Source: an uncultured Ruminococcus sp.
GTDB lineage: Bacteria > Bacillota > Clostridia > Oscillospirales > Acutalibacteraceae
Length of the DNA stretch: 62,758 nt
Direction of reading: 5' to 3'
Assembly: GCA_902778175.1 (NCBI GenBank)
Contig: CACYWT010000002.1
Coordinates: forward strand, 1-62,758
In this document: in pieces, positions 1-62,758 of the stretch
How positions within the stretch are numbered: position 1 is the stretch's first letter
Layout of the letters: each line of letters begins with the position of its first letter
Notes under the pieces: generated by a model
The model's input: the letters and a program-made list of their open reading frames with translations, nothing else
Told to the model about the DNA's origin: nothing
Database searches by the model: none
Made by a program: the position numbers and the translations under genes

Positions 1-12
1 TATTGCTATTTG

Positions 13-40
13 AGAGGTCTGTTTCAGGCCTCTTTTTCTT
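13..40 (+). terminator. Rho-independent terminator for a gene left of the window
   Basis: A 9-bp stem (AGAGGTCTG paired with CAGGCCTCT, one G-T pair) closes a TTT loop and runs into TTTTCTT. It is oriented to end plus-strand transcription coming from outside the window and faces the terminator of the large surface-protein gene. Confidence 0.6.
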
Positions 41-106
41 TGCTATATGACGCGGGGTTATTGGGCGGATACAACACGCTTGGTTATTTAACGATTACTC
101 ATAAAC

Positions 107-150
107 AAAAAACGCCCGGCAGGACATCCGTAGTGATGCTCTGTCGGGCG
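107..150 (-). terminator. Rho-independent terminator of the giant surface-protein gene
   Basis: On the minus strand a 16-bp imperfect stem (113-128 against 135-150, ending in GCCGGGCG) is followed by six T residues. It lies about 55 bp past the stop codon of the 205-10380 gene and closes that transcription unit. Confidence 0.8.
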
Positions 151-204
151 GTGAAGTTATAGTTTTTGTAAAGGGAAGCAGTATTATATCAAATAGAGAA
201 ATAA

Positions 205-3200
205 TTACAGCATCTTATATTGAAGCCTTGAATTTGTATAGATAATGTGATCAAAAGCAGATGCCTGAGTATTAGCAGAACCACCTGAAAGTGCTTCGAA
301 TATGTCTGCTGTCAAAGTCACTTTATAATTTGAATATGCTTTGGTCGTGCCAAAACCGTTAGTTTCACCTGTAAGAACATCATATGATATCTGTATTTTT
401 GATGCATCATCAGACAGGCGAACAAGATCTTTATGAGCTCTTATTGTTAATATAGTTCCTGCGACATTCAAGGAGGATGTTAATTTCTCAGCATCAGTAA
501 TCGCATTTGTTCCATATAGAATCTGATCATTTGCAGTAATTGTAATATTCTGCAAATAATCTGACAACACAAGTCTGCTACTGTCACTATATCCGCTTGT
601 CTTACAGGTAAGTGACAGGCTAAATTCAACAAAATCTCCAGTATCGGACAAATCATCATAATTATAAATCGCTGTTGTGGAAATACTGCCCTTATTTGAT
701 GTGTTTGTTCCCTCATCAAACGGATTAATACCAAGAGAACTATACTCTCCATCAGGACTTGTCAATGTTTTGTCAGCAGTATAAGACAACTTTGCCGTAG
801 CAAGATTCTGGATATAATATCTTGTTGTATCATTTTTCTGCGAAGATGATGAACTGTATGCGCCGCTTTCTGCAACAGAAGAAACATTTGAGAATCCCCT
901 TACAAGTGCACCTGTATTAGTATTCGCCGCATCAATTCTTTCAGGAAACTGCTTGTCGATCGAATTGGGAAGATATTCAACATAGTACTCCGTCTCTATA
1001 ATCGCAGAATAACTATTTGTTGAATCCCTAAGATACTGATTGAGATTTTTATTATTTCTCAGTTCAATATAGTTTCCGGTTATTAAAGCCTGACTCTGAG
1101 ACGAAAGATCAACAAACGTAACCCCTTCACCATGTGCAGTTCCCGGATACAGCTTGTAGCTATTGATACCGACCTGGCTTATCGCCGTATCCGCAACTCC
1201 TATTTTTATTTCATCATTTGCATCCCTCATTTCATAGTTCATCAGGAATGTCTGGAAAATAGTTGAATTCGGATTATTGCTAAGATTGGTCGGAATATTG
1301 GCAGCTATCGCATCAGGCGTAAGACTAATAGATGATCTCATTGTTACTGTCAGAACCCTGTTTGTCTGGGTTATTTCAGCATTACCTGTATTGGAAGCAA
1401 CATTAAGATACATACTATTATTATCACTATCAATGATATAGAGCTTACCTATGATCAGATGAACCGTATCATTATAAACACGGCTGACAATTTCATTAGG
1501 TATCCAGTTAGCATTATTACTGTTCTTTTTTTCAAAACTTTCCGAGGAATTGATCTCATAATGGTAGAAAACACTATTGCTGTCATTCTTTTTTGTAAAG
1601 AAAGACAGATAGTATTCCTCCGGTCTTATCGTACTGGCTACAGTTGCAGTATAACACTGAGAAGTTGTATCATTCCCTTTCGGTTTATACATATTACCAT
1701 CTGTGTCTATAACTGTAGCTTGTGCTGCATTATTTGTACGGATCAGCGTTCCATCGCCCGATTCAGAACATGTCACATCAAGAAATGTATTCAGATTTAC
1801 TGGAGCATATGCATTGCCGTCCTCATCCTGAAAATCTGCAAAGTCAATTTCATAGGATTGTCCCGTTATCGTTGGATTGAGATAGTAATGCTTATCATTT
1901 GATGCATCCACCAGAGCGAGCCTTGAATTTGGAGCCCAACCATTATTACTCATAGATAGCTGCAGTGACTTATAGAAGTTTGACTGTGAATAAACATTCT
2001 CGCCTGCGTTTATAGCGCTTGCCCAGTCGGAGGCTGTTCTTTCATAGGTATATGTCAGCTTCATAGTAACCGGGTTGCCGAGGTTTTCAAACATTGTATT
2101 TGCTGCATTTGTATGAGTATAGGCAGCAGGATAATAGTTTGTTCCAGACACCAGCTTTGAGCTGAATCTGAATTGTATAAGTTTTTTTACAAATATCGGA
2201 ACATAAAGATGATATGCAACACATGAAGTACTTCCTGGATCAAAAAATCTTACATCCATAAGAGTAAACTGTGGTGTCGAAAGATCTTCATTATCAATTT
2301 TTGATGCATCCATAGCAAAACCCGTTTCATAATCCAGTAATGACCCAGTACCTGCAGCACCAACTAAAAATTTTCCATTATCCTGAAGTGTACATTTATG
2401 AAGAGTTATCTCAAAAACATTCTCAAGATTCACCTTAAAATCCATACTTGTATTAGTCAGATTCTGCAAATAATAATTTATATATGAGGTTACATTGCTA
2501 ACATTTGTGTCATTAACAATAAGAAGCGGAAAATCATTTATATCGTTTCTGCCGAATTCAGTCTGTGAGGTCGACATATGATCCTTCAAGGTCTGGAGTA
2601 AATCATTGTTTACAGCAGGAGCGGAAGAATAATTGCCAGCAACACTATTAGTTTTATCGTTTATTATCTGCTCCAGAGCCGAGCCGGTGTAGACAGCCGA
2701 GCTTACAGCATCACCGGTCAGGAATTGGTCTGTTCCAATATACATTTTCGGACTTGAAGTTACATAGGGGAAGTTATCAGTTACAGCATTGCCATTGTAA
2801 TCCTTTACATTAGTTGCACCGGTATTCACATTTGAAAATGTTGCATTTGTGGAAGATGCATTATTCAGATAATCAGCGAAAATGACATATCTATCTGTGC
2901 CATTATCTATTTGTAAAGCCCCACTTCCCCTACCAGCTAGCTTTATAGGAACAAAACATCCACTTGCTGCAACAGAATTTTGTCTCGAGAAACCTACAAT
3001 CTTTACTTTTTTCTTGATTTTTGCAATAATATAACCATTATCTGTTTTCTCAGTTCCATTTCCATCCTTATCTTGAAACTGAATATTATCACACAGAATA
3101 TTATAACCAAAAAGATCTGCACTTAACCAACCAGTTAAGCTTCCTGAATAATTCGATTTTAATAAAATATCTTTGATCTTTATATTTCTGAAAGTTAATT

Positions 3201-6200
3201 TGCCACCATCTACCCATGCACACACGGTACCTGTATCATTAAAACCCTGCAAAACATAACCTTCAACAGTACAAGTATCAATTGTAACACTTTTATTTTT
3301 TACACCACCAATTAATCCTCCGCAAGCTCTATGTTGACTACCTTTGGTCAGTCCATATAATGTACACCTATTACTGCCAGAAGGAGGACTTTTAACGGAA
3401 CAATTATATACTATAATTTCTGAATTTGTTGCAGCATTATTTAAACCGTCAGTACCAATAAGACCACCTATTCTATGACCATATACACTTATCCTATTGA
3501 TATCACAATCCTCAATTATCAGTGTGTATGAACTACCTTTTTTTCCACTAGTATCACTTATACCAATTAACCCACCAGCAGCAACGGTGTCCTCAGTGCT
3601 TGAAGAAAAAGTATTACCTTCCCGAAAACCAATTCTATTATTTATTGTCGAACTCAAATTTCCCATTTTAACAGATTTCAGTTTAATAGGTTTATTATTT
3701 GATGAATTTTTAGCATATCCTATGATGCCACCTGTTCCATTAGCAAAATCTGTATTAGATTCACCTTTAAAATCAGATAATACCATAGGAGACTGAATCG
3801 TAACATCATTTATATTTAGATTTCCTTGTTCGAAATAACCAATAATACCACCTGAATATCTCTTGCTTGTAACGGAAAAGGAAGTTTGAGCATTTATATT
3901 TGAAATAGATACCTGATGATTTGTTTCATTATTTGCCAACTGTAAATTTCCAAAGAAACCTCCGGCAGTTTCAAAGCCGTTGACAGTAAGACCACCTACA
4001 CCTATGCTTTCAACTGTGATACTGTCACTACCTGCAAATCCCGCATATCCTGCAATCCCGCCGGTATTAAGATATGCATTATTTTCAACATTTGTTTTTG
4101 TATAGGTCATTTTACCATCGGATTCACTATGTTTGAATACATAGTAATCTATCGTTCCGGTAATACTGAAATTATGGATCTTATAGTCATCCGCCTTTGC
4201 TCCCTGATCTGATCTGTTATGACGCAAAGTATCAAATAAACCAAATCCACCTTTATTTGTATTAACAGGAAGATAATTTTCAAATCCGCTTTCGTAGTGC
4301 CTGAGCGACATATTCAGTGTCAGACTGAGACCGCTTCCGTTGAATTTATGCAGACTGATAATTCTGTTTGTAAGATCACTTCTTTTGAATCCAATACTCC
4401 CAATACCCCTGAAACCGTCAGGCAGCGTCCATGAACCTGCATTGCTTATTACAAAATTACATACAGTTTTAGCATGTGTCAGCGCCAAAACGCAGTAATT
4501 TGTTGTATCAGTATAATTCGCAACAATAAAGGGCTTGTTCGTTCTGTTCTGATCGGCTAATGCCGTTGTATAATCAGCCGGCTTATTATCGTTTGTATTA
4601 TTTGTACCGACATTGCCATATACTGCACAGCGTGTTTTCTTATACGTTGTTGATGTATCATAGCTGTCGCTTTCACCAAGAGATATTGCCCCTGTGCTCG
4701 GTACAGAAACAGTAGTACTGCTCTGCGTAAGCAATGACATAACAAACAATGCCTGAGCGTTCGGTATAGTAACATCTGTGCTGTACATACTGCTTGCACC
4801 GCTGACGGCAGTAAATGCAGATGTTGACAGCTTATTCGTTTCATTCTTGTTTATATCAGCTATGGAATAATTCTTTGTACCGTTCTTCATGGTAACGCTG
4901 GATTCTGATGTTTGATAGCTTGTGCTTTCAGTAACAGCATATCCATTCAGCACCCTGCCAATTATCGGGTTTACATATAGCCAGTCAGCAGCTGAAACAT
5001 CAATGGAATTTGTGCCGTCATTCAGTTTTCCGGATGGAAGAGTATTAAGGCCCTGAGGAATAGCTGCTGCCGCAGTTGTTGGATATTTAAAAATAACCGC
5101 GCCATTGACAACAACACCGATATATCCTCCGACAGGGATTAATTGCGCATTAGTGCCGGTGAGTGATATATTATTTGTCATACTCGCATATGTCACCTTG
5201 ACCTCGTCGAGAATATTATCTCCTCCGAGTACTGTGCCGATAACTCCGCCATAGCTTTTACAAACCGGGTATACATCGCTGTTATTATTCTGCAAGAGAG
5301 ATATATCTGCCGTACTTTCTACACTTATAGTCAGATTTTTGACAACACTGCCGTAGCTGTTGACAATAAGCGGTACAGAACTTTTATTAGTAATGGTATA
5401 TCCTCCGCCGTCTATTACGCCTCTGAATACAGCATATTCATCTGTAATGGCAGAAAAGTTTGTATTGCTCAGACCCGAATAGTTTTCAAGAACGATATCA
5501 TTTTTCAGTTTATAATATGCTCCGGCAAGATATGTCCTGACGTCTGTCGTACTGATAGAATCGCTTCCGTTGACAAAATTTGTTCCATCATAGTTATAAA
5601 TCTTATGATTTGTTTTGTTAGTCTTATCATCACACCAGTATGCAGTTCTCTCTGCCGAAGTCGGCAATGTTACCTTAGTATCACCATAACTGCCATTCAA
5701 TATTTTTGCAAAGTTTTCGAGGTCACTCGAACTGCTGATCATATACGGGTCATTATATGTCCCGCAGCCTTCTGCAAGTGTTGTCCTGTGGTTTACTTCA
5801 AGCTGATGCTTTCTTCCTTCATATCCGGCAGAAACATAAGGCAGGAAATTGCCTGTGAAAACACTTGCGACGGAAGTGCCGCTTGTATCACTATTGGAAT
5901 CGGGATTAGTATATCTTGCAGTAGCATCCTCTGGTTCACCGGAATAAATACGCTCCATATCCGGATATTCTCCCTGCGTTGTATAACCTACTTCTTTACC
6001 GTATGTCACCTTTCTTCCGCTGCTCCAGTCATCATCCCATGTATATGTGTATGTTCCCGTCGATCCGGATTCAAACTCAAACTTATCAAGAAGAGTTGCT
6101 TTAGTGAAGATCGAACTGCTTGTTCCATATGCAGTATCAAGTGCTGAATTGGAATATCCGTCACTCCTTCCGTCAAGCTTGATCAGCGTAAAGTTAAGGT

Positions 6201-9200
6201 TAATACCCTTTGCATCAGAGGAACCGACAGCTCCGATGAGACTGCTGCCAGCCTTCGGATAAGTACCGTCATTCTTAATATACGGGACGAATGCACTTGT
6301 AGTATAAGTTTTGTTAGCAGTCGTACCTGTCTGGATATTCTTGGCTGTAAGATTAGCGTACTGTGTTATCTTATTTATCAGAAGCGGAGCATATGTTTTA
6401 GAATTGCCTGTTACATTTGCGATATTATGGATATATACTCCCTGCAGCGTAAGATCATCTATATCGATTTTTGACTTATGCATATCATCATTTCCCGCAA
6501 CTGTTCCGCAAATAAGAGCACCACAGTACTTATCGGTCATACCAATATTACCTTGTAAAGCTGCTTTCTTTGCAGATACTGTTATTCCGCTTGAAACATT
6601 TCGGAAAAGTGATGCATGAAGCAGAAAATGCTGTGTCGTAGTATCTGCGCTGTTATACTGTGTAACGAGAGAAGATTTTATTGAACTATGCGTGCCTCCG
6701 TTCTGTGCTTCGCTAAGCTCAAATTCTTTGTTATAAAGAATGATCGTACCCTTAACTGTCACACCGGAATCAACATCTACAGGATACCAGCTGTATCCTT
6801 TCAAATCATATTCGGAAGATTCAGCAAATGTATTATCCGCAGCTGCAAATTCCGAATTGATCGATCTGTGGGCATACTGATGCAAGCCCCAACTCATCAG
6901 CTTCATTTGGGGCGTAGTTAACGATGCAACTGTGCTGCTTGTTACAGAATCAAGGTTATAATAATATCTCGACCAGGGATTAGGCTTTGCTCCAAGCGAA
7001 GTCTTGGCCTGATAACTGTTGCTCAATGTAGTGCCATTCATATTCAATCCGTTTGTTTCGGAAGTTTTTATTGAAATGACACCGGCACCGTTTTTCAGTA
7101 TATATTCATCTCCGGAAGCATCCGTCCCGCTTCTTGTACTTCCGTCATCAGAATAATATGCACTGTAAGCAACAAGCTCATCATATACACTTGCACTACT
7201 AAGTAATGTTTGTGTTGCGCTTGTTATAGTATAGCAGGTAGTTGACGGCAAAAGCATATATATAGCTGAGGAAGATTCATCTGTTTTATAATTGCTGCTC
7301 TCACTGTACCAGCCTTTATTTACGATCATGCCAAACGATCTCGGACTTGACGCAGCTATAGTTATATCATTTATATCAAGATCAGTAACCGTCCATTTTC
7401 CCGTAGCACAATACACCAATCCTGCCATATCACTTACAGCGCCGGTTGCAGTAACTTTGGAACCTGTATTGACAGATACAGATGTTAAGGTAGCATTCGT
7501 GTTAAGCCACTCATAACCCAACAGACCGCCCATTGAAGTAGCCGATGCTGCCTTGATCTCCAAAGACGAAGTCGTAACTCCGTCAAGCGTCAATTCTCTT
7601 TTCTTAAAGTCACTCGATGTAGAATAGCCATGTATCTTTGCTATTAATCCTCCCATGATCTGTTCGGTTCTTGCAGCTGTATTTTCTATCGTTCCGGTTG
7701 TAGATATCGTTTTAAGATACCAATTCTGTTTTGCATTGGTAGTGTGATATATTTTCCCGAGAACACCACCTATAGCAGTACCGTCAGATGCATTATTGCC
7801 TGAAACTTTTCCCTTGAGATCACATTTTTGAATATCAACAGCTTTAGTGGAATCTGTATTCTCTGTGGTCTCTGATACCTCTCCTACCAGCCTACCCAGA
7901 TAAACGTTCTGATCTCCTCCATAATAAAACTCAGTTTGTATATCCACATTAGAAACTTTTATACTTGTTTTAGCTATGGCTGCTACTGAACCAACATAAA
8001 CCGAATTTGCAAATGGAGAAACACTGATCTTTCCGTCTATGACCGATTTGCTGGCTGCGTTGATATCTCCTACAGTAGAACCATTGAGTATACCAAACAA
8101 TCCATTGTATTTATGATTGTATATGCGACCGTCACCGTTTGTTCTGTTTGAATCAACAGTAACCGAGGACAAATTTGTTTCTCCCCTATTTCCGTATGGC
8201 TCGCCTATCGCCAAAGTAAGCTTATTTCCTGCTGAATTAAAGTTACCGCTATATTTGTATTTGTCAGCCGTATCACCATTACTATAATTATCTCTTGTCA
8301 GACCTGTAAGACCGGTACCTCTGAGATCAATTGCGGCACCTAAAGACAAAGAATTACTCACAGACCCACCGATAGTAATTATACTACCGCTATTAAGCTG
8401 CATATTAAGTGCATTTTTCGCAAAATCAGCAACAGTGCTCATTGCAGCCACAGGAGCGCCGATCGTAACAGTATGCGCTGATTCATTCACCGTAATAACA
8501 GTATTGCCTCCAAACTGCTCATTTGTAGAGGTGCCTGATGTTGCTTTTCCATTGAACCTGAGAACTTCTCCCCATGCCCCTATATCATCCGCCTGAACTG
8601 CTTCACTTCTTTTTAATATCCAGCCGCTTTCTGCAAAAACAAGTCCATTATCACGATATCCTACTATCTGACCGTACAAATGTACATCCTTCGTTGCTGA
8701 AGCTGACTTTGCCGAGGAAAGATCTGTAGTTCCGGTCATTCTGAGAACACCGTTACCAAGATTTCCTACAAGTCCGCCTCCATTGAAAGTGCCGTCAGTC
8801 TTTATTGTAACATTATAAGCATCTACAAATGATTTTTCAGCAGTTCCGATCAATCCGCCATATGTCAAGTTGCCGGCATTATAGGATTTATCAACTGTAA
8901 AGCTATTAAACTTTAAATAGCTTGCAGTTGTTTCATCTACCTTACCTATAGCTCCGCCGTAGCTTGACGTTTTACCCGGATTTTTTGTTTCAACGGTAAG
9001 CGCACCTATTGTAAGGACATTGTTGAGGCTATTTGTCTTGTAAAGACCTATCAATCCTCCATATGTTGCACCCTCGATACTTGCATGATTTGATTTGATT
9101 GTAGTGGTTATTGTCGCAGGAGAAAAGGTGAAACTATGATTACATTCAAATTCCCCAAAAAGACCGCCAATATTTCCCGCCTTTCCTTCGCCTGTGCCAT

Positions 9201-10380
9201 TTTCCTGCACATAAGTTCCATCAATACTGTATGTATTGAGGTCTATCGTAATTTCATCCGATTTAGGTTTATAATATCCGTATATGCCGCCAACACCCTT
9301 TGTTCCGACCATATGTTGTTTAATATTATACGGTTTATTGGCTGATGACAAGGCTACTGTGGCTTCGCTTATTTTTCCAACCAGGCATCCTGCATGACCG
9401 TTTGATGTTTTTATGTTTTTTCCATCTGACTGAATATTATTAAGTGAACCATTATAATTGAAAGTCGAACCAGAACGCATTTCACCGACAAGACCACCGA
9501 CATTTCCTGACGATGTTGTAATATCATCTATTTGTCTTAATGCACTTCCTGAAGAATTATTGACAGAAAAACTCAGAGTGGCTCCTGTATTAATAAGACC
9601 ACAAGCCAGTCCGAGATTTGTATTTGATTTCAAAGCAACAGCGTTCGCATCTCCTGTTTCCTGGTTCATTGTTACATTCAGGGTAAGATTCGGAGTATCT
9701 GAACCTGTGCCAATTGTTCCTATCATTCCACCGAATTGTTTGAGTGTACCTTCATTATTGTCATCTGTTGCAGACGGTTTTACTACAGAAATATTCCATG
9801 TTGCTTTAACTCCTGTTCCTGCAACAACCTTCTTGGCTATAAGCGGCGTATTATCATTTATAGTTACACCACTAAGTATTTTATTACCATAAAAGCGGGA
9901 AATTCTTACATCTCCATTTAATTTAACAGTATCGGCAACGCTGTTAAAAAGAGGAGCATCCAGATTAAGAACTAATGTTTGTCCTGACTCAATAGTCAAT
10001 TCGCCGCAAAAAGGATCACTGTCTGTTCCAAGACCACTAAAATCTCTTTCAAAATATCTTGTATTACCTGTAGAAGTCAAAATTGTAATTTTATCATTTT
10101 TGTGGTATGTGTAATAAGTCTGATAGCTTTTACAATAGCCATAAAAATCTGTTATTTTCAAAGTAATAGCGTTATTTGCATCATGAGCATAAGCATAACC
10201 GGTAGGAGGACTTGCAGGATCAACAGCAGAAGCAGTTAATCCGAATAATTCGGTTTCTTTCAGATAATCACATATTATACCACACGGTAAAATATTGATG
10301 AACATTACAGCAACAATCAATAAACATATAGCTTTCCTGAAATAGGATCTATTAATGATTCTTATGATTTTATTTTTCAT
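205..10380 (-). CDS. Giant secreted GLUG-repeat adhesin-like surface protein (3,391 aa)
   Basis: Very large exported protein of the host chromosome, not of the phage. An N-terminal signal peptide is visible (basic residues, then a hydrophobic run around residues 18-35). The body is rich in Ser, Thr, Asn and Gly. It carries about nineteen GGxxG turns of the GGLIG/GGIIG/GGLVG type, each followed by beta-strand-like segments with isolated Cys residues. This is the GLUG-type repeat seen in adhesins and right-handed beta-helix proteins. No LPXTG motif or C-terminal membrane anchor is present, so how it stays on the cell is unclear. The start at 10380 (MKNKI) is preferred over the ATG at 10389 because AGGAG at 10391-10395 lies 10 nt from the former and 1 nt from the latter. 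It is the last gene of a four-gene run with short gaps and its own terminator. Adhesion or matrix function is inferred from the repeats. Confidence 0.8.
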   Translation of the reverse strand: MKNKIIRIINRSYFRKAICLLIVAVMFINILPCGIICDYLKETELFGLTASAVDPASPPTGYAYAHDANNAITLKITDFYGYCKSYQTYYTYHKNDKITILTSTGNTRYFERDFSGLGTDSDPFCGELTIESGQTLVLNLDAPLFNSVADTVKLNGDVRISRFYGNKILSGVTINDNTPLIAKKVVAGTGVKATWNISVVKPSATDDNNEGTLKQFGGMIGTIGTGSDTPNLTLNVTMNQETGDANAVALKSNTNLGLACGLINTGATLSFSVNNSSGSALRQIDDITTSSGNVGGLVGEMRSGSTFNYNGSLNNIQSDGKNIKTSNGHAGCLVGKISEATVALSSANKPYNIKQHMVGTKGVGGIYGYYKPKSDEITIDLNTYSIDGTYVQENGTGEGKAGNIGGLFGEFECNHSFTFSPATITTTIKSNHASIEGATYGGLIGLYKTNSLNNVLTIGALTVETKNPGKTSSYGGAIGKVDETTASYLKFNSFTVDKSYNAGNLTYGGLIGTAEKSFVDAYNVTIKTDGTFNGGGLVGNLGNGVLRMTGTTDLSSAKSASATKDVHLYGQIVGYRDNGLVFAESGWILKRSEAVQADDIGAWGEVLRFNGKATSGTSTNEQFGGNTVITVNESAHTVTIGAPVAAMSTVADFAKNALNMQLNSGSIITIGGSVSNSLSLGAAIDLRGTGLTGLTRDNYSNGDTADKYKYSGNFNSAGNKLTLAIGEPYGNRGETNLSSVTVDSNRTNGDGRIYNHKYNGLFGILNGSTVGDINAASKSVIDGKISVSPFANSVYVGSVAAIAKTSIKVSNVDIQTEFYYGGDQNVYLGRLVGEVSETTENTDSTKAVDIQKCDLKGKVSGNNASDGTAIGGVLGKIYHTTNAKQNWYLKTISTTGTIENTAARTEQIMGGLIAKIHGYSTSSDFKKRELTLDGVTTSSLEIKAASATSMGGLLGYEWLNTNATLTSVSVNTGSKVTATGAVSDMAGLVYCATGKWTVTDLDINDITIAASSPRSFGMIVNKGWYSESSNYKTDESSSAIYMLLPSTTCYTITSATQTLLSSASVYDELVAYSAYYSDDGSTRSGTDASGDEYILKNGAGVISIKTSETNGLNMNGTTLSNSYQAKTSLGAKPNPWSRYYYNLDSVTSSTVASLTTPQMKLMSWGLHQYAHRSINSEFAAADNTFAESSEYDLKGYSWYPVDVDSGVTVKGTIILYNKEFELSEAQNGGTHSSIKSSLVTQYNSADTTTQHFLLHASLFRNVSSGITVSAKKAALQGNIGMTDKYCGALICGTVAGNDDMHKSKIDIDDLTLQGVYIHNIANVTGNSKTYAPLLINKITQYANLTAKNIQTGTTANKTYTTSAFVPYIKNDGTYPKAGSSLIGAVGSSDAKGINLNFTLIKLDGRSDGYSNSALDTAYGTSSSIFTKATLLDKFEFESGSTGTYTYTWDDDWSSGRKVTYGKEVGYTTQGEYPDMERIYSGEPEDATARYTNPDSNSDTSGTSVASVFTGNFLPYVSAGYEGRKHQLEVNHRTTLAEGCGTYNDPYMISSSSDLENFAKILNGSYGDTKVTLPTSAERTAYWCDDKTNKTNHKIYNYDGTNFVNGSDSISTTDVRTYLAGAYYKLKNDIVLENYSGLSNTNFSAITDEYAVFRGVIDGGGYTITNKSSVPLIVNSYGSVVKNLTISVESTADISLLQNNNSDVYPVCKSYGGVIGTVLGGDNILDEVKVTYASMTNNISLTGTNAQLIPVGGYIGVVVNGAVIFKYPTTAAAAIPQGLNTLPSGKLNDGTNSIDVSAADWLYVNPIIGRVLNGYAVTESTSYQTSESSVTMKNGTKNYSIADINKNETNKLSTSAFTAVSGASSMYSTDVTIPNAQALFVMSLLTQSSTTVSVPSTGAISLGESDSYDTSTTYKKTRCAVYGNVGTNNTNDNKPADYTTALADQNRTNKPFIVANYTDTTNYCVLALTHAKTVCNFVISNAGSWTLPDGFRGIGSIGFKRSDLTNRIISLHKFNGSGLSLTLNMSLRHYESGFENYLPVNTNKGGFGLFDTLRHNRSDQGAKADDYKIHNFSITGTIDYYVFKHSESDGKMTYTKTNVENNAYLNTGGIAGYAGFAGSDSITVESIGVGGLTVNGFETAGGFFGNLQLANNETNHQVSISNINAQTSFSVTSKRYSGGIIGYFEQGNLNINDVTIQSPMVLSDFKGESNTDFANGTGGIIGYAKNSSNNKPIKLKSVKMGNLSSTINNRIGFREGNTFSSSTEDTVAAGGLIGISDTSGKKGSSYTLIIEDCDINRISVYGHRIGGLIGTDGLNNAATNSEIIVYNCSVKSPPSGSNRCTLYGLTKGSQHRACGGLIGGVKNKSVTIDTCTVEGYVLQGFNDTGTVCAWVDGGKLTFRNIKIKDILLKSNYSGSLTGWLSADLFGYNILCDNIQFQDKDGNGTEKTDNGYIIAKIKKKVKIVGFSRQNSVAASGCFVPIKLAGRGSGALQIDNGTDRYVIFADYLNNASSTNATFSNVNTGATNVKDYNGNAVTDNFPYVTSSPKMYIGTDQFLTGDAVSSAVYTGSALEQIINDKTNSVAGNYSSAPAVNNDLLQTLKDHMSTSQTEFGRNDINDFPLLIVNDTNVSNVTSYINYYLQNLTNTSMDFKVNLENVFEITLHKCTLQDNGKFLVGAAGTGSLLDYETGFAMDASKIDNEDLSTPQFTLMDVRFFDPGSTSCVAYHLYVPIFVKKLIQFRFSSKLVSGTNYYPAAYTHTNAANTMFENLGNPVTMKLTYTYERTASDWASAINAGENVYSQSNFYKSLQLSMSNNGWAPNSRLALVDASNDKHYYLNPTITGQSYEIDFADFQDEDGNAYAPVNLNTFLDVTCSESGDGTLIRTNNAAQATVIDTDGNMYKPKGNDTTSQCYTATVASTIRPEEYYLSFFTKKNDSNSVFYHYEINSSESFEKKNSNNANWIPNEIVSRVYNDTVHLIIGKLYIIDSDNNSMYLNVASNTGNAEITQTNRVLTVTMRSSISLTPDAIAANIPTNLSNNPNSTIFQTFLMNYEMRDANDEIKIGVADTAISQVGINSYKLYPGTAHGEGVTFVDLSSQSQALITGNYIELRNNKNLNQYLRDSTNSYSAIIETEYYVEYLPNSIDKQFPERIDAANTNTGALVRGFSNVSSVAESGAYSSSSSQKNDTTRYYIQNLATAKLSYTADKTLTSPDGEYSSLGINPFDEGTNTSNKGSISTTAIYNYDDLSDTGDFVEFSLSLTCKTSGYSDSSRLVLSDYLQNITITANDQILYGTNAITDAEKLTSSLNVAGTILTIRAHKDLVRLSDDASKIQISYDVLTGETNGFGTTKAYSNYKVTLTADIFEALSGGSANTQASAFDHIIYTNSRLQYKML

Positions 10381-10452
10381 ACTTATCATTCTCCTAAAAA
10401 CATAATAAAGCCATAAAATCCTTCAAAAACGATCTATAGCATATTTCTAATC

Positions 10453-11523
10453 TTAATCCCCTGTATCGGTTGGAATATCTATAGTAATACAAACACCTGT
10501 ACTTTGTTCAGAACTAATAAATCCCCACGAATTTCCAAGTTCGCCATTGACTTTATAAATCTGAATATCATATCTGTTTCTATAGTTTTTTGCCGCACTA
10601 TATGAATCAGCATTTATCACCAATTTGTTCCAACCATTTGTTCCGCCGCCTGCAGTATAAACAACCTCTCCGGATACAAATGGAAAGGCACTGCCACCGG
10701 ACTCATAAAAATACTGGTTCAAGGCTGCTACAGCCGGATTCCATTCAATGGTAATCGTCTGACTGCCGGTACCGGTCAGAACCAGATTATATGCATCACA
10801 ATCAACTGGTGTTGCACTGTTATCAAGCCTTTGCTCATTAATATAGTATTTCCAACCAGTTGACGCAGAGGCTCTTTCTTCTTTCAACCCTATAGCTGCC
10901 GCAAGGGTTTTCAGATCAGTAAAAGCTGCAGCCGGTGTAGCTTTTATCATTACTCTTTTTCCTGTATCATTTCTCAGATCCCAGTTTCCTGAAAATCTGA
11001 CAGAATATGTGTTTTGTGTTCTTCCTCCCGAAGCAAGTGTTTCCTGCTCTGAACTGTTGTAAGTATAAACTGCCTCTAAATCGCTAAAAGTCACCAATGG
11101 AGTAATACTTCCGTTCTTAAAAACCTGGATACTTTTATCATTACCGAGATTGCTTAATGTATTTCCATATTCATCAACTACTTTGATTTCCAAATCGTAA
11201 TTGATCTGTTTACTGTAAAAATCACCTGTACCATCAATATCATAATTCCAGACAAACACATCAACATTATACGTTTCAGAAGAGTTTTCCAACTGTCTTA
11301 CAAAATAGGGTCTGTATGATATTCTATCGTTTTCAACAAGAGTAAGAAGGTTTGAAGAAAACATCATATCGCTTGATTCGTCAGACATTACAACTCTCTT
11401 CATAAAATTATTTTTTCCGGGATATTCCGCTGAAACAACCAAAGCGACCATACCAAAAGAAATCAAAAGAATCCATAGAAAGAGCCACTGATTTTTAATG
11501 AACTGAACAATATGTTTTTTCAT
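10453..11523 (-). CDS. Exported surface protein of unknown function (356 aa)
   Basis: N-terminal KKH residues precede a hydrophobic run (residues 13-32) ending in VSAEY, a plausible signal peptide or membrane anchor. The rest is a beta-rich, Ser/Thr/Asn-rich extracellular-looking domain without a family motif I recognise. It starts with ATG after a GGAGG site and lies 44 bp downstream of the 11568 gene and 72 bp upstream of the giant protein, so the four genes probably form one operon. By position and composition it may be a subunit or assembly partner of a surface fibre; this is inference. Confidence 0.7.
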   Translation of the reverse strand: MKKHIVQFIKNQWLFLWILLISFGMVALVVSAEYPGKNNFMKRVVMSDESSDMMFSSNLLTLVENDRISYRPYFVRQLENSSETYNVDVFVWNYDIDGTGDFYSKQINYDLEIKVVDEYGNTLSNLGNDKSIQVFKNGSITPLVTFSDLEAVYTYNSSEQETLASGGRTQNTYSVRFSGNWDLRNDTGKRVMIKATPAAAFTDLKTLAAAIGLKEERASASTGWKYYINEQRLDNSATPVDCDAYNLVLTGTGSQTITIEWNPAVAALNQYFYESGGSAFPFVSGEVVYTAGGGTNGWNKLVINADSYSAAKNYRNRYDIQIYKVNGELGNSWGFISSEQSTGVCITIDIPTDTGD

Positions 11524-11567
11524 AATAACGCAGCCTCCTTCCTAAGTATTCCTGTTTCCAAAAACAA

Positions 11568-12422
11568 CTATCTTTCCGCAGTTATATATACCATATCTGT
11601 TTCTTTTTTTTCAATAGTAACATTGTTTTTATTCGGCCAAGCAACTACAAGAATATAGTAATGACAAAACTTTTTATTTGCATCTGAAACTACCGAAATA
11701 GAATCCGACTGCCAATAAGATGGTATATCATCTTCCTGGACATTTGTCATACTGGAATAGTTTTCCTCATAGTAATAGCTGCTCTCCTGTGCCTTAATAA
11801 GATTATTAGTTGTTCCACTCTTATTATTTTTATATTCTCCAGGTAAACTACTGCTCGACTTAACATAGTATTTAGTTTTACCTTCGTCAACCGTATCATT
11901 ATAAGGATCGCTTGTGACCTGAATGCTGTTTTCTGTATGACTGCCGGTGTTTAGCGCATAGGGAACAATGTCATCAGGATCAGTTCCACTTGGTACGGAA
12001 TTTTCGCTGCTATACTGTGTAGCTGGATAGATAGTATAAGTAAACTGGTTATTATTTGTATGAGCGAGTTGCAACCTATAAGATGTCGTATTAGAACCGG
12101 AAACAGAAAAAACATATTTTTGGTTATTTACAGGTATCAATTCCCCATTATTATCATACAAAAAAGTATCGTTAATCGGATCCATTTTATACGGACTGAT
12201 TGCACTTAAATTGAAATACATTCTGTCTTCCCTATGTGCGGCATTAAGATATAATGAATTAGGAAACTCAACTTTATATAATTCTGCAGCTTTGCGTTGA
12301 GAAGAAAACCATGCAAAAACACAAATTGAAATCCCAAAAACAAGTGTTAATACAACCGCTATTATAAAGGCTGTTTTTTTTCTGGGTGACATCAAATTGA
12401 ATTTTTTTATAACAGCTATCAT
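11568..12422 (-). CDS. TasA/SipW-type exported surface protein (284 aa)
   Basis: A basic N-terminus (SPRKKTAF) is followed by a strong hydrophobic segment ending in FAWFSSQ. The hydrophobic-core-then-AWF pattern is typical of proteins with SipW-dependent signal peptides such as TasA and camelysin relatives. The remaining domain is polar and beta-rich with many Tyr and Asn. A GGGAG ribosome site precedes the start. It is flanked at 20 and 44 bp by two other exported-protein genes. A role in a surface fibre or biofilm matrix is inferred only from the signal type and context. Confidence 0.65.
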   Translation of the reverse strand: MIAVIKKFNLMSPRKKTAFIIAVVLTLVFGISICVFAWFSSQRKAAELYKVEFPNSLYLNAAHREDRMYFNLSAISPYKMDPINDTFLYDNNGELIPVNNQKYVFSVSGSNTTSYRLQLAHTNNNQFTYTIYPATQYSSENSVPSGTDPDDIVPYALNTGSHTENSIQVTSDPYNDTVDEGKTKYYVKSSSSLPGEYKNNKSGTTNNLIKAQESSYYYEENYSSMTNVQEDDIPSYWQSDSISVVSDANKKFCHYYILVVAWPNKNNVTIEKKETDMVYITAER

Positions 12423-12442
12423 TTTTCACACTCCCTGTTGTT

Positions 12443-13384
12443 TCAGGATACTGTATCAACCGAAATTTCAATCATAAAATAGCTTAGTCCGAAACCCATA
12501 AGAAAATCTGCTTCATTGTACCCTGTACTCAGCTTTGAAAAAGTCGCTTTTGTAGAAGCGTCATCAATATCAGCATCACTTATACTGCTCGCATTATTGA
12601 AAATAATGCTCTTATTGTTTTTGAGATATTGTACCATCTTTCCCTTATCTGTTGAAGAGAAATTTGCTACATCATCTGCAACATCCTGAACCAGTGGATA
12701 CCCATTTCTAAATCCCGAATTATTATTTTTTAATGCAATTTGTCCAAGCGTATTAGCCCACATCCAATAAATCGTTACAAGTTGAGGAACATCTTTTCGT
12801 GCATTCAAAAAAGTTTTGTTAATAGTTCTTGATGTAATAGGATTTCGATAATAATATCTAAGAGTTTCATCCGCATTTGTTGTATCTCCAAGATTTTCAA
12901 AGAAAAATATATGACCCTGGAGAAAACTATTAGCATTATTGAATTGATTAATCTCATCCTGTGTAAAACTTGAATTCGTTGTAGTTAATTCAGAAATAGG
13001 CTTTATTGTTTTGGTGTTATTAACATCATACTCCCTATACCCAATCGAACCTAAATCTATTTTTACAGTAAGATTGCCATCTTGCTTTGGAATTACATAA
13101 AAAGACAATACCCCACTGCTACCCGGCCCAAAATCCTCATTGTCTACCTGAGAAGGAGTATATCTTATTTTTATTTTTGAATCCAAACCATCAGTAACAT
13201 AATAACCCACGATTTGTGTATTATCGCCATCCTTATACTGATTATCAGCCTTACCCAATTCGGTATTATTTCTTACAGTTGTTCCAACAACTCCTATTTC
13301 AAACGGCGCATCAGTAGCCGTCATAGACATCCCATTCGTTTCCGTCTCCCTGTTCATAGTAAACCACGCGATTATTTGCCCCAC
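12443..13384 (-). pseudogene. TasA-like surface protein with its signal peptide cut off at the prophage junction
   Basis: The open frame begins almost at the IIAWFTMNRE segment, which in this protein type is the end of the signal peptide. The basic and hydrophobic part that must precede it is missing: only about a dozen unrelated codons lie upstream before an in-frame TAA. No convincing ribosome site is found for the GTG at 13384. The rest (about 305 residues) looks intact and beta-rich. The break coincides with the edge of the phage-type genes, so the 5' part of this gene, with its promoter, probably lies at the other end of the prophage outside the window. The lesion may be polar on the three downstream surface genes. 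Confidence 0.7.
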
Positions 13385-13498
13385 AATATCTATGAAATCA
13401 CGGAAAGTGTTGTTTTATAAGGGTTTGCGAGGGGTGGCGGGTTGGTTGAGATGGTCGGAAAATGTACATCTGAATTTTGGATAAGCCCGGATAATAGA
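13385..13498. other. Presumed left attachment-site junction (attL region)
   Basis: The host surface-protein frame loses similarity to its own type near 13385. The next recognisable feature is the AbiE terminator at 13499. The stretch is non-coding, G-rich on the plus strand around 13425-13460, and carries no recognised gene. Large serine recombinases encoded nearby integrate at short sites inside genes, which fits. The exact crossover bases cannot be fixed without the other prophage end or an uninterrupted relative. Confidence 0.5.
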
Positions 13499-13574
13499 TA
13501 AAAAGAAGCCCGCCATGCGACTTTCTTTGCTATCAGAAATAACTCCTGATAAGTAAGAAAGCCACAAAGCGGGC
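13499..13574 (-). terminator. Terminator of the AbiE operon (long branched hairpin)
   Basis: Imperfect 20-nt arms (13508-13527 and 13555-13574) enclose a second inverted pair, TATCAG/CTGATA. On the minus strand the outer stem ends in GGCGGGC followed by TTCTTTTT. It lies 36 bp past the toxin stop codon. Confidence 0.7.
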
Positions 13575-13609
13575 AAATAATCAGTTTTCTACGCTTTGTA
13601 TATAATGGT

Positions 13610-14533
13610 TCAGTTGTCCGTGTTTATAGCGAACATCCCGGATTTTGCAATAGTTTTTACCGCCTCTATCGCAGTATCATACGATACCTGTTCTTCAAGG
13701 ATTCTGGATGTGATGCTCTCGTAATCATCTCTGTAAATATTCTTATCCACAAGGAGATTCAGCAGTTCCGGAACATCTACCTCTGGCTGTGCGGAAGGAC
13801 AAATACTGGTTTTTGCTCGTTCTGTCCTGACTTCGCAGACAAGTTGCCTAAACCCGGCATCCTGTTTTACAATCGCCAGCAGCTTATAAATATCATAGAT
13901 ATGCCTTGAGTGCTTTTTCACCCTGTCCTGAAGGTAATAGTCACAGATGGCAAACACCTTGTCCACAAGGGTTCGGTCAATTCCCTGTACCTTCATTTCA
14001 AACGGATCCAGTCTGTATTCTTCCACTTCTTCCGGTGCTTCCTCTGCCATCATGTCTCCAATATAGCTGTGGACAGGCAAAAGAACAGTCGGGAATGATA
14101 TTTCAGCAAATGAAGTTTCCATCAGAACAGCGGTCTGGATAGCATCGTCCGGTTCGGAAACAACAGAATCGTACTCAAGAATATAACGGTTATAGCTCCG
14201 CCGGCTGCGGGTATCATCAATATTGGGTATTCTCAGGTTCAGTTTCTCAGCCACAGATTTGATAGCTTCTTTTAGCTTCTTCATCTGTCCCTGAGAAAGC
14301 TTATGGTCAATTGTAATATCAATATCCTCTGAAAATCTCTTTATTACCTTGTGGCATTTTGAAAGAGATGTACCGCCTTTAAATACAATGTAGTCAAGCC
14401 GTTCAGAAAGTTCTCTGAGAATCATCGTGACATAATAATCCTTTTCAACAACCGCAGGGATTATGTTATATTTTTGACTCGCCAGATTTATGGCATCAAA
14501 AAAGTCTTCTTTTCTTTCATGTAGCAGTGCCAT
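13610..14533 (-). CDS. abiEii: AbiEii-type nucleotidyltransferase toxin of a type IV toxin-antitoxin system
   Basis: 307-residue protein with the AbiEii/DUF1814 signature. The early KDYY motif is at residues 31-34. GGTSLSK (53-59) is the nucleotide-binding turn of the minimal nucleotidyltransferase fold, followed by the metal-binding acidic pair in SEDIDIT (69-75). Known relatives transfer nucleotides to tRNA or other targets and arrest growth during phage infection. The gene overlaps the upstream antitoxin by 17 bp, the usual AbiE layout, so the two are translated together. It sits between the attachment-site side and the recombinases, as cargo that could protect the lysogen from other phages. 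Length and motifs look complete. Confidence 0.9.
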   Translation of the reverse strand: MALLHERKEDFFDAINLASQKYNIIPAVVEKDYYVTMILRELSERLDYIVFKGGTSLSKCHKVIKRFSEDIDITIDHKLSQGQMKKLKEAIKSVAEKLNLRIPNIDDTRSRRSYNRYILEYDSVVSEPDDAIQTAVLMETSFAEISFPTVLLPVHSYIGDMMAEEAPEEVEEYRLDPFEMKVQGIDRTLVDKVFAICDYYLQDRVKKHSRHIYDIYKLLAIVKQDAGFRQLVCEVRTERAKTSICPSAQPEVDVPELLNLLVDKNIYRDDYESITSRILEEQVSYDTAIEAVKTIAKSGMFAINTDN

Positions 14534-15158
14534 TCAACAACCCCACCTCGTACATATTTTTATAAATTCTGTCAGGATAAAATGAAAGATACGGCTTAAA
14601 GGCGTCAAACCTGATGTTCTTCGCCTTAAGATAAGCAAGCAGCCTGACTGTCAGTTCTTCCCCTTCAACCTCTGACACATCTGTTACTTCTCTCATAAAG
14701 TCCAAAAACTGAAGTATAGTCGCATTTTCATCATTTATCCGCGCATACGGTCTTCTTACTATTACTCTGAAGTTTCCAAGCTGCACATCCCTGTAATCCG
14801 TTGTAGCTTTATTGGTGCATACCTCATATACCATCGGAACCTGTGTCGTAAGGCCGAGCCGGTTGGCAAACATTATACCGCTTACATATCCACACCGGGC
14901 ATCCCCGTCTGTAAGATATTTCTTTCTGATGACTTCATCCACAGAAAGAACGGAGCCGGATTTAAACATTGTTTTTCTGGGAATATAGTAAATCCCTGTA
15001 TCAAATCTTTTGATTCTTCCGTCTTCAGTAAGTTTCTTTAACTGCTGGCGAACCGAAACTTCTTTCATTCCGGGAACAGCAATCTCGGATAAAAAGATAG
15101 GTTCGTTATCCTTATAATTGTTCTTCAGATAATCATAAACAATATCGACCTGTTTCAT
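14517..15158 (-). CDS. abiEi: AbiEi-type antitoxin / transcriptional repressor
   Basis: 213-residue partner of the AbiEii toxin. The N-terminal part contains a winged-helix-like segment (SVRQQLKKLTEDGRIKRF, then GIYYIPR), typical of AbiEi antitoxins that bind their own promoter. The C-terminal part is the toxin-linked domain. The start at 15158 is chosen because AAAGGAGG lies 8 nt upstream. A longer frame to 15239 would run over the -10 and -35 boxes. Autoregulation is expected for the family, and a short palindrome lies just downstream of the -10 box. Confidence 0.85.
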   Translation of the reverse strand: MKQVDIVYDYLKNNYKDNEPIFLSEIAVPGMKEVSVRQQLKKLTEDGRIKRFDTGIYYIPRKTMFKSGSVLSVDEVIRKKYLTDGDARCGYVSGIMFANRLGLTTQVPMVYEVCTNKATTDYRDVQLGNFRVIVRRPYARINDENATILQFLDFMREVTDVSEVEGEELTVRLLAYLKAKNIRFDAFKPYLSFYPDRIYKNMYEVGLLNGTAT

Positions 15159-15186
15159 TTCCAGTTCCTCCTTTCGATACATTTCA

Positions 15187-15201
15187 GAAGTGTTATACTT
15201 C
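15187..15201 (-). promoter_or_regulatory. Candidate AbiEi operator (palindrome)
   Basis: GAAGT and ACTTC arms flank a 5-nt centre, between the -10 box (15211-15216) and the ribosome site. The position is right for an autorepressor, but binding is inferred from position only. Confidence 0.35.
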
Positions 15202-15210
15202 GTTTTTGTT

Positions 15211-15239
15211 ATTATACTCCTTAAGAGCAATTTTGTCAA
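15211..15239 (-). promoter_or_regulatory. Sigma-A promoter of the abiE operon
   Basis: On the minus strand TTGACA (15234-15239) and TATAAT (15211-15216) are separated by exactly 17 nt, a consensus housekeeping promoter. It lies about 50 bp upstream of the antitoxin start and gives the toxin-antitoxin pair expression independent of the phage. Confidence 0.85.
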
Positions 15240-15439
15240 TATGCCGAATAAAAATTTCAGACTGCCGTAATAAACTGTTTACAAGCGAATAATAAAACTG
15301 TCTAACAGATTTTTCGCAGTATTTATGATTTACTGCGAATATTCGGTTTTTATTGGTCGACTATATATGTTAAAGCACATAACTATTGTGTTTTCTCTGT
15401 TTTTGCGCATTTTAAGAAACTCCATATTTGATTTGACAC

Positions 15440-15462
15440 AAAAAACGATGGCAGGCTGCCAT
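15440..15462 (-). terminator. Terminator of the serine-recombinase operon
   Basis: ATGGCA and TGCCAT arms around a 3-nt loop are followed on the minus strand by CGTTTTTT. It lies 40 bp past the last recombinase gene and separates that operon from the AbiE promoter. The rest of 15240-15502 shows no gene. Confidence 0.75.
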
Positions 15463-15502
15463 ACACTGACACACCCGCCCTCTGCCGATTCTTATCTCTT
15501 GC

Positions 15503-17131
15503 TTATTTTTCTATTTCCCCTATAACTTCGACTCCGCCCCGGAAGATGACAGTGATCTCATTTTTCTTCCCCATTTCTATCTTCTCCACAAGGTTGCGGA
15601 TAGTGGCATCTTCAAAGGAAGTCAACGGCGGCGTGGTTATGAAAATCTCTCTTGCCGCCAAAGCCTTCTTAATATCCAGCTGTATCGCATCCTTCCGTAT
15701 CTGGAGTTTTTCAAGCCTGTCCCTGCTTTCATATTCCAGGCTATTCAGGGATTTTAGTTCGTCCTTGAAGATTTCAAAACTGCTTCCTGTAATCATTGCA
15801 AGTATCTCTTCACGCTTTGTTTCGATTTTCTCCACCTCGGATGTGAGTTCTGTGATTTCCGTTTCAAGGCCTGTTAATTCTTCTCTGTATCTGCTCATCG
15901 TTTCTTCGATTGCTTTCCTTAAAGCATCGCTGTTGCTGATCATATCGTTTATGATCTTAAGCACCGCTCTGTGCAGTCTGTCCTCATGAACCGATACCCC
16001 TCTGGTGCAGATCTTCTTACCGTGTTCCAGTCTGTTTCCGCAGCGCCATACAGGCACGTTTCTGCCGTAGCTTTTCCACATGGTTCGCTTGAATGTTGCT
16101 CCGCAGTGCGGGCAGATGAGAATATCTGATAAGCAGTATTTCGTGACGTATTTCCTGCCAGGGTGGGTGCTTTTTGTTTCAGCGCTCCTTCTGGCAAACT
16201 CCAGATGCACCCTGTCCCAGGTATCCCGGTCAACGATGGCTTCGTGGCAATCCCGGATGTAATACTGGGGCTTCTGTCCTGTGTTCTTCGCCCTCTCATG
16301 CGTAAGGCAGTCCACAGTGTAGGTTTTCTGAAGTATCGCATCACCGACATACTTTTCATTCTGTAAGACTACCTGCACATTCGTCCTGTTCCACTTTTTA
16401 TCACCGTTTCTTTTCGGGATCGCATTTTCAGTCAGATAGGTCGCTATCTCGCCCATGCTGTGGCCTTCTGCGAACATTTTGAAGATAAGCCTCACCGTCT
16501 TTGCCTCATCCTCTACTATCACAGGCTTTCCGTCCTCGCCTGCCCGGTAGCCAAGTGTCTGGTGCAGGACGTAGCGCACCCTGCCTTCCTGAAATGCTTT
16601 CTCTATTCCCCATGTGACATTCTTGCTTATCGACTCTGATTCAGCCTGCGCAAAGGATGCGTACAGGGATATGGTGAATTCACTGGTCGCTGACAGGGTT
16701 TCAATGTTCTCCTTCTCGAATTTCACGTTAATGCCGAGGGCTTTCAACTCCCTTACAGTGTCTAAGCAATCTACTGTATTGCGGGCAAATCTACTGATTG
16801 ATTTGCATAAAATAAGGTCTATCTTCTTCCGCCTGCAGAGTTTTATCATTTTCTTGAACTCTGCTCTCTTTGTCATCTGTGTACCGCTTATGCCCTCGTC
16901 CGCAAATATCCCGACCAGATCCCAGTCAGGATGCGATGTGATAAGCTCCGTGTAGTAGTTGACCTGTGTGGCATAGGAATTCTGCTGGTTGTCCTCCTCG
17001 GTCGATACCCTGCAGTATGCTGCCACACGCTTTCTTATTCCTATGGAATCAAACTCTGTGTTCATTCTCCTTTTTGCCGGGATCAGAGTAATGTTCGGGG
17101 CCAGCTCTGTAGCTGCTACTGTTCTCGCCAT
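15503..17131 (-). CDS. Large serine recombinase (integrase type), copy 2 of the cassette
   Basis: 542 residues. The resolvase catalytic domain is at the N-terminus with the nucleophile Ser in YCRVS (Ser43 from this start) and the SISRFARNT motif. A recombinase domain follows (DEAKTVRLIFKMF, then the NEKYVGD region), then a zinc ribbon (CPHC ... C ... C) and a C-terminal coiled coil (about residues 395-490). This is the full architecture of large serine integrases, which perform directional site-specific recombination. The start at 17131 is preferred over 17137 because GAGGAGG gives correct spacing only for the second ATG. It follows the small recombinase-like gene with a 2-bp gap and ends before a terminator. 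It probably acts in integration or excision of this prophage, alone or with its neighbours. Confidence 0.9.
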   Translation of the reverse strand: MARTVAATELAPNITLIPAKRRMNTEFDSIGIRKRVAAYCRVSTEEDNQQNSYATQVNYYTELITSHPDWDLVGIFADEGISGTQMTKRAEFKKMIKLCRRKKIDLILCKSISRFARNTVDCLDTVRELKALGINVKFEKENIETLSATSEFTISLYASFAQAESESISKNVTWGIEKAFQEGRVRYVLHQTLGYRAGEDGKPVIVEDEAKTVRLIFKMFAEGHSMGEIATYLTENAIPKRNGDKKWNRTNVQVVLQNEKYVGDAILQKTYTVDCLTHERAKNTGQKPQYYIRDCHEAIVDRDTWDRVHLEFARRSAETKSTHPGRKYVTKYCLSDILICPHCGATFKRTMWKSYGRNVPVWRCGNRLEHGKKICTRGVSVHEDRLHRAVLKIINDMISNSDALRKAIEETMSRYREELTGLETEITELTSEVEKIETKREEILAMITGSSFEIFKDELKSLNSLEYESRDRLEKLQIRKDAIQLDIKKALAAREIFITTPPLTSFEDATIRNLVEKIEMGKKNEITVIFRGGVEVIGEIEK

Positions 17132-17133
17132 AT

Positions 17134-17649
17134 TCATCCTCCTCTTTCCATTGTGATCTCAACACAGTTGTATTTCTCGGCGGCAAGCTCAAATATCGCC
17201 GTGCGTATCTTATCCGCATCGCCGCCCTTATAAGCCTCTCTCAGCTTATCTTCTTTTTCAAAAACCGAAGCTGAAGGAATGTAGCAGGAACTGACCGGGT
17301 GCTGTTTTTGCGCTGTCTTATGGTTTGTTTCCGCCCTTCCTTCGCCGTACTTCTTTCCTTTCATCTCCTGCACCTTTTCAAATAAAGCGTTATCAACGAT
17401 AGGTTCGTATCCGTTCTCTCCGGCATACTTCCGGTTGTAAAGGATAGAACTTACCTTGCAGGAGGATTTCTTCTTATCTTCTGTAAAATAGTCCGGATCC
17501 GTTTCCATCATCTCTTTTGTGAGAGCATAGACACTTGCACCTTCCGATCGCTTTCTGAAGATGCATCTAACGATCTCAGCTTCGTTCAAATTAATCAGGA
17601 TTTTCCCGTCCTTCATTTCATATCCGTAAGCAAATCTTTTATAATTCAT
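17134..17649 (-). CDS. Recombinase-domain protein without a catalytic domain
   Basis: 171 residues matching only the DNA-binding recombinase domain of large serine recombinases: FAYGYEMKDG, then NEAEIVRCIF, ILYNRKYAGENGY and LFEKVQEMKGKKYGEG. The serine resolvase domain and the zinc ribbon are absent, and no catalytic Ser motif is present. It has a good ribosome site (GGAGC before ATG) and lies between two full recombinases with gaps of 12 and 2 bp, so it does not look like a random remnant. It could be a DNA-binding accessory or directionality factor. That role is inference. Confidence 0.75.
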   Translation of the reverse strand: MNYKRFAYGYEMKDGKILINLNEAEIVRCIFRKRSEGASVYALTKEMMETDPDYFTEDKKKSSCKVSSILYNRKYAGENGYEPIVDNALFEKVQEMKGKKYGEGRAETNHKTAQKQHPVSSCYIPSASVFEKEDKLREAYKGGDADKIRTAIFELAAEKYNCVEITMERGG

Positions 17650-17661
17650 ACCGGCCGCTCC

Positions 17662-19155
17662 TCATATTCTTTCCTTAAACTCAAGACCGCCTTTAAGACG
17701 GAAGGTGATCGTATCGTTATCCACGGTCGCACAGTCAAGGATAATCCCTGCCAGTCTTTCAGGCGGCACCGTTGTAACGGCATTGCAGATAAGCTCAATA
17801 TCCCCGGACATATCATCATAGTTCTCATTCAGTCTGTCCGCTCTGTCGGTTATCTCTTTAAGCTCTGCTTCAAGTTCTCCCGAGGAGCGGATCAGCGTTT
17901 CGTAATCTATGACACCCTCGGAGCAGAGTTTATGGAGAACGTACCTTCTTTGCCGGATATCGTCCGCCCTCTCTTCAAGTTCCTTCATATCTCCGCCGCG
18001 CACCGCCTCGTCCATTCTTTCAAGCTGGATCAGTATGGGCACCAGTATCTCATCGGCGTGGTGCCGCAGTTTATAGCAGATTTTCGTCCATGCTGTTTCA
18101 ATGGAGTCGTTATAAACGATATTACAACTGCAGGGCTTCACAAAGTCGAACCTTGCCGAGCATTCCCAGTATGGGTACTTGTTGTTTACAAAACAAAAGG
18201 AGCGTCCACAGGTGCATCGTATCATTCCTTTAAACGGTGTGGTAATCTTACCACGTTTTCCGGTGTACGTGCTTTCCTGTCGAAGCTCCTGAGCTTTTAT
18301 GAATGTTTCTCTGTCGATTATTGCGGGATGGGCATCCTTTATATACCAGCTGTCCACATCGCCCCGGTTGATTTTCCACTGCTCCCCCATGAAAACGCTG
18401 TAGGTTTTCTGCCAGAGGATATCCCCGATATACTTTTCCTGTTTAAGGATCTTGAATATGGTCGCATTGTTCCACACTGTTCCGGTCGGTGACGGAATGT
18501 GTTCTTCGTTCAGAAGAAGCGCTATTCTCCTTCCTCCGCAGCCGTTCAGATAGAGGTCGTAAATACGTTTTACGATTTCCGCTTTCGGCTTATCGATTAC
18601 AAGATTTCCTTTCTTATCCTTTGTATAGCCGTAGGGCACTCTTGCGATTTTCATTGTGCCGTTTGCCATACGCTTTCTGATACTCCACCGGGTGTTCTTC
18701 GAGATGGATATGCTCTCCTCCTGTGCAAGCCCCTCCATGATGGTTATCATGATTTCATCAGATACTCTTGAGGTGTCGATATTCTCCTTCTCGAAAGCCA
18801 CCGTTACGCCGAGCCTTTTCAGTTCCCGGAGTGCCATAAGGCAGTCTCTGGTATTTCTTGCGAAACGGCTTATGGATTTTGTAACAACGGCATCGACTTT
18901 TCCCCTGCGGCAGTCATCCAGCAGCCGCATGAACTCGGGTCTGTCATTTCTTGTTCCGCTTATGCCAAGGTCTGCGTAGATATCCACAAGTTCATATTCC
19001 GGGCTGTTCCGGTAAAGCCTTGTAAAATAGATTTTCTGTGCCTCGAAACTGTTTCTCTGATCCTCATTGCCTGTGGAAACGCGGCAGTAGGCAGCCACCC
19101 GTTTTTTCTTACTGACAATGGACTGATTCGGGGCAAAGACGTTGATTTGCGTCAT
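17662..19155 (-). CDS. Large serine recombinase, copy 1 of the cassette
   Basis: 497 residues. The catalytic Ser is in YCRVSTGN (Ser27), with SISRFARNT and GLAQEESISISKN completing the resolvase domain. A recombinase domain follows (VPYGYTKDKKG ... EQKYIGDILW-like), then a degenerate zinc ribbon (IRCTCGRSF ... YWEC ... CSC) and a C-terminal coiled coil. The start at 19155 follows AAGGAG by 9 nt; the longer frame to 19245 would cover the palindromic upstream region. It is the first gene of the three-gene cassette. Two complete catalytic enzymes in one operon suggest either separate roles or a heteromeric reaction. Confidence 0.9.
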   Translation of the reverse strand: MTQINVFAPNQSIVSKKKRVAAYCRVSTGNEDQRNSFEAQKIYFTRLYRNSPEYELVDIYADLGISGTRNDRPEFMRLLDDCRRGKVDAVVTKSISRFARNTRDCLMALRELKRLGVTVAFEKENIDTSRVSDEIMITIMEGLAQEESISISKNTRWSIRKRMANGTMKIARVPYGYTKDKKGNLVIDKPKAEIVKRIYDLYLNGCGGRRIALLLNEEHIPSPTGTVWNNATIFKILKQEKYIGDILWQKTYSVFMGEQWKINRGDVDSWYIKDAHPAIIDRETFIKAQELRQESTYTGKRGKITTPFKGMIRCTCGRSFCFVNNKYPYWECSARFDFVKPCSCNIVYNDSIETAWTKICYKLRHHADEILVPILIQLERMDEAVRGGDMKELEERADDIRQRRYVLHKLCSEGVIDYETLIRSSGELEAELKEITDRADRLNENYDDMSGDIELICNAVTTVPPERLAGIILDCATVDNDTITFRLKGGLEFKERI

Positions 19156-19220
19156 TAGACCAACTCCTTTTTTCTGGTGCGGAAGGTGAAGTTTTCCTCC
19201 GCATCCAAAGCACTCTATAT

Positions 19221-19241
19221 ACTGTAGAGTTAATCTACAGT
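19221..19241. repeat. 21-bp perfect palindrome upstream of the recombinase operon
   Basis: ACTGTAGA and TCTACAGT flank a 5-nt centre, 66 bp upstream of the first recombinase start. The placement fits an operator for control of recombinase expression, or a recombinase accessory site. The rest of 19156-19372 contains no gene. Confidence 0.55.
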
Positions 19242-19317
19242 ACACTATACATCACTCTTTTCGCCCCATAAGTCAACGAATAAACGGATAACATTCCCCC
19301 TGTTTCCGGTAGAAATA

Positions 19318-19338
19318 ATGCGGATATTACTGCCGCAT
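19318..19338 (-). terminator. Possible weak terminator of the late operon
   Basis: ATGCGG and CCGCAT arms with a 9-nt loop lie 35 bp past the stop of the NlpC-like gene. On the minus strand they are followed by TATTTCT rather than a full T run, so terminator function is uncertain. Confidence 0.35.
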
Positions 19339-19372
19339 AATTGTGGCTATCTGACAAAGAAAATAAGGAAAT

Positions 19373-19912
19373 CTATCTCGCGTCCGCGCCCTCATAATCC
19401 ACACCGTCTATCAGATGGGAACTTGTGAAATCCCTTGCATTCAGCATCGTGAGGGTCAGGGTGTTACCGTAACTTCCGATGCCGATGCAGGCACCGTAGC
19501 CGATATCAAGCTCCACATGACCTTTCTTCCAGACAACGGATCCGGCACAGCCTGCGGGAACACTCTCATTCTTTTTCATGCCTGCGAAGTCCCACGAGCT
19601 GTATTTATGAATACCCTCATACCCCACGCACCAGTCGATAAGCCCCGAGCAGTCAAAGCACATTTGACCACGGTGGATATCAAGCCATCTGCTCCACGCT
19701 TCATCTGTGCTCATATCTGTATTCCATCCGGGAATACTGCTGCCGATTTTTTCATGCCATTCAGGGGTGTTATAGTAATACTTCCAGGTTCTTTCAACGA
19801 TATCGTCCCGCCCTGCGACCTCTCCAGCGCTGCCGAGATTGTAGGTTATATTGTCACGGTGGGTGTAAAGAAATAAAGCACGGTTGATGATCCTGTTCCA
19901 GTTATAAATCAT
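19373..19912 (-). CDS. NlpC/P60-like cysteine peptidase or amidase (179 aa)
   Basis: Small enzyme with the papain-like Cys-His arrangement of NlpC/P60 and CHAP hydrolases. Cys88 lies in CFDCSGLIDW and His132 in KKGHVELDIG, the spacing and flanks expected for cleavage of peptide bonds in murein. The start at 19912 is chosen because GGGAGG lies 5 nt upstream; the longer frame to 20155 overlaps the amidase gene and a terminator. It is the last gene of the late region, past the terminator of the endolysin gene, so it may be transcribed by readthrough. The enzyme at 44115-44969 has the same fold. Role in lysis or superinfection is inferred. Confidence 0.7.
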   Translation of the reverse strand: MIYNWNRIINRALFLYTHRDNITYNLGSAGEVAGRDDIVERTWKYYYNTPEWHEKIGSSIPGWNTDMSTDEAWSRWLDIHRGQMCFDCSGLIDWCVGYEGIHKYSSWDFAGMKKNESVPAGCAGSVVWKKGHVELDIGYGACIGIGSYGNTLTLTMLNARDFTSSHLIDGVDYEGADAR

Positions 19913-19927
19913 TTTATCCTCCCAGTT

Positions 19928-19970
19928 AAAAAGAGCCCGCCGGAAAGAATGATCACTCCAACCGGCGAGC
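19928..19970 (-). terminator. Terminator after the endolysin gene
   Basis: GCTCGCCGG and CCGGCGGGC arms (one bulge) are followed on the minus strand by CTCTTTTT. It lies about 55 bp past the endolysin stop, between it and the NlpC-like gene. Confidence 0.75.
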
Positions 19971-20024
19971 AGTTTCTGCATATTAAAATGTGTGCTATTA
20001 TAAAAGGTATAAAACAAAGGTTCG

Positions 20025-21092
20025 TTATACCCTTTCAGTATACCCAAGATAAACCCAGCCGTTCCTCTTGTTGGCATAAGCCTTAAGAAGTCCCCAGCCG
20101 TCTTTCTCGTCCACAATGGTATAAACTCCGGGCTTGATAAAGCCATAGGACTCATAAGACGTGGACGGTCCTTTTCTGTAATTGAGATCAGTGATCCTGA
20201 TCTTTACGAGATAAGGAAACTTTGACGGTGTAGAGGGTGTGGCAGATCCGGAGGTATAAACGCTCTTGCCGTTACCATCGAACACAATGTATCCGGGGTT
20301 CTTGTCGGCACACTTCTTTGCATTATCGAGAACCTTGAAAGCGCCCTTCTGCGACTTCGCATCTGCCCAGCTCTTGCGAACACGGTAAAGTGTGGTTGTT
20401 CCATCGCCAGAACCAGAACCACCCGAACTACCGTCAGATGAACTGCCACCACTCTTAAGCAGTGCCGCGACATCCTTTCTCACTGTATCCATGGTGATGC
20501 CGTACTTTCTGCTCCAGTGCTGGATATCTCCGTGGTTGCTGCCAAGCCCGTAACTGCAGCTGCCTGTGTGGTCGATGATGGTCGAAACCTTCACCCCGTC
20601 ACAGACTGTCGTTCCCATCGGGTCGATATTATACATCTTGCAGAGATATGCCGTCATCTCCAGCGCCTCTTTGTAACAGGCGTCGAAGTAGGTCTTGTCA
20701 TTAAGACCATCCTCGCAGATTTCAAACTGGATGTGGGTGTTGTTGCATGACCCCCTGTTTCCCGCTCCGCAGCCCCACGGACGGAAATCAAAGGGCATGG
20801 TCTGTACTGCTGCCACAGTTCCGTCGGCGAGCTTTCCGATCCAGAAGTTAAGCCCCGCCTCATGGTAGATATGGTTCCAGTCGTTTTTATAAGCATTGGT
20901 TCCAAGCTTTCTAAGAAGCTCCGCTTTATTTGCCGCATTATCATCCGGCTGTACATATCTTTTAAGCCACGGATTATTTGCTCCCGTGGAATGCCACAGT
21001 ACTCCCTTCGGCGTGAACTTCCTTGTTCCCTTGTAGCAGGTGCTCTGCGTCATCATGCAGACCAGAGGCTTGTTCTTATCGTTATACTTCAT
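20025..21092 (-). CDS. Phage endolysin: N-acetylmuramoyl-L-alanine amidase with SH3 domain
   Basis: 355 residues. The N-terminal amidase-2/PGRP domain has zinc-ligand candidates His34 (LWHSTG) and His187 with the following SNHGDIQHW segment. It cuts the amide between muramic acid and L-alanine. A Ser/Gly linker (about residues 216-235) follows. Next is a SPOR-like or cell-wall-targeting segment with the LYRVRKSW start, then a C-terminal SH3-type binding domain (NYRKGPSTSY ... GWVYLGY). The start at 21092 is favoured because GAGGAGG is 8 nt away; upstream ATG codons touch the ribosome site. It overlaps the holin gene by 11 bp, the usual lysis pair. Confidence 0.9.
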   Translation of the reverse strand: MKYNDKNKPLVCMMTQSTCYKGTRKFTPKGVLWHSTGANNPWLKRYVQPDDNAANKAELLRKLGTNAYKNDWNHIYHEAGLNFWIGKLADGTVAAVQTMPFDFRPWGCGAGNRGSCNNTHIQFEICEDGLNDKTYFDACYKEALEMTAYLCKMYNIDPMGTTVCDGVKVSTIIDHTGSCSYGLGSNHGDIQHWSRKYGITMDTVRKDVAALLKSGGSSSDGSSGGSGSGDGTTTLYRVRKSWADAKSQKGAFKVLDNAKKCADKNPGYIVFDGNGKSVYTSGSATPSTPSKFPYLVKIRITDLNYRKGPSTSYESYGFIKPGVYTIVDEKDGWGLLKAYANKRNGWVYLGYTERV

Positions 21093-21381
21093 CGTCGTCA
21101 TCCTCCTCATTCTTTTTAGTCAGCTGTTTTACGGTCTGGTTCAGTCCTGTGGCGGATAGTCCGCTTGATGCACCGATGATGATTGCAACAAGAAGATTTC
21201 CTGTATCGATTACTCCGGGAATGAAATAAAAGCTCACCACACCGCATATTGCACCGAGAACTGCGGAGATAAGCGGAACGAACCGCTTGAATTTCTCATC
21301 ACCGCCGCAGGCTGTTTTGACGATGTCGATGATGGTGTAAACTACTGCCGCGATGGCAGGAATAACTGTGATGCTGTTCAT
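21082..21381 (-). CDS. Phage holin (99 aa)
   Basis: Small membrane protein with two to three hydrophobic segments (about residues 5-22, 34-52 and 58-78) and a highly charged C-terminus ending in KKNEEDDDDEV, the usual form of Gram-positive phage holins. It directly precedes and overlaps the endolysin gene, which supports pore formation for endolysin release. A good AGGAGG site precedes the ATG. Confidence 0.85.
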   Translation of the reverse strand: MNSITVIPAIAAVVYTIIDIVKTACGGDEKFKRFVPLISAVLGAICGVVSFYFIPGVIDTGNLLVAIIIGASSGLSATGLNQTVKQLTKKNEEDDDDEV

Positions 21382-21395
21382 GATGCAATCCTCCT

Positions 21396-21665
21396 TTACT
21401 TGTGCGCCTGCTCATTCATATGAGCTTCAATTGCGGATATGGCTTCGGTTACGGGACCGTCACAGCCCTGTTCCTTGAGACCTTTAAGGCAGGCGAGCAC
21501 ACCCTTGGTAAGGATGCCCTGCTCCTCCTTGATCGTCTTTATATCCTTATCCTGCTTTTCCTGTTTGAGATACCAGCGGTAGACCGCAAAAAAAGCACCG
21601 AAGATCACAACAAGGGATGTGATTATCGATGCCACCGCCGCTATGGTTTCAACCGTGAACGACAT
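21396..21665 (-). CDS. Small membrane-anchored phage protein, holin-associated (89 aa)
   Basis: One N-terminal transmembrane segment (about residues 5-28) is followed by a charged helical region (KQEKQDKDIKTIKEEQ). This resembles the XhlA/BhlA-like small proteins beside holins. It lies 14 bp upstream of the holin gene and downstream of the tail genes. A role as second holin component or lysis timer is inferred from topology and place. Confidence 0.65.
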   Translation of the reverse strand: MSFTVETIAAVASIITSLVVIFGAFFAVYRWYLKQEKQDKDIKTIKEEQGILTKGVLACLKGLKEQGCDGPVTEAISAIEAHMNEQAHK

Positions 21666-21819
21666 TGGTTTCCTCCTTTCCGGGAGATGCGTTTTCCCCT
21701 GAAAATAAAAACTGCTGCAGAAGTTCCGTTACGTTTACTTCGCAGCTTGCCGACATTTCCATAAACTTTGCATCCGGGCTGAATTTCCCGCTTGCTTTCA
21801 ACTCTTCAATATCAGTCAT
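21649..21819 (-). CDS. Small phage protein of unknown function (56 aa)
   Basis: Short frame beginning MTDIEELKAS with a run of AAAGGGG about 10 nt upstream. It ends 17 bp inside the next gene and contains that gene's AAAGGAGG ribosome site. It fills the only gap in this tightly packed late operon. The sequence is acidic and helical with no recognised motif. Confidence 0.55.
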   Translation of the reverse strand: MTDIEELKASGKFSPDAKFMEMSASCEVNVTELLQQFLFSGENASPGKEETNVVHG

Positions 21820-21839
21820 AATCATCATACCCCTTTCAA

Positions 21840-22253
21840 TTATGTGAGTGTAAGGCTGAAGTTTCCCACACGGAACAGCGGTACATAGTTAGCCGAGATC
21901 GTGATGGGATTGGTGAGCGCGCCATAAAGAACGAGCTGTCCTCCTGTAGCCGCATTATAAAGACCGAAATAGGTCACCGTCCCCCATGAAGCCGTTGCCT
22001 CCGGGAAGAAGATAATGCTGGTGTTCTGTGTCTGTCCGTTGGCAGGTGCGCTCATGACCTGCGTTGCCGCAGAGCCGGACTGACCGATAAGCGACCTCGC
22101 ATATCCCGACGCACTTGCAGGCTCGGTAAAGTTCGAGCCGTCTGCATTGGGCGTTGTAGTGGACAGTGCGATGTAGCAGTTGGAAAGCGGCCCCGAGCCT
22201 TTCCCGATCAGTCCGTTTAAGATGTTGTTTGAACCGTAAGTTGTGAAAGCCAT
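21840..22253 (-). CDS. Phage tail-associated protein (137 aa)
   Basis: Beta-rich protein with a pattern I associate with a common phage tail family: an IALSTTTPN segment, a YARS segment, then FFPEATASWGTVTYFGLYN and a closing LVLYGALTNP strand. The family occurs next to tail-fibre and lysis genes. Precise role (tail-tip or fibre adaptor) is not established. A GGAGG site precedes the ATG. Confidence 0.65.
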   Translation of the reverse strand: MAFTTYGSNNILNGLIGKGSGPLSNCYIALSTTTPNADGSNFTEPASASGYARSLIGQSGSAATQVMSAPANGQTQNTSIIFFPEATASWGTVTYFGLYNAATGGQLVLYGALTNPITISANYVPLFRVGNFSLTLT

Positions 22254-22282
22254 AGTATTTTACCTCCATGATAAATATTGTT

Positions 22283-24538
22283 TTAATACTCCACTTTAGT
22301 CAGAGTATTGGTTTCCGAGTTCCAGTAAAGCCTACATTCATCAGGCAGAGAGCTAAGGTAGATATAAAAGCCTCCGGGGGCATCCTCTTTCGTGTCATAG
22401 TAACCGCTTGCATATATCCTCTGAAGTCTGCCTGTTGAAGAGAAATATCTCCATACGCCCGGAGCACTTGTAAGCATTACTGGGCACTGCTCATAATCAA
22501 AAGGCTTAACATATATGAGAAAGCCGTCATCCACAGTAATGAACTCTATCAGCGGTGTGAAACGGTAGTTGTAATCATTGTTTGCATACATCGAGGAGCT
22601 GTTGAAAAGATACGCCCTGCCGGTAGCATGATTTAAGATCACCGCTCCGCTTGTGCTTGACGAGCCGCAGACGATAAGCACGTTGTTGCTGTCTATATCA
22701 GTAAAAGATACTCTCCTCATTGCCGTTGTTTTCACATAAGAACTCATCGGCGCAGTATCGGTATTATTCCACTGATACATCGGTATCGCCTCATGGGAAG
22801 TATCGTCAAAGATAATGCCGCTGCTGTCATACGAGGAAAGGATGCGGTATCTGCCGTATTTTTTGTTGTAATCGTATGAGGGCTTCCACGCTCCGTTAGG
22901 ACCGTACCAGCCGCTTAAATACTCTCCTATCTGGTAGGCGGTAACGCCAAGGTCGGTGACTGCTCCTGTTTCTCCGTCAATAAAAGCCATCTTTGTGGAG
23001 TAGTTCCATGAGCCTATCACCCAGCCGTCATTGACCACAGAGATACACCGCATGGCTCTGGAGCTTGAATCAAGACCCGAGTTATATGTGAGCGTTCCGT
23101 TCCTGTAATAATGCCATCCGTAGACGTTGGAGCTGAAGGAACCCATAAGCACGGCATCATGCCATTTGACCATATACCACTCACAGCCCTGGGCGGTAAG
23201 CTGTGTAAGGGATTTATCCGACTCCTTGAAATACCAGATACCGCTGTTATTTGCCGTACAGGAAACGAGCGCTCCGCCGGACACATCAATCATATATCTC
23301 CATGCGCCGTAAGAACTGCTGATCGTTGTCAGCGTTCCCGTTGATATTTCATAGTATTTAAGTCCCAGTGATGTAGAGTTTCCTCCGAGCAGTATGCCGT
23401 CCTCCATTATCAGACAGTTATCGTATACGCCCGATGTGGCCGGATGATACCAGGTCTTTTCGTTCTTATCGTAAACAAGACAGCCGAAGGACGAATAACT
23501 GCCTATGAGGCTGTCCTCGCTTTCCACCCAGTTGTAGATATATCCTGTCTGTAAAATACGGGTCACGGTTTTGGAAGTATAGTCATAGAACCACACTCCC
23601 CATGCGGTGCTGTTCGAGGAAGAAAAAACTACTCCGTGACCGATGATTTCTCTTGTCCATGTGGAATAGGCACTTCGCTGCGATAAGGACTCGGCAAAAT
23701 AGTTATATCCTTCCGTGATGATCCTTGTGATCTGTTTAGTTGCCTTGTCATATTTCAGCACACCGTACTGATTGCTGTTGCTGTAGGCGCTGAAAAGATA
23801 GGCATCCTCTGTTTCCAGAACATAGCTTGATGACTGTTCTATACCTTTGCCGTTTCTGTATAAGCCAAGCCAGTAGCAGCCGCTGTCATAGATCTGGGTA
23901 AGCTCAAAGGTATCCGGGTCAAGGCTGTATATTCCTTTCGGTGAAGAGGAATTGGAGTTTGTCGCAGACATTAAAAGCTCGTCCTCTGTTTCAAAGCAGA
24001 ACATGGACATTGCCGTGCCCGATAACAGCACCGTGAAGGATTTGTCATCCGGGTCGTACAGCCACCAGTTGCGGTAGCAGGCGATCACATATTTGCCGTT
24101 GTATTTTCTGACATTGTAGATCTGGCTTGCATTTGAGGATATCTGGATAAGCTCTTTTTCCTCATCGTCCCAGAAGTACAGCGGCTTATTGTTTGAATTA
24201 ATACCGAGTATCGCTCCATGCGGTACCGAGTACATCTGGGTCAGCACCTCATCGTGTATCCTCCACGCATCATTTCTTGACTGAAACCACGTTCCGAAAT
24301 CCGGTGCGGTATATGCGAAGATCCTGCCGTCGGGGACGTTAAGAGTATACCTTGAGTACATATTTGTCCTCGCATCTCCGACAGCGGCATTCTGGACGAG
24401 CTTCCATTTATCCGTTGCCTGCGGATGACCGTAGGTGTAAAGGGCTGTTCCTCCGCCCACAGTCCGCAGGGTCACGGTATCGATATCGTCATACTCGATA
24501 TCCTCTCCTATTTCATTTTTCAGTAGAATATCAGGCAT
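22283..24538 (-). CDS. Tail fibre / receptor-binding protein with beta-propeller-like repeats (751 aa)
   Basis: After an N-terminal segment probably used for baseplate attachment (residues 1-60), the protein consists of a long series of roughly 45-50-residue units. Each contains patterns such as GxWYYD...TxTLTxI or WYFKESDKSLTQL, rich in Trp, Tyr, Ser and Gly. This is typical of a beta-propeller or beta-sandwich recognition surface. Its place between a baseplate gene and the lysis cassette fits a host-receptor binding protein. No enzymatic motif is seen. Stop and next start meet at 24538. Confidence 0.65.
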   Translation of the reverse strand: MPDILLKNEIGEDIEYDDIDTVTLRTVGGGTALYTYGHPQATDKWKLVQNAAVGDARTNMYSRYTLNVPDGRIFAYTAPDFGTWFQSRNDAWRIHDEVLTQMYSVPHGAILGINSNNKPLYFWDDEEKELIQISSNASQIYNVRKYNGKYVIACYRNWWLYDPDDKSFTVLLSGTAMSMFCFETEDELLMSATNSNSSSPKGIYSLDPDTFELTQIYDSGCYWLGLYRNGKGIEQSSSYVLETEDAYLFSAYSNSNQYGVLKYDKATKQITRIITEGYNYFAESLSQRSAYSTWTREIIGHGVVFSSSNSTAWGVWFYDYTSKTVTRILQTGYIYNWVESEDSLIGSYSSFGCLVYDKNEKTWYHPATSGVYDNCLIMEDGILLGGNSTSLGLKYYEISTGTLTTISSSYGAWRYMIDVSGGALVSCTANNSGIWYFKESDKSLTQLTAQGCEWYMVKWHDAVLMGSFSSNVYGWHYYRNGTLTYNSGLDSSSRAMRCISVVNDGWVIGSWNYSTKMAFIDGETGAVTDLGVTAYQIGEYLSGWYGPNGAWKPSYDYNKKYGRYRILSSYDSSGIIFDDTSHEAIPMYQWNNTDTAPMSSYVKTTAMRRVSFTDIDSNNVLIVCGSSSTSGAVILNHATGRAYLFNSSSMYANNDYNYRFTPLIEFITVDDGFLIYVKPFDYEQCPVMLTSAPGVWRYFSSTGRLQRIYASGYYDTKEDAPGGFYIYLSSLPDECRLYWNSETNTLTKVEY

Positions 24539-26808
24539 TAAAGCACCTCCAATTTGTACTGTCCCGCAGGTCTTGTATAAAGAGCCTGTGGAATATATAG
24601 ATCGTTATCTGTTTTGACCGGGTATTCCCAGTCGGTACGGCGAACTGTATTTATCTGACCTGTGATGCCCACACGACAGTCGACCTCTCTTTCCATTCCT
24701 GCACGGATTACAAAGGAAAGACCTGCCGAAACGGTGTTTGTTATCTCCGCATGGTGAACCGCCTCGTAAGGATCAAGGTATAAATGATTTCTGCACTGCT
24801 CCGTAAGCCATACCTGGAAGATGGCGGCATCGGTATCCACGATAACAGGATACTGCCAGCGTGCGCCCTTGTTTTCGATGTCGGCATTGAGAACGAGAAC
24901 ACCTGCATTGGTGGCATTCATATCAGCATACATCACATAGCCGAGGTCGCCGTTATCTTCAACCGAAATACTATCTGATGCGGACAGGGCTGTGATTTCT
25001 GGTGTGATTGCAAGCTCCGCTTCTGCGTTATGAGAAGAATTATTATTTACGCTCACAGGGGCAAGACCATATTTATCAAGGTTTGCAGTTATCTGCGGTT
25101 CTGGAATATAGTCACCTGCTTCAACTGAGCCGGAACGAGCAGCGAAAAGCTCGCCGATTATATTATGACCGTTCCTGCCGTGAGCAGAAAATCTCACAGG
25201 TCTGCTGTCACGGGTGATCGTTCCCGATATATCAAGCACATTCTGGCTCAGCACCTCTGCTGATGCCGCGGCAGGCACATTTGCTTTTGCAGATGCAGAT
25301 ACTTTTATTCTCTCCCGGTACTGTGCCCTTGCCGCCTGCGGCGCATGTACTTCAGCAGTGTTTTCAAGCAGAACCGGTATATCCCAATCAAGCGCCGCAC
25401 TGTCACCGCCCGAAAGCGTAACTGGCATATCAAGCAGTATATCGATATGCTTTTTCATCGCACCCGTTATCATGATTTCAGCGTCAGCACCGATAAGAAC
25501 TGCGGAGGATAAAAGGGCTTCAAGCATCGTGGAAACGTGCTCTCTTTCAAGAACCGCTCTGCTTCCAAGCGGGCTCATCAGCATATCCACCTTCATGCTT
25601 TCCATAAGCGTTACAAGATTGACCTGTGCGCTGTGCTGCACCGTAGATACATCGTGGTGAAGTGTTATGCCAAAAGCACTGCCGGGAGTTAATACTGCAT
25701 TGCCATGCAGATATCCGATGTTATTTGAGAATAAAAGAGGTGATGACGGCAGGCGGATAAAACGTGCATCGCCGGATACTGTACCCGTTATATGGCTTTC
25801 TGCCGCCTGTTTTCTTTCCTGCACCAGAGTGCTGTCCGGCTCCATGATAATTCTCACATGATGCCAGCCGATACTTGTGGTTTTAAGCACCACGCTTTTG
25901 CCTGAAATGTATGTTTGAGCCGCATTTATAGCATTTAATGCTGTACTGCCAAATCGATGAAGCCTTGCATACTCGTTTATCTCCTGTGCTCCCCTTGCCG
26001 TGAAAACTCCCACAGGCAATGCCCTCAAATGAGCGGTCGCAATTTCTCCCGCACTTATCGACTGGGACAGAGCGACCGAGAGCGTTCCTGCAAGAGTGCA
26101 TCTTGCTATAAGGCTCTGGCGCAGACTTCCTTCGAGCTTTGATGCGATACTTTCCAGTTCGAGTATCGCACGAAACAAAGCAGTCGGTATACGATAATGA
26201 AGCGTCAGTGTCGGCAGATTTTCAGAGGTCAGTGTCGGCGTGGCACGTAGCCGCATTCTCTGCCGTAACGCATCAAAAGGCTCGGAATGAAGCTTTGTTA
26301 TTTCGGTTTCGGGCAATAAAATAACAGGTACACTCTCGTCCATTTCGACAGTGTCCTGCGTTCCGTTTATGATACCTATGACAGTATTAAGCCTCGCCAC
26401 AAGCTCTAAGATATACACGCCGAAGACGGTATCGGCACCGCTTTCTCCGTACTGCCCGATGCCTCTTACATCGGTTCTTCCGATATATCCTTCATATTCC
26501 TCATCATAATTCCAGCGCCATGAGGGGTAGTTTGTATTCAGCCTTGCCGAGTTAAACCTCGCTGCGGTCAGTTCGGTATAGCTTCCTGCCGCCCTGGTAT
26601 CGGCAAATGTTGCAAAGTCAGTTTTCCACGATCTGCCGAGAGCAGTGTTCACTGTATTTATCTTTGCAATAAGATCGTTCCAGACCTTGTAGGAAAAGTT
26701 GCTGGTGTTCCACTTTCCCACCAGTGCATTGTATGCTCTGGCTGTTTCTATAGCAGTTGCTGTGCCGTTTGAGGCTGTCCAGTTCCATGGGGTTATTGCC
26801 AAAGACAT
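24538..26808 (-). CDS. Phage tail/baseplate structural protein (756 aa)
   Basis: Large protein with no enzymatic motif. It has an N-terminal helical part beginning ITPWNWTASNG and containing the IGRTDVRGIGQYGESG segment. A long Ala/Ser/Ile-rich region follows, made of loosely repeated beta units around HAEI, SGTITRDS and AVLERE motifs. It lies between the baseplate hub and the receptor-binding protein and probably links the two. Start is uncertain: GTG 26811, ATG 26808 or TTG 26802 all lie just after GGGGG; I use the ATG. Confidence 0.6.
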   Translation of the reverse strand: MSLAITPWNWTASNGTATAIETARAYNALVGKWNTSNFSYKVWNDLIAKINTVNTALGRSWKTDFATFADTRAAGSYTELTAARFNSARLNTNYPSWRWNYDEEYEGYIGRTDVRGIGQYGESGADTVFGVYILELVARLNTVIGIINGTQDTVEMDESVPVILLPETEITKLHSEPFDALRQRMRLRATPTLTSENLPTLTLHYRIPTALFRAILELESIASKLEGSLRQSLIARCTLAGTLSVALSQSISAGEIATAHLRALPVGVFTARGAQEINEYARLHRFGSTALNAINAAQTYISGKSVVLKTTSIGWHHVRIIMEPDSTLVQERKQAAESHITGTVSGDARFIRLPSSPLLFSNNIGYLHGNAVLTPGSAFGITLHHDVSTVQHSAQVNLVTLMESMKVDMLMSPLGSRAVLEREHVSTMLEALLSSAVLIGADAEIMITGAMKKHIDILLDMPVTLSGGDSAALDWDIPVLLENTAEVHAPQAARAQYRERIKVSASAKANVPAAASAEVLSQNVLDISGTITRDSRPVRFSAHGRNGHNIIGELFAARSGSVEAGDYIPEPQITANLDKYGLAPVSVNNNSSHNAEAELAITPEITALSASDSISVEDNGDLGYVMYADMNATNAGVLVLNADIENKGARWQYPVIVDTDAAIFQVWLTEQCRNHLYLDPYEAVHHAEITNTVSAGLSFVIRAGMEREVDCRVGITGQINTVRRTDWEYPVKTDNDLYIPQALYTRPAGQYKLEVL

Positions 26809-26815
26809 CACCCCC

Positions 26816-28264
26816 TTATCCGAACTTCGCTATGGCTGCACCCGTATAGATATTTTTCATCACTGTGTTGTGTACGACATAGGCGGTATTATCCGCAAAC
26901 TTAAAGAACATACCGTTATATCCGGCTTTCGCCTTGAACTCTCCGCTTGCATCCGCAGGGTCGGAATTTCCGATCCACAGACCATCGGAGAACTTCTTTA
27001 TAAGACCGTAGTCGGTGTTCTGTCCCGAGCCGGAGCCGAGCTGCACAAACGGGAAATCCTCTCCGTTGGAGGTGTATCCGAATCGCAGCTTGACATCCGT
27101 CTGTGCGTTATATACCACAAAGCCGTCAGCGGTCATCTGCGAAAAGCCCTCCATATCGGAAGGACTGCCGGCATAGTACTTGCCGCCGTAAATGGTGGCG
27201 TCTCCCGCTAAGTAAGCATTGCCGTTCTGATCCACACGGAAGTTGTTACAGATATTTATCTCGCCGCCGTTTATATTGACATTTCCGATGAACTTGTAGT
27301 CCCCGGATACAGGGTCAAAGAAAATCTTATCCTGCAAGCGACCTTGACTGTCCGCCGCCTGCATGGAGAACTCGTCGGCGTTCATTTTCACTCTTGCGGA
27401 TTCATCGGCTCTCGTTATGGAAAGTCCGTCCTCACCGGATATCTTCACCCCGTAGTAATTCTTCCCCTTAGCCACCATGCTTGTCTCTATTCTTGCGAAC
27501 TGTGACTCGATAGTCGGTGTATAATTATCGACCTCCAGTGATATATCCTTGGAGGTAAACGGCTGCCTGGTGATACCTATCACTCTGACATTTTCATTTA
27601 TGCCGAGCTTGTCAAATGCGAAATGCACCTCGTCACCAAGGGTTAGATTATCCGGCTTTCTTATAGTACAGGAATAGCTTCTGTTTCCGTCTGCCTTATC
27701 AGTTGTTTTTGATATAGATACCACGTTTCTGTCCACCAGTTCTTTTACTGTTGTACTTCCACGGTGCTGATACAGATGCACATAATAATCCCTGAAATCC
27801 ACATCAAGCCCCATGCTTGCGGCAAAAGAAAGCACTGCGGCACGGCGGGTAGTTTCGCTTGTAACAGAGAAGGTTGCAGGCTCATTTGACTCGATATCAC
27901 CCACATGGAACTCCGTGCCTGCAAGCAGTACCGTCATTATCTGACGGGGATTTCCTGTGGCGGTCACCTCATTTATGATGTTGGAAGAATTCGACAGCCT
28001 GTAGGAAACGTGCTCACAGTCGAGTGTTATCTTATACAGCCCTCCTGTGAGAGCCTTTTTTACTTTGACCACATCGTAGTAGTCCTCCTCAAATTCTGCG
28101 ATATATGCGTCGGTGTCATTGATGCGCTCCATGGAAGAATCGATGACTGTTTCAAATGACAGTGTTTTCTCCGTAGTGAGCTTTTCAGTCACCGAGCATG
28201 AAAGCACCGAGTTGAGCGTGGCTATCCTTGCGGTATCTGTTTTTCTCCGGATAATAATGCTCAT
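26816..28264 (-). CDS. Tail-associated baseplate hub protein, Tal / ReqiPepy6 Gp37-like (482 aa)
   Basis: N-terminal half has the pattern of phage endopeptidase-tail (Tal) proteins: early LNSVLSCSVTEKL, the YDVVKVKKA and ITLDCEHVSYRL segments, then GLDVDFRDYYVHLY. The C-terminal half has beta-helical repeats around GDYKFIGNVNINGGEI and FRVDQNGNAYLAGDATIYGG. Such proteins form the central hub below the tape measure and may carry murein-cleaving parts. No catalytic motif is identified here. GGGGGTGA precedes the ATG; the start lies 1 bp past the tape-measure stop. Confidence 0.75.
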   Translation of the reverse strand: MSIIIRRKTDTARIATLNSVLSCSVTEKLTTEKTLSFETVIDSSMERINDTDAYIAEFEEDYYDVVKVKKALTGGLYKITLDCEHVSYRLSNSSNIINEVTATGNPRQIMTVLLAGTEFHVGDIESNEPATFSVTSETTRRAAVLSFAASMGLDVDFRDYYVHLYQHRGSTTVKELVDRNVVSISKTTDKADGNRSYSCTIRKPDNLTLGDEVHFAFDKLGINENVRVIGITRQPFTSKDISLEVDNYTPTIESQFARIETSMVAKGKNYYGVKISGEDGLSITRADESARVKMNADEFSMQAADSQGRLQDKIFFDPVSGDYKFIGNVNINGGEINICNNFRVDQNGNAYLAGDATIYGGKYYAGSPSDMEGFSQMTADGFVVYNAQTDVKLRFGYTSNGEDFPFVQLGSGSGQNTDYGLIKKFSDGLWIGNSDPADASGEFKAKAGYNGMFFKFADNTAYVVHNTVMKNIYTGAAIAKFG

Positions 28265-28265
28265 A

Positions 28266-31200
28266 TCACGTCACCCCCAGTGCTCTTTTGTAGGTCTGAT
28301 TTCTTCCCGTCTGTATGATGCCTGTCGATTCGGTTATCTCCTTGCCGTCGAGGTACACAGGTATCTGAACAAGTATCTGACCGTTCATTTCTCCTGCCCC
28401 GCTCATACCGCCGTTTATCATTCTTGCCTGCGGAGTCATATCCTCCACTACTGCTTTAAGATGCGTTCTGGCGTTAATATCAAACTCAGCCGGAATAGCA
28501 TCAAGTATGGTTCTCTCGATATCCTTAAGCCCCTCGATTACAGCTTTTATGTGTATCTTTGCGGTAGTATAGAGGTCTGTCGGAACTGATGCAGTGAGTT
28601 CATTTTCAATCCCTGAAACGCTCTCTGCTGCAGTGGTTATATCGACCTTTTCAGGAACAGAAATATCATCCGGGATTTCTCCCTTGATCTCTTTTTCTAT
28701 ATCCGAAAGCCCCTCGGCCACCGTGCTTATATGCACATCGGTTTCAGCATCAACGTCTAAAGGTATTTCCCCGGTGATCTTTTCACCGATATTCTCCAGT
28801 CCCTCCACAACGGTGTTCAGATAAACCACAGTCGGAACATCGACTTTAGCCGGAACTGCCCCCGTGATCTCATCGGATATATCCTTGAAACCGTCTGCAA
28901 CAGCATTTATTCTGACATTGGTTTCGACCGCACGGTCCTTATACGCTTCTTCAAAAGCATCATCACCGACACCCTCAACAGTATTATCCACATGTGTAGT
29001 CGTATCGATATCGAAGTCTGAAGGCAGTGCCTCCACGATATCCTTGTCGGTATCCTTCATCTCATCGACAAAACCGATGCCGAGACCCATGGACATATAT
29101 TTACCGAGTTCAGCGAACTTCCTTGATGGCGAGTTGATGCCGAAGAAGCTGCAGATGCCGTCCCAGATACTGCTCGCCCAGCTCGATACCTTATCCCATA
29201 TCCATGAGGCAAGAGAACTGATACCGTTCCACAGACCTTCCACCAGCATCTTACCAATATTGGCAAACTCCGCCACGCCCTTGGCAAGGGCATTGACGAG
29301 TCCCGTGATTATCTGAGGTACGGCTTTCACAAGATCCATGATGATGGACGGCAGGTTTTTAATAAGCGACATAAAGAGCTGAACACCCGACTGTATTATC
29401 TGCGGTATGCTCTGGGTAAGAGCTGTCACCAGACCGTTTATTATCTGAGGTATTGCTCCAACCACAGTGGTTATTATCTGTGGCAGATTCTGAATGAGGG
29501 AAACGAGAAGCTGTATTCCTGCCTGAACTATCTGAGGGATAGAGCCGAGTATAGCAGTGACCAGCCCGTCTATGATCTGCGGTATCGCGGCAACCACCGC
29601 AACAATGATATCCGGGAGTGCTTCGATAAGCGAAGTCAGAAGCTGTATTCCTGTTTCGATTATGAGAGGTATGTTGTCCAGTAATGCGTTGATAATACTC
29701 TCGATTATCTGCGGTACCGCTTCAAGCAGTGTCACGATAATATCCGGCAGTGCCTCAATGAGGGATACCAAAAGCGTGATGCCTGTTTCGATGATAAGCG
29801 GGATATTTGAAAGCAGCCCTTCCACAATGTTGTTTATTATCTCAGGCAGTGCCGCCACGATGGTTTCGATTATTGTCGGCAAAGCTTCCACCAGCGAGGT
29901 AAGAAGCTGTATGCCTGTTTCGATTATCATCGGGATTGCTTCGATGATAAAGCTGATGATGGAATTTATCACCTCCGGCAGAGCTTCAATAAGCACTGGT
30001 ATGGCATCAAGAATACCCTGTGCCAGTCCCATGATTATCTGTAAAGCCGCATCTAAGATGCTCGGCAGATTGTCGATAAGCGTGGTCACGATCTGCATGA
30101 TAACGGAAACTACTGTCGGTATGAGTGTCGGGAGCGCATCTGCGATGCCTGCTGCCAGTGTGACGATCACCTGAATTGCCGTTTCAAGTATCATCGGCAG
30201 ATTTTCAAGTATCGCATTTACAAGGGCCATGACAAGCTCAAGCGCCCCCTGTGCTATCTGGGGAAGAGAGCTTACAAGGCTGTTTAAGAATGTCACGATT
30301 ATTTTTCCTGCGGCACTGACTATCTGCGGCAGGTTGTTGACCACGCCCTGCACAAGTGCATCTATGATACCCGGTGCTATTTCAGCTACGGATGCCACCA
30401 GAGTGATAAGCACATCGGCTATCCTCGGAAAAACTTCTGCAAGCTTATCCACAAGCTGCTGTGCGCCTGCCTGTATCTTTTCTTTAGCGCCTTCGCCGCC
30501 TACAAGGAGCTCCGAAAGCCCGGTCATTATCTCTGTAAATCCCGGAAGTAGCTCTCCCATGATATTGTTCTTAACACCTGTGAATGTGCGCTTAAGAGTA
30601 TCAAGGGAGTCGTTAAAATCTGCTGATGCCGCCACTGCTTCATCGCTCATGATCATGCCGAGGTCGTGCGCCTGTTGCTTTAAGGCTGCGGTTGATTCTG
30701 CTGTTTCATTAAACAGCGGAGTAAGGTTCTGACCGCTTTTACCGAAGAGGTCGTTGGCAAGTGCCGCACGGTCTGTGGTATCCGCCATGCCCTGCATACC
30801 CTCGATGACTTTTGCGAAGATGTCCTCTCTTGACATGGAGTTAAGATCATCCATGGAGATACCGAGCTTTGCAAAGCGTTCTGCCGCTTTATCACTTCCG
30901 TTTTTGGCATCGTCTATCTGATTGGTAAGGGTCTTTAAGCCTGTGGTCATGGAGGTTATTTCCACACCCGACTGGCCGAGGACATAATCCCACTCCTGGT
31001 AGGCCTCGGCAGACATACCGAGTTTCTGTGAGGTCTTGTCTATCTCGTCACCGATATTTGCCGTCTCCGTTGCCATATCGTAGAGTTTTTTGCCTGTTGC
31101 AACTGCGGCGGCTCCTATGGTTGCCACAGCGGCTGCCATGGCTTCACCGACCTTCTTTAAGACTTCACCAGCGGCTTTGAACTTTTCGCTGGCACTGCTT

Positions 31201-31640
31201 GTCTGCTCACCGCTTTCCTTGACCTCTTTTCCGAACTGATCAGCTTCTTTTTCAGCATCATCAAAGCCGTCTGCGGCCTTATCAAGAGCATCGTTATTGT
31301 CTTTCAGCTCACGCTCCATGCCATTTAGAGCGGCTTCCGCATTATTGAGCTGTATCTGCCATGCCTGTGTACGCTTATCGTTTTCACCGAAAGAAGAGGA
31401 GGCATTTTCAAGCGCCGATCTCAGTGTTTCGATCTTCTGTTTCTGCGCTTCGATATTTTTATTCAGCACTTCGTTCCGGGAAGTGAGCGCCTGAACGGAT
31501 TTATCCTGCTTATCGAAGGATGATTCAACAAGCTTCATCTCTGAACCCAGCACTTTCATCGTGCCGTTGATTTCCGACAGTGCTTTCTTGAATTCCTTCT
31601 CGCCCTCGACTCCGATCTTAAGACCGAAATTATCTGCCAT
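28266..31640 (-). CDS. Phage tail tape measure protein (1,124 aa)
   Basis: The N-terminus (residues 1-180) is a long coiled coil with KQKIETLRSALENASSSFGE-like heptads. Then comes the TMP-type core (YQEWDYVLGQSGVEI, GKSGQNLTPLF, MSDEAVAASADF). A central stretch of about 400 residues is made of hydrophobic 44-residue repeats, followed by a SWIWDKVSSW segment and a second set of shorter charged repeats to the C-terminus. Such proteins set tail length and help DNA pass the membrane. The start at 31640 follows GGAGG; the frame to 31661 overlaps it. The gene is cut off from gpG/gpGT by the inserted fic gene. Confidence 0.9.
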   Translation of the reverse strand: MADNFGLKIGVEGEKEFKKALSEINGTMKVLGSEMKLVESSFDKQDKSVQALTSRNEVLNKNIEAQKQKIETLRSALENASSSFGENDKRTQAWQIQLNNAEAALNGMERELKDNNDALDKAADGFDDAEKEADQFGKEVKESGEQTSSASEKFKAAGEVLKKVGEAMAAAVATIGAAAVATGKKLYDMATETANIGDEIDKTSQKLGMSAEAYQEWDYVLGQSGVEITSMTTGLKTLTNQIDDAKNGSDKAAERFAKLGISMDDLNSMSREDIFAKVIEGMQGMADTTDRAALANDLFGKSGQNLTPLFNETAESTAALKQQAHDLGMIMSDEAVAASADFNDSLDTLKRTFTGVKNNIMGELLPGFTEIMTGLSELLVGGEGAKEKIQAGAQQLVDKLAEVFPRIADVLITLVASVAEIAPGIIDALVQGVVNNLPQIVSAAGKIIVTFLNSLVSSLPQIAQGALELVMALVNAILENLPMILETAIQVIVTLAAGIADALPTLIPTVVSVIMQIVTTLIDNLPSILDAALQIIMGLAQGILDAIPVLIEALPEVINSIISFIIEAIPMIIETGIQLLTSLVEALPTIIETIVAALPEIINNIVEGLLSNIPLIIETGITLLVSLIEALPDIIVTLLEAVPQIIESIINALLDNIPLIIETGIQLLTSLIEALPDIIVAVVAAIPQIIDGLVTAILGSIPQIVQAGIQLLVSLIQNLPQIITTVVGAIPQIINGLVTALTQSIPQIIQSGVQLFMSLIKNLPSIIMDLVKAVPQIITGLVNALAKGVAEFANIGKMLVEGLWNGISSLASWIWDKVSSWASSIWDGICSFFGINSPSRKFAELGKYMSMGLGIGFVDEMKDTDKDIVEALPSDFDIDTTTHVDNTVEGVGDDAFEEAYKDRAVETNVRINAVADGFKDISDEITGAVPAKVDVPTVVYLNTVVEGLENIGEKITGEIPLDVDAETDVHISTVAEGLSDIEKEIKGEIPDDISVPEKVDITTAAESVSGIENELTASVPTDLYTTAKIHIKAVIEGLKDIERTILDAIPAEFDINARTHLKAVVEDMTPQARMINGGMSGAGEMNGQILVQIPVYLDGKEITESTGIIQTGRNQTYKRALGVT
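28440..29080 (-). repeat. Short charged repeats in the tape-measure C-terminus
   Basis: About six in-frame units of 38-40 codons share the pattern T-x-V-x-x-V-x-E-G-L-x-x-I-E-x-x-I-x-G-E-I-P. They are diverged at DNA level, indicating old internal duplication. Confidence 0.6.
29285..30440 (-). repeat. Tandem 132-bp (44-codon) repeats in the tape-measure gene
   Basis: The protein repeats IPxIIETGIxLLxSLIEALP followed by xIIxxxxxAIPQIIxxxxxA, giving a 44-residue period with a 22-residue half period. At least five clear copies and several diverged ones are seen. The hydrophobic repeats could be membrane-active. Confidence 0.75.
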
Positions 31641-31747
31641 AGGCTGCCTCCTTTCTTTCAAACTTGAGTTTTTCGTTGATAATATCTAATACAATTTCAT
31701 TTTCTACCTTGTTTTTGAGTTTTCTATCCGTATTTTTTCATGTTCGC

Positions 31748-31776
31748 TTGATATTTTGAGTTTGCTGTGGTATAAT
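31748..31776 (+). promoter_or_regulatory. Sigma-A promoter of the fic gene
   Basis: TTGATA (31748-31753), 17-nt spacer, TATAAT (31771-31776). It lies 35 bp upstream of the fic start on the strand opposite to the tail operon, so the gene can be expressed in the lysogen. Confidence 0.85.
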
Positions 31777-31810
31777 AGAAACAGAAAACTCAACTTCAGA
31801 GGTGATTGAT

Positions 31811-32956
31811 ATGCAAAACCGTTCTGGTTCTTTTGTTACTAATCTTTCAGGGGATGCCGAATATCGTTCATTCCGTCCTGCTCCACTGCCGCCTTCTCCA
31901 CCTGTCGAACTCGACAATGAAGCAACATCTCTTTTGATTGAAGCCAATCGAAAAGTTGCTCTTTTAGATGGTCTATCATCCCGAATTCCGAATATGGATC
32001 TGTTCGTAGCAATGTATGTCCGCAAGGAAGCACTGGTTTCTTCACAGATTGAGGGCACACAATGTACGCTTGACGATGTTCTTGATCCGAATATCGAAAC
32101 CAATATAAATGGTGATGTATCAGATGTAGTTAACTACATTAAGGCTGCGGAGTATGCTGTAAACCGATTAAACACGCTTCCCCTGTGCAACAGACTGATT
32201 AAAGAAACGCATTCAGTTCTGCTTTCAGGGGTTCGCGGCAGTGAAAAGACTCCCGGTGAATTCCGTTATTCCCAAAACTGGATAGGTGGGCAAGGCAGCA
32301 CACTGAAGAATGCAAGATATATTCCACCTAATCCGCAAGATATGAAAGATGCGATGTCTGATCTTGAAAAATACCTTAATGCTGAAGATTCCCTCGATCC
32401 GCTTATCAAGGCTGCCCTTATTCATTATCAATTTGAGACCATTCATCCCTTCCTCGATGGAAATGGCAGAGTTGGTCGTCTCCTTATCACTCTTTTCCTG
32501 ATGGAGACACATATTCTTTCTACCCCATCGCTTTATATTTCCTGCTATCTGAAATCTAATCGTATCGAATATTATGACAGAATGACAGAAGTCAGAAAAA
32601 GCGGAAATTATGAACAGTGGATTCTGTTCTTCCTGCGAGCAATTGCGGAAACAGCCGAAGATGCAATAGACACCATCGATAAGCTGACTGCTTTACACAC
32701 TAAAAACATTGATCTGATTGATGCTGAATCCTCTCGAATAAAAAACAACCTGAAGAGCCTTCTCACATACCTTGAAAAGAATCCCATTATCGATGTCAAA
32801 AAGACTTCTGATGCATTGGGCTTCTCCTATAACACTACAGCCAAGTATGTGGACCTTTTCTGCGACAAAGGAATACTGTCACAAACATCAAAAGCCGGAA
32901 AATCAAAGATTTATTCTTATACTTCATATTTGGAGATTCTTCGAAAAGACACTTAA
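31811..32956 (+). CDS. Fic-domain AMP-transferase with C-terminal winged helix (381 aa), lysogenic-conversion gene
   Basis: The Fic catalytic loop HPFLDGNGRVGR is intact (His212), preceded by the FETI segment of the active-site helix. The N-terminal inhibitory helix motif (S/T)xxxE(G/N) is present as SSQIEG (residues 77-82). This makes it a class II autoinhibited Fic protein that would add AMP to target proteins. The C-terminal 90 residues look like a helix-turn-helix (DVKKTSDALGFSYNTTAKYVDLF). The ATG at 31811 follows AGAGGTG; the GTG at 31802 is less likely. It has its own promoter and terminator and lies antisense inside the tail operon. Target is unknown. Protection of the lysogen is inference. 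Confidence 0.9.
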   Translation: MQNRSGSFVTNLSGDAEYRSFRPAPLPPSPPVELDNEATSLLIEANRKVALLDGLSSRIPNMDLFVAMYVRKEALVSSQIEGTQCTLDDVLDPNIETNINGDVSDVVNYIKAAEYAVNRLNTLPLCNRLIKETHSVLLSGVRGSEKTPGEFRYSQNWIGGQGSTLKNARYIPPNPQDMKDAMSDLEKYLNAEDSLDPLIKAALIHYQFETIHPFLDGNGRVGRLLITLFLMETHILSTPSLYISCYLKSNRIEYYDRMTEVRKSGNYEQWILFFLRAIAETAEDAIDTIDKLTALHTKNIDLIDAESSRIKNNLKSLLTYLEKNPIIDVKKTSDALGFSYNTTAKYVDLFCDKGILSQTSKAGKSKIYSYTSYLEILRKDT

Positions 32957-32961
32957 TTACA

Positions 32962-33000
32962 AATTCCCGTTTTACAAACTGTAGAACGGGAATTCTTTTT
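32962..33000 (+). terminator. Terminator of fic, overlapping the gpGT stop codon
   Basis: A 15-bp stem (32962-32976 with 32980-32994, loop AAC) is followed by CTTTTT. The complementary strand of the T run carries the TAA stop (32999-33001) of the gpGT frame. It ends plus-strand fic transcription; on the minus strand the T run is poor. Confidence 0.85.
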
Positions 33001-33594
33001 ATATCCCATACGGAATGACCTCATCAATAAAGTGCTCTTTTTTCGCTTTTGCCAGTCCGTTGAACTGCTTATATATCTCCCACTGGTCTAAGAGATGCCC
33101 CAGGGGCATGAGCCACACTTCCTCTTCCGTCCGGTTCAGAAGCGTGACTCCGTAAAAGATAAGACGGGCAAAGACCTCCTCGTCAGAGGTATCCTGCCCG
33201 CCTATGCGTTTTTTTCGGGCTCACTCTCGATATTTCTCTTAGTGCCTTTCATAAGTGCATCCATGATGGCATCCTTGAAATCAGCAAGTTCAAGAGGTGT
33301 GGTAAGAAGCTCCACGGTCTCAGGCTCAAGGAGTGCTTTCTTATTCTCCGGTTCCCTGATGTTATGGATCAGTATCGGTTGATTGGCAAGAAGTGTGATA
33401 AGCCAGATGAGCTCATCGATCGCTTTCTCGAAGTTCTCCGACTTCATCAGCTTTTCACCGAGGTCACCAAGTCCTCCGTACTTCTTTCCGATCTCTTTTG
33501 TTGCCTTTGTGGTAAGGAGCAGTTCATACTCTTTCCCGCCGATGATGATCACAGAAGCTCTGTCGCTTACTGCCGTATTCTTATTCTCTGCCAT
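32999..33594 (-). CDS. Tail assembly chaperone gpGT, made by -1 frameshift (198 aa)
   Basis: Fusion product read from the gpG start, shifting by -1 at the slippery heptamer A AAA AAC (33208-33214). It then continues 69 codons in the -1 frame to the TAA at 32999. The extension begins RIGGQDTSDEEVFARLIFYG and contains EVWLMPLGHLLDQWEIYKQF, typical of the T domain that contacts the tape measure. The extension has no start of its own, and the zero-frame stop comes two codons after the heptamer. In lambda-like phages the gpG:gpGT ratio is needed for tail assembly. Normally the next gene is the tape measure; here fic intervenes. Confidence 0.85.
33202..33594 (-). CDS. Tail assembly chaperone gpG (130 aa)
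   Basis: Short helical, charged protein between the major tail protein and tape-measure genes, where Siphovirus chaperones lie. The KEYELLLTTKATKEIGKKYGGL segment is typical of Gram-positive phage members. It ends SEPEKNA just after the slippery sequence used to make gpGT. An AAGGAGG site precedes the ATG. Confidence 0.85.
   Translation of the reverse strand: MAENKNTAVSDRASVIIIGGKEYELLLTTKATKEIGKKYGGLGDLGEKLMKSENFEKAIDELIWLITLLANQPILIHNIREPENKKALLEPETVELLTTPLELADFKDAIMDALMKGTKRNIESEPEKNA
33208..33214 (-). promoter_or_regulatory. Programmed -1 frameshift site AAAAAAC
   Basis: Codons GAA AAA AAC place the heptamer in the X XXY YYZ register. After slippage the next codon is CGC and the -1 frame is open for 69 codons. 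No obvious pseudoknot was worked out downstream. Confidence 0.8.
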
Positions 33595-33607
33595 AGCTCA
33601 TTCCTCC

Positions 33608-34210
33608 TTAACCGTTGCCGCCAGCGGCTGCCGTATAGTTCGGCTCATATACACTCTGGAACCAGTTTGTAAGTGTTCCTGCCGTTACTCCTGTTTCTCC
33701 CTCTGTGACCTCTGCTTTCCACGGGTGTCTGTCCTGTCCGTCCAGCTTGTTCCTTCTTGAGATCGTACCCTCGATGGAAGGTGTCTGGAACTCCACGCTG
33801 TCGCCCTTGGTTTTAAGGCTCGTTCCGGGGATACCGAAAAGCACTCTGTAGATCCAGAAATATCTGTACTTTCCGTTCGCCGTCTTTGCCCTGAAACCTA
33901 TCGCCACAGGTACGGGTGTATCCTCTCCCGTTGATACAAGCACACCGTTTCTGTCCACGCTTGCCCCGGTCAGATCCTTTGCGGCATCGGTGCCGATATC
34001 ATTTACGCCGAGGGTAATGGATCCGCTCTTGAACTCCTTGATCACGGTATCCGTTCCGTCATCGGCATAAAGGATAGCCTCGTTAAGCTCCACGGAGACT
34101 TCCGCCTCGATTGCTTTGGCGAGCTTTACGGGTGTGGCGTAGGTTTCTTCACCCGATGCGTTTTCAGTGATCTTTGAATAATACAGACTGTCAAGTCCTA
34201 TCGTTGCCAT
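33608..34210 (-). CDS. Major tail protein (200 aa)
   Basis: Begins MATIGLDSLYYSKI and contains the KAIEAEVSVELNEAILYADD and FKSGSITLGVNDI segments of the phi13-type major tail protein that forms the tail tube. Place between the tail completion protein and gpG supports this. The C-terminus (EGETGVTAGTLTNWF) is a short extension. GGAGG precedes the ATG. Confidence 0.9.
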   Translation of the reverse strand: MATIGLDSLYYSKITENASGEETYATPVKLAKAIEAEVSVELNEAILYADDGTDTVIKEFKSGSITLGVNDIGTDAAKDLTGASVDRNGVLVSTGEDTPVPVAIGFRAKTANGKYRYFWIYRVLFGIPGTSLKTKGDSVEFQTPSIEGTISRRNKLDGQDRHPWKAEVTEGETGVTAGTLTNWFQSVYEPNYTAAAGGNG

Positions 34211-34213
34211 AGT

Positions 34214-34564
34214 TCATTCCTCCTGTAGGTTTGTTATATATTCTTTTGCCACATCAATGGCATAGTGATTGTATCCGGTATCATTCTCATGCCCGACATA
34301 TCTTCTGTCGGTGATGGTGATATCGGAAGATAAAAGCGCCGCCGTTATCTGCCGTTTGAATGCGAGATAGTTGCCTTTGTCAAATATAGATATCCTGACT
34401 TCCTCCACATTTATCTCCGGCCTGTTATCCGCATACATATCGAACGTATCGGTAAGCGGTGTCAGCACTGTGTATCTGTCGGGAGGTATCCCGGAGAATA
34501 CACCTGTTTCAACCGGAAGTCCGATGTCAGTGATGATGTTTTTCAGTTCCGATAAAAGACTCAT
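34214..34564 (-). CDS. Tail terminator / completion protein (116 aa)
   Basis: Begins MSLLSELKNIITDIGLPVETG and has the RYTVLTPL and DNRPEINVEEVRISIFDKGNY segments of phage tail completion proteins that cap the tube and join head to tail. The start at 34564 overlaps the previous stop as ATGA and follows GGAGGTG; the frame to 34612 is therefore not used. Confidence 0.8.
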   Translation of the reverse strand: MSLLSELKNIITDIGLPVETGVFSGIPPDRYTVLTPLTDTFDMYADNRPEINVEEVRISIFDKGNYLAFKRQITAALLSSDITITDRRYVGHENDTGYNHYAIDVAKEYITNLQEE

Positions 34565-34989
34565 ATATTCCCCACCTCCGATTCCAGTTTTGCTTTCATG
34601 GCTTCTATGCACTCATTCTTTGCAGCCGATTTTGCGGGCTTAAGAAAAGGTCTCGGCGGCTGACCGCTTTTGCCGTATTCAAGCACTGATGCCACCATAG
34701 CATTACTGCTGCCGTCAGCCCTTGGCTCAGAGAAACCAATTTTCACATCGAAATTTCCGTCCTTGTCCTGCCTTGGTGGAGATGTGCCGAGCGCCGATAA
34801 AAGCTGTCCTGTGGATTTAGAAGGAGTACTGCCTTTTCCGATGGATGCCTGTAAATTGGAGCGCACTTTTTTCTCAACGACCTCCGCTCCTGCCTGCAGG
34901 ACTTTCGGAAGTATCTCATCCGTTTTATCCCCGAGTTTTGAAATCTTAAGCAGAAAATCCTCGGGCATTTTGAAACTTGCTTTAGCCAC
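34561..34989 (-). CDS. HK97 gp10-like head-tail joining protein (142 aa)
   Basis: Contains the family pattern KVLQAGAEVVEKKVRSNL, then TGQLLSALGTSPP, VKIGFSEPR and EYGKSGQPPRPFLKPA. Members join the connector to the tail. Overlaps both neighbours by a few bases, indicating coupled translation. Confidence 0.85.
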   Translation of the reverse strand: MAKASFKMPEDFLLKISKLGDKTDEILPKVLQAGAEVVEKKVRSNLQASIGKGSTPSKSTGQLLSALGTSPPRQDKDGNFDVKIGFSEPRADGSSNAMVASVLEYGKSGQPPRPFLKPAKSAAKNECIEAMKAKLESEVGNI

Positions 34990-35314
34990 CGGCAGTCACC
35001 TCCTGTCCCAATACCTCAAGATACATACCGCGCCCCTTAACATCTTCCACGGATATGATCTCAAATGTTCTGTTATCGCAGAGTATCTTCATGTTTTTTG
35101 TTACCGTTACTCCGGGAATAATACGGAAACGGAACAGGTCGGTGGCAGTAGAATATGTCGCCATGTTAGCCCATTTCTCACTGCCGTGCCGTCCTTCCCG
35201 GTATGCTCTCACAGTTGCTATAACTATATCTTCCTCGGACTTAAAACCGTCCTCGTCGGTGCTTATATTCTTCTCAACGATAGTTATTTTCGTGTTCATT
35301 TTTCCGAAGCTCAT
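34982..35314 (-). CDS. Head closure / head-tail adaptor protein (110 aa)
   Basis: Begins MSFGKMNTKITIVEK. The ISTDEDGFKSEEDIVIATVRAYREGRHGSEKWAN pattern is split by a conserved turn, followed by FRFRIIPGV and KGRGMYLEVLGQEV, as in SPP1 gp16-like head closure proteins. The start at 35314 follows GGAAGGTG and is 2 bp past the upstream stop. Confidence 0.85.
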   Translation of the reverse strand: MSFGKMNTKITIVEKNISTDEDGFKSEEDIVIATVRAYREGRHGSEKWANMATYSTATDLFRFRIIPGVTVTKNMKILCDNRTFEIISVEDVKGRGMYLEVLGQEVTAGG

Positions 35315-35315
35315 A

Positions 35316-35633
35316 TCACACCTTCCAGTCCCGGTCAAGCCGCAGGAGAAGATTTACCGTGTTCCATATCTGCTGCGCCGCATTCACGTTATCCGAAAAG
35401 AAGCCGCCCGTGGAACCGTCACGGCTCTCATAAAAATGACTGGCGAGCATGATGACCGCCTGCTCGGTCGTGGGCGGCATGGGGTTTTCACTGTAATGCC
35501 CCTCTTCTATATGCTGATAGCTTTCGGCATAGGATACAGCGGCGGTGATGTAGCTGCTGATCAGTGCATCATCTTCGCTGTGTTCCAGTATTAAATTTGC
35601 TTTTACTTTCTCCAGTAAAGAATTAAAATCCAT
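35316..35633 (-). CDS. gp6-like head-tail connector (105 aa)
   Basis: Helical protein beginning MDFNSLLEKVKANLILEHSE, with SYITAAVSYAESYQ and AVIMLASHFYESRDG, the usual sequence landmarks of HK97 gp6-like connectors that sit under the portal. The start at 35633 follows AAAGGAG by 8 nt. Confidence 0.85.
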   Translation of the reverse strand: MDFNSLLEKVKANLILEHSEDDALISSYITAAVSYAESYQHIEEGHYSENPMPPTTEQAVIMLASHFYESRDGSTGGFFSDNVNAAQQIWNTVNLLLRLDRDWKV

Positions 35634-35650
35634 CACCGCCGCTCCTTTCA

Positions 35651-36028
35651 TTATTCGTCTGCTGTCATTAGACCGGCGGCTTTCAATTTCGTAAGAAGAC
35701 TGTTGAAAGCACTTTCAAGTGCCAGAAGGTTGCTGCCTGCCGCATTCGGCTGATTCTCCATCATTCTCACAACTCCTGCTGTACTTTCAGTCGCTACGGA
35801 GGGCGTCTGAGGATCAGCTGAAAGAACGCCGCTCCCGGTAATGCTGAGTCCTGATCCTACCTTGACACCGCCGAGTTTTGATGCAGTTGCAGCCGGCAGG
35901 GTGTATGACTCGCCCCCGCCGCCAGGAAAGTTCTCAACAGAACTTCCTTCATCAAATACCAGCTTTCCGCCGATATGTGTCACCTCGCCGTTCTGTTCGG
36001 TGTAGTTTTTTGTGTTATATCCGCTCAT
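35651..36028 (-). CDS. Head fibre protein (125 aa)
   Basis: A short N-terminal part with THIGGKLVFDEG is followed by a collagen-like Gly/Ser patch and the AATASKLGGVKVGSGLSI-type beta motif. A C-terminal trimerising-looking helix (NLLALESAFNSLLTKLKAAG) closes it. Head fibre proteins of Firmicutes phages have this layout and lie next to the capsid gene. Confidence 0.75.
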   Translation of the reverse strand: MSGYNTKNYTEQNGEVTHIGGKLVFDEGSSVENFPGGGGESYTLPAATASKLGGVKVGSGLSITGSGVLSADPQTPSVATESTAGVVRMMENQPNAAGSNLLALESAFNSLLTKLKAAGLMTADE

Positions 36029-36107
36029 AGTTTCTTACCTCCGATTTATAATCCGGCGGGATACGGGTATAGGTCCCGTACCCCCTGCCGATTATATGAT
36101 TATTGTC

Positions 36108-37289
36108 TTACGCCTTCATCTTAAGGAGCTGGATGCCTTCAGGAAGGATCACCTTGCCGTCCACACGCTCGGTAGCCACATAACCGATCTGTCCGTTTGT
36201 CGCATAAAGCTCGTTCAGCCTCTGAACAGTTCTGCCGGACCTGTCACCGATCCAGTAGTTTTTGAAGTCACCGAAAGCAATGGTATATGCGCCGGCGGCC
36301 ATTACCGGAACATAAGGGCTGGTGTAAAGTTCATAGCCAAGAAGTCTGTCAGGCTCTCCCGCCTGAAGAGAAGGCTGCCAGAGATATACACCGTTGCCGT
36401 CCTTCAGCTTTCTGATCTGGGAGATAGTTGCATCATTCATAAGGAACTTTGCATTTCTCCTGTAAGGAGCCTTAAGTGCATATACAAGATTGATAATCTC
36501 GTCCGCTGTAACAGCATTGTTTGCAGCCGCAGTAACACCGACTGTTCCACCGTTTGCAGTAAAAATACCTGTAGGCTGACCGGATCCCGTGCCGACACAG
36601 AAAGCCTGTTCCTCGGCAATACCAAAGGCTCTGGCGAACTCGTTAGCGATATACTGCTCAAGCGGAAATGCAGCATCCTGCAGAAGTTCTACACTGATAC
36701 GGATAAGATCTGTCAGCTTATGCGCATCGATCTCTTTCTGTCCGAAAGTCGGATTACTCTCGGTATATGCGTCATTCTCCGCAGTCCATGCCGCAACGGA
36801 GTGTCCCACAGAAACAGGAATCTTTCTGTCATTCCGGGTTGTAATGACCTTGGCAAGCGAACGGATCACATTCGCTTCATCAAGGCCCGTGATGATATCA
36901 TGCTCGAACTCTTCAGGAACAAGATATCCGCCGTCAGCGTCAGTGCTTTCGGAAAGAACATTGTGGATAGGTGCCTTGCCACGAAGATGCCTGCCGAAGT
37001 CCTCCTTGTATGCGTTGCTCGCCCTGCCGGTCTTTATATCCGCTACGGGCTTTTCAGGTGCAGAAGTAAGGGGCTGGCTTACAGGCTTTCTGAGTTCTGC
37101 CTCCATGGCATCTCTTCTCTCCATGCGTCTGATCTCATTGGAAAGATCGTTCAGATCCTTTTCCATATTTGCATAGGTGGCGTCATCCTCTGCAGAAAGC
37201 ACACCCTTGTCATTTCTGTGGGTATCCAGGAAACCCTCCATGGTATTCCACAGCTTTGCTCTCTTCTCTCTCATTTCAACGATAGTCAT
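36108..37289 (-). CDS. Major capsid protein, HK97 fold (393 aa)
   Basis: The first ~110 residues form the coiled-coil delta (scaffold) domain (EMREKRAKLWNTMEGFL, LNDLSNEIRRMERRDAMEAEL). The capsid domain starts about residue 130 with STDADGGYLVPEEF. It contains the segments SLAKVITTRND, SVELLQDAAFPLEQYI and LLGYELYTSPYVP expected of HK97-type shells. Maturation would remove the scaffold; the ClpP-like protease gene lies immediately upstream. A GGAGG site precedes the ATG. Confidence 0.95.
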   Translation of the reverse strand: MTIVEMREKRAKLWNTMEGFLDTHRNDKGVLSAEDDATYANMEKDLNDLSNEIRRMERRDAMEAELRKPVSQPLTSAPEKPVADIKTGRASNAYKEDFGRHLRGKAPIHNVLSESTDADGGYLVPEEFEHDIITGLDEANVIRSLAKVITTRNDRKIPVSVGHSVAAWTAENDAYTESNPTFGQKEIDAHKLTDLIRISVELLQDAAFPLEQYIANEFARAFGIAEEQAFCVGTGSGQPTGIFTANGGTVGVTAAANNAVTADEIINLVYALKAPYRRNAKFLMNDATISQIRKLKDGNGVYLWQPSLQAGEPDRLLGYELYTSPYVPVMAAGAYTIAFGDFKNYWIGDRSGRTVQRLNELYATNGQIGYVATERVDGKVILPEGIQLLKMKA

Positions 37290-37305
37290 AGGTTTTTACC
37301 TCCGT

Positions 37306-38169
37306 TTAAATATAGTTTTTGATTGTTTCAAGGCGCTCTTTCAGTTCATCAACTGAGCGCCCCGCGGATTCTGATTTTGCTTCCGGCGCAGCTTTCACTG
37401 TTTCCGGACGGACTGCGGATGCCTTTGCAGGAGCCGCAGGCTTTGCGACCGCAGGTGCAATTCTCTTTGCTTTTGCACTTATCTTATTCATCAGCTCCGC
37501 TTGCATATTTTTCCTTGAAAACGCATAGGCAGGAACGATGACATCCTTTAATTTTTCATCCTCAAGCACACCGTCTGCAAAGCCAAGCTCCACAGCCTTA
37601 TTGGCATTCATCCAGGTCTCGGCATCCATAAGATGGGATATCTTCGCCCTTGACTGGCCCGACTTGATCTCGTAGGCATTGATAATGCTCTCCTTGACCT
37701 CGTCAAGCATCTCGATGGCTTTCTGCATATCCTCATGGTCGCCCATAGCGATGGTCGCAGGATTGTGGATCATCATCATGGCAGTCGGACTCATCAGTAC
37801 CTTTGTTCCTGCCATGGCGATAACGGACGCCGCCGATGCAGCGATGCCGTCGATTTTGACTGTCACATCTCCCTTGTAGTCCATCAGCATCGTATAGATC
37901 TGGCTTGCTGCGATGCAGTCCCCGCCGGGCGAGTTGATCCACACGGTAACAGGACCGTTTCCGGAAAATAACTCCTCGCGGAACATTGCCGGGGTGATGT
38001 CGTCATCAAACCAGCTTTCCTCTGCGATAGTGCCGTAAAGCTCAAGGACTCGCTCCTGTGTTTCAGGTTCAGGATCATCCGGTGTATCAGTCTCCTGCTC
38101 TTTTCCGACATCATCTTCGTAATCTTCGTCTGCTCTGTTTTTCCACACCCAGAACTTCTTCTGACTCAT
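37306..38169 (-). CDS. ClpP-like head maturation protease (287 aa)
   Basis: A Clp-protease fold spans residues 40-220 with the oxyanion strand WINSPGGDC (78-86), nucleophile Ser112 in GIAASAAS, and His135 in MMMIHNPAT. The C-terminal tail is Ala/Lys/Pro-rich and disordered-looking. It cleaves the capsid scaffold during head assembly. The gene overlaps the portal gene by 59 bp and precedes the capsid gene, the standard order. Confidence 0.92.
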   Translation of the reverse strand: MSQKKFWVWKNRADEDYEDDVGKEQETDTPDDPEPETQERVLELYGTIAEESWFDDDITPAMFREELFSGNGPVTVWINSPGGDCIAASQIYTMLMDYKGDVTVKIDGIAASAASVIAMAGTKVLMSPTAMMMIHNPATIAMGDHEDMQKAIEMLDEVKESIINAYEIKSGQSRAKISHLMDAETWMNANKAVELGFADGVLEDEKLKDVIVPAYAFSRKNMQAELMNKISAKAKRIAPAVAKPAAPAKASAVRPETVKAAPEAKSESAGRSVDELKERLETIKNYI

Positions 38170-39469
38170 TTTCTTCCTCCTCTACATTATTTTCATCACC
38201 GGACTTTTCCGGTGTTTTCTCTGTTTCCCCTGTGCCGCTCTTTCCGTAGGCCGCGCCTGCATCGGAAAGGGGAACCATATTTCCGTTCACAAGGAACAGG
38301 TCGCCGCCTTCCTCCGCAGGAATCCGGTCGAGGTTTTCAAGTTCCCGTATATCATTGGCACACATCCAGCCGTTCTGTCTAGCAGTGGCATAGCCGTTCA
38401 TGCGGCTCTGATAATCGCCGCGAAGAAGACCTTCCACATTGAACTTTATAAAGTATGTTTTCTTCTCCTCCGGGTTAAGGAGCGTTCTCTGTATAGACTG
38501 CTCCCATCTGATCACCCAGGGATCAAGGGTATACTTCACAAACTCAAGGGACTGCTGTTCGATATTGCTGAATGAACTCTTCTCAAGGTCGCCCACCATA
38601 TGCGGCGGCACACGGAAGATACGGGCTATCTCGTTTATCTGGAACTTTCTTGTTTCCAGAAACTGTGCCTGCTCCGGGCTTATGGATATCGGTGTATATT
38701 TCATGCCCTCTTCAAGCACTGCCACCTTGCCACTGTTTGACGAGCCGCCGAACTGTGACTGCCACGCTTCTCTGACTCTTGACGGATCCTTTATGGTTCC
38801 GGGATGTTCTAGCACACCGGAAGGCGCAGCACCGTTGGCGAAGAACTTCGCCCCGTATTCCTCTGTAGCGATGGCAAGTCCGATAGCGTTTTTAGCCATG
38901 GCGATAGGAGAATATCCCACCAGTCCGTCAAAACCGAGTCCGGGGATATGAAGAACATCTGAAGGGTGAAGAACCACTGTGTTCTTATTATCCTTCGGCA
39001 GTTCATCCTGAGATTTCTGATAGGTGTAATAAAGCTGTCCTTTTTCATCACGGCTGACTGTCATCTTGTTAGGCATCAAAGGATACAATGCTACGACCTC
39101 GCCGATGCCGTTACGGATTATCTGCGCATAGGCATTTCCCCACAATAAAAGATGAGTCATCAGTGTTTCCCTGAACACAAACGAACTCATCTCCGGATTA
39201 GGCTCATCATGGAGCAAAAGATACAGCGGATGGTCAATGGCTTTCTCCTTGCCGCCGTCTTCTTTGTATCTGTACATATGAAGCGGGAGTCCGGCTATTG
39301 CCTCGGACAAAATTCTCACGCAGGCATATACAGCTGTCATCTGCATGGCACTGCGTTCCGTTACGGCTTTGCCGGATGAACTCCCGCCCATGTAGAAGGT
39401 ATAGCTTGATCCTGCGGTGCTGTTGACGGGCTTGTCTCTCGACCTGAAAAGTCCGCTGAATATACTCAT
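38111..39469 (-). CDS. Portal protein, HK97 family (452 aa)
   Basis: Contains the HK97 portal landmarks AVYACVRILSEAIAGLPLHMY, FRETLMTHLLLWGNAYAQI, DVLHIPGLGFDGLVGYSPI and FRVPPHMVGDLEKSSFSNIE. It forms the dodecameric DNA channel. The start at 39469 (MSIFSGLF) follows AAAGGAG; the longer frame to 39559 runs into the terminase gene. The last ~60 residues are acidic and probably flexible. Confidence 0.95.
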   Translation of the reverse strand: MSIFSGLFRSRDKPVNSTAGSSYTFYMGGSSSGKAVTERSAMQMTAVYACVRILSEAIAGLPLHMYRYKEDGGKEKAIDHPLYLLLHDEPNPEMSSFVFRETLMTHLLLWGNAYAQIIRNGIGEVVALYPLMPNKMTVSRDEKGQLYYTYQKSQDELPKDNKNTVVLHPSDVLHIPGLGFDGLVGYSPIAMAKNAIGLAIATEEYGAKFFANGAAPSGVLEHPGTIKDPSRVREAWQSQFGGSSNSGKVAVLEEGMKYTPISISPEQAQFLETRKFQINEIARIFRVPPHMVGDLEKSSFSNIEQQSLEFVKYTLDPWVIRWEQSIQRTLLNPEEKKTYFIKFNVEGLLRGDYQSRMNGYATARQNGWMCANDIRELENLDRIPAEEGGDLFLVNGNMVPLSDAGAAYGKSGTGETEKTPEKSGDENNVEEEENESEEVLGVEKQSRRRLRR

Positions 39470-39485
39470 ATTGATCACGCTCCTT

Positions 39486-41087
39486 TCAAATAAACAGAAT
39501 TCCTCTGCTGTCATACACACTCTCGCTTGATTCATTTCCGCATCGTATCGCACGGTCAAGCGCCATTATCGTTGCGATCGCACCGTCTATCTTTTCGGTA
39601 CTTTTCTCCTTATCCGCCTTTATATTTCCAGCCGGGTCCTGACGGATATAGATGTTATCCATCATCCATCTGAGCACCGGGTGTCCTCCGTGGGCTATCT
39701 TTTCTTCAAGCACCAGTTTCATAAGCTCCTTCGTAGGAGGAGACATATCTTTGAAACCCTGTCCAAAGGGAATGACCGTAAAGCCCATGCCCTCAAGGTT
39801 CTGCACCATCTGCACAGCACCCCACCGGTCAAATGCGATCTCACGGATGTTGTATTTATCACCGAGCTGTTCAATGAATTTCTCTATAAAACCGTAGTGG
39901 ACGACATTTCCCTCGGTGGTCATCATTTTGCCCTGACGCTCCCAGAGATCATAAGGAACGTGGTCTCTTTTAACTCGCAGGTCGAGTGTTTCCTCCGGCA
40001 CCCAGAAGTAAGGAAGGACAACGTATTTATCCTCTTCGTCAAGGGGCGGAAACACGAGCACGAATGCCGTTATATCCGTGGTTGATGACAAGTCCAAACC
40101 GCCGTAGCATACGCGCCCTTCAAGTTCCTCCTCGTTAACCGCAAAGGAGCATTTATCCCATTTCTCCATCGGCATCCATCTGACTGACTGCTTCACCCAC
40201 TGATTTAAGCGAAGCTGTCTGAAGCTGTTCTCTTCTCCCGGATTCTGCTTTGCGGATTCACAGGCAGCTTTTACTTTATCGATGCCTACCGTGATACCGA
40301 GCGAGGGGTTCGCTTTCTTCCAAACCTTCGGATCCGTCCAGTCCTCGCTTTCATCGGCTCCGTATATAACGGAATAAAATGTCGGGTCTATTTTTCTTCC
40401 GGCCTGAATATCCAGTGCTTTCTGATGCACCTCATAGCAGATACTGTTCGTATCATTTCCGGCAGTAGTAATAAGGAAATATAGCGGCTGCATACGGGCA
40501 TCACCTGAGCCCTGCAGCATAACATCATATAGTTTCCTGTTCGGCTGGGTGTGAAGTTCATCAAAGATAACACCATGGGTATTGAAACCATGCTTGTTTG
40601 CCACGTCTGCGGACAGCACTTGGTAAAAAGAGTTTGTCGGAAGATATATTATCTTCTTCTGTGACTCAAGTATTTTGACCCTTTTGGAGAGTGCCGGCGA
40701 GAACCGAATCATGTCGACAGATACATCAAACACAATTTTTGCCTGGTTACGGTCCGCGGCGCAACCATAAATCTCTGCCCTTTCCTCACCATCACCGCAG
40801 AGGAGAAGCAAAGCAACAGCCGCCGCAAGCTCCGACTTTCCCTGTTTCTTCGGTATCTCGATATATGCCGTATTGAACTGCCTATATCCGTTCGGTTTAA
40901 GCACACCGAAGATATCCCGGATTATCTGCTCCTGCCAGTCGATAAGCTCGAATGGCTTGCCTGCCCATGTGCCTTTGGTGTGGCACAGGCTCTCTATAAA
41001 CATAACGGCAAAGTCGGCGGCCTCTTTATCATAGTGCGAGGTCTTCGCCATGAACTTTGTCGGCTTGTACTTTTTAAGTTTTCTCAA
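39486..41087 (-). CDS. terL: Terminase large subunit (533 aa)
   Basis: The ATPase part has Walker A in EIPKKQGKSE (77-86) and Walker B in VIFDELH with Asp176-Glu177. The nuclease part has GGLDLSSTTD (about residue 300) and the late EKIDGAIA motif. It packages DNA into heads. The start is TTG at 41087 after GGAAGTG; an ATG at codon 13 is possible. It is separated by eight genes from the small subunit, and a terminator lies just upstream. Confidence 0.95.
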   Translation of the reverse strand: MRKLKKYKPTKFMAKTSHYDKEAADFAVMFIESLCHTKGTWAGKPFELIDWQEQIIRDIFGVLKPNGYRQFNTAYIEIPKKQGKSELAAAVALLLLCGDGEERAEIYGCAADRNQAKIVFDVSVDMIRFSPALSKRVKILESQKKIIYLPTNSFYQVLSADVANKHGFNTHGVIFDELHTQPNRKLYDVMLQGSGDARMQPLYFLITTAGNDTNSICYEVHQKALDIQAGRKIDPTFYSVIYGADESEDWTDPKVWKKANPSLGITVGIDKVKAACESAKQNPGEENSFRQLRLNQWVKQSVRWMPMEKWDKCSFAVNEEELEGRVCYGGLDLSSTTDITAFVLVFPPLDEEDKYVVLPYFWVPEETLDLRVKRDHVPYDLWERQGKMMTTEGNVVHYGFIEKFIEQLGDKYNIREIAFDRWGAVQMVQNLEGMGFTVIPFGQGFKDMSPPTKELMKLVLEEKIAHGGHPVLRWMMDNIYIRQDPAGNIKADKEKSTEKIDGAIATIMALDRAIRCGNESSESVYDSRGILFI

Positions 41088-41107
41088 TTCATCACTTCCC
41101 CCATAAG

Positions 41108-41134
41108 AAAAAGCACACCCGTTATGGATGTGCT
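41108..41134 (-). terminator. Rho-independent terminator upstream of terL
   Basis: AGCACATCC and GGGTGTGCT arms are followed by TTTTTC on the minus strand. It lies between the zinc-ribbon gene and terL and probably separates the upstream modification module from the structural operon. No clear terL promoter fits in the remaining gap. Confidence 0.7.
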
Positions 41135-41171
41135 CTTTCAGCTGTTTTTATTTCCGATTTACAAGTTGTAT

Positions 41172-41372
41172 TTATTCCAGATTTATTCTCCCGTGGATGA
41201 TCTCCAGTATCTTATCCTGCTCCTCTGTGGATATGCCGATGCTTTCAAGAGCCTCCCTTGTTCCGCAGTCGGGACATATCATTGTTTCATTGTCTGTCCT
41301 TGAAAGTGCAGGATATCCATGGTATTCCTGTCCGCATCTCGGGCATATGGCTGTTCTGTTATTATCTTTCAT
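41172..41372 (-). CDS. Small zinc-ribbon protein (66 aa)
   Basis: Two CPxCG knuckles (CPRCGQEY and CPDCGTRE) form a typical zinc ribbon, followed by a helical tail (STEEQDKILEIIHG). The start at 41372 follows GGAGGTG by 8 nt and overlaps the upstream gene by 4 bp. Proteins like this often sit upstream of phage terminase genes; function unknown. Confidence 0.75.
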   Translation of the reverse strand: MKDNNRTAICPRCGQEYHGYPALSRTDNETMICPDCGTREALESIGISTEEQDKILEIIHGRINLE

Positions 41373-41836
41373 GATCCGCACACCTCCGCACATTTTCTGT
41401 AAGCCGCAAGGAGTATCTTCTTATCAAAGAAGAATGTTTCGTACCCCTCAAGGCAGGTCTTCATATAAAAGTTGCTCGGAATTCCGATCTGCCGTTCCTC
41501 GTGCATAATGTAGGCAAATGCTGTAATGGTTCTGCGCCTGCCTGTTCTGATGCCCTTGTACTGCAGCTTTATGTCCTGCTTGTAGTAGAATGTAGGGAAA
41601 CCTTCGTAGCGGTCGAGTGCTTTTTCATCCTCCGGGGTAACATCCCAGATGACCACGGGGACTCTGCCGTCCTTGCATCTTTCGATAGTAAGGTATGATC
41701 CCGTCCTGCTGCCTTTGAAAAGAAGCTCCCAGCCTCTAAGCTCCGCCGTACCGAGTATGGTTGCATGGGGGCATCTCGTTCTCATCTGCGGAACGTTCAG
41801 ATTGCTGCCGTAGGCGATGTAGTATCTTTTTTCCAT
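41369..41836 (-). CDS. Gamma-glutamylcyclotransferase-like protein, AIG2/GGCT fold (155 aa)
   Basis: The substrate loop YIAYGSNLN at residues 6-14 and the catalytic Glu in ALDRYEGFP are both present, so the enzyme looks active. The fold cyclises gamma-glutamyl amines and peptides to 5-oxoproline products. The amidoligase gene lies just upstream, a pairing reported for bacterial and phage amidoligase neighbourhoods. The pair may make and break gamma-glutamyl amide links. The actual substrate is not known. Confidence 0.85.
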   Translation of the reverse strand: MEKRYYIAYGSNLNVPQMRTRCPHATILGTAELRGWELLFKGSRTGSYLTIERCKDGRVPVVIWDVTPEDEKALDRYEGFPTFYYKQDIKLQYKGIRTGRRRTITAFAYIMHEERQIGIPSNFYMKTCLEGYETFFFDKKILLAAYRKCAEVCGS

Positions 41837-41944
41837 GGTGTATACCGTCCTTTCTGTTTTTTTCCTGAAAGGCTTAAGTCAAGCGCCCTTCTACCACCTT
41901 AAGACCGCCGGAGCGGTCGGGGCGGGGCGTTTCACCTAAACCCT

Positions 41945-42895
41945 TCAAGCGGTTTCTCTTCCGTGTCTGAAGGCGGTGTCTCCGTCAAGGTTCTTTGTAA
42001 GTATCTCTCTCGCTGTTGCAAACTCATCTCCGATAAAGCCGAGGCGGAGGAGCCATGTTCTCATCGCGTATTTCGGATTTTCTTTCTGCTGTTCCTTCGG
42101 GCTTGCGGTCTTTACTGTCTTTGCCATCTGGCTGAGTGCAAGGCAAAGCTGAATGTAGCTCTTAAGCCGTCCTGCGTGAAGTCCGTTTCTTCTGCCGTCC
42201 GCAGGCTTTTCAAATTCAAAGCATCTGAACTCGATCGTGCCCTTGGTGAAGACTGCGTGGTAATTCGTGATGTGGTAGCGGCTTTCGTTGTAGTGCTGGC
42301 TTCTGCCGTAGTCTGCGCCGTTGGCTCTGTACCAGATGTCTGCGAGCTGGCTCATGGTCTTGGGCTTTTTCCTGTTTATCTGCTTTACGAACTCGGGCTC
42401 TATGGTTTTGCAGTAGCGGTTCGTTCTGCTGTCGGCTACCTTCAATGCGGAAACGATCAGGCTTTCGTGGCTTGCCATGATGTTTGCGAGGTTCCTTAAG
42501 GTCTGCGGTGTGTGCCCCTTTGCTCCGATGTGGATGTGAACTCCTGCGCCGATGCCTGCGTGGCTGACCGCCCCGGCTTTTCTAAGGCGTCTTACCAGCT
42601 CCTGCAGAAGCTCCATGTCGTTGTAGGTGAGGATCGGGCTGACCATCTCGCACTTTTCGCTGTCCGGGCCTGCGATGCTGACGTCTCTCTGGAACTTCCA
42701 TTCTCTGCCCTGTGCGTCCCATGCGCTCCAGCTGTAGTAGCCGTTCCTGTAGGCGGTGTCTTCGTATCTGCCTGTTCCGAAAAACTCGGCGGCAACCTTC
42801 GCAGCCTTGTCTCTTCTGATGTTGTTCATCTCTATCTCGCAGCCTATGGTCTGGTTCTTCATTTCCTCGATCTGGGTTCTTGTTTTTTCGTTCAT
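41945..42895 (-). CDS. Amidoligase family enzyme (316 aa)
   Basis: Glutamine-synthetase-like amidoligase fold. Landmarks are GCEIEMNNI (18-26), EWKFQRDVSI with the early acidic metal ligands, CEMVSPILTYND, the HIHIGA core, and FTKGTIEFRCFEF late in the protein. These enzymes form amide bonds between a carboxyl and an amine using ATP. The last ~45 residues (YAMRTWLLRLGFIGDEF onward) recur in the 43257-43976 protein. Possible roles include modification of cell wall, DNA-linked peptides or virion proteins; none is shown here. GGAGG precedes the ATG. Confidence 0.85.
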   Translation of the reverse strand: MNEKTRTQIEEMKNQTIGCEIEMNNIRRDKAAKVAAEFFGTGRYEDTAYRNGYYSWSAWDAQGREWKFQRDVSIAGPDSEKCEMVSPILTYNDMELLQELVRRLRKAGAVSHAGIGAGVHIHIGAKGHTPQTLRNLANIMASHESLIVSALKVADSRTNRYCKTIEPEFVKQINRKKPKTMSQLADIWYRANGADYGRSQHYNESRYHITNYHAVFTKGTIEFRCFEFEKPADGRRNGLHAGRLKSYIQLCLALSQMAKTVKTASPKEQQKENPKYAMRTWLLRLGFIGDEFATAREILTKNLDGDTAFRHGRETA

Positions 42896-43048
42896 GGTAT
42901 GTACCTCCGTGCCTTTTTTATGGGGTGTTCCCCATTCGGTGTGTACATATTAGCGTTATAAAACACATATAGAAATACGATTACTACACGATCTTTCCGA
43001 GCTTATATTGTGTATATTAGCCGCAGAAATACACCTGCTTTTATGCGG

Positions 43049-43273
43049 TTATTCTTCTATTCTCTCCGCATAATCTTCGCCGTACACCACATTCAGCCCG
43101 GAGCCGTTGTCCCAGCGGACCAGAAGGCTTGCGGTATCATCCACGCCTGTAACGGTCCCCTTGGTTCCGATGGGCGGAGCCTGAACATCATCCATGCGCC
43201 TTAAGATTACTCTGCAACCCACAGGGTACTGCGCCCTCACTCTTTCAACTGTTTCTTTACTCGGAAATCTCAT
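43049..43273 (-). CDS. DUF4314 protein (74 aa)
   Basis: Small SH3-like beta protein: YPVGCRVILRRMDD, IGTKGTVTGVDD, LLVRWDNGSGLNVVYGED. The pattern is the common DUF4314 family found beside amidoligase genes on Firmicutes mobile elements. Function unknown. It overlaps the upstream gene by 17 bp. Confidence 0.85.
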   Translation of the reverse strand: MRFPSKETVERVRAQYPVGCRVILRRMDDVQAPPIGTKGTVTGVDDTASLLVRWDNGSGLNVVYGEDYAERIEE

Positions 43274-43976
43274 TGTCTTCTGCCTCCTTTTTCTGTCCGC
43301 TTTTGAATGCTGAGGAACCGCTGAGATTTTTCAGCAGCACCTTTCTTTCTGCTTTATACTCCGCGCCGATAAAACCAAGTCTAAGGAGAAAGCAGCGGAA
43401 TGCGTATTTCTCGTTGTCGACCTCTTTTGCCTTGGCGGTTATCCTCTGCTGATCCATGCTCATTTTGCAGAGTGCGGAAATGAAATGTGTATAGGCTTTC
43501 ACGCTTTCGGGATCCGCTTCGGAAAACCAAGGGAAGGCCACACGGTCTTCCAATATTTCAATCGGAAGGTCTGCGATGCCGAGCGCTTTCTTGATAAGCT
43601 CGCCCTTGGCATCCAGAAGATTGGTGAGGTTTCCGACCTTGACCTTATCGAGCGGTATCTCCACCGTAAGTGCGGCAGGTTCGCTTTGTCGGGCGACATC
43701 GGCTTCTTCCGTATTGTTTCCGCCCGTTAATTCTCCGGCGCACTGTGGGGCTTCCTGTTCGCTTACAAAGCCTGCATCGGCGAGGCTTTTGAGCAGGTCA
43801 GCGAGGTCTTCCTCACCCTCATACTCCAGCGCCCCGTCCTTTGTTACTGTGATTTCTCCGATGCTGTAAGAGCAGCTTGGAACTCCGTTGTACTTTGCCT
43901 TCTGCCCGGTGAAATCTGCTATCGCCTTGACCAGTGCTTTTCTGTTTTCTCCGCTGACATTGAATTCGTACCTCAT
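43257..43976 (-). CDS. Amidoligase-associated protein with a shared C-terminal segment (239 aa)
   Basis: The N-terminal ~60 residues (RYEFNVSGENRKALVKAI ... VPSCSYSIGEITVTKDGALE) resemble the virulence-protein type carried by Firmicutes elements. A central acidic linker follows. The C-terminal part, KYAFRCFLLRLGFIGAEY then LLKNLSGSSAF, is clearly related to the end of the amidoligase two genes downstream (KYAMRTWLLRLGFIGDEF, LTKNLDGDTAF). This suggests a common docking or substrate-binding module. Confidence 0.7.
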   Translation of the reverse strand: MRYEFNVSGENRKALVKAIADFTGQKAKYNGVPSCSYSIGEITVTKDGALEYEGEEDLADLLKSLADAGFVSEQEAPQCAGELTGGNNTEEADVARQSEPAALTVEIPLDKVKVGNLTNLLDAKGELIKKALGIADLPIEILEDRVAFPWFSEADPESVKAYTHFISALCKMSMDQQRITAKAKEVDNEKYAFRCFLLRLGFIGAEYKAERKVLLKNLSGSSAFKSGQKKEAEDNEISE

Positions 43977-44114
43977 GCTTAAGTCCCTCCATTTTCTTAT
44001 TCACCCGAGCCAGATCATGTAGTTTCGAGCGTAGTACATATATCACTCTGAAGCCCTGAAAAGTCAACGGATATGTGCAAGAATTATCAGAATGTTTGCA
44101 GTTATTTTTCTACA

Positions 44115-44969
44115 TTAAAGCTCGATCACAGCAGGGTTTGAATAGCCTGCAAGTGTCAGCTCCTTCTGCATCCGGAGGGCATCATCAAGGTTCTTCGCCG
44201 GAACCTGGACACACCAGAAAGAGCCCGCAGGTAATGCTTCCACTCTCACATAACTGATCAGCTGTTTGTAAACAATCGCTATGACGTTTTCCGTATTGGT
44301 AAGCTTAAGCGGTGTAAACTGCCAGCCTGCCGGGTTGATTTCCGTGCTGCCGTCATTATTCTTTACAGTCACGATAAAATCATCCGCAGATAAAGCGTCG
44401 CCAACATAGCGTTCTTTATTTTTCACCTGAACAGTCATGCTCTCTGCCTGCTTATTGGAGTAGTCGATGCCGGTTACATACACCGCCTTACTGAACAGGG
44501 ATTCAGATATCTTTCCCTTTCTGCAGGTCTCGTTGTACTTATAGAAATCGATAAACTCATCATTCCCGATGCTCAGGCCGACATGACCGCATTCGCCCTT
44601 ATCGTCATACAGGCAGAGCACAGTTCCTGCCGGGGCATCCTTTATATCTCCCTCGAAGGCAGGCATCACAGCATATCCTTTTGTGGAATACATACTGAAA
44701 GTGTACCCAAGCAGATAATTGATAAAATTGCTGCAGTCGGTACAGCGGCGGCCTTTGCCATGGAGGTTAAGCCACGGCTCATATGCCATTGTCATGGAGT
44801 TGCCGGCATGGTTCGGCTGATCCCAGAAATATTTATATAGCCCTCTCACCCTGTCAGACTCGCCGAGCTGTCCGAGGGCACCCTGCACATACGTCCAGTT
44901 TTTGCGGTCGTTATATACAGCGATGCCCTTTTCTGTGAGTTCCGCAGCAGTCATTATTGTTTTTGCCAT
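44115..44969 (-). CDS. NlpC/P60-like hydrolase with Ig-like and SPOR-like domains (284 aa)
   Basis: Residues 1-165 form a papain-like domain with the Cys motif CTDCSNFINYLLGY and the His motif ECGHVGLSIG. Residues ~175-240 look like a bacterial Ig-like domain (YVGDALSADDFIVTV). The end (FWCVQVPAKNLDDALRMQKEL) resembles a SPOR murein-binding domain. It may open the cell wall or act on murein peptides, possibly with the neighbouring amidoligase and cyclotransferase. It shares the catalytic fold, but not the tail, of the 19373-19912 enzyme. Start 44969 or 44972; the former gives 8-nt spacing to GAGGA. Confidence 0.7.
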   Translation of the reverse strand: MAKTIMTAAELTEKGIAVYNDRKNWTYVQGALGQLGESDRVRGLYKYFWDQPNHAGNSMTMAYEPWLNLHGKGRRCTDCSNFINYLLGYTFSMYSTKGYAVMPAFEGDIKDAPAGTVLCLYDDKGECGHVGLSIGNDEFIDFYKYNETCRKGKISESLFSKAVYVTGIDYSNKQAESMTVQVKNKERYVGDALSADDFIVTVKNNDGSTEINPAGWQFTPLKLTNTENVIAIVYKQLISYVRVEALPAGSFWCVQVPAKNLDDALRMQKELTLAGYSNPAVIEL

Positions 44970-44987
44970 CATCTTTTTCCTCATAAT

Positions 44988-47189
44988 CTAAGGAGTATAT
45001 AACTCCTTTACCTGCGAGTAATATGCGATACCCGCAAGTACATAATGAACTATGGGCAGTGACACACCATTGCCCCACAGCTTATACTCCGCACTGTCCG
45101 AATGCGGATCCTTGAGCCACTTTACAATCTGTGCTCTCGTTTTCGGCTTTGAGGATGTCCCCATCACTTTTCTGTGTGTCTCGAACACCTCTGTCCAGAA
45201 TGATATATCCTCATCCGTAGGATTTTCTGTTTCAAGCCCTCTGCACCACCAGTCCGGGAATCCCTGCAGCCTTGCACATTCCGTAGGGGTGAGCCTTCTG
45301 ACAATGTAGTAAGGCTCCTCGATAACCGTTGGCGGATCCTTGTAGTCGGTAGCCACAAGTGTATCCGTAGCGCCGCTGTCGGAAAAATGTGTGTGGTATG
45401 AATTCTTACTTGAATGATACACAGGCTGTCCCACGGCCCCTGCTCCTCTTGCCACCATGGCAGGCTCGACTTCCTCTTCTATGGTCATGCCGAACTTTGC
45501 GTTCTTTCCCATGTTGTAAGAAGCACGGTCGATGCCGTATGCCACCTCGGATACAAAGTTCTCCTCGGGATTTGATAACATCTGGCTTGAAGGCCCCTTG
45601 GGACCGTCATTTGCCGAAAGGGATGCGTGTGTGTCCGCAAAAGCAACGGCGTGCTGCTCTATGGTATTTAAGGTATACATAGTTTCGGATTCGGAGTAGC
45701 CGTTTCCTTTATGAGAAGGTCTTGATCCGTTCCCTTCAACCACCACAACGCCGCCCTGGTTCTTTGCCGGACACTGGTTTGAAGTATCAAGGGTTCTTGA
45801 TGTTTCCGCTTCATAAAATCCACTGTTCGGATTGTCGCTCATCATGGAGTGGCTGTACTTACCACAGATGCCGTATGCCTTCTGTTCGGGATGCGCCACA
45901 GCATCAGGACCCGATGCCTGCAAAGTCGGTGATACTTCTTCATTTACGGCAAAATTAAAACCTGCCTTTTCACCGCTCGTGAATGCAGGTTTTCCGATGC
46001 CGTATGATTTCGGTTCGCATATCGCCACACCGCCCTGGTTGGCGTCCGGGGCATTGCCGCCGGTATCTATGGTTCTTGAGGTTTCGGTTTCATATACATT
46101 TGACCGGGCATTTCTTGTACCCTCGGAGGTGAGCCTTACATCAAATGTCTTCGGCTTATCCTCCACCACAAACGGCTGGTTGTTTCCGCCCGTGCCGTAG
46201 GTCGAAAGCACAGTCGGTGCGACCTCAAGAGGCCCCGTGAATCTGGTATCCTGTCCATGGTTTTCATATACAGCAGCAGGAACCGTTCCGGCTCTTAAAG
46301 TCGGTGCGGTCTCTTCTTCGTATCCTATTCCACGGCTGTCCTTGGAATGCTCGGTACAGAAGCCCGCCGCCTCTGTCACCACAGGAGGATGATGCGCTTC
46401 GGCACGGAGTGTGCTTGTCACTCCATCCGTCACATCCATCCTCTCGCCGCCCTGGTCGTTTAAGCAGATGCCTGACGCTCCAGCGCTTTCTTCAGCACTT
46501 CCGGCAGCACCTTGCCACGAGCGGAAGCCCTGTGGAGTATACCCAGACACGCCTTCTGACTCAAATAATATTTTTCCGGCACTCCCACCATCAAAATCTG
46601 CGACAAGGTAGATTCTTGAACGACGCTGGGGGACACCCCAGTATTGAGCGTCAAAAACCCTCCATGCGACTGAGAAATTATCTGCCACGATCTCTCCTGC
46701 ACTCGGCCATTTCTCAGGTCGAGGTAGATCAGTTTCACCGCTTTTGACGGAGCAGACCGCCTCGAGGACGGCTTTGAAGTCCTCGCCCTTGTTGCTTGTG
46801 AATGCGCCGGGGACATTTTCCCAGACGCAGTATCTCGGATATTTTCCATCCGTCCTACACCTCATTTCTTTTATAATTCTTATTGCCTCGTGGAACAGTC
46901 CCGAGCGCTCACCGTCAAGCCCGGCTCTCTTTCCCGCGATACTCATATCCTGACAGGGACTGCCGAAGGTTATGATGTCCACAGGCTCAAGTTCTGCGCC
47001 GTTCAGTGAAGATACATCTCCGTAGTGCTTTACACCCGGCAGGCGCTTTGTGGTGACCCTTACCGCAAAGGGCTCGATTTCCGAATTCCACACAGGCTTG
47101 ATGCCGGATATGATGCCGCCAAGCTCAAATCCCCCGGAGCCCGAGAACAGACTGCCGAGGGTCAGATGCTTATTCTGTGTTTTCTCCAT
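44988..47189 (-). CDS. C5 cytosine DNA methyltransferase with a long repetitive recognition region (733 aa)
   Basis: The catalytic domain is complete: LFSGSGGFELG (SAM binding), FGSPCQDMS with nucleophile Cys79, the ENV motif (124-126), and QRRSRIYLVADF. The closing motifs RRLTPTECARLQGFPD and WGNGVSLPI are also present. Between motif VIII and motif IX lie about 385 residues instead of a usual ~100-150. They are built from about ten copies of a short unit with the pattern TLxAxGxxAV or RTxDTxxxxPxxNQGGV, often preceded by acidic EE. This is where target recognition resides, so multiple specificities are possible. The start at 47189 follows GGAGGAGGG. It overlaps the ParB-methylase gene by 20 bp. 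Confidence 0.9.
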   Translation of the reverse strand: MEKTQNKHLTLGSLFSGSGGFELGGIISGIKPVWNSEIEPFAVRVTTKRLPGVKHYGDVSSLNGAELEPVDIITFGSPCQDMSIAGKRAGLDGERSGLFHEAIRIIKEMRCRTDGKYPRYCVWENVPGAFTSNKGEDFKAVLEAVCSVKSGETDLPRPEKWPSAGEIVADNFSVAWRVFDAQYWGVPQRRSRIYLVADFDGGSAGKILFESEGVSGYTPQGFRSWQGAAGSAEESAGASGICLNDQGGERMDVTDGVTSTLRAEAHHPPVVTEAAGFCTEHSKDSRGIGYEEETAPTLRAGTVPAAVYENHGQDTRFTGPLEVAPTVLSTYGTGGNNQPFVVEDKPKTFDVRLTSEGTRNARSNVYETETSRTIDTGGNAPDANQGGVAICEPKSYGIGKPAFTSGEKAGFNFAVNEEVSPTLQASGPDAVAHPEQKAYGICGKYSHSMMSDNPNSGFYEAETSRTLDTSNQCPAKNQGGVVVVEGNGSRPSHKGNGYSESETMYTLNTIEQHAVAFADTHASLSANDGPKGPSSQMLSNPEENFVSEVAYGIDRASYNMGKNAKFGMTIEEEVEPAMVARGAGAVGQPVYHSSKNSYHTHFSDSGATDTLVATDYKDPPTVIEEPYYIVRRLTPTECARLQGFPDWWCRGLETENPTDEDISFWTEVFETHRKVMGTSSKPKTRAQIVKWLKDPHSDSAEYKLWGNGVSLPIVHYVLAGIAYYSQVKELYTP

Positions 47190-48465
47190 TCTGCTCTCCC
47201 TCCTCCGGTTTCGGCACATCGTTATATTCAATACGCTGTCCGTCCCTGATTACATATACATCAGCGCTACTGTTATTATCTGCGAGATATTTTCTGTATC
47301 TCTCCACGGCAACATCCACGAACTTCGGCTCGAACTCCACGCCGTAGCAGGTTCTGTCTATCTGCTCACAGGCGATAAGGGTCGAGGCGGATCCGAGGAA
47401 ACCGTCAAGCACGATGCCGTTTGTCTGTGTGCTCTGCTTTATAAGATAGGCAATTAAAGGCACAGGCTTTGAGCTTGGATGACCGCAGCCGTCCTCTCGG
47501 CTGTTCTTGATTCCATCGAAATCAAAAACGGCGGTCTGTTTCTGATCGCCGTACCATTTATGCTTGCCGTCTTTTCTCCATCCGAAGATGATGGGTTCCA
47601 TATTGAATTTCCAGTCCGTTCTTGAAAGCGGCGCTCTGGGTTTTCTCCAGATAAGACCTGCGCCTACCTTGAAGCCTGCATCCTCGAAAGCATCGTAAAA
47701 AATACGGCTCTTGGATGTAGCATAGAACTCATAAAACGATGCATCTGTCGCCATAGCGTTTTTAAAGTTCGTGAAGGCTTTCATTAAAAACTCATAGCCC
47801 TCTTTATCGTTCAGGTCATCGTTTTTTATCTTTCCACTGGCACTGTCTAGGTTTACAAAGTACGGTGCATCTGTACATACCAGATTGACCTTGGTATCTC
47901 CAAGGAGAGCCTTGAAAGTTTCCTCTTTTGTGCTGTCTCCGCAGATAACTGTATGCCTGCCGAGATGCCAGATATCGCCTGCCTTAGAAAAGCACGGTTT
48001 TTCCAGCTCTTCTTCCACATTGAAGTCATCTTCCTTGCCTTCTGCATCATTACCGAAAAGATCGGCGAGCTCGTCCTCGTCAAAGCCTGTCAGCCCGATA
48101 TCAAAATCCATACCCTGCAGGGCTTCCAGTTCGACCTTTAAGAGTTCTTCATCCCATCCGGCATCGAGCGCCATTCTGTTATCGGCGAGGATATATGCTT
48201 TCTTCTGAGCCTCTGTCATCTCGTCCACAAACACACACGGCACTTCCACATAGCCTTCAGCCTTGGCTGCTGCAAGCCTTCCGTGGCCTGCGATAACATT
48301 GAACTGCTTATCAATGATAACGGGATTTACAAAACCGAACTCCCGGAGCGAAGCCCTCAGTTTATTTATCTGCTCGGGACTGTGTGTTCTTGCGTTATTG
48401 ATATACGGAACGAGCTTACTGACATCAACGAGCTGAAACTCTGTTATTGTTTTCTTATCACTCAT
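47170..48465 (-). CDS. ParB-domain N4/N6 DNA methyltransferase (431 aa)
   Basis: The N-terminal ParB/sulfiredoxin-like domain (LVPYINNARTHSPEQI, VIAGHGRLAAAK) is followed by an amino-methyltransferase. Its catalytic motif is CTDAPYF, a DAPY form of DPPY, and its SAM motif is LDGFLGSAST. The SSKPVPLIAYLIKQ region and CYGVEFEPKFVDVAV complete the fold. It probably methylates adenine or N4-cytosine in phage DNA against restriction. It overlaps both neighbours (SAM synthetase upstream, C5 methylase downstream), so the three are coupled. The Ala in DAPY is unusual and activity should not be assumed. Confidence 0.88.
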   Translation of the reverse strand: MSDKKTITEFQLVDVSKLVPYINNARTHSPEQINKLRASLREFGFVNPVIIDKQFNVIAGHGRLAAAKAEGYVEVPCVFVDEMTEAQKKAYILADNRMALDAGWDEELLKVELEALQGMDFDIGLTGFDEDELADLFGNDAEGKEDDFNVEEELEKPCFSKAGDIWHLGRHTVICGDSTKEETFKALLGDTKVNLVCTDAPYFVNLDSASGKIKNDDLNDKEGYEFLMKAFTNFKNAMATDASFYEFYATSKSRIFYDAFEDAGFKVGAGLIWRKPRAPLSRTDWKFNMEPIIFGWRKDGKHKWYGDQKQTAVFDFDGIKNSREDGCGHPSSKPVPLIAYLIKQSTQTNGIVLDGFLGSASTLIACEQIDRTCYGVEFEPKFVDVAVERYRKYLADNNSSADVYVIRDGQRIEYNDVPKPEEGEQNGENTE

Positions 48466-49249
48466 TTCTGATCAGCCCCCATTCCGCGAACCGTTCAAAG
48501 CCGCCGAGGGAATTGATATACTCCCTTGCTGTCTGAACGATCTCTGAGTAATCCTTGCCGTCCACCTTGTCATCCCCGATTGCGCAGGATATTTCCACAG
48601 GCCTGCCTGTCTCCTGTGCCTTAAGGAAAGCATAGATATTTACACTTACATCTGCCTTGGATAAGTCCTTGCCGTGAAGTCCTCCACCCGTAACGGAATC
48701 TCCCATATCGGATCCGAGCTTCCTGTTTACAGCGCCGGTATCAACATCACTGCCGCCTGTCCAGTCGCCCAGAGGATTGACCTCGGCTTTCGGATACACT
48801 TCCCTTATGTGCTTACTGTCAGCATTGCTCTGGCAGATGATCAGGCGCTTGCCGTCAAGGATATACTTGCCGTCACAGCCGTAGATGTTATACAGATTGT
48901 TTGCGATCTCGGTGAGTTTCTTCTGCTCATCGGTCACAGGCATTCCCTTAAAAATGCCGTTGTCACCGCAGCGGAAACCTTGCGACTGGTTGTCGGCAAG
49001 AATGCCGTCCTGGGGAACTTCTCTGTAGTGGCAGATCACATTTCCTGCGATACGCTTTACGATCATCTCCACCTCATGCTGCGGAATGGATACAGAAGTC
49101 TCTGCGATGATATGGCACTCACCGTGACCGAGCAGAACCTCCACTGCTATCTTCGGATCGTTTTCTTTTACATAAGCCACATCGACTATGGCGCCGGCTA
49201 TTCTATCCGCGCATTTGTCGGGATGACCTGGATTTACCTTTTCGTACAT
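48458..49249 (-). CDS. metK: Phage-encoded S-adenosylmethionine synthetase, shortened (263 aa)
   Basis: The N-terminal methionine/ATP motif GHPDKCADRIAGAIVD is present, as are a QSQGFRCGDNG segment and the C-terminal GGSDVDTGAVNRKLGSDMGD and GGLHGKDLSKAD motifs for ATP and phosphate binding. At 263 residues it is about two thirds of the usual ~390, lacking parts of the central and C-terminal domains but keeping the active-site loops. It would make SAM from methionine and ATP for the two methyltransferases in the same operon. GAGG precedes the ATG. Confidence 0.85.
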   Translation of the reverse strand: MYEKVNPGHPDKCADRIAGAIVDVAYVKENDPKIAVEVLLGHGECHIIAETSVSIPQHEVEMIVKRIAGNVICHYREVPQDGILADNQSQGFRCGDNGIFKGMPVTDEQKKLTEIANNLYNIYGCDGKYILDGKRLIICQSNADSKHIREVYPKAEVNPLGDWTGGSDVDTGAVNRKLGSDMGDSVTGGGLHGKDLSKADVSVNIYAFLKAQETGRPVEISCAIGDDKVDGKDYSEIVQTAREYINSLGGFERFAEWGLIRNE

Positions 49250-49277
49250 TTTTTATCCTCACTTTCAGTTTTTCTTT

Positions 49278-49829
49278 TTAACCTTTCCTTGCCCTCAGCA
49301 GTCTTTCCATAAGATCATCCTGCGGTGAAGGCTCACTGCCGTATTCAGTACTGCAGTTTTCCTTGACTATCTGGAATATTTCATTCCACAGTCTTATTGC
49401 CTGGTTCATATAGTTGATACCGATATTGATAAACGGGGAAGGTATCGGTTTTTGTGTTGTCGGATGCTTTGACAGAAAGCCCATGCGGTTTGTCATCTCC
49501 TCGCACTGGATCCATCTTGCCGAGCACATGGCGTAGCGTTCCAGAAGCTGCGGGGATACCTTTGCGGCGCATCCTACCTTCTGCAGCCATTCCCATGTTT
49601 CTTTGTATATCTCCTCCGCCTGCAGAGTGCTTCCGTCACGCTGTTCAGCTGACAGGAACTCGTGGGGCTTCGGCATATCCACACCTTCTACTTCCGGGAT
49701 ATCCAGTACGGTCAGTTTTCTTCCGCCCGGATTTCCGCTTTCGGATTTTTCCTTTACGGCAGTCTTTTTTCTTCCGGCGCCGGCTCTTGCCCCGCCTCTG
49801 CCGCCTGTGTTATTTGATTTTGTCGGCAC
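49278..49829 (-). CDS. terS: Terminase small subunit, P27 family (183 aa)
   Basis: Begins with a Gly/Arg-rich basic segment (NTGGRGGARAGAGRKKT), then KPHEFLSAEQRDG, a tryptophan-helix region (IYKETWEWLQKVGC) and LLERYAMCSARWIQCE, the landmarks of P27-type small terminases that select packaging DNA. The GTG start at 49829 is chosen for GAGGTG with 6-nt spacing; an ATG 36 nt upstream lacks a ribosome site. Its large-subunit partner lies 8 kb away. The phd promoter lies immediately upstream on the other strand. Confidence 0.85.
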   Translation of the reverse strand: MPTKSNNTGGRGGARAGAGRKKTAVKEKSESGNPGGRKLTVLDIPEVEGVDMPKPHEFLSAEQRDGSTLQAEEIYKETWEWLQKVGCAAKVSPQLLERYAMCSARWIQCEEMTNRMGFLSKHPTTQKPIPSPFINIGINYMNQAIRLWNEIFQIVKENCSTEYGSEPSPQDDLMERLLRARKG

Positions 49830-49872
49830 GTTTTTCACCTCGCTTTGTAAATATTTATTTAACATTTTTGAA

Positions 49873-49907
49873 AATAGGTTGAATTTATCCTATTTATCGT
49901 GTATAAT
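49873..49907 (+). promoter_or_regulatory. Promoter and probable operator of phd-doc
   Basis: TTGAAT (49879-49884), 17-nt spacer, TATAAT (49902-49907). Inverted arms AATAGG (49873-49878) and CCTATT (49889-49894) embrace the -35 box, as expected for Phd autorepression. Confidence 0.75.
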
Positions 49908-49940
49908 AAAATCAGGAAAATATGAAAGGAGTGCTGAACC

Positions 49941-50183
49941 ATGAATGTAAACACAAACAATCTTGTATCCATAACCGAAGCCAACCAGAACTTCTCACGC
50001 GTTGCGCGCATGGTCGATGAACACGGTCCCGTTGTTATTCTCAAGAACAACTCTCCGCGTTATCTGGTTATAGAATTCGACACTGCTGAAAAAGAACAGC
50101 TTGCCGATGACGAGGATCTGCTCGAAATCTCAAAGCGCCTTATCGCTAAAAACCGTGAAGCCTATGAGGTACTTGCAAAATGA
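49941..50183 (+). CDS. phd: Phd-type antitoxin (80 aa)
   Basis: Phd/YefM fold: VSITEANQNFSRVARMVDEHG, then VVILKNNSPRYLVIEFD, followed by a C-terminal helical toxin-neutralising tail. It binds its own promoter and blocks Doc. An AAAGGAG site lies before the ATG, and the stop overlaps the doc start by 4 bp. Confidence 0.92.
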   Translation: MNVNTNNLVSITEANQNFSRVARMVDEHGPVVILKNNSPRYLVIEFDTAEKEQLADDEDLLEISKRLIAKNREAYEVLAK

Positions 50184-50557
50184 TAAGACTATCAAAAGAG
50201 CAGGTCATAAAGCTTCACTCCCAGCTTATTGCAGAAACCGGCGGTTCCGACGGCATCCGTGATGAGGGTCTGCTTGAATCCGCACTTGCCGCACCCTTCC
50301 AGTCATTTGGTGACGAGGATGCCTATCCGACAATTGTTCAGAAAGCCGCCCGGCTAGGCTATGGTCTGATAAAGAACCACGCCTTCGTTGACGGAAACAA
50401 ACGCATCGGCACACATGTTATGCTTGTATTTCTTGCCCTCAATAAAATCGAGCTGGAATACACCCAGAAGGAACTGTCGGACACAATACTAAGCGTCGCT
50501 GCTGGTGAGTATTCTTTCGATGATTTATTGAAGTGGATACTGTCACATCAGCTATGA
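50180..50557 (+). CDS. doc: Doc toxin, Fic-fold kinase (125 aa)
   Basis: Doc relative with the modified Fic motif HAFVDGNKRIG (the NK in place of NG shifts activity from AMP transfer to phosphorylation, in known Doc to EF-Tu). Also IRDEGLLESALAAP and YTQKELSDTILSVAAGEYSFDDLLKWI. Complete in length. It forms an addiction pair with Phd, placed on the plus strand between HNH and small-terminase genes. Confidence 0.92.
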   Translation: MIRLSKEQVIKLHSQLIAETGGSDGIRDEGLLESALAAPFQSFGDEDAYPTIVQKAARLGYGLIKNHAFVDGNKRIGTHVMLVFLALNKIELEYTQKELSDTILSVAAGEYSFDDLLKWILSHQL

Positions 50558-50560
50558 TTA

Positions 50561-50595
50561 AAAGCCGCCCGGTTGTGAGCGGCTTTGCTGTTTTT
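50561..50595 (+). terminator. Terminator of phd-doc
   Basis: AAAGCCGC and GCGGCTTT arms with a 10-nt loop, followed shortly by TTTTT. It lies a few bases past the doc stop. Confidence 0.8.
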
Positions 50596-50722
50596 ATGAC
50601 TGTTTTATAACAGGAATTAAGGGCGGGTTTAATTACCCTTTTGATTTCGCCGTTTTTGCACACGGGACCCCAGCCCGATGGTCGATCAGAGTCCCCGCAG
50701 AGATTTGACCGCCCCCTGGGGG

Positions 50723-51088
50723 TCACTTCCTGATCTGCCTGTCGCCAAGCTCCATATGTATCTTCATATGGCAGCTCTGGCACAACGACATCAGATTGCT
50801 TTCCGCATGGGTGCCGCCCTGCGACAGCGGTTTGATGTGATGGACTTCCTCCACCGCAACATACCGTCCTTCTTTAAGACACATCTCGCATAGAGGGTGT
50901 GCCGCCACATATCTTGCTCTTATCTTTTTCCACTTCCTGCCGTATCTTTTATTAAAGTCCGGGCTTCGTTCATATCTGTTGTACTGCCTGTCGGTGAGCG
51001 CCTTGTGCTCCTCGCAGTACTGACTGCCGGGAACAGCAAGCCTCGGGCAGCCGCCGTATGCACAGCCCCGCCTTGGTTTTCTTGGCAC
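50723..51088 (-). CDS. HNH endonuclease, terminase-associated (121 aa)
   Basis: Zinc knuckles (CAYGGCP ... YCEEH, CEMC ... CQSC) surround the HNH core EEVHHIKPLSQGGTHAESNLMSLCQSCHMKIH. This is the type that sits beside terminases of cos phages and is needed for end cutting. The GTG start at 51088 has GAGGTG at 6 nt, the same arrangement as the small terminase. Now separated from the small terminase by the phd-doc insertion. Confidence 0.88.
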   Translation of the reverse strand: MPRKPRRGCAYGGCPRLAVPGSQYCEEHKALTDRQYNRYERSPDFNKRYGRKWKKIRARYVAAHPLCEMCLKEGRYVAVEEVHHIKPLSQGGTHAESNLMSLCQSCHMKIHMELGDRQIRK

Positions 51089-51195
51089 TGCTGTCACCTC
51101 GCTTTCGTTCCACTGCCGCACTGCCACGCTTTTGGCGCAATATAAAAAGCCCCGTTATGTGGGGCTTATGTACTGCACCGTGTTTTTCTTTGCTT

Positions 51196-51699
51196 TTATT
51201 CTTCCATGAGTTCTTTTGCTTCCTTAAGCAGCTCCTCACAGCTCTTGCCGACGTACTTCCTGCACTGCTCGTCAAAGCGGTCATATAGGAGTTCCTGTTC
51301 AGCATCGCTTAAGTCGATGGTGTACATCTCCTCATTATCGGGGCTGTCGGATCCCGCCACAACTGCCGCTATGCAGGTGTCTATGTGGCTGTCGCTAAAG
51401 CTGTTCAGGCTGACGAAGAAATCATACCAGCCGTCATCATCGAGGTCACGATTGGTACCACCATCAACCGGGTACATCGGCTTATATCCGAGCTTATACC
51501 GCCTTCTGTCAATCAGCTCTATGAGCCCTTTTGTGGGCATCAGCTGAAAACGCACTGTAGCGAACCTCACAGGGTAGCATATATACGCCTCATCTTCACC
51601 GAATAAAAGTTCGGAGCTGAAATCGATGAATATCTCGGTATTTATAAAGGTTTCTGATAGAGAGTCGGGCGGATTATCGCCAAACTGCGCATACGCCAA
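51196..51699 (-). CDS. Uncharacterised acidic phage protein (167 aa)
   Basis: Acidic protein rich in Asp, Glu, Tyr and Phe: YICYPVRFATVRFQLMPTKG, a DLDDDGWYDFFVSL segment, and a C-terminal amphipathic helix (EQELLYDRFDEQCRKYVG). No family recognised. The frame appears to open with TTG at 51699 and a weak ribosome site. It lies between the DUF3310 and HNH genes. Confidence 0.65.
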   Translation of the reverse strand: MAYAQFGDNPPDSLSETFINTEIFIDFSSELLFGEDEAYICYPVRFATVRFQLMPTKGLIELIDRRRYKLGYKPMYPVDGGTNRDLDDDGWYDFFVSLNSFSDSHIDTCIAAVVAGSDSPDNEEMYTIDLSDAEQELLYDRFDEQCRKYVGKSCEELLKEAKELMEE

Positions 51700-51747
51700 T
51701 TTTCCAGACCTGCTAATATTGCGCTTTTTCGGATTATCGGAAATATC

Positions 51748-52113
51748 TCACTTTTCGGCATCTGCAAAATCCGCTATATCGTCCACAGGGGCTTTATTCT
51801 TAACTTTTTTTGAGTTCCCGTTATCCACCTTTTCCAAAACCCCGATATATCGCTCTATATACCACACTGCCTTCTTCAGATCCTCGACTGTTTTCGATTT
51901 ATCCTTCTTTCCGGCGCGGCTGATGTATTTCACTGCATTACCGAGATGATAGGGAAATTTCTGATCCTCGATATAGTCGATAACCTCAATATTTCCACTC
52001 GTATAATGGCTCGGGTGATTTACGGGGTCGTTTTTCACTGAAGCCGCTATATCACCGGCTCTTATATCCGCTTTTTCTATATTTCCACAGAATGCATTAT
52101 TCTCATCTGCCAT
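51748..52113 (-). CDS. DUF3310 protein, nucleotide-kinase-associated type (121 aa)
   Basis: Core landmarks VNHPSHYTSGNIEVIDYIED, YHLGNAVKYISRAGKK and EDLKKAVWYIERYI define DUF3310, found in many phages near replication genes and sometimes fused to nucleotide kinases. N- and C-terminal extensions are low-complexity. AGGAG precedes the ATG. Downstream of a 548-bp non-coding stretch. Confidence 0.85.
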   Translation of the reverse strand: MADENNAFCGNIEKADIRAGDIAASVKNDPVNHPSHYTSGNIEVIDYIEDQKFPYHLGNAVKYISRAGKKDKSKTVEDLKKAVWYIERYIGVLEKVDNGNSKKVKNKAPVDDIADFADAEK

Positions 52114-52440
52114 ATATTTCTCATCTCCTGTCTATGAAAATAAAGTCCTCTCATATATTGTCGCGGGAAGGGGCATTTTAGGGGTATCGGTACTAAAAAA
52201 TTTATAAATTTTTGTTTCTCAGTATTTCGCACATATTCAAGTTCGATATATCCGGCACTTTTGCACGTACCGCCTTCGTCACACAATAACATCAACTTTC
52301 CAACGAGACCGGTAAGCACAAAAGAATATCCACAAAGTCGTAATATCGTCACTATTCCATCTTCCCGGAAATACCGGCATCAGGATGAGAAGTTTTTTCT
52401 TTTATCCTTATTTTCCTCTCTATATTCTCAATTTTTTATA

Positions 52441-52532
52441 ATGTCGCAAGATGTCGCAGGTTAAACAGGTAATACATATAAAGAAATGTAATATTAATAA
52501 TGACCGAAAAAACCTGCGACAAGCTGCGACAT
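52441..52532. repeat. Paired 22-bp inverted repeat with TGTCGCA units (candidate replication origin)
   Basis: 52441-52462 and 52511-52532 are near-perfect inverted copies (3 mismatches in 22). Each contains two TGTCGCA units in tandem and ends in GGTT. They face each other across a 48-bp AT-rich spacer. Four iteron-like units around an AT-rich core beside a primase-helicase gene fit an initiator-binding origin; a repressor-operator region is the alternative. Confidence 0.65.
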
Positions 52533-52591
52533 CAATCTATCGATGCGAGGCCGGCCACAAGACAAGTCACAAGGCAGACAACGAGAAAACC

Positions 52592-52623
52592 CTTGAAAAC
52601 AGGCGCAGTTTGCCTGCTTCAAG
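52592..52623 (-). terminator. Hairpin after the primase gene, possible terminator
   Basis: CTTGAA/TTCAAG and AGGC/GCCT arms form a two-part stem 40 bp past the primase stop. On the minus strand it is followed by GGGTTTTC, a weak T run. Confidence 0.45.
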
Positions 52624-52661
52624 AGATTTCAAGTTGCCGGCATAACCGGGAGCGCATTATT

Positions 52662-55106
52662 TCAGTTCAAAACACCGAATTCAGAATTATTCTCATCCGC
52701 CTCACCGTTCTCATGATCCAGGAATCTGCAGCCGATAAGCATAGTGGTCTGACTCCCTGTTTCACCTTTAGGTCTCTTCCTCTCAATACGGAAGAACCTC
52801 TGGATGGCATTATTAAAGTTCGTGCTGTTCTCCTTCCGGTAGCCATATTTATCACACCACTCGCCATAGAGCCTGTATACAGCAGAAGTACGCACTTCAT
52901 ATGCCTCGCCTTCCTCCAGCCACGCATCCACAAACTGGCCTATTCGATCCGACTCCTCCTCATATTCCTTATTGGCGGAGATAACAGCATCGGGATCGGT
53001 AAGCGACTCAGACTTAAGTCTCTTATATCCCTCATAACACCAGTTGAAAATCGCAGACTGGTTCTCAGGAGAAGCAAAGAATGTCTTGAGTCCTTTATCC
53101 TGTTCATGCTCCTCGAAATGACGTTTGAAAGGAATAAGTTTCAGACGGTTGGAGTAAAACAGCGTCATATCAGATACAGAAGGCTTGTAGTTGGTGTTAA
53201 TGAAGATCTTGAAATTCGGCTTGAAATCAAAAGAATTCTCATGCAGAAATCTGGCATTCAGCGTATCGTTACCCGTCATTCTCTTAACCAGCGCAGCATT
53301 AAAGGTTATCTTCTTCTCAGGCTCGGATATATTCACAAAGCGGACTCCTGCGAGACGGGCAATTTCCTCTGAAGGCCCCGATGCGTTTGCATTACCGAAT
53401 TTTGTAGAAAGCATCTCAGGATTACTCGTTTTACCGTAGTCTCCCATAATGCGAAGGAAGGTCTCCATAGTCGTACCCTTGCCGTTTCTGCTTGTCGCAC
53501 CGTAAAGGATAAAAAGACATTCGAGACTTGTATCCCCGGTCAACGCATATCCAAGTGCCTTCTGCAGGTATGATGCAAGATCTCTGTCTCCGCACATAAC
53601 TTCAGTAATGAACTGCTCCCAGCGGTGGCACTCAACTGCCGGGTCATAGGTGATGCCCGAAATAAGCGTGATAAAATCCGCCGGATCATGAGGTCTGAAC
53701 TCTCCTGTAGTCAGATCAAGCGTTCCGTTCTGGCAGTTAAAAAGATCGATATTCCTGTCAAAAACAGAATGAGCAACGGCATGCACGGATTTTGCATCCT
53801 CAATCATGGTGCGCCTGTTCTTCCTGAGCTGCAGTTTCTGCACACGCTTGATATATCTGTTTCTGGTATCTTCGTCCTTGATCTGCAAGGCGAAAAGATA
53901 CAGCCTGTCGGCCAGTACCTTTGCCAGTTCCGCTACCGCCAGTCCGTTTTCATCCGGTCTCCAGACGGATCCGTCATACACATACCAGATATTTCTTCCG
54001 GCATCAAATCTCGCGATAGTTTTGTAATAATCTGCGAAAATATTACCGATACCGATCTCCTCCCTTTGGTAACGGGCGGCGGTATGAGGCTGCATCTCTT
54101 CCAGTGTAAGAGTTATATGAGAGAGGTCAGGGCTGAATGCAGCATGCTCGTCATCCTGCTCCTCAAGCGAATCGAACTCATCTTCAGCGGAGGGGATATC
54201 ATGCACAGGAGTATAAATAACAGAATTAGTTGATACTGCATTACGGATGGTTATGGTTCCATATGTAGCATCACCCGTCATTCTGTCCCACTTATCCCTC
54301 ATCAGACCCGAGGTTCTGAAAACACGGTCGATTTGTTCCTCCACATTACCACACCAGAATGACAAAATGGATACAAGCGCCATATCCGCATCTGACTGGG
54401 ACTCATATCCTTCTTCCCATCTTCCTTCATACAGAGCTTTGAACTTATCTCCGGACTCGGAGGACAATGCGTGTTCAATGACCTGTTCATCAGTCAGGTA
54501 TGATACCGGCTCGATACAGCCGCCGGCTTCTATTCTACTCTTACGTTTCATAAAAGTATCAAGAACAGACTGCAGAGCCTCGTCGTTGCGTGATACTGAA
54601 CCTGTTCTGTACGCATCCCCCGTGACAGTCACAAAGCGGTTGGTTGTACCGGGGAGATACACTTCAAGTCCATGTTTACGGTTGTTGATATAATACACTG
54701 TCTTGTCATAGACAAAATCCGGCGACAGTTTGAAGAAACCGCGCAGACCGGAGCCTGAGGGAGACTTTTCAAAATACGCATCCGGGAAGAAGGAAAGAAT
54801 GGACGCCGCCACATCATTGAGACTTCCGTCCTCCCTTATACAGTGGTCGATGTCAATAGCACCGATGCCCTCAGAAACACGGTAGCCGATGCCGTCCCAG
54901 CCGCCCATGGCATAAGCAGTCATGGCAGCTGAGAAGTCAGCGAACGTAGTTGCATCGTTGGTTTTTGCAGGCTGTCCGTTCTTCGGATTATACGGAACCT
55001 TCGTAGGTCTGCCGCTCCTCTTCTCATATTTCCACAGACAGAATGATGCATTTGACTTCAGCTCCTGCGGTATGTTCACAAAATTAACTCTCTTGATATC
55101 AGACAT
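52662..55106 (-). CDS. P4-type phage primase-helicase (814 aa)
   Basis: The N-terminal half has an archaeo-eukaryotic primase-type core: GAIDIDHC with catalytic acids (about residues 83-87), then SGSGLRGFF and LEVYLPGTTNRFVTVTG. The C-terminal half is a D5/P4 superfamily 3 helicase with Walker A in GATSRNGKGT (about residue 530), followed by RLAGVRFVNISEPEK and FINTNYKP. It primes and unwinds phage DNA. GGAGG precedes the ATG, which overlaps the MazF-like gene by 8 bp. The origin candidate lies just downstream. Confidence 0.92.
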   Translation of the reverse strand: MSDIKRVNFVNIPQELKSNASFCLWKYEKRSGRPTKVPYNPKNGQPAKTNDATTFADFSAAMTAYAMGGWDGIGYRVSEGIGAIDIDHCIREDGSLNDVAASILSFFPDAYFEKSPSGSGLRGFFKLSPDFVYDKTVYYINNRKHGLEVYLPGTTNRFVTVTGDAYRTGSVSRNDEALQSVLDTFMKRKSRIEAGGCIEPVSYLTDEQVIEHALSSESGDKFKALYEGRWEEGYESQSDADMALVSILSFWCGNVEEQIDRVFRTSGLMRDKWDRMTGDATYGTITIRNAVSTNSVIYTPVHDIPSAEDEFDSLEEQDDEHAAFSPDLSHITLTLEEMQPHTAARYQREEIGIGNIFADYYKTIARFDAGRNIWYVYDGSVWRPDENGLAVAELAKVLADRLYLFALQIKDEDTRNRYIKRVQKLQLRKNRRTMIEDAKSVHAVAHSVFDRNIDLFNCQNGTLDLTTGEFRPHDPADFITLISGITYDPAVECHRWEQFITEVMCGDRDLASYLQKALGYALTGDTSLECLFILYGATSRNGKGTTMETFLRIMGDYGKTSNPEMLSTKFGNANASGPSEEIARLAGVRFVNISEPEKKITFNAALVKRMTGNDTLNARFLHENSFDFKPNFKIFINTNYKPSVSDMTLFYSNRLKLIPFKRHFEEHEQDKGLKTFFASPENQSAIFNWCYEGYKRLKSESLTDPDAVISANKEYEEESDRIGQFVDAWLEEGEAYEVRTSAVYRLYGEWCDKYGYRKENSTNFNNAIQRFFRIERKRPKGETGSQTTMLIGCRFLDHENGEADENNSEFGVLN

Positions 55107-55575
55107 AGTTTACCTCCGTGTTATTGTAGTGTTCATCAGCTGTCAGCAGTTTATCATTACCCCTGCATAACCCGAGATGAAATAAAAGAGTGTGTTCTAT
55201 ATCACTCAGCACATTCTGATCTTCTATCCTTCCGACATAGCCTCTTAAAGCTGATTTTGAAATTGTCGTTATCTGCTCGGATAAAACAGTAGCAGTACTG
55301 AACGGACGGTGCCTGTTTTTTATCTGAGCAGGATAAAGCACTGTATGACATGGCAGATCAGGTCTCTTGAAACACCCGGTCATCGGAATGACATTTATCG
55401 TATCCGAGTGATAATTTCCTCTGTCATTGGAAATAACAAGCACAGGTCTGCATCCGGACTGAACGCTGGTACCATTGTGATAACCGAGATCTGCAAAGAA
55501 AACATCTCCCCGGCGTACAGGATTTGTGCGATGCCGAATTACAGGCAGTCTCTTTCTATTGTTTTTCCTTCCCAA
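55099..55575 (-). CDS. MazF/PemK-type mRNA interferase without an adjacent antitoxin (158 aa)
   Basis: Begins with a basic segment, then the family core RRGDVFFADLGYH, SGCRPVLVISND, INVIPMTG and STATVLSEQITTISKS, which includes the Arg, Ser and Thr positions used in RNA cleavage. The start is TTG with GGAGG 9 nt upstream. No antitoxin gene lies beside it: its neighbours are an SNF2-like helicase and the primase, both tightly spaced. It may act as a phage-timed regulator of RNA. Confidence 0.8.
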   Translation of the reverse strand: MGRKNNRKRLPVIRHRTNPVRRGDVFFADLGYHNGTSVQSGCRPVLVISNDRGNYHSDTINVIPMTGCFKRPDLPCHTVLYPAQIKNRHRPFSTATVLSEQITTISKSALRGYVGRIEDQNVLSDIEHTLLFHLGLCRGNDKLLTADEHYNNTEVNYV

Positions 55576-55593
55576 TTTCTATTCCTCCGTTTC

Positions 55594-56968
55594 TTATAAT
55601 TGTGCCTTCACTGCGGCTATCAGCTTTTCCTGCGTTACATCCTTGGATGCAAGAGCCGCCAGCACATCTTCATCAACTGTATTTTTCGTAACGATATGAT
55701 GGATCGTTACCGTTTCCTTCTGTCCCTGTCTCCACAGTCTGGCATTTGTCTGCTGATATAATTCAAGACTCCAGGTCAGACCGAACCAAATGAGAATATG
55801 ACCGCCATCCTGGATATTAAGGCCATGTCCTGCAGATGCCGGATGTATTAAAGCGACAGGTATAGATCCGCTGTTCCAATCATTGATATCCGCGGACGAT
55901 CTGATATCTCGCACCGCATATCCCGCTGCAGTCAGATACTCCATGATCCTTGTTCTGTCATGCTTAAACCAGTATGCTATTAAGACCGGCTGTCCATTGG
56001 CAGACTCTATCAGGTCTTCAAGCATTTCAAGTTTCCGATTGTGTATAAAGCGTGGTGTCTTATTCTCGTCATATACAGCACCGTTAGCCATTTGAAGCAG
56101 TTTGTTGGAAAGCGATGCCGCATTCGCAGCATCAATGTCACCGTCATCAGTTGGAATTATGAGGTCACGCTTCAGCTGATCATAAAGCCTTCGCTCCTGG
56201 TCATTCATCTCCACCTCATGATTTACATAGATACAATCTGGAAGCTGTAAGTAGTCAAGTTCCTTCATGGATATGGTAATATCAGAGATCCTGTCATATA
56301 TCTGCTCTTCCGCTCCGGGGCGGGGAATGTATGAGAACACAACACCTGTACTCGGATTCATGAAACCGGGCTTAAAATAACTTTCACGGAAACGTCCGAT
56401 AAACCTGCCAAGTCTCTCGCCGCCGTCAAGTATTCCTATTTCCGCCCATAAGTCTATCAGGCCGTTGCTTGTCGGCGTGCCTGTAAGACCTACCCAGCGA
56501 TTAACGAACGGACGGATTTTTCGCAGATAGCGGAATCGCTGTGACTGATGGTTTTTGAAAGAAGAAAGCTCATCGATAATGACACAGTCAAAATCCCAAC
56601 GAAGTCCGTTTTTATCGTAATACTCCACGAGCCATTTGATGTTTTCTCTGTTGATTATATACACCTGCGCATCAGCATTTATTGCTGCTTTCCTCGCTTT
56701 CAAGTCACCTACAATAACGGAAATATCAAGGTCTTTCAGATGATCCCATTTTTCCTTTTCCGCTGCCCATGTATCACGTGCCACACGAAGAGGTGCTATC
56801 ACAAGCACCTTTGATATCTTCAATTCATCGAATATCAGATCATTAAGAGCTGTGAGTGTTATCACAGTTTTTCCGACCCAAGCCCATATCCAGAAATAAA
56901 GCAGAAACGGGATGTGACTTTATATAGTCAATACAGAATCGCTGATAATCGTGCGGTATGAACTTCAT
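55594..56968 (-). pseudogene. SNF2-type DEAD-like helicase, broken in the Walker A motif
   Basis: The true start is ATG at 56968 (MKFIPHDYQRFCIDYIKS), overlapping the upstream stop as ATGA. The frame runs to LFLDMGLG, then breaks at 56868-56879. The sequence reads GGGTCGGAAAAACT where LGKT needs GGGAAAAACT, a net +4 (or +1) change. Downstream the other frame is intact: LIFDELKISKVLVIAPLRVARDTW, DEAH-type IIDELSSFKN, GLTGTPTSNG, and motif VI QTNARLWRQGQ. About 458 codons in total. As it stands the protein lacks its ATP-binding loop. A sequencing artefact is possible. Confidence 0.75.
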
Positions 56969-57456
56969 CGGGCATCACCTCCGTTTCCTCTGTTATTATT
57001 CACTCCGACTGCCTTATCCAGATCAAAAAATCCTGCCAGTACAGACGGATCCTCCAGCTCAAAGGTATCTCCATAATCATTCATATCATCAAGACTGCTC
57101 TGATCGTGCGGCAGTGCTGCGATATCAAGCTCGGGTATCTTTACACCGATATTTTCGGGAAAGGGTGTACCTGGTGTCCAGTTCTTTATCGCTTCTATTG
57201 CAGGCTTTATCTGTGAAAATCTGTCGATGCAAATAACTGGGAAACCGAGTTTCATAAGCTGATAGCGGCGTTTTCTCTGCAAGGGGCGGAGTTGCTTTCC
57301 GGGGGCTTTTAATTCTACGAAAACAGTCTTTGCCGGGAAGAACAGGACAAGTCTGTCAGGCAGACCGTTTGCAGTCTGGGAAGTGAGCTTGTACGCTACA
57401 CCTCCGGCTGCTCTGACAGCTTTTACAAACTCGTTTTCAACAACATATTCTCTCAT
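56965..57456 (-). CDS. VRR-NUC nuclease (163 aa)
   Basis: PD-(D/E)xK-type VRR-NUC core: ENEFVKAVRAAGG, QTANGLPDRL (Asp ligand), FPAKTVFVELKAPG (Glu and Lys), RPLQRKRRYQLMKLGFP. The C-terminal ~65 residues are an unrelated acidic tail. Such nucleases cluster with SNF2-like helicases in phage replication modules and probably process branched DNA. Overlaps both neighbours by 1-4 bp. Confidence 0.9.
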   Translation of the reverse strand: MREYVVENEFVKAVRAAGGVAYKLTSQTANGLPDRLVLFFPAKTVFVELKAPGKQLRPLQRKRRYQLMKLGFPVICIDRFSQIKPAIEAIKNWTPGTPFPENIGVKIPELDIAALPHDQSSLDDMNDYGDTFELEDPSVLAGFFDLDKAVGVNNNRGNGGDAR

Positions 57457-57737
57457 CAGCGGTCACCGCACCTTTCACGGTATTCTTCATCGTACCTTTT
57501 ACGGTACGACTGCTTTTTTCCTTTCCACTCATAACACCAGCGTGTTTTCGGGAAACGCTCGTAATCATCTCTGGTATAGAGCTTGCAGCCCCTTTGTCTT
57601 TCTTCGCCCCAGCCGCAATAATATCTGCAATTCTCGCAGCACTGATCATATACATACAATTCTTCGTCAGCACCAAATCCGTCATAGGAGCAGCTTCTAT
57701 AGTCGCGGTATCTGCTGGAAAAATCATCATAGCTCAT
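57456..57737 (-). CDS. Cys/Tyr/Arg-rich small protein (93 aa)
   Basis: Highly charged protein with the segment CCENCRYYCGW then GCKLYTRDDY and RWCYEWKGKK, a probable zinc-binding site (about six Cys). The start at 57737 follows GAGGGGG; the frame to 57758 overlaps DUF932. Similar Cys-rich proteins occur in replication regions of Clostridia phages; function unknown. Confidence 0.7.
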   Translation of the reverse strand: MSYDDFSSRYRDYRSCSYDGFGADEELYVYDQCCENCRYYCGWGEERQRGCKLYTRDDYERFPKTRWCYEWKGKKQSYRKRYDEEYRERCGDR

Positions 57738-57750
57738 ATTAGTTTCCCCC

Positions 57751-58833
57751 TCACGCATTTATCTCTTTCCACCTTGCAGGCTCCATTGTTACAATATCCC
57801 AGCCGATTGATTCCAGTTCCGTTGCTCGGTCGTAGCTTTCCACATCCTGTGATGCCCTTGTGACCGCATTGGAAAGACCGTAAAGACTCATATCTCCGCC
57901 ACGGATAAGGTAGTCAAGGATTGATTCCTGTTCGGTCTGATTGAAGCCGTAGCTTTTACTTGTCAGTTCAACAACATCCTGAACCTTGCCTGTGATAAGT
58001 GCTCTTTTGCTGTCCTGCAGCTTTCCGATAATTGTCGGGTACCTGCTTTCGTCAAGGGTAGCTTTTGCGACATCCTGCAATTTCAGCATAAAAGCCTTAT
58101 CCTCGGCTTCTATTGCCGCATCGGAGTATAAATCAAAACTGTCCTCAATAGCCTTTGCCTGTCTGCCGACATGGTGGCGGCGCTCTCCGAAGTCATTGAC
58201 CACACAACCGTTGGTGCAGATAAGACGGTTCAGGAAAGGTCGTAAAACTACTGCACCGAGACCTACTTCTGAATTAGATATTATAATACCGAACTCCACC
58301 CAGTCGCCCGGAACAACCTCATAACGCTTCATATGGAAACTAATCTTTATATACATTCTGTTTTCCGTTACCTCGGACGACATCACCTCGTACTGATCGT
58401 TCCCCATGAAAAGAGGAAGAATCGCCATTGCGATCTGGAGATTATCAATTCTGCGATACCTGTCTGACAGAAAAGCACGGGCGACCCTACCTGCGCCATA
58501 ATCAAGGGAACGGATCATATACGACTGATCCTTACTGCCAAGCCATGTGTTCACATTCTCCGCTAATAGTTCCGGCTTTTCACGGCGCATCAGGTCATAA
58601 TACTTTGCCGGGATATTGAGTGCGCTTCCCATCTGGCGATGGAAAAGTTCAGTCGTGTCGAGCATCTCACGGCTTATAACCTGTGTTGATGTTGCAGACG
58701 GAGAATTCATATACAGCGTAGAGCCGTCTGCTTGCAGTTCCAATGATGCCGCCGGGCTTATGTAATCCCTTTTGACATTCTCCTGTCTTTTCAGTTCCGC
58801 CATAACCTCTGATAATGTTCTGCCCTGTTTCAT
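57751..58833 (-). CDS. DUF932-type phage protein (360 aa)
   Basis: Landmarks of DUF932: LFHRQMGSALNIPAKYYDLM, YMIRSLDYGAGRVARAFLSDRYRRIDN, GIIISNSEVGLGAVVLRPFLNRLICTNG in separate strands, and a helical C-terminus. Members occur in phages and plasmids near recombination or replication genes; function not established. The ATG overlaps the previous stop as ATGA with GAGG upstream. Confidence 0.85.
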   Translation of the reverse strand: MKQGRTLSEVMAELKRQENVKRDYISPAASLELQADGSTLYMNSPSATSTQVISREMLDTTELFHRQMGSALNIPAKYYDLMRREKPELLAENVNTWLGSKDQSYMIRSLDYGAGRVARAFLSDRYRRIDNLQIAMAILPLFMGNDQYEVMSSEVTENRMYIKISFHMKRYEVVPGDWVEFGIIISNSEVGLGAVVLRPFLNRLICTNGCVVNDFGERRHHVGRQAKAIEDSFDLYSDAAIEAEDKAFMLKLQDVAKATLDESRYPTIIGKLQDSKRALITGKVQDVVELTSKSYGFNQTEQESILDYLIRGGDMSLYGLSNAVTRASQDVESYDRATELESIGWDIVTMEPARWKEINA

Positions 58834-59321
58834 TGTGCATCCTCGCTTTTCGCCTTATCGGCTGATGAATTATTGTTGTTCTCGGTGTTATCCTGCTTGT
58901 TATCCTGCTTTGCTTCTGCCTGCTCTTTAGTTTCTCTTTCTGCCTGTTCCTTCGCCGCCTTTTCAGCGGCTTCTTTGGCTTTCTCTTCTGCCTTTTTTAT
59001 CTCCTCTTCAAGCCGTTCTTTGGCTCTTATGGGAGCCAGCTTTATAATAGTTTCGGGATCTATCTCAGTACTCATAAAAGCCGTATAGAACTCATAATCC
59101 TTTGAGCGGAAGAACCTCTCAAGACGGCGCTTTTCGAGCTTACAATCGTGTATCTCGTTATCCGTCAGATCTCCTTTTAACATCGTTTTCAATATTTCGA
59201 TATAATCCTCAACAGCCGTCATAACCACAGTTATCGCAAGCTCTGTATATGGATCTTCTCTTGCCGATGAACCTGTGTCCCACGGCTGCCTTACGACCAT
59301 CATTTCAGGGTGTTTTTGCAA
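58830..59321 (-). CDS. Coiled-coil phage protein (163 aa)
   Basis: The N-terminal ~95 residues are helical (ITVVMTAVEDYIEILKTML, KLEKRRLERFFRSKDYEFY). Residues 100-160 are an Ala/Lys/Glu/Gln-rich coiled coil ending in Asn/Asp repeats. The start is TTG at 59321 with AAGGAGG 9 nt upstream. Between polymerase and DUF932 genes; no family recognised. Confidence 0.7.
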   Translation of the reverse strand: MQKHPEMMVVRQPWDTGSSAREDPYTELAITVVMTAVEDYIEILKTMLKGDLTDNEIHDCKLEKRRLERFFRSKDYEFYTAFMSTEIDPETIIKLAPIRAKERLEEEIKKAEEKAKEAAEKAAKEQAERETKEQAEAKQDNKQDNTENNNNSSADKAKSEDAQ

Positions 59322-59944
59322 TTTTTCAAACCTCCTTTTCGTTTGCCGCCCATAATCTTTGATGCAGCACTAATCCTTGAAGTAAAATTTCTCACCGATA
59401 TACCCTGCCGAGGACAAGGTCAATCCCTCTGCCCACGGAGGATTTTGATTCATAATGGAGCAGACATCTTCTACCGTAGTTGAGCCTACAGGTGCTTCGA
59501 TAATCACTTCGTCATGCACATGCGCTACGATCTCAAGCCCTGCAAGCTCCATCCGCTGCATAGCCTCTGCCAACAGGTCTCGTGCTGTTGCTTGGGTAAT
59601 GTTCTCCACGAGCTTTCCGCTGTATGTTTCGCCACGCACCCACTTATTTCCTGCATTCAAGCCCTCGAATGTAACAGCCATCCTACCGAAACGATTAGGC
59701 TGGAGCCTTGGTTTTATGTATGCGAGCTTCCGCCCTGACGGGAGAACGAGCCACAGAGTATTTGCAAAAAACTGAAAACCAATCTTCCCGACAGTTCTGT
59801 CCTGATGATCCTTTATGGTATCAACAGCAGCCTTTTCCACGGCATACCAGAACTTTGTGATATTCGGATTGGTATTTCGCCAATCATCTATCAGGTCCGG
59901 AAGTTCAGATTCTTTCAGACCCATATCCAGCGCACCCATTGATA

Positions 59945-60646
59945 TCAAAGCACCGGCACCGCCGCCGTATCCACAGTTGTGGACGAGCTTGCCCGATACG
60001 GTAAAACGATGATGTCTTCCGGCATTTCGTATGTCATAAACTCTAATCTTGCGTTTATTAAACGCCAGTTTTTCCTTCTCTCGAACACCGCTGTTTCGGC
60101 ATCCGCAATTATTTCCTTTCTGCTCAATCCCTGTGATAATTTTCGAATAACCACGCTCCTTGCATACGGCCAGTATTGCTGCTCGAATCGACTTAGGACT
60201 GTTCTCCGTTGATTTACACAATTTATTTGGTGATCTACAAACCTTAAATTGCCCTTCGAATAATTTCCGTTTGTGTCGATTCGGTCTATTTCCATTTTTC
60301 TGTCTGGCACTCCAAATTTCCGAATCAAATAAAGTCCCGCCTCCGTAACACTCCGAAAGTCGAACTTTATTCCTCTTGCACCGTAGTTGTAATATTCTGA
60401 ATCCTTTGGATTTTCGCACCTTTGTTTTGCTGCGGTTAACCTTCGGTCTAACCATTTGGGAATCTGTCTTTGCTGAGTACAGTTCTGACATCCTTTTGAA
60501 AGACCTCTGGTTAAATTCCCAAGCAGTGTCCATTGAATCTTCTCGCATCCCTGACACTCTGTCAGCACATAAGGCTTGTGCCAGCCCTTTGACCATCTTT
60601 TTTCCGGGCTTATTATTTTCACCCAGCCGTACTGCTTTCCTACCAT
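59945..60646 (-). CDS. HNH homing endonuclease encoded in the +1 frame inside the polymerase intein (233 aa)
   Basis: Begins MVGKQYGWVKIISPEKRW, the usual opening of phage HNH endonucleases. A zinc pair (CQGC, CQNC) around GNLTRGLSKG follows, then RLTAAKQRCENPKDSEYYNYGARG and IKFDFRS, and the nuclease core MEIDRIDTNGNYSKGNLRFV. It ends MTYEMPEDIIVLPYRASS. The frame is +1 to the intein frame. The open frame extends up to 60820 with other possible starts. AGGAG touches the ATG at 60646 with no spacing, so the start is uncertain. Its stop lies 31 nt inside the C-extein. Family likeness is strong over the whole length, so this frame is coding in origin. A function in homing of the intein is inferred. 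Confidence 0.8.
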   Translation of the reverse strand: MVGKQYGWVKIISPEKRWSKGWHKPYVLTECQGCEKIQWTLLGNLTRGLSKGCQNCTQQRQIPKWLDRRLTAAKQRCENPKDSEYYNYGARGIKFDFRSVTEAGLYLIRKFGVPDRKMEIDRIDTNGNYSKGNLRFVDHQINCVNQRRTVLSRFEQQYWPYARSVVIRKLSQGLSRKEIIADAETAVFERRKNWRLINARLEFMTYEMPEDIIVLPYRASSSTTVDTAAVPVL

Positions 60647-60902
60647 CTCCTGTTTGTACGAGATGTGAGCCGCTGGCGGCGGCGATTCTAAACTGTATCG
60701 GCTGCGATTGCCCCTCAACCCAGACGAGGTGGTCAGGTGTTGCTGTAAGTCCCTCGTAGGTAATAACTTCTCTTTCTCCTCTGTATATGACACCATCATG
60801 ATTAATCCACTCCTCTCCATCCCAAATTTTCATATCCGTGGTTACATTCTGAATAGGTACTAATCCCTGATTTGTCAAAACCAACTCATTTTCTGCAATG
60901 CA
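59976..60902 (-). other. Intein in the polymerase O-helix (309 aa), frame shared with an HNH gene
   Basis: Polymerase-frame residues 256-564 (counted from the ATG at 61667). Block A is CIAENELVLTNQGLVPIQNV with Cys256. Block B is EGLTATPDHLVW with Thr310 and His313. Block F is VYDIRNAGRHHRFTVSG. Block G is LVHN, with Asn564 followed by Cys565. The flanks join as AELA/CGYGGG, restoring the O-helix. Residues ~340-540 have no recognisable endonuclease in this frame and are basic and irregular, because the same DNA encodes the HNH protein in the other frame. All splicing residues seen are intact, so splicing should work if the frame is translated. Confidence 0.88.
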
Positions 60903-62284
60903 TGCCAATTCAGCCACTTTTCCTTTAGACCTTAGCTCACCGTTGATGCCGTGCTTAACAACAGGTACTCCAAACATCTGCGATGCCGAAGCACAATAAA
61001 TATCATCACCACGCTTAAAGGCATCAATCCGCCATTGCTCTCCGGCAAGCCATGCAAGCACACGAGCTTCTATTGCTGAAAAGTCAGCTATGATAAATTC
61101 GCATCCGGGTTTGGGTATAAGCATAGTGCGGATAAGTTGCGAAAGTATATCGGGTGTATTTCCGTAGATGCTTTCCACCATACCAAAACAACCGAGCTTA
61201 ACAAGCTCTCTGGCTTCATCCAAAGTGGCGATATGGTTCTGAGGGAGGTTTTGCAGCTGAATTCCACGCCCAGCCCAGCGCTGCGTCCTATTGGCACCGG
61301 AAAATTGGAATAAGCCGTGTGCCCGTCCATCCTCGCAGATATACCTATCTGCCGCCTGGTATTTCTTTACACTGCTTTTCGCCATTTGAAGCCGCAGCTT
61401 CATCATTTCAAGTGCCTCTCCGTCAACGCTATGCTTATCAAGGTCAGTTATCATTGCGGAGACATCTTTTTTACCCAGCGTACTGACTTCAATACCACGC
61501 TCTTCAAGCCAGCCCTTAAGTTGACTTACACTATTCGGATTTTCAAGTCCTGTCAGGGCATACGCTCTTTTCGTCATTTCTTCGGACAGCATCAGATCAC
61601 AGGTGATCGCCTGCGTGACAAGCTCCTTATCTATCAGAACACCTCTGTCATTTATCCTCTGATCCATGTGATAATTATCCCATTCTGAATCAGGCAGCGG
61701 AAACCTCTCCAGCCGCTTTCGTATCGCCCTCTCAGTTCTTACATCCTGACGGCAGTATTCCTTAAATCTCGCCCAATCCTCCGGGGCGTCTTCGGGAAGA
61801 TTCCTTGTCCTGCCGCCATTACTCTTTGTTGGTTTGACCGCTCTCCGGCATCATCCTTTTGTTCACCAGTCTTTAATACCTCTGCAGCAGTTTTCAGTTT
61901 CAAGGGAAGAGAAAGGCTCGCCGCCCACACCATTGAGCACTGCCATGAATCAGGGGAAAGCTGTGTGCCGAAATAACGGCTTATGCAAGTACGCTCAAAC
62001 TGTGCATTCCACGCCGCCTTTATGATAGAATCGTCAAATATCGCATCTATGACCTCCTGCGGCAGCTCTTCACCGCAAGCCAGATCAATGATTTTTGTTT
62101 CCTCATCATCGAAAGCGTAAGCAAAAAGCAGGATATGAAAATCGCCTTCAACATAGCGATAGACACCGCACTTGGTAAGATCGATATCGCTATACGATTC
62201 AAGGTCAATTGATAAAACTCTTTTTTTATCTGCCAAAAAATCATCTCCATTCTTTCTATATTTTCTGTGCTTATCTGCACCTTA

Positions 62285-62365
62285 TAAGGACCGCCGGAGA
62301 GGTAATGTCTCCGACAGCTCTTGTAAAGTGCAGACAGGAGAATAATCTCCCGTCCGCATTTTTTG
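62285..62365 (-). promoter_or_regulatory. Two adjacent hairpins between DUF2815 and the polymerase gene
   Basis: One hairpin has CGGAGA/TCTCCG arms (about 62294-62312). The other has GGAGA/TCTCC within longer TGC-GAC/GTC-GCA arms (about 62329-62358). Neither is followed by a T run on the minus strand, so they may be attenuator or RNA-processing structures. On the plus strand the second runs into TTTTTT. Confidence 0.4.
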
Positions 62366-62384
62366 TTTTGATCGTTATGTATCC

Positions 62385-62758
62385 TCAGCTCAGATAATCA
62401 GGAAGGTCATCATCACTGAAAATACTCTCTCCGTCATCGTCACACTCGACCTCGGTAAAATCTGCCGCAGCAGAAGATTTGCCTGCGAGGCGTTCACCGT
62501 CCTTGATCTTCTGGATATTACCGAGACCTGCCGCTACACCACGATTGCCGTTTGCGTTATATGCGTAGAAGTTTACGGATACATTGCAGTAGTCACCGGA
62601 GCCGCATTCTATCGGGTCAATAATGGGCTGAACCTTGCGGTCAACGATCTGGGGAGCATCCTTGCTGTTGGCATTTATGAACATAGCGTCTTCATAAGCC
62701 TCATCATCGGGACGGTCAATATCTCCATCGCGCAGAGGGAGCTTAAGATTTGCGGGCA
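62385..62758 (-). CDS. DUF2815 single-stranded-DNA-binding-like protein, partial (cut by window end)
   Basis: The frame is open to the window edge: ANLKLPLRDGDIDRPDDEAYEDAMFINAN, read in two stretches, then VDRKVQPIIDPIECGSGDYCNVSVNFYAY, GNRGVAAGLGNIQK and an acidic tail DDDGESIFSDDDLPDYL. This is the C-terminal two thirds of DUF2815 proteins, which have an OB-like ssDNA-binding fold and lie upstream of phage family A polymerases. The ATG inside at 62684 is not the real start. Confidence 0.88.
   Translation of the reverse strand, partial: PANLKLPLRDGDIDRPDDEAYEDAMFINANSKDAPQIVDRKVQPIIDPIECGSGDYCNVSVNFYAYNANGNRGVAAGLGNIQKIKDGERLAGKSSAAADFTEVECDDDGESIFSDDDLPDYLS

Follow-up and report, generated by a model that had tools for sequence, protein, structure and literature searches.

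An intein and a putative homing endonuclease encoded as overlapping genes in a phage DNA polymerase and in related phage loci

The DNA analysed here, 62,758 nucleotides from an uncultured Ruminococcus sp. (contig CACYWT010000002.1; hereafter the window), carries a phage DNA polymerase gene interrupted by an insert in which two reading frames are real and selectively kept open. As judged from their sequences, the polymerase-frame intein and the homing-type HNH nuclease read in the other frame are overlapping genes kept across a large phage intein family. We consider it highly probable that the insert is a class 1-type intein, that its homing endonuclease gene is overprinted in another frame and initiated internally, and that the nuclease promotes homing; splicing, translation, cleavage and homing are what we infer from the sequences.

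According to this reading, ribosomes in the polymerase frame would make a precursor in which the splicing blocks of the two ends form one fold despite the roughly 190 disordered residues that separate them, and the precursor would then splice and release an intact polymerase. Separate ribosomes would initiate at an internal Shine-Dalgarno (SD)/ATG signal and produce a free HNH endonuclease of about 284 residues in the window. The most likely targets of the nuclease are polymerase alleles without the intein, which it would cut at the conserved insertion site; repair of the cut allele would copy the whole intein across.

Two frames in a prophage polymerase gene

A scan of 10 ORFs places the element in a prophage, with genes for terminase, portal, tape measure, primase, helicase and integrase; the contig is part of a 2.69 Mb genome. 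The ORF 59370-61667 matches the PHROGs families phrog_10285 (2e-101) and phrog_17 (9.2e-97) on both sides of the insert, Pfam likewise matches the polymerase itself, and the ORF aligns end to end with polymerases of Streptococcus and Gardnerella phages (H41-H47). The window gene is also broken upstream of the intein, the exonuclease part being a separate ORF (61739-62236); the frame break lies at about 61.8-62.0 kb, and relatives such as L002 have intact copies. Elsewhere in the window are two nearby integrase genes (15503-17137 and 17662-19245, both on the minus strand and both phrog_95) and a DNA methyltransferase gene (44988-47231, minus strand) in which, by eye, a long repetitive insertion separates the catalytic parts. 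The HNH profile had no match in that gene in any frame, and a search for a second out-of-frame HNH elsewhere in the window returned only two chance-level rows (E 0.55 and 0.96).

As originally predicted, the polymerase frame holds intact splicing blocks between 59976 and 60902: the insert runs without a stop from Cys1 (60902) to Asn309 (59976), contains a block B-like T-x-x-H motif, ends in His-Asn and is followed directly by the +1 Cys. Its N-terminal part matches phrog_26005, a family without functional annotation (1.1e-13). Residues C1, T55, H58 and N309 are invariant across the intein alignment (64 members), and 39 of 73 non-redundant members are exactly 309 residues long. The expectation of a mini-intein-like protein with a shapeless linker agrees with the AlphaFold model (64 sequences), in which residues 87-281 mostly score below pLDDT 50 and both ends mostly above 90 (mean above 90 for residues 1-80). 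The first part of the C-terminal splicing region is under double constraint together with the HNH tail. When this model was compared with the PDB by Foldseek, inteins led the matches, the best being NpuDnaE (E 5.6e-3, probability 1.00), with zero PDB matches at E <0.001. In the window, Pfam gave no match to the intein or to the HNH frame; over the alignments, Pfam and NCBIfam were nearly empty (TIGR01445 in 1 of 64, HNH_3 in 2 of 45, and single unrelated matches besides), and solved structures gave a sequence match for neither alignment. The window intein and HNH were identified through PHROGs, relatives and folds. With its motifs and predicted HINT fold, the insert appears to be a class 1-type intein that presumably undergoes protein splicing.

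Insertion sites in the first set are mostly ...AELA^CGYGG..., which we take to be polymerase motif B. Intein-free polymerases also occur at this site; in the two inspected, L048 and L049, Leu stands where the +1 Cys would be. Further junctions, identified by eye, are YGGK^CVEN, TYGGKL^CEN, GKxxEN^CxQA and RKVAKT^C(S/T)L, together with sites in genes without assigned identity. The same kind of intein is inserted about four codons off the usual site in L123. In L138, by eye a helicase-like protein, an apparent intein C-terminus lies in the N-extein upstream of the dual-frame intein.

That the insert does not splice at all seems to us highly improbable, whether it is taken for an in-frame insertion that the host protein tolerates, as with the ShiLan domain, or for an RNA intron with an HNH gene. 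The first version has a parallel in the available text on the ShiLan domain, where an out-of-frame HNH with zinc fingers lies in an insertion of a phage methylase, the host frame is open and there are no splicing blocks (PMC11855218). In the present family, however, Cys1, block B T-x-x-H, the terminal Asn and the +1 Cys occur in 73 of 73 inteins and the penultimate His in 70 of 73, counts that are partly fixed by the search pattern that set the intein limits. The lead of intein folds in Foldseek speaks for splicing as well, as does the result that Rfam had no match up to E 1 over 59200-62300 and hence no intron model; moreover, an unspliced insert of 309 residues in what we take to be motif B should harm the polymerase.

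The prediction of an HNH endonuclease in the +1 frame was borne out by profile. This frame is open in the window from 60829 to the stop at 59945, and its ORF 59945-60820 (minus strand) matches the PHROGs HNH families phrog_374 (4.9e-22) and phrog_3377 (2.2e-15). Residues D121, R122, Y129 and N133 are invariant in 45 of 45 aligned sequences, and C31, C34, C53 and C56 are likely to bind zinc. The AlphaFold model (45 sequences, from 60646) is ordered, with pLDDT 84. Its best match in BFVD is an unnamed phage protein (E 4.7e-10) and the first named HNH endonuclease follows at 1.1e-9; against the PDB, Foldseek gave no HNH among the best rows and no convincing fold match. The free-standing HNH of Acinetobacter phage YMC-13-01-C62 aligns at 31% identity over 76% of the query; such enzymes are related nucleases, but are encoded as ordinary separate genes. 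Profile and catalytic residues together suggest that the +1-frame product is an HNH-type endonuclease, which would cleave DNA and act in homing.

Table 1. Features of the polymerase locus, in positions of the window.
Feature	Position	Strand	Basis
Phage family A DNA polymerase, C-terminal part, split by the intein	59370..61667	-	PHROGs and full-length alignment
N-extein side	60903..61667	-	Polymerase matches either side (PHROGs)
C-extein	59370..59975	-	Polymerase matches either side (PHROGs)
Putative intein, 309 codons, Cys1 to Asn309, +1 Cys	59976..60902	-	Motifs, alignment
N-terminal splicing region, residues 1-87, with Cys1 and block B T55-x-x-H58	60642..60902	-	Alignment, pLDDT, Foldseek
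Intein linker, residues 88-281, predicted disordered, overlaps HNH core	60060..60641	-	pLDDT, variability
C-terminal splicing region, residues 282-309, blocks F and G, ...HN	59976..60059	-	Alignment, pLDDT
HNH endonuclease gene, +1 frame, proposed start ATG 60799 to stop	59945..60799	-	PHROGs, fold, SD
HNH part common to free-standing phage HNH enzymes (M-V-G-K-Q-Y-G...)	59945..60646	-	Alignment
Zinc-ribbon cysteines C31, C34, C53, C56 (numbered from 60646)	60479..60556	-	Invariant, 45 sequences
HNH catalytic region E-I-D-R-I-D...N-G-N-Y...G-N-L-R-F...N	60212..60292	-	Alignment
Shine-Dalgarno-like AGAGGAG, 10 nt upstream of ATG 60799	60810..60816	-	Duplex energy

Constraint on both frames across the family

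The arrangement recurs in homologues and belongs to a widespread family in two phases rather than being a single oddity. With the HNH protein as query we found 21 viral-contig loci, 277 phage records (7 with at least 80% query coverage) and 15 species-genome loci, and polymerase loci of Streptococcus and Gardnerella phages (H1-H7) encode the HNH in the other frame at 61-69% identity. Among 198 genomes searched (the window's relatives and its own), three matched, namely the window itself and two with weak partial HNH matches, so that only the window's genome carries the element. The set was widened by searches with the N-terminal splicing part, from which the best 80 of 175 and the best 80 of 202 related stretches were taken, and with the intein of a distant relative as query. 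This gave at least 143 non-redundant loci, window included, with an HNH in 127 of them: 104 in frame +1, 23 in frame +2 and none in frame 0. The query did not favor a frame, since 91 of the 127 came through the N-terminal splicing sequence alone. No HNH was found in the other 16 loci, two of which (L108 and L143) are cut by contig ends.

The +2 phase is exemplified by EBPR siphovirus 2 (L047, JF412297 gp51), and L131-L135 and others are likewise. A quick HNH tree (120 rows) has two phase changes, a single clade being compatible with it (p-AU 0.949), and a poorly resolved intein tree of 62 columns (127 rows) has ten. One contig of 214 kb carries two polymerase loci (L004 and L005), each with a full dual-frame intein and each with ATA where the window has ATG 60646.

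In 124 of the 127 loci, window included, no stop closes the host frame along the HNH. In L141, L185 and L219 the HNH frame is intact and the host frame is closed within the intein; the C-terminal intein part of L141 and L219 sits in another frame. L141/L142, L185 and L219 may represent either dead copies or an early stage in the formation of split inteins. For L141/L142 a natural split intein was considered; no convincing start was seen for its C-half.

Stop-codon depletion in homologues, a check that had been set beforehand, was found in both frames. Of 23 sequences entered, 21 were kept, namely the window and 20 relatives that are 63-93% identical to it in intein DNA; L009 and L023 were left out because each shares at least 95% identity with another sequence. 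L023 has a stop in its HNH; in L015, which was kept, the HNH ends early, beyond the stretch tested. All 21 full-length inteins are exactly 927 nt long and stop-free in the polymerase frame, whereas synonymous shuffles that held the HNH protein fixed gave 222 polymerase-frame stops (sd 10). In the reverse direction, with the polymerase-frame protein fixed, 102 HNH-frame stops were expected (minimum 75 in 1000 shuffles) and none was observed. The claim that the same DNA is open in both frames holds well beyond the window. The third frame served as control and was not depleted, with 277 stops against 249 and 282 expected.

In the broad set, without the exceptions L141, L185 and L219 and with the HNH protein fixed, no host-frame stop was seen in either phase, where 692 (sd 17, n=101) were expected in phase +1 and 62 (sd 5, n=23) in phase +2. 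The null model is imperfect: the third frame had an excess of stops in phase +1 (1038 against 978 expected, sd 14), and 260 against 249 in phase +2. Single long overlapping frames can arise by chance, and the double openness might be proposed as chance or as a by-product of codon usage. Depletion in both directions and in both phases, set against the third-frame control, refutes this proposal, and we attach practically no probability to it.

Heterozygosity in the 21 sequences peaks at different codon positions along the intein. At the host third position it is 0.60 over nt 1-60 and 0.51 from nt 901. In the middle, over nt 301-840, the HNH third position is the variable one (0.49-0.60), and stretches constrained in both frames separate these zones. 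Amino-acid selection thus switches from the host frame to the HNH frame and back to the host frame along the intein.

Start of nuclease translation

The nuclease had been predicted to be a separate product starting at 60646. Separate translation finds support in an upstream ribosome-binding site and ATG that are enriched in the family; the start itself is probably not at 60646, and an internal SD/ATG upstream of it, 60799 in the window, is the more likely one. In the window, the duplex energy with the anti-SD sequence is -8.7 kcal/mol for ATG 60799 against +0.6 for ATG 60646.

The start analysis used 55 correctly anchored sequences (L112 left out), one of which lacks the Tyr and one the upstream ATG. 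The Tyr at intein codon 48 is written TAT, which creates an ATG, in 46 of 54 sequences, whereas the codon usage of these polymerases predicts 23.1; two control codons showed no excess (19 of 54 against 26.9, and 24 of 54 against 27.3). For the ATGs around codon 48 the SD energy averages -8.5 (n=54), compared with -2.4 for control ATGs, and 0 of 5000 draws were as low. An ATG with an SD of -7 or below was found in 37 of 56 sequences against 7.8 (sd 2.4) expected when host-frame amino acids and codon usage are held, the maximum of 400 simulations being 15. The SD is partly set by host-frame residues, with -5.7 expected against -7.65 observed.

Start positions vary. The window and L002 (93% identical intein DNA) lack the codon-48 ATG and have AGAGGAG with an ATG at codon 34 instead. 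In the +2-phase loci, strong-SD ATGs cluster at intein codon 30 and not at 48. Within codons 15-85, only 66 of 104 loci in phase +1 and 12 of 23 in phase +2 have an ATG with an SD of -7 or below, and no start position is universal. Decay of the start signal in mini-inteins without HNH had been expected, but the comparison with full inteins fell short of significance (p 0.39 and 0.28), and ATG with SD exceeds expectation in the minis too (8 of 16 against 1.7).

We rejected ATG 60646 as the main start, and that the HNH is made separately from this codon or from one nearby is a minor and very unlikely alternative. In the alignment, ATG 60646 falls on the first codon of the free-standing Acinetobacter phage HNH gene, and the position is an ATG in 38 of 55 sequences. 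The host Asp/Asn codon that supplies its 'AT' is moreover T-ending in 42 of 42 cases against 23.0 expected, a bias that we read as selection for Met/Ile in the HNH, though a start there also fits. The position has no SD, however (mean energy +1.6 over the 38 sequences), the ATG is replaced in 17 of 55, and it lies inside the constrained part, HNH-frame constraint beginning about 25 codons further upstream.

This upstream constraint, the 17 sequences without the ATG and the absence of one universal start position would also be compatible with programmed frameshifting out of the polymerase frame, in which case the HNH would be made fused behind the N-terminus of the polymerase and a portion of the intein. 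We hold this to be quite unlikely, given that strong SD signals with ATG are enriched upstream of the constrained part, that 54 of the 55 anchored sequences have an ATG or GTG at or upstream of codon -22, and that inspection by eye around codons -27 to -22 revealed no conserved slippery site. Internal initiation upstream of 60646 accordingly remains our preferred account of how the nuclease is probably made.

Allele dynamics and relation to known systems

Many alleles have lost the HNH or part of it. The 73 non-redundant first-set inteins include 16 minis (110-168 residues) and 8 inteins of 255-263 residues, in all 8 of which the HNH match stops at profile position 148-152 of 220. Both HNH ends are kept around an internal deletion in L040 and L056, an HNH fragment is kept in S. 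porci (L022, L025 and L041), and L023 has a nonsense codon in the HNH; the host frame is open in all of these. In L015, L063, L067 and similar loci the HNH ends about 14 residues early, and the C-terminal intein block of L015 differs in sequence, which suggests that its intein end was swapped by recombination.

Alleles also appear to move. The polymerase flanks of L128 and L083 are 99% identical and their inteins, one mini and one HNH-bearing, only 68%; in L102 and L057 the exteins are 98% and the inteins 77% identical. Over 2556 pairs, host and intein similarity are correlated (Spearman 0.61), so vertical inheritance is common. The homing cycle, in the available text of PMC3229294, comprises full, mini and empty alleles, and the pattern of HNH loss and exchange fits such a cycle.

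The many HNH-less or truncated alleles and the common vertical inheritance could also be expected if the intein splices and the HNH is a non-homing or decaying passenger, possibly with another role. This is unlikely in our view: the HNH is constrained at the amino-acid level, has zero stops in its frame among the 21 sequences (relatives 63-93% identical to the window), keeps its catalytic residues invariant in 45 sequences, and near-identical polymerases exchange alleles. We therefore continue to favor a nuclease that acts in homing.

Textbook inteins carry the endonuclease in frame, and an intein with an in-frame HNH was reportedly described in 1997. Canonical large inteins resemble the present family in having splicing blocks around a homing-type endonuclease and, in the available text of PMC3229294, full, mini and empty alleles. 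They differ in that their endonuclease is in the intein frame, whereas here it lies outside that frame and is not part of the spliced-out protein; 0 of 127 HNH loci have it in frame 0. Fractured genes, in which a free-standing endonuclease gene lies between the halves of a split intein, are said to have been reported by Dassa in 2009. They too have an endonuclease gene, translated on its own, placed between pieces of an intein, but the halves are in separate genes, while 124 of 127 loci here have one continuous ORF overlapping the nuclease. Group I introns with HNH genes occur in phage DNA polymerases (I-HmuI type) and likewise place an HNH gene inside a phage polymerase gene. In the present family removal would take place at the protein level and the host frame is kept open, and Rfam finds no intron over 59200-62300 of the window.

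The closest published relative that we found is the ShiLan out-of-frame HNH insertion. As far as the available text goes, its authors report that they found no intein or intron and could detect no ribosome-binding site, and they propose that initiation is leaderless (PMC11855218). Both systems have an HNH in another frame, add no stop to the host frame and sit in a conserved part of a phage gene; from what that text gives, ShiLan is without a splicing domain, whereas the present family has one, together with SD/ATG signals, two phases and several insertion sites. The original prediction knew of no described family of this kind. This holds for the combination with an intein, none having been found in the literature searched, mostly by abstract, and fails for the out-of-frame HNH insertion as such, which PMC11855218 describes, in its available text without an intein. 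Priority is uncertain, since a 2025 preprint from the ShiLan authors (10.1101/2025.01.02.630785), with a title on non-canonical intein architecture, could describe an intein with an out-of-frame endonuclease.

We lean towards a wider interpretation, in which these loci form a major class of phage inteins, at several sites and in two phases, with the HNH always out of frame and equipped with its own ribosome-binding site, and in which the overlap is adaptive for the parasite. A canonical endonuclease is in frame, so that its dose is tied to that of the host protein and to splicing; if our interpretation is true, the occurrence of two phases and never of frame 0 would mean that selection acts to have the nuclease translated separately. 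A frameshift in the nuclease would also break the host polymerase, and the nuclease can consequently be lost only through in-frame deletion or point mutation; the host gene would thus shield the parasite's nuclease from frameshift decay. With splicing and cutting divided between two overlapping genes, homing, decay and persistence would be able to proceed differently. The internal start signals offer a possible answer to how a hidden HNH is translated, a question left open by the ShiLan authors. The phage records examined label the entire stretch DNA polymerase, and the nuclease therefore escapes annotation. The more than 100 natural variants would also be a sizeable resource for research on long overlapping genes.
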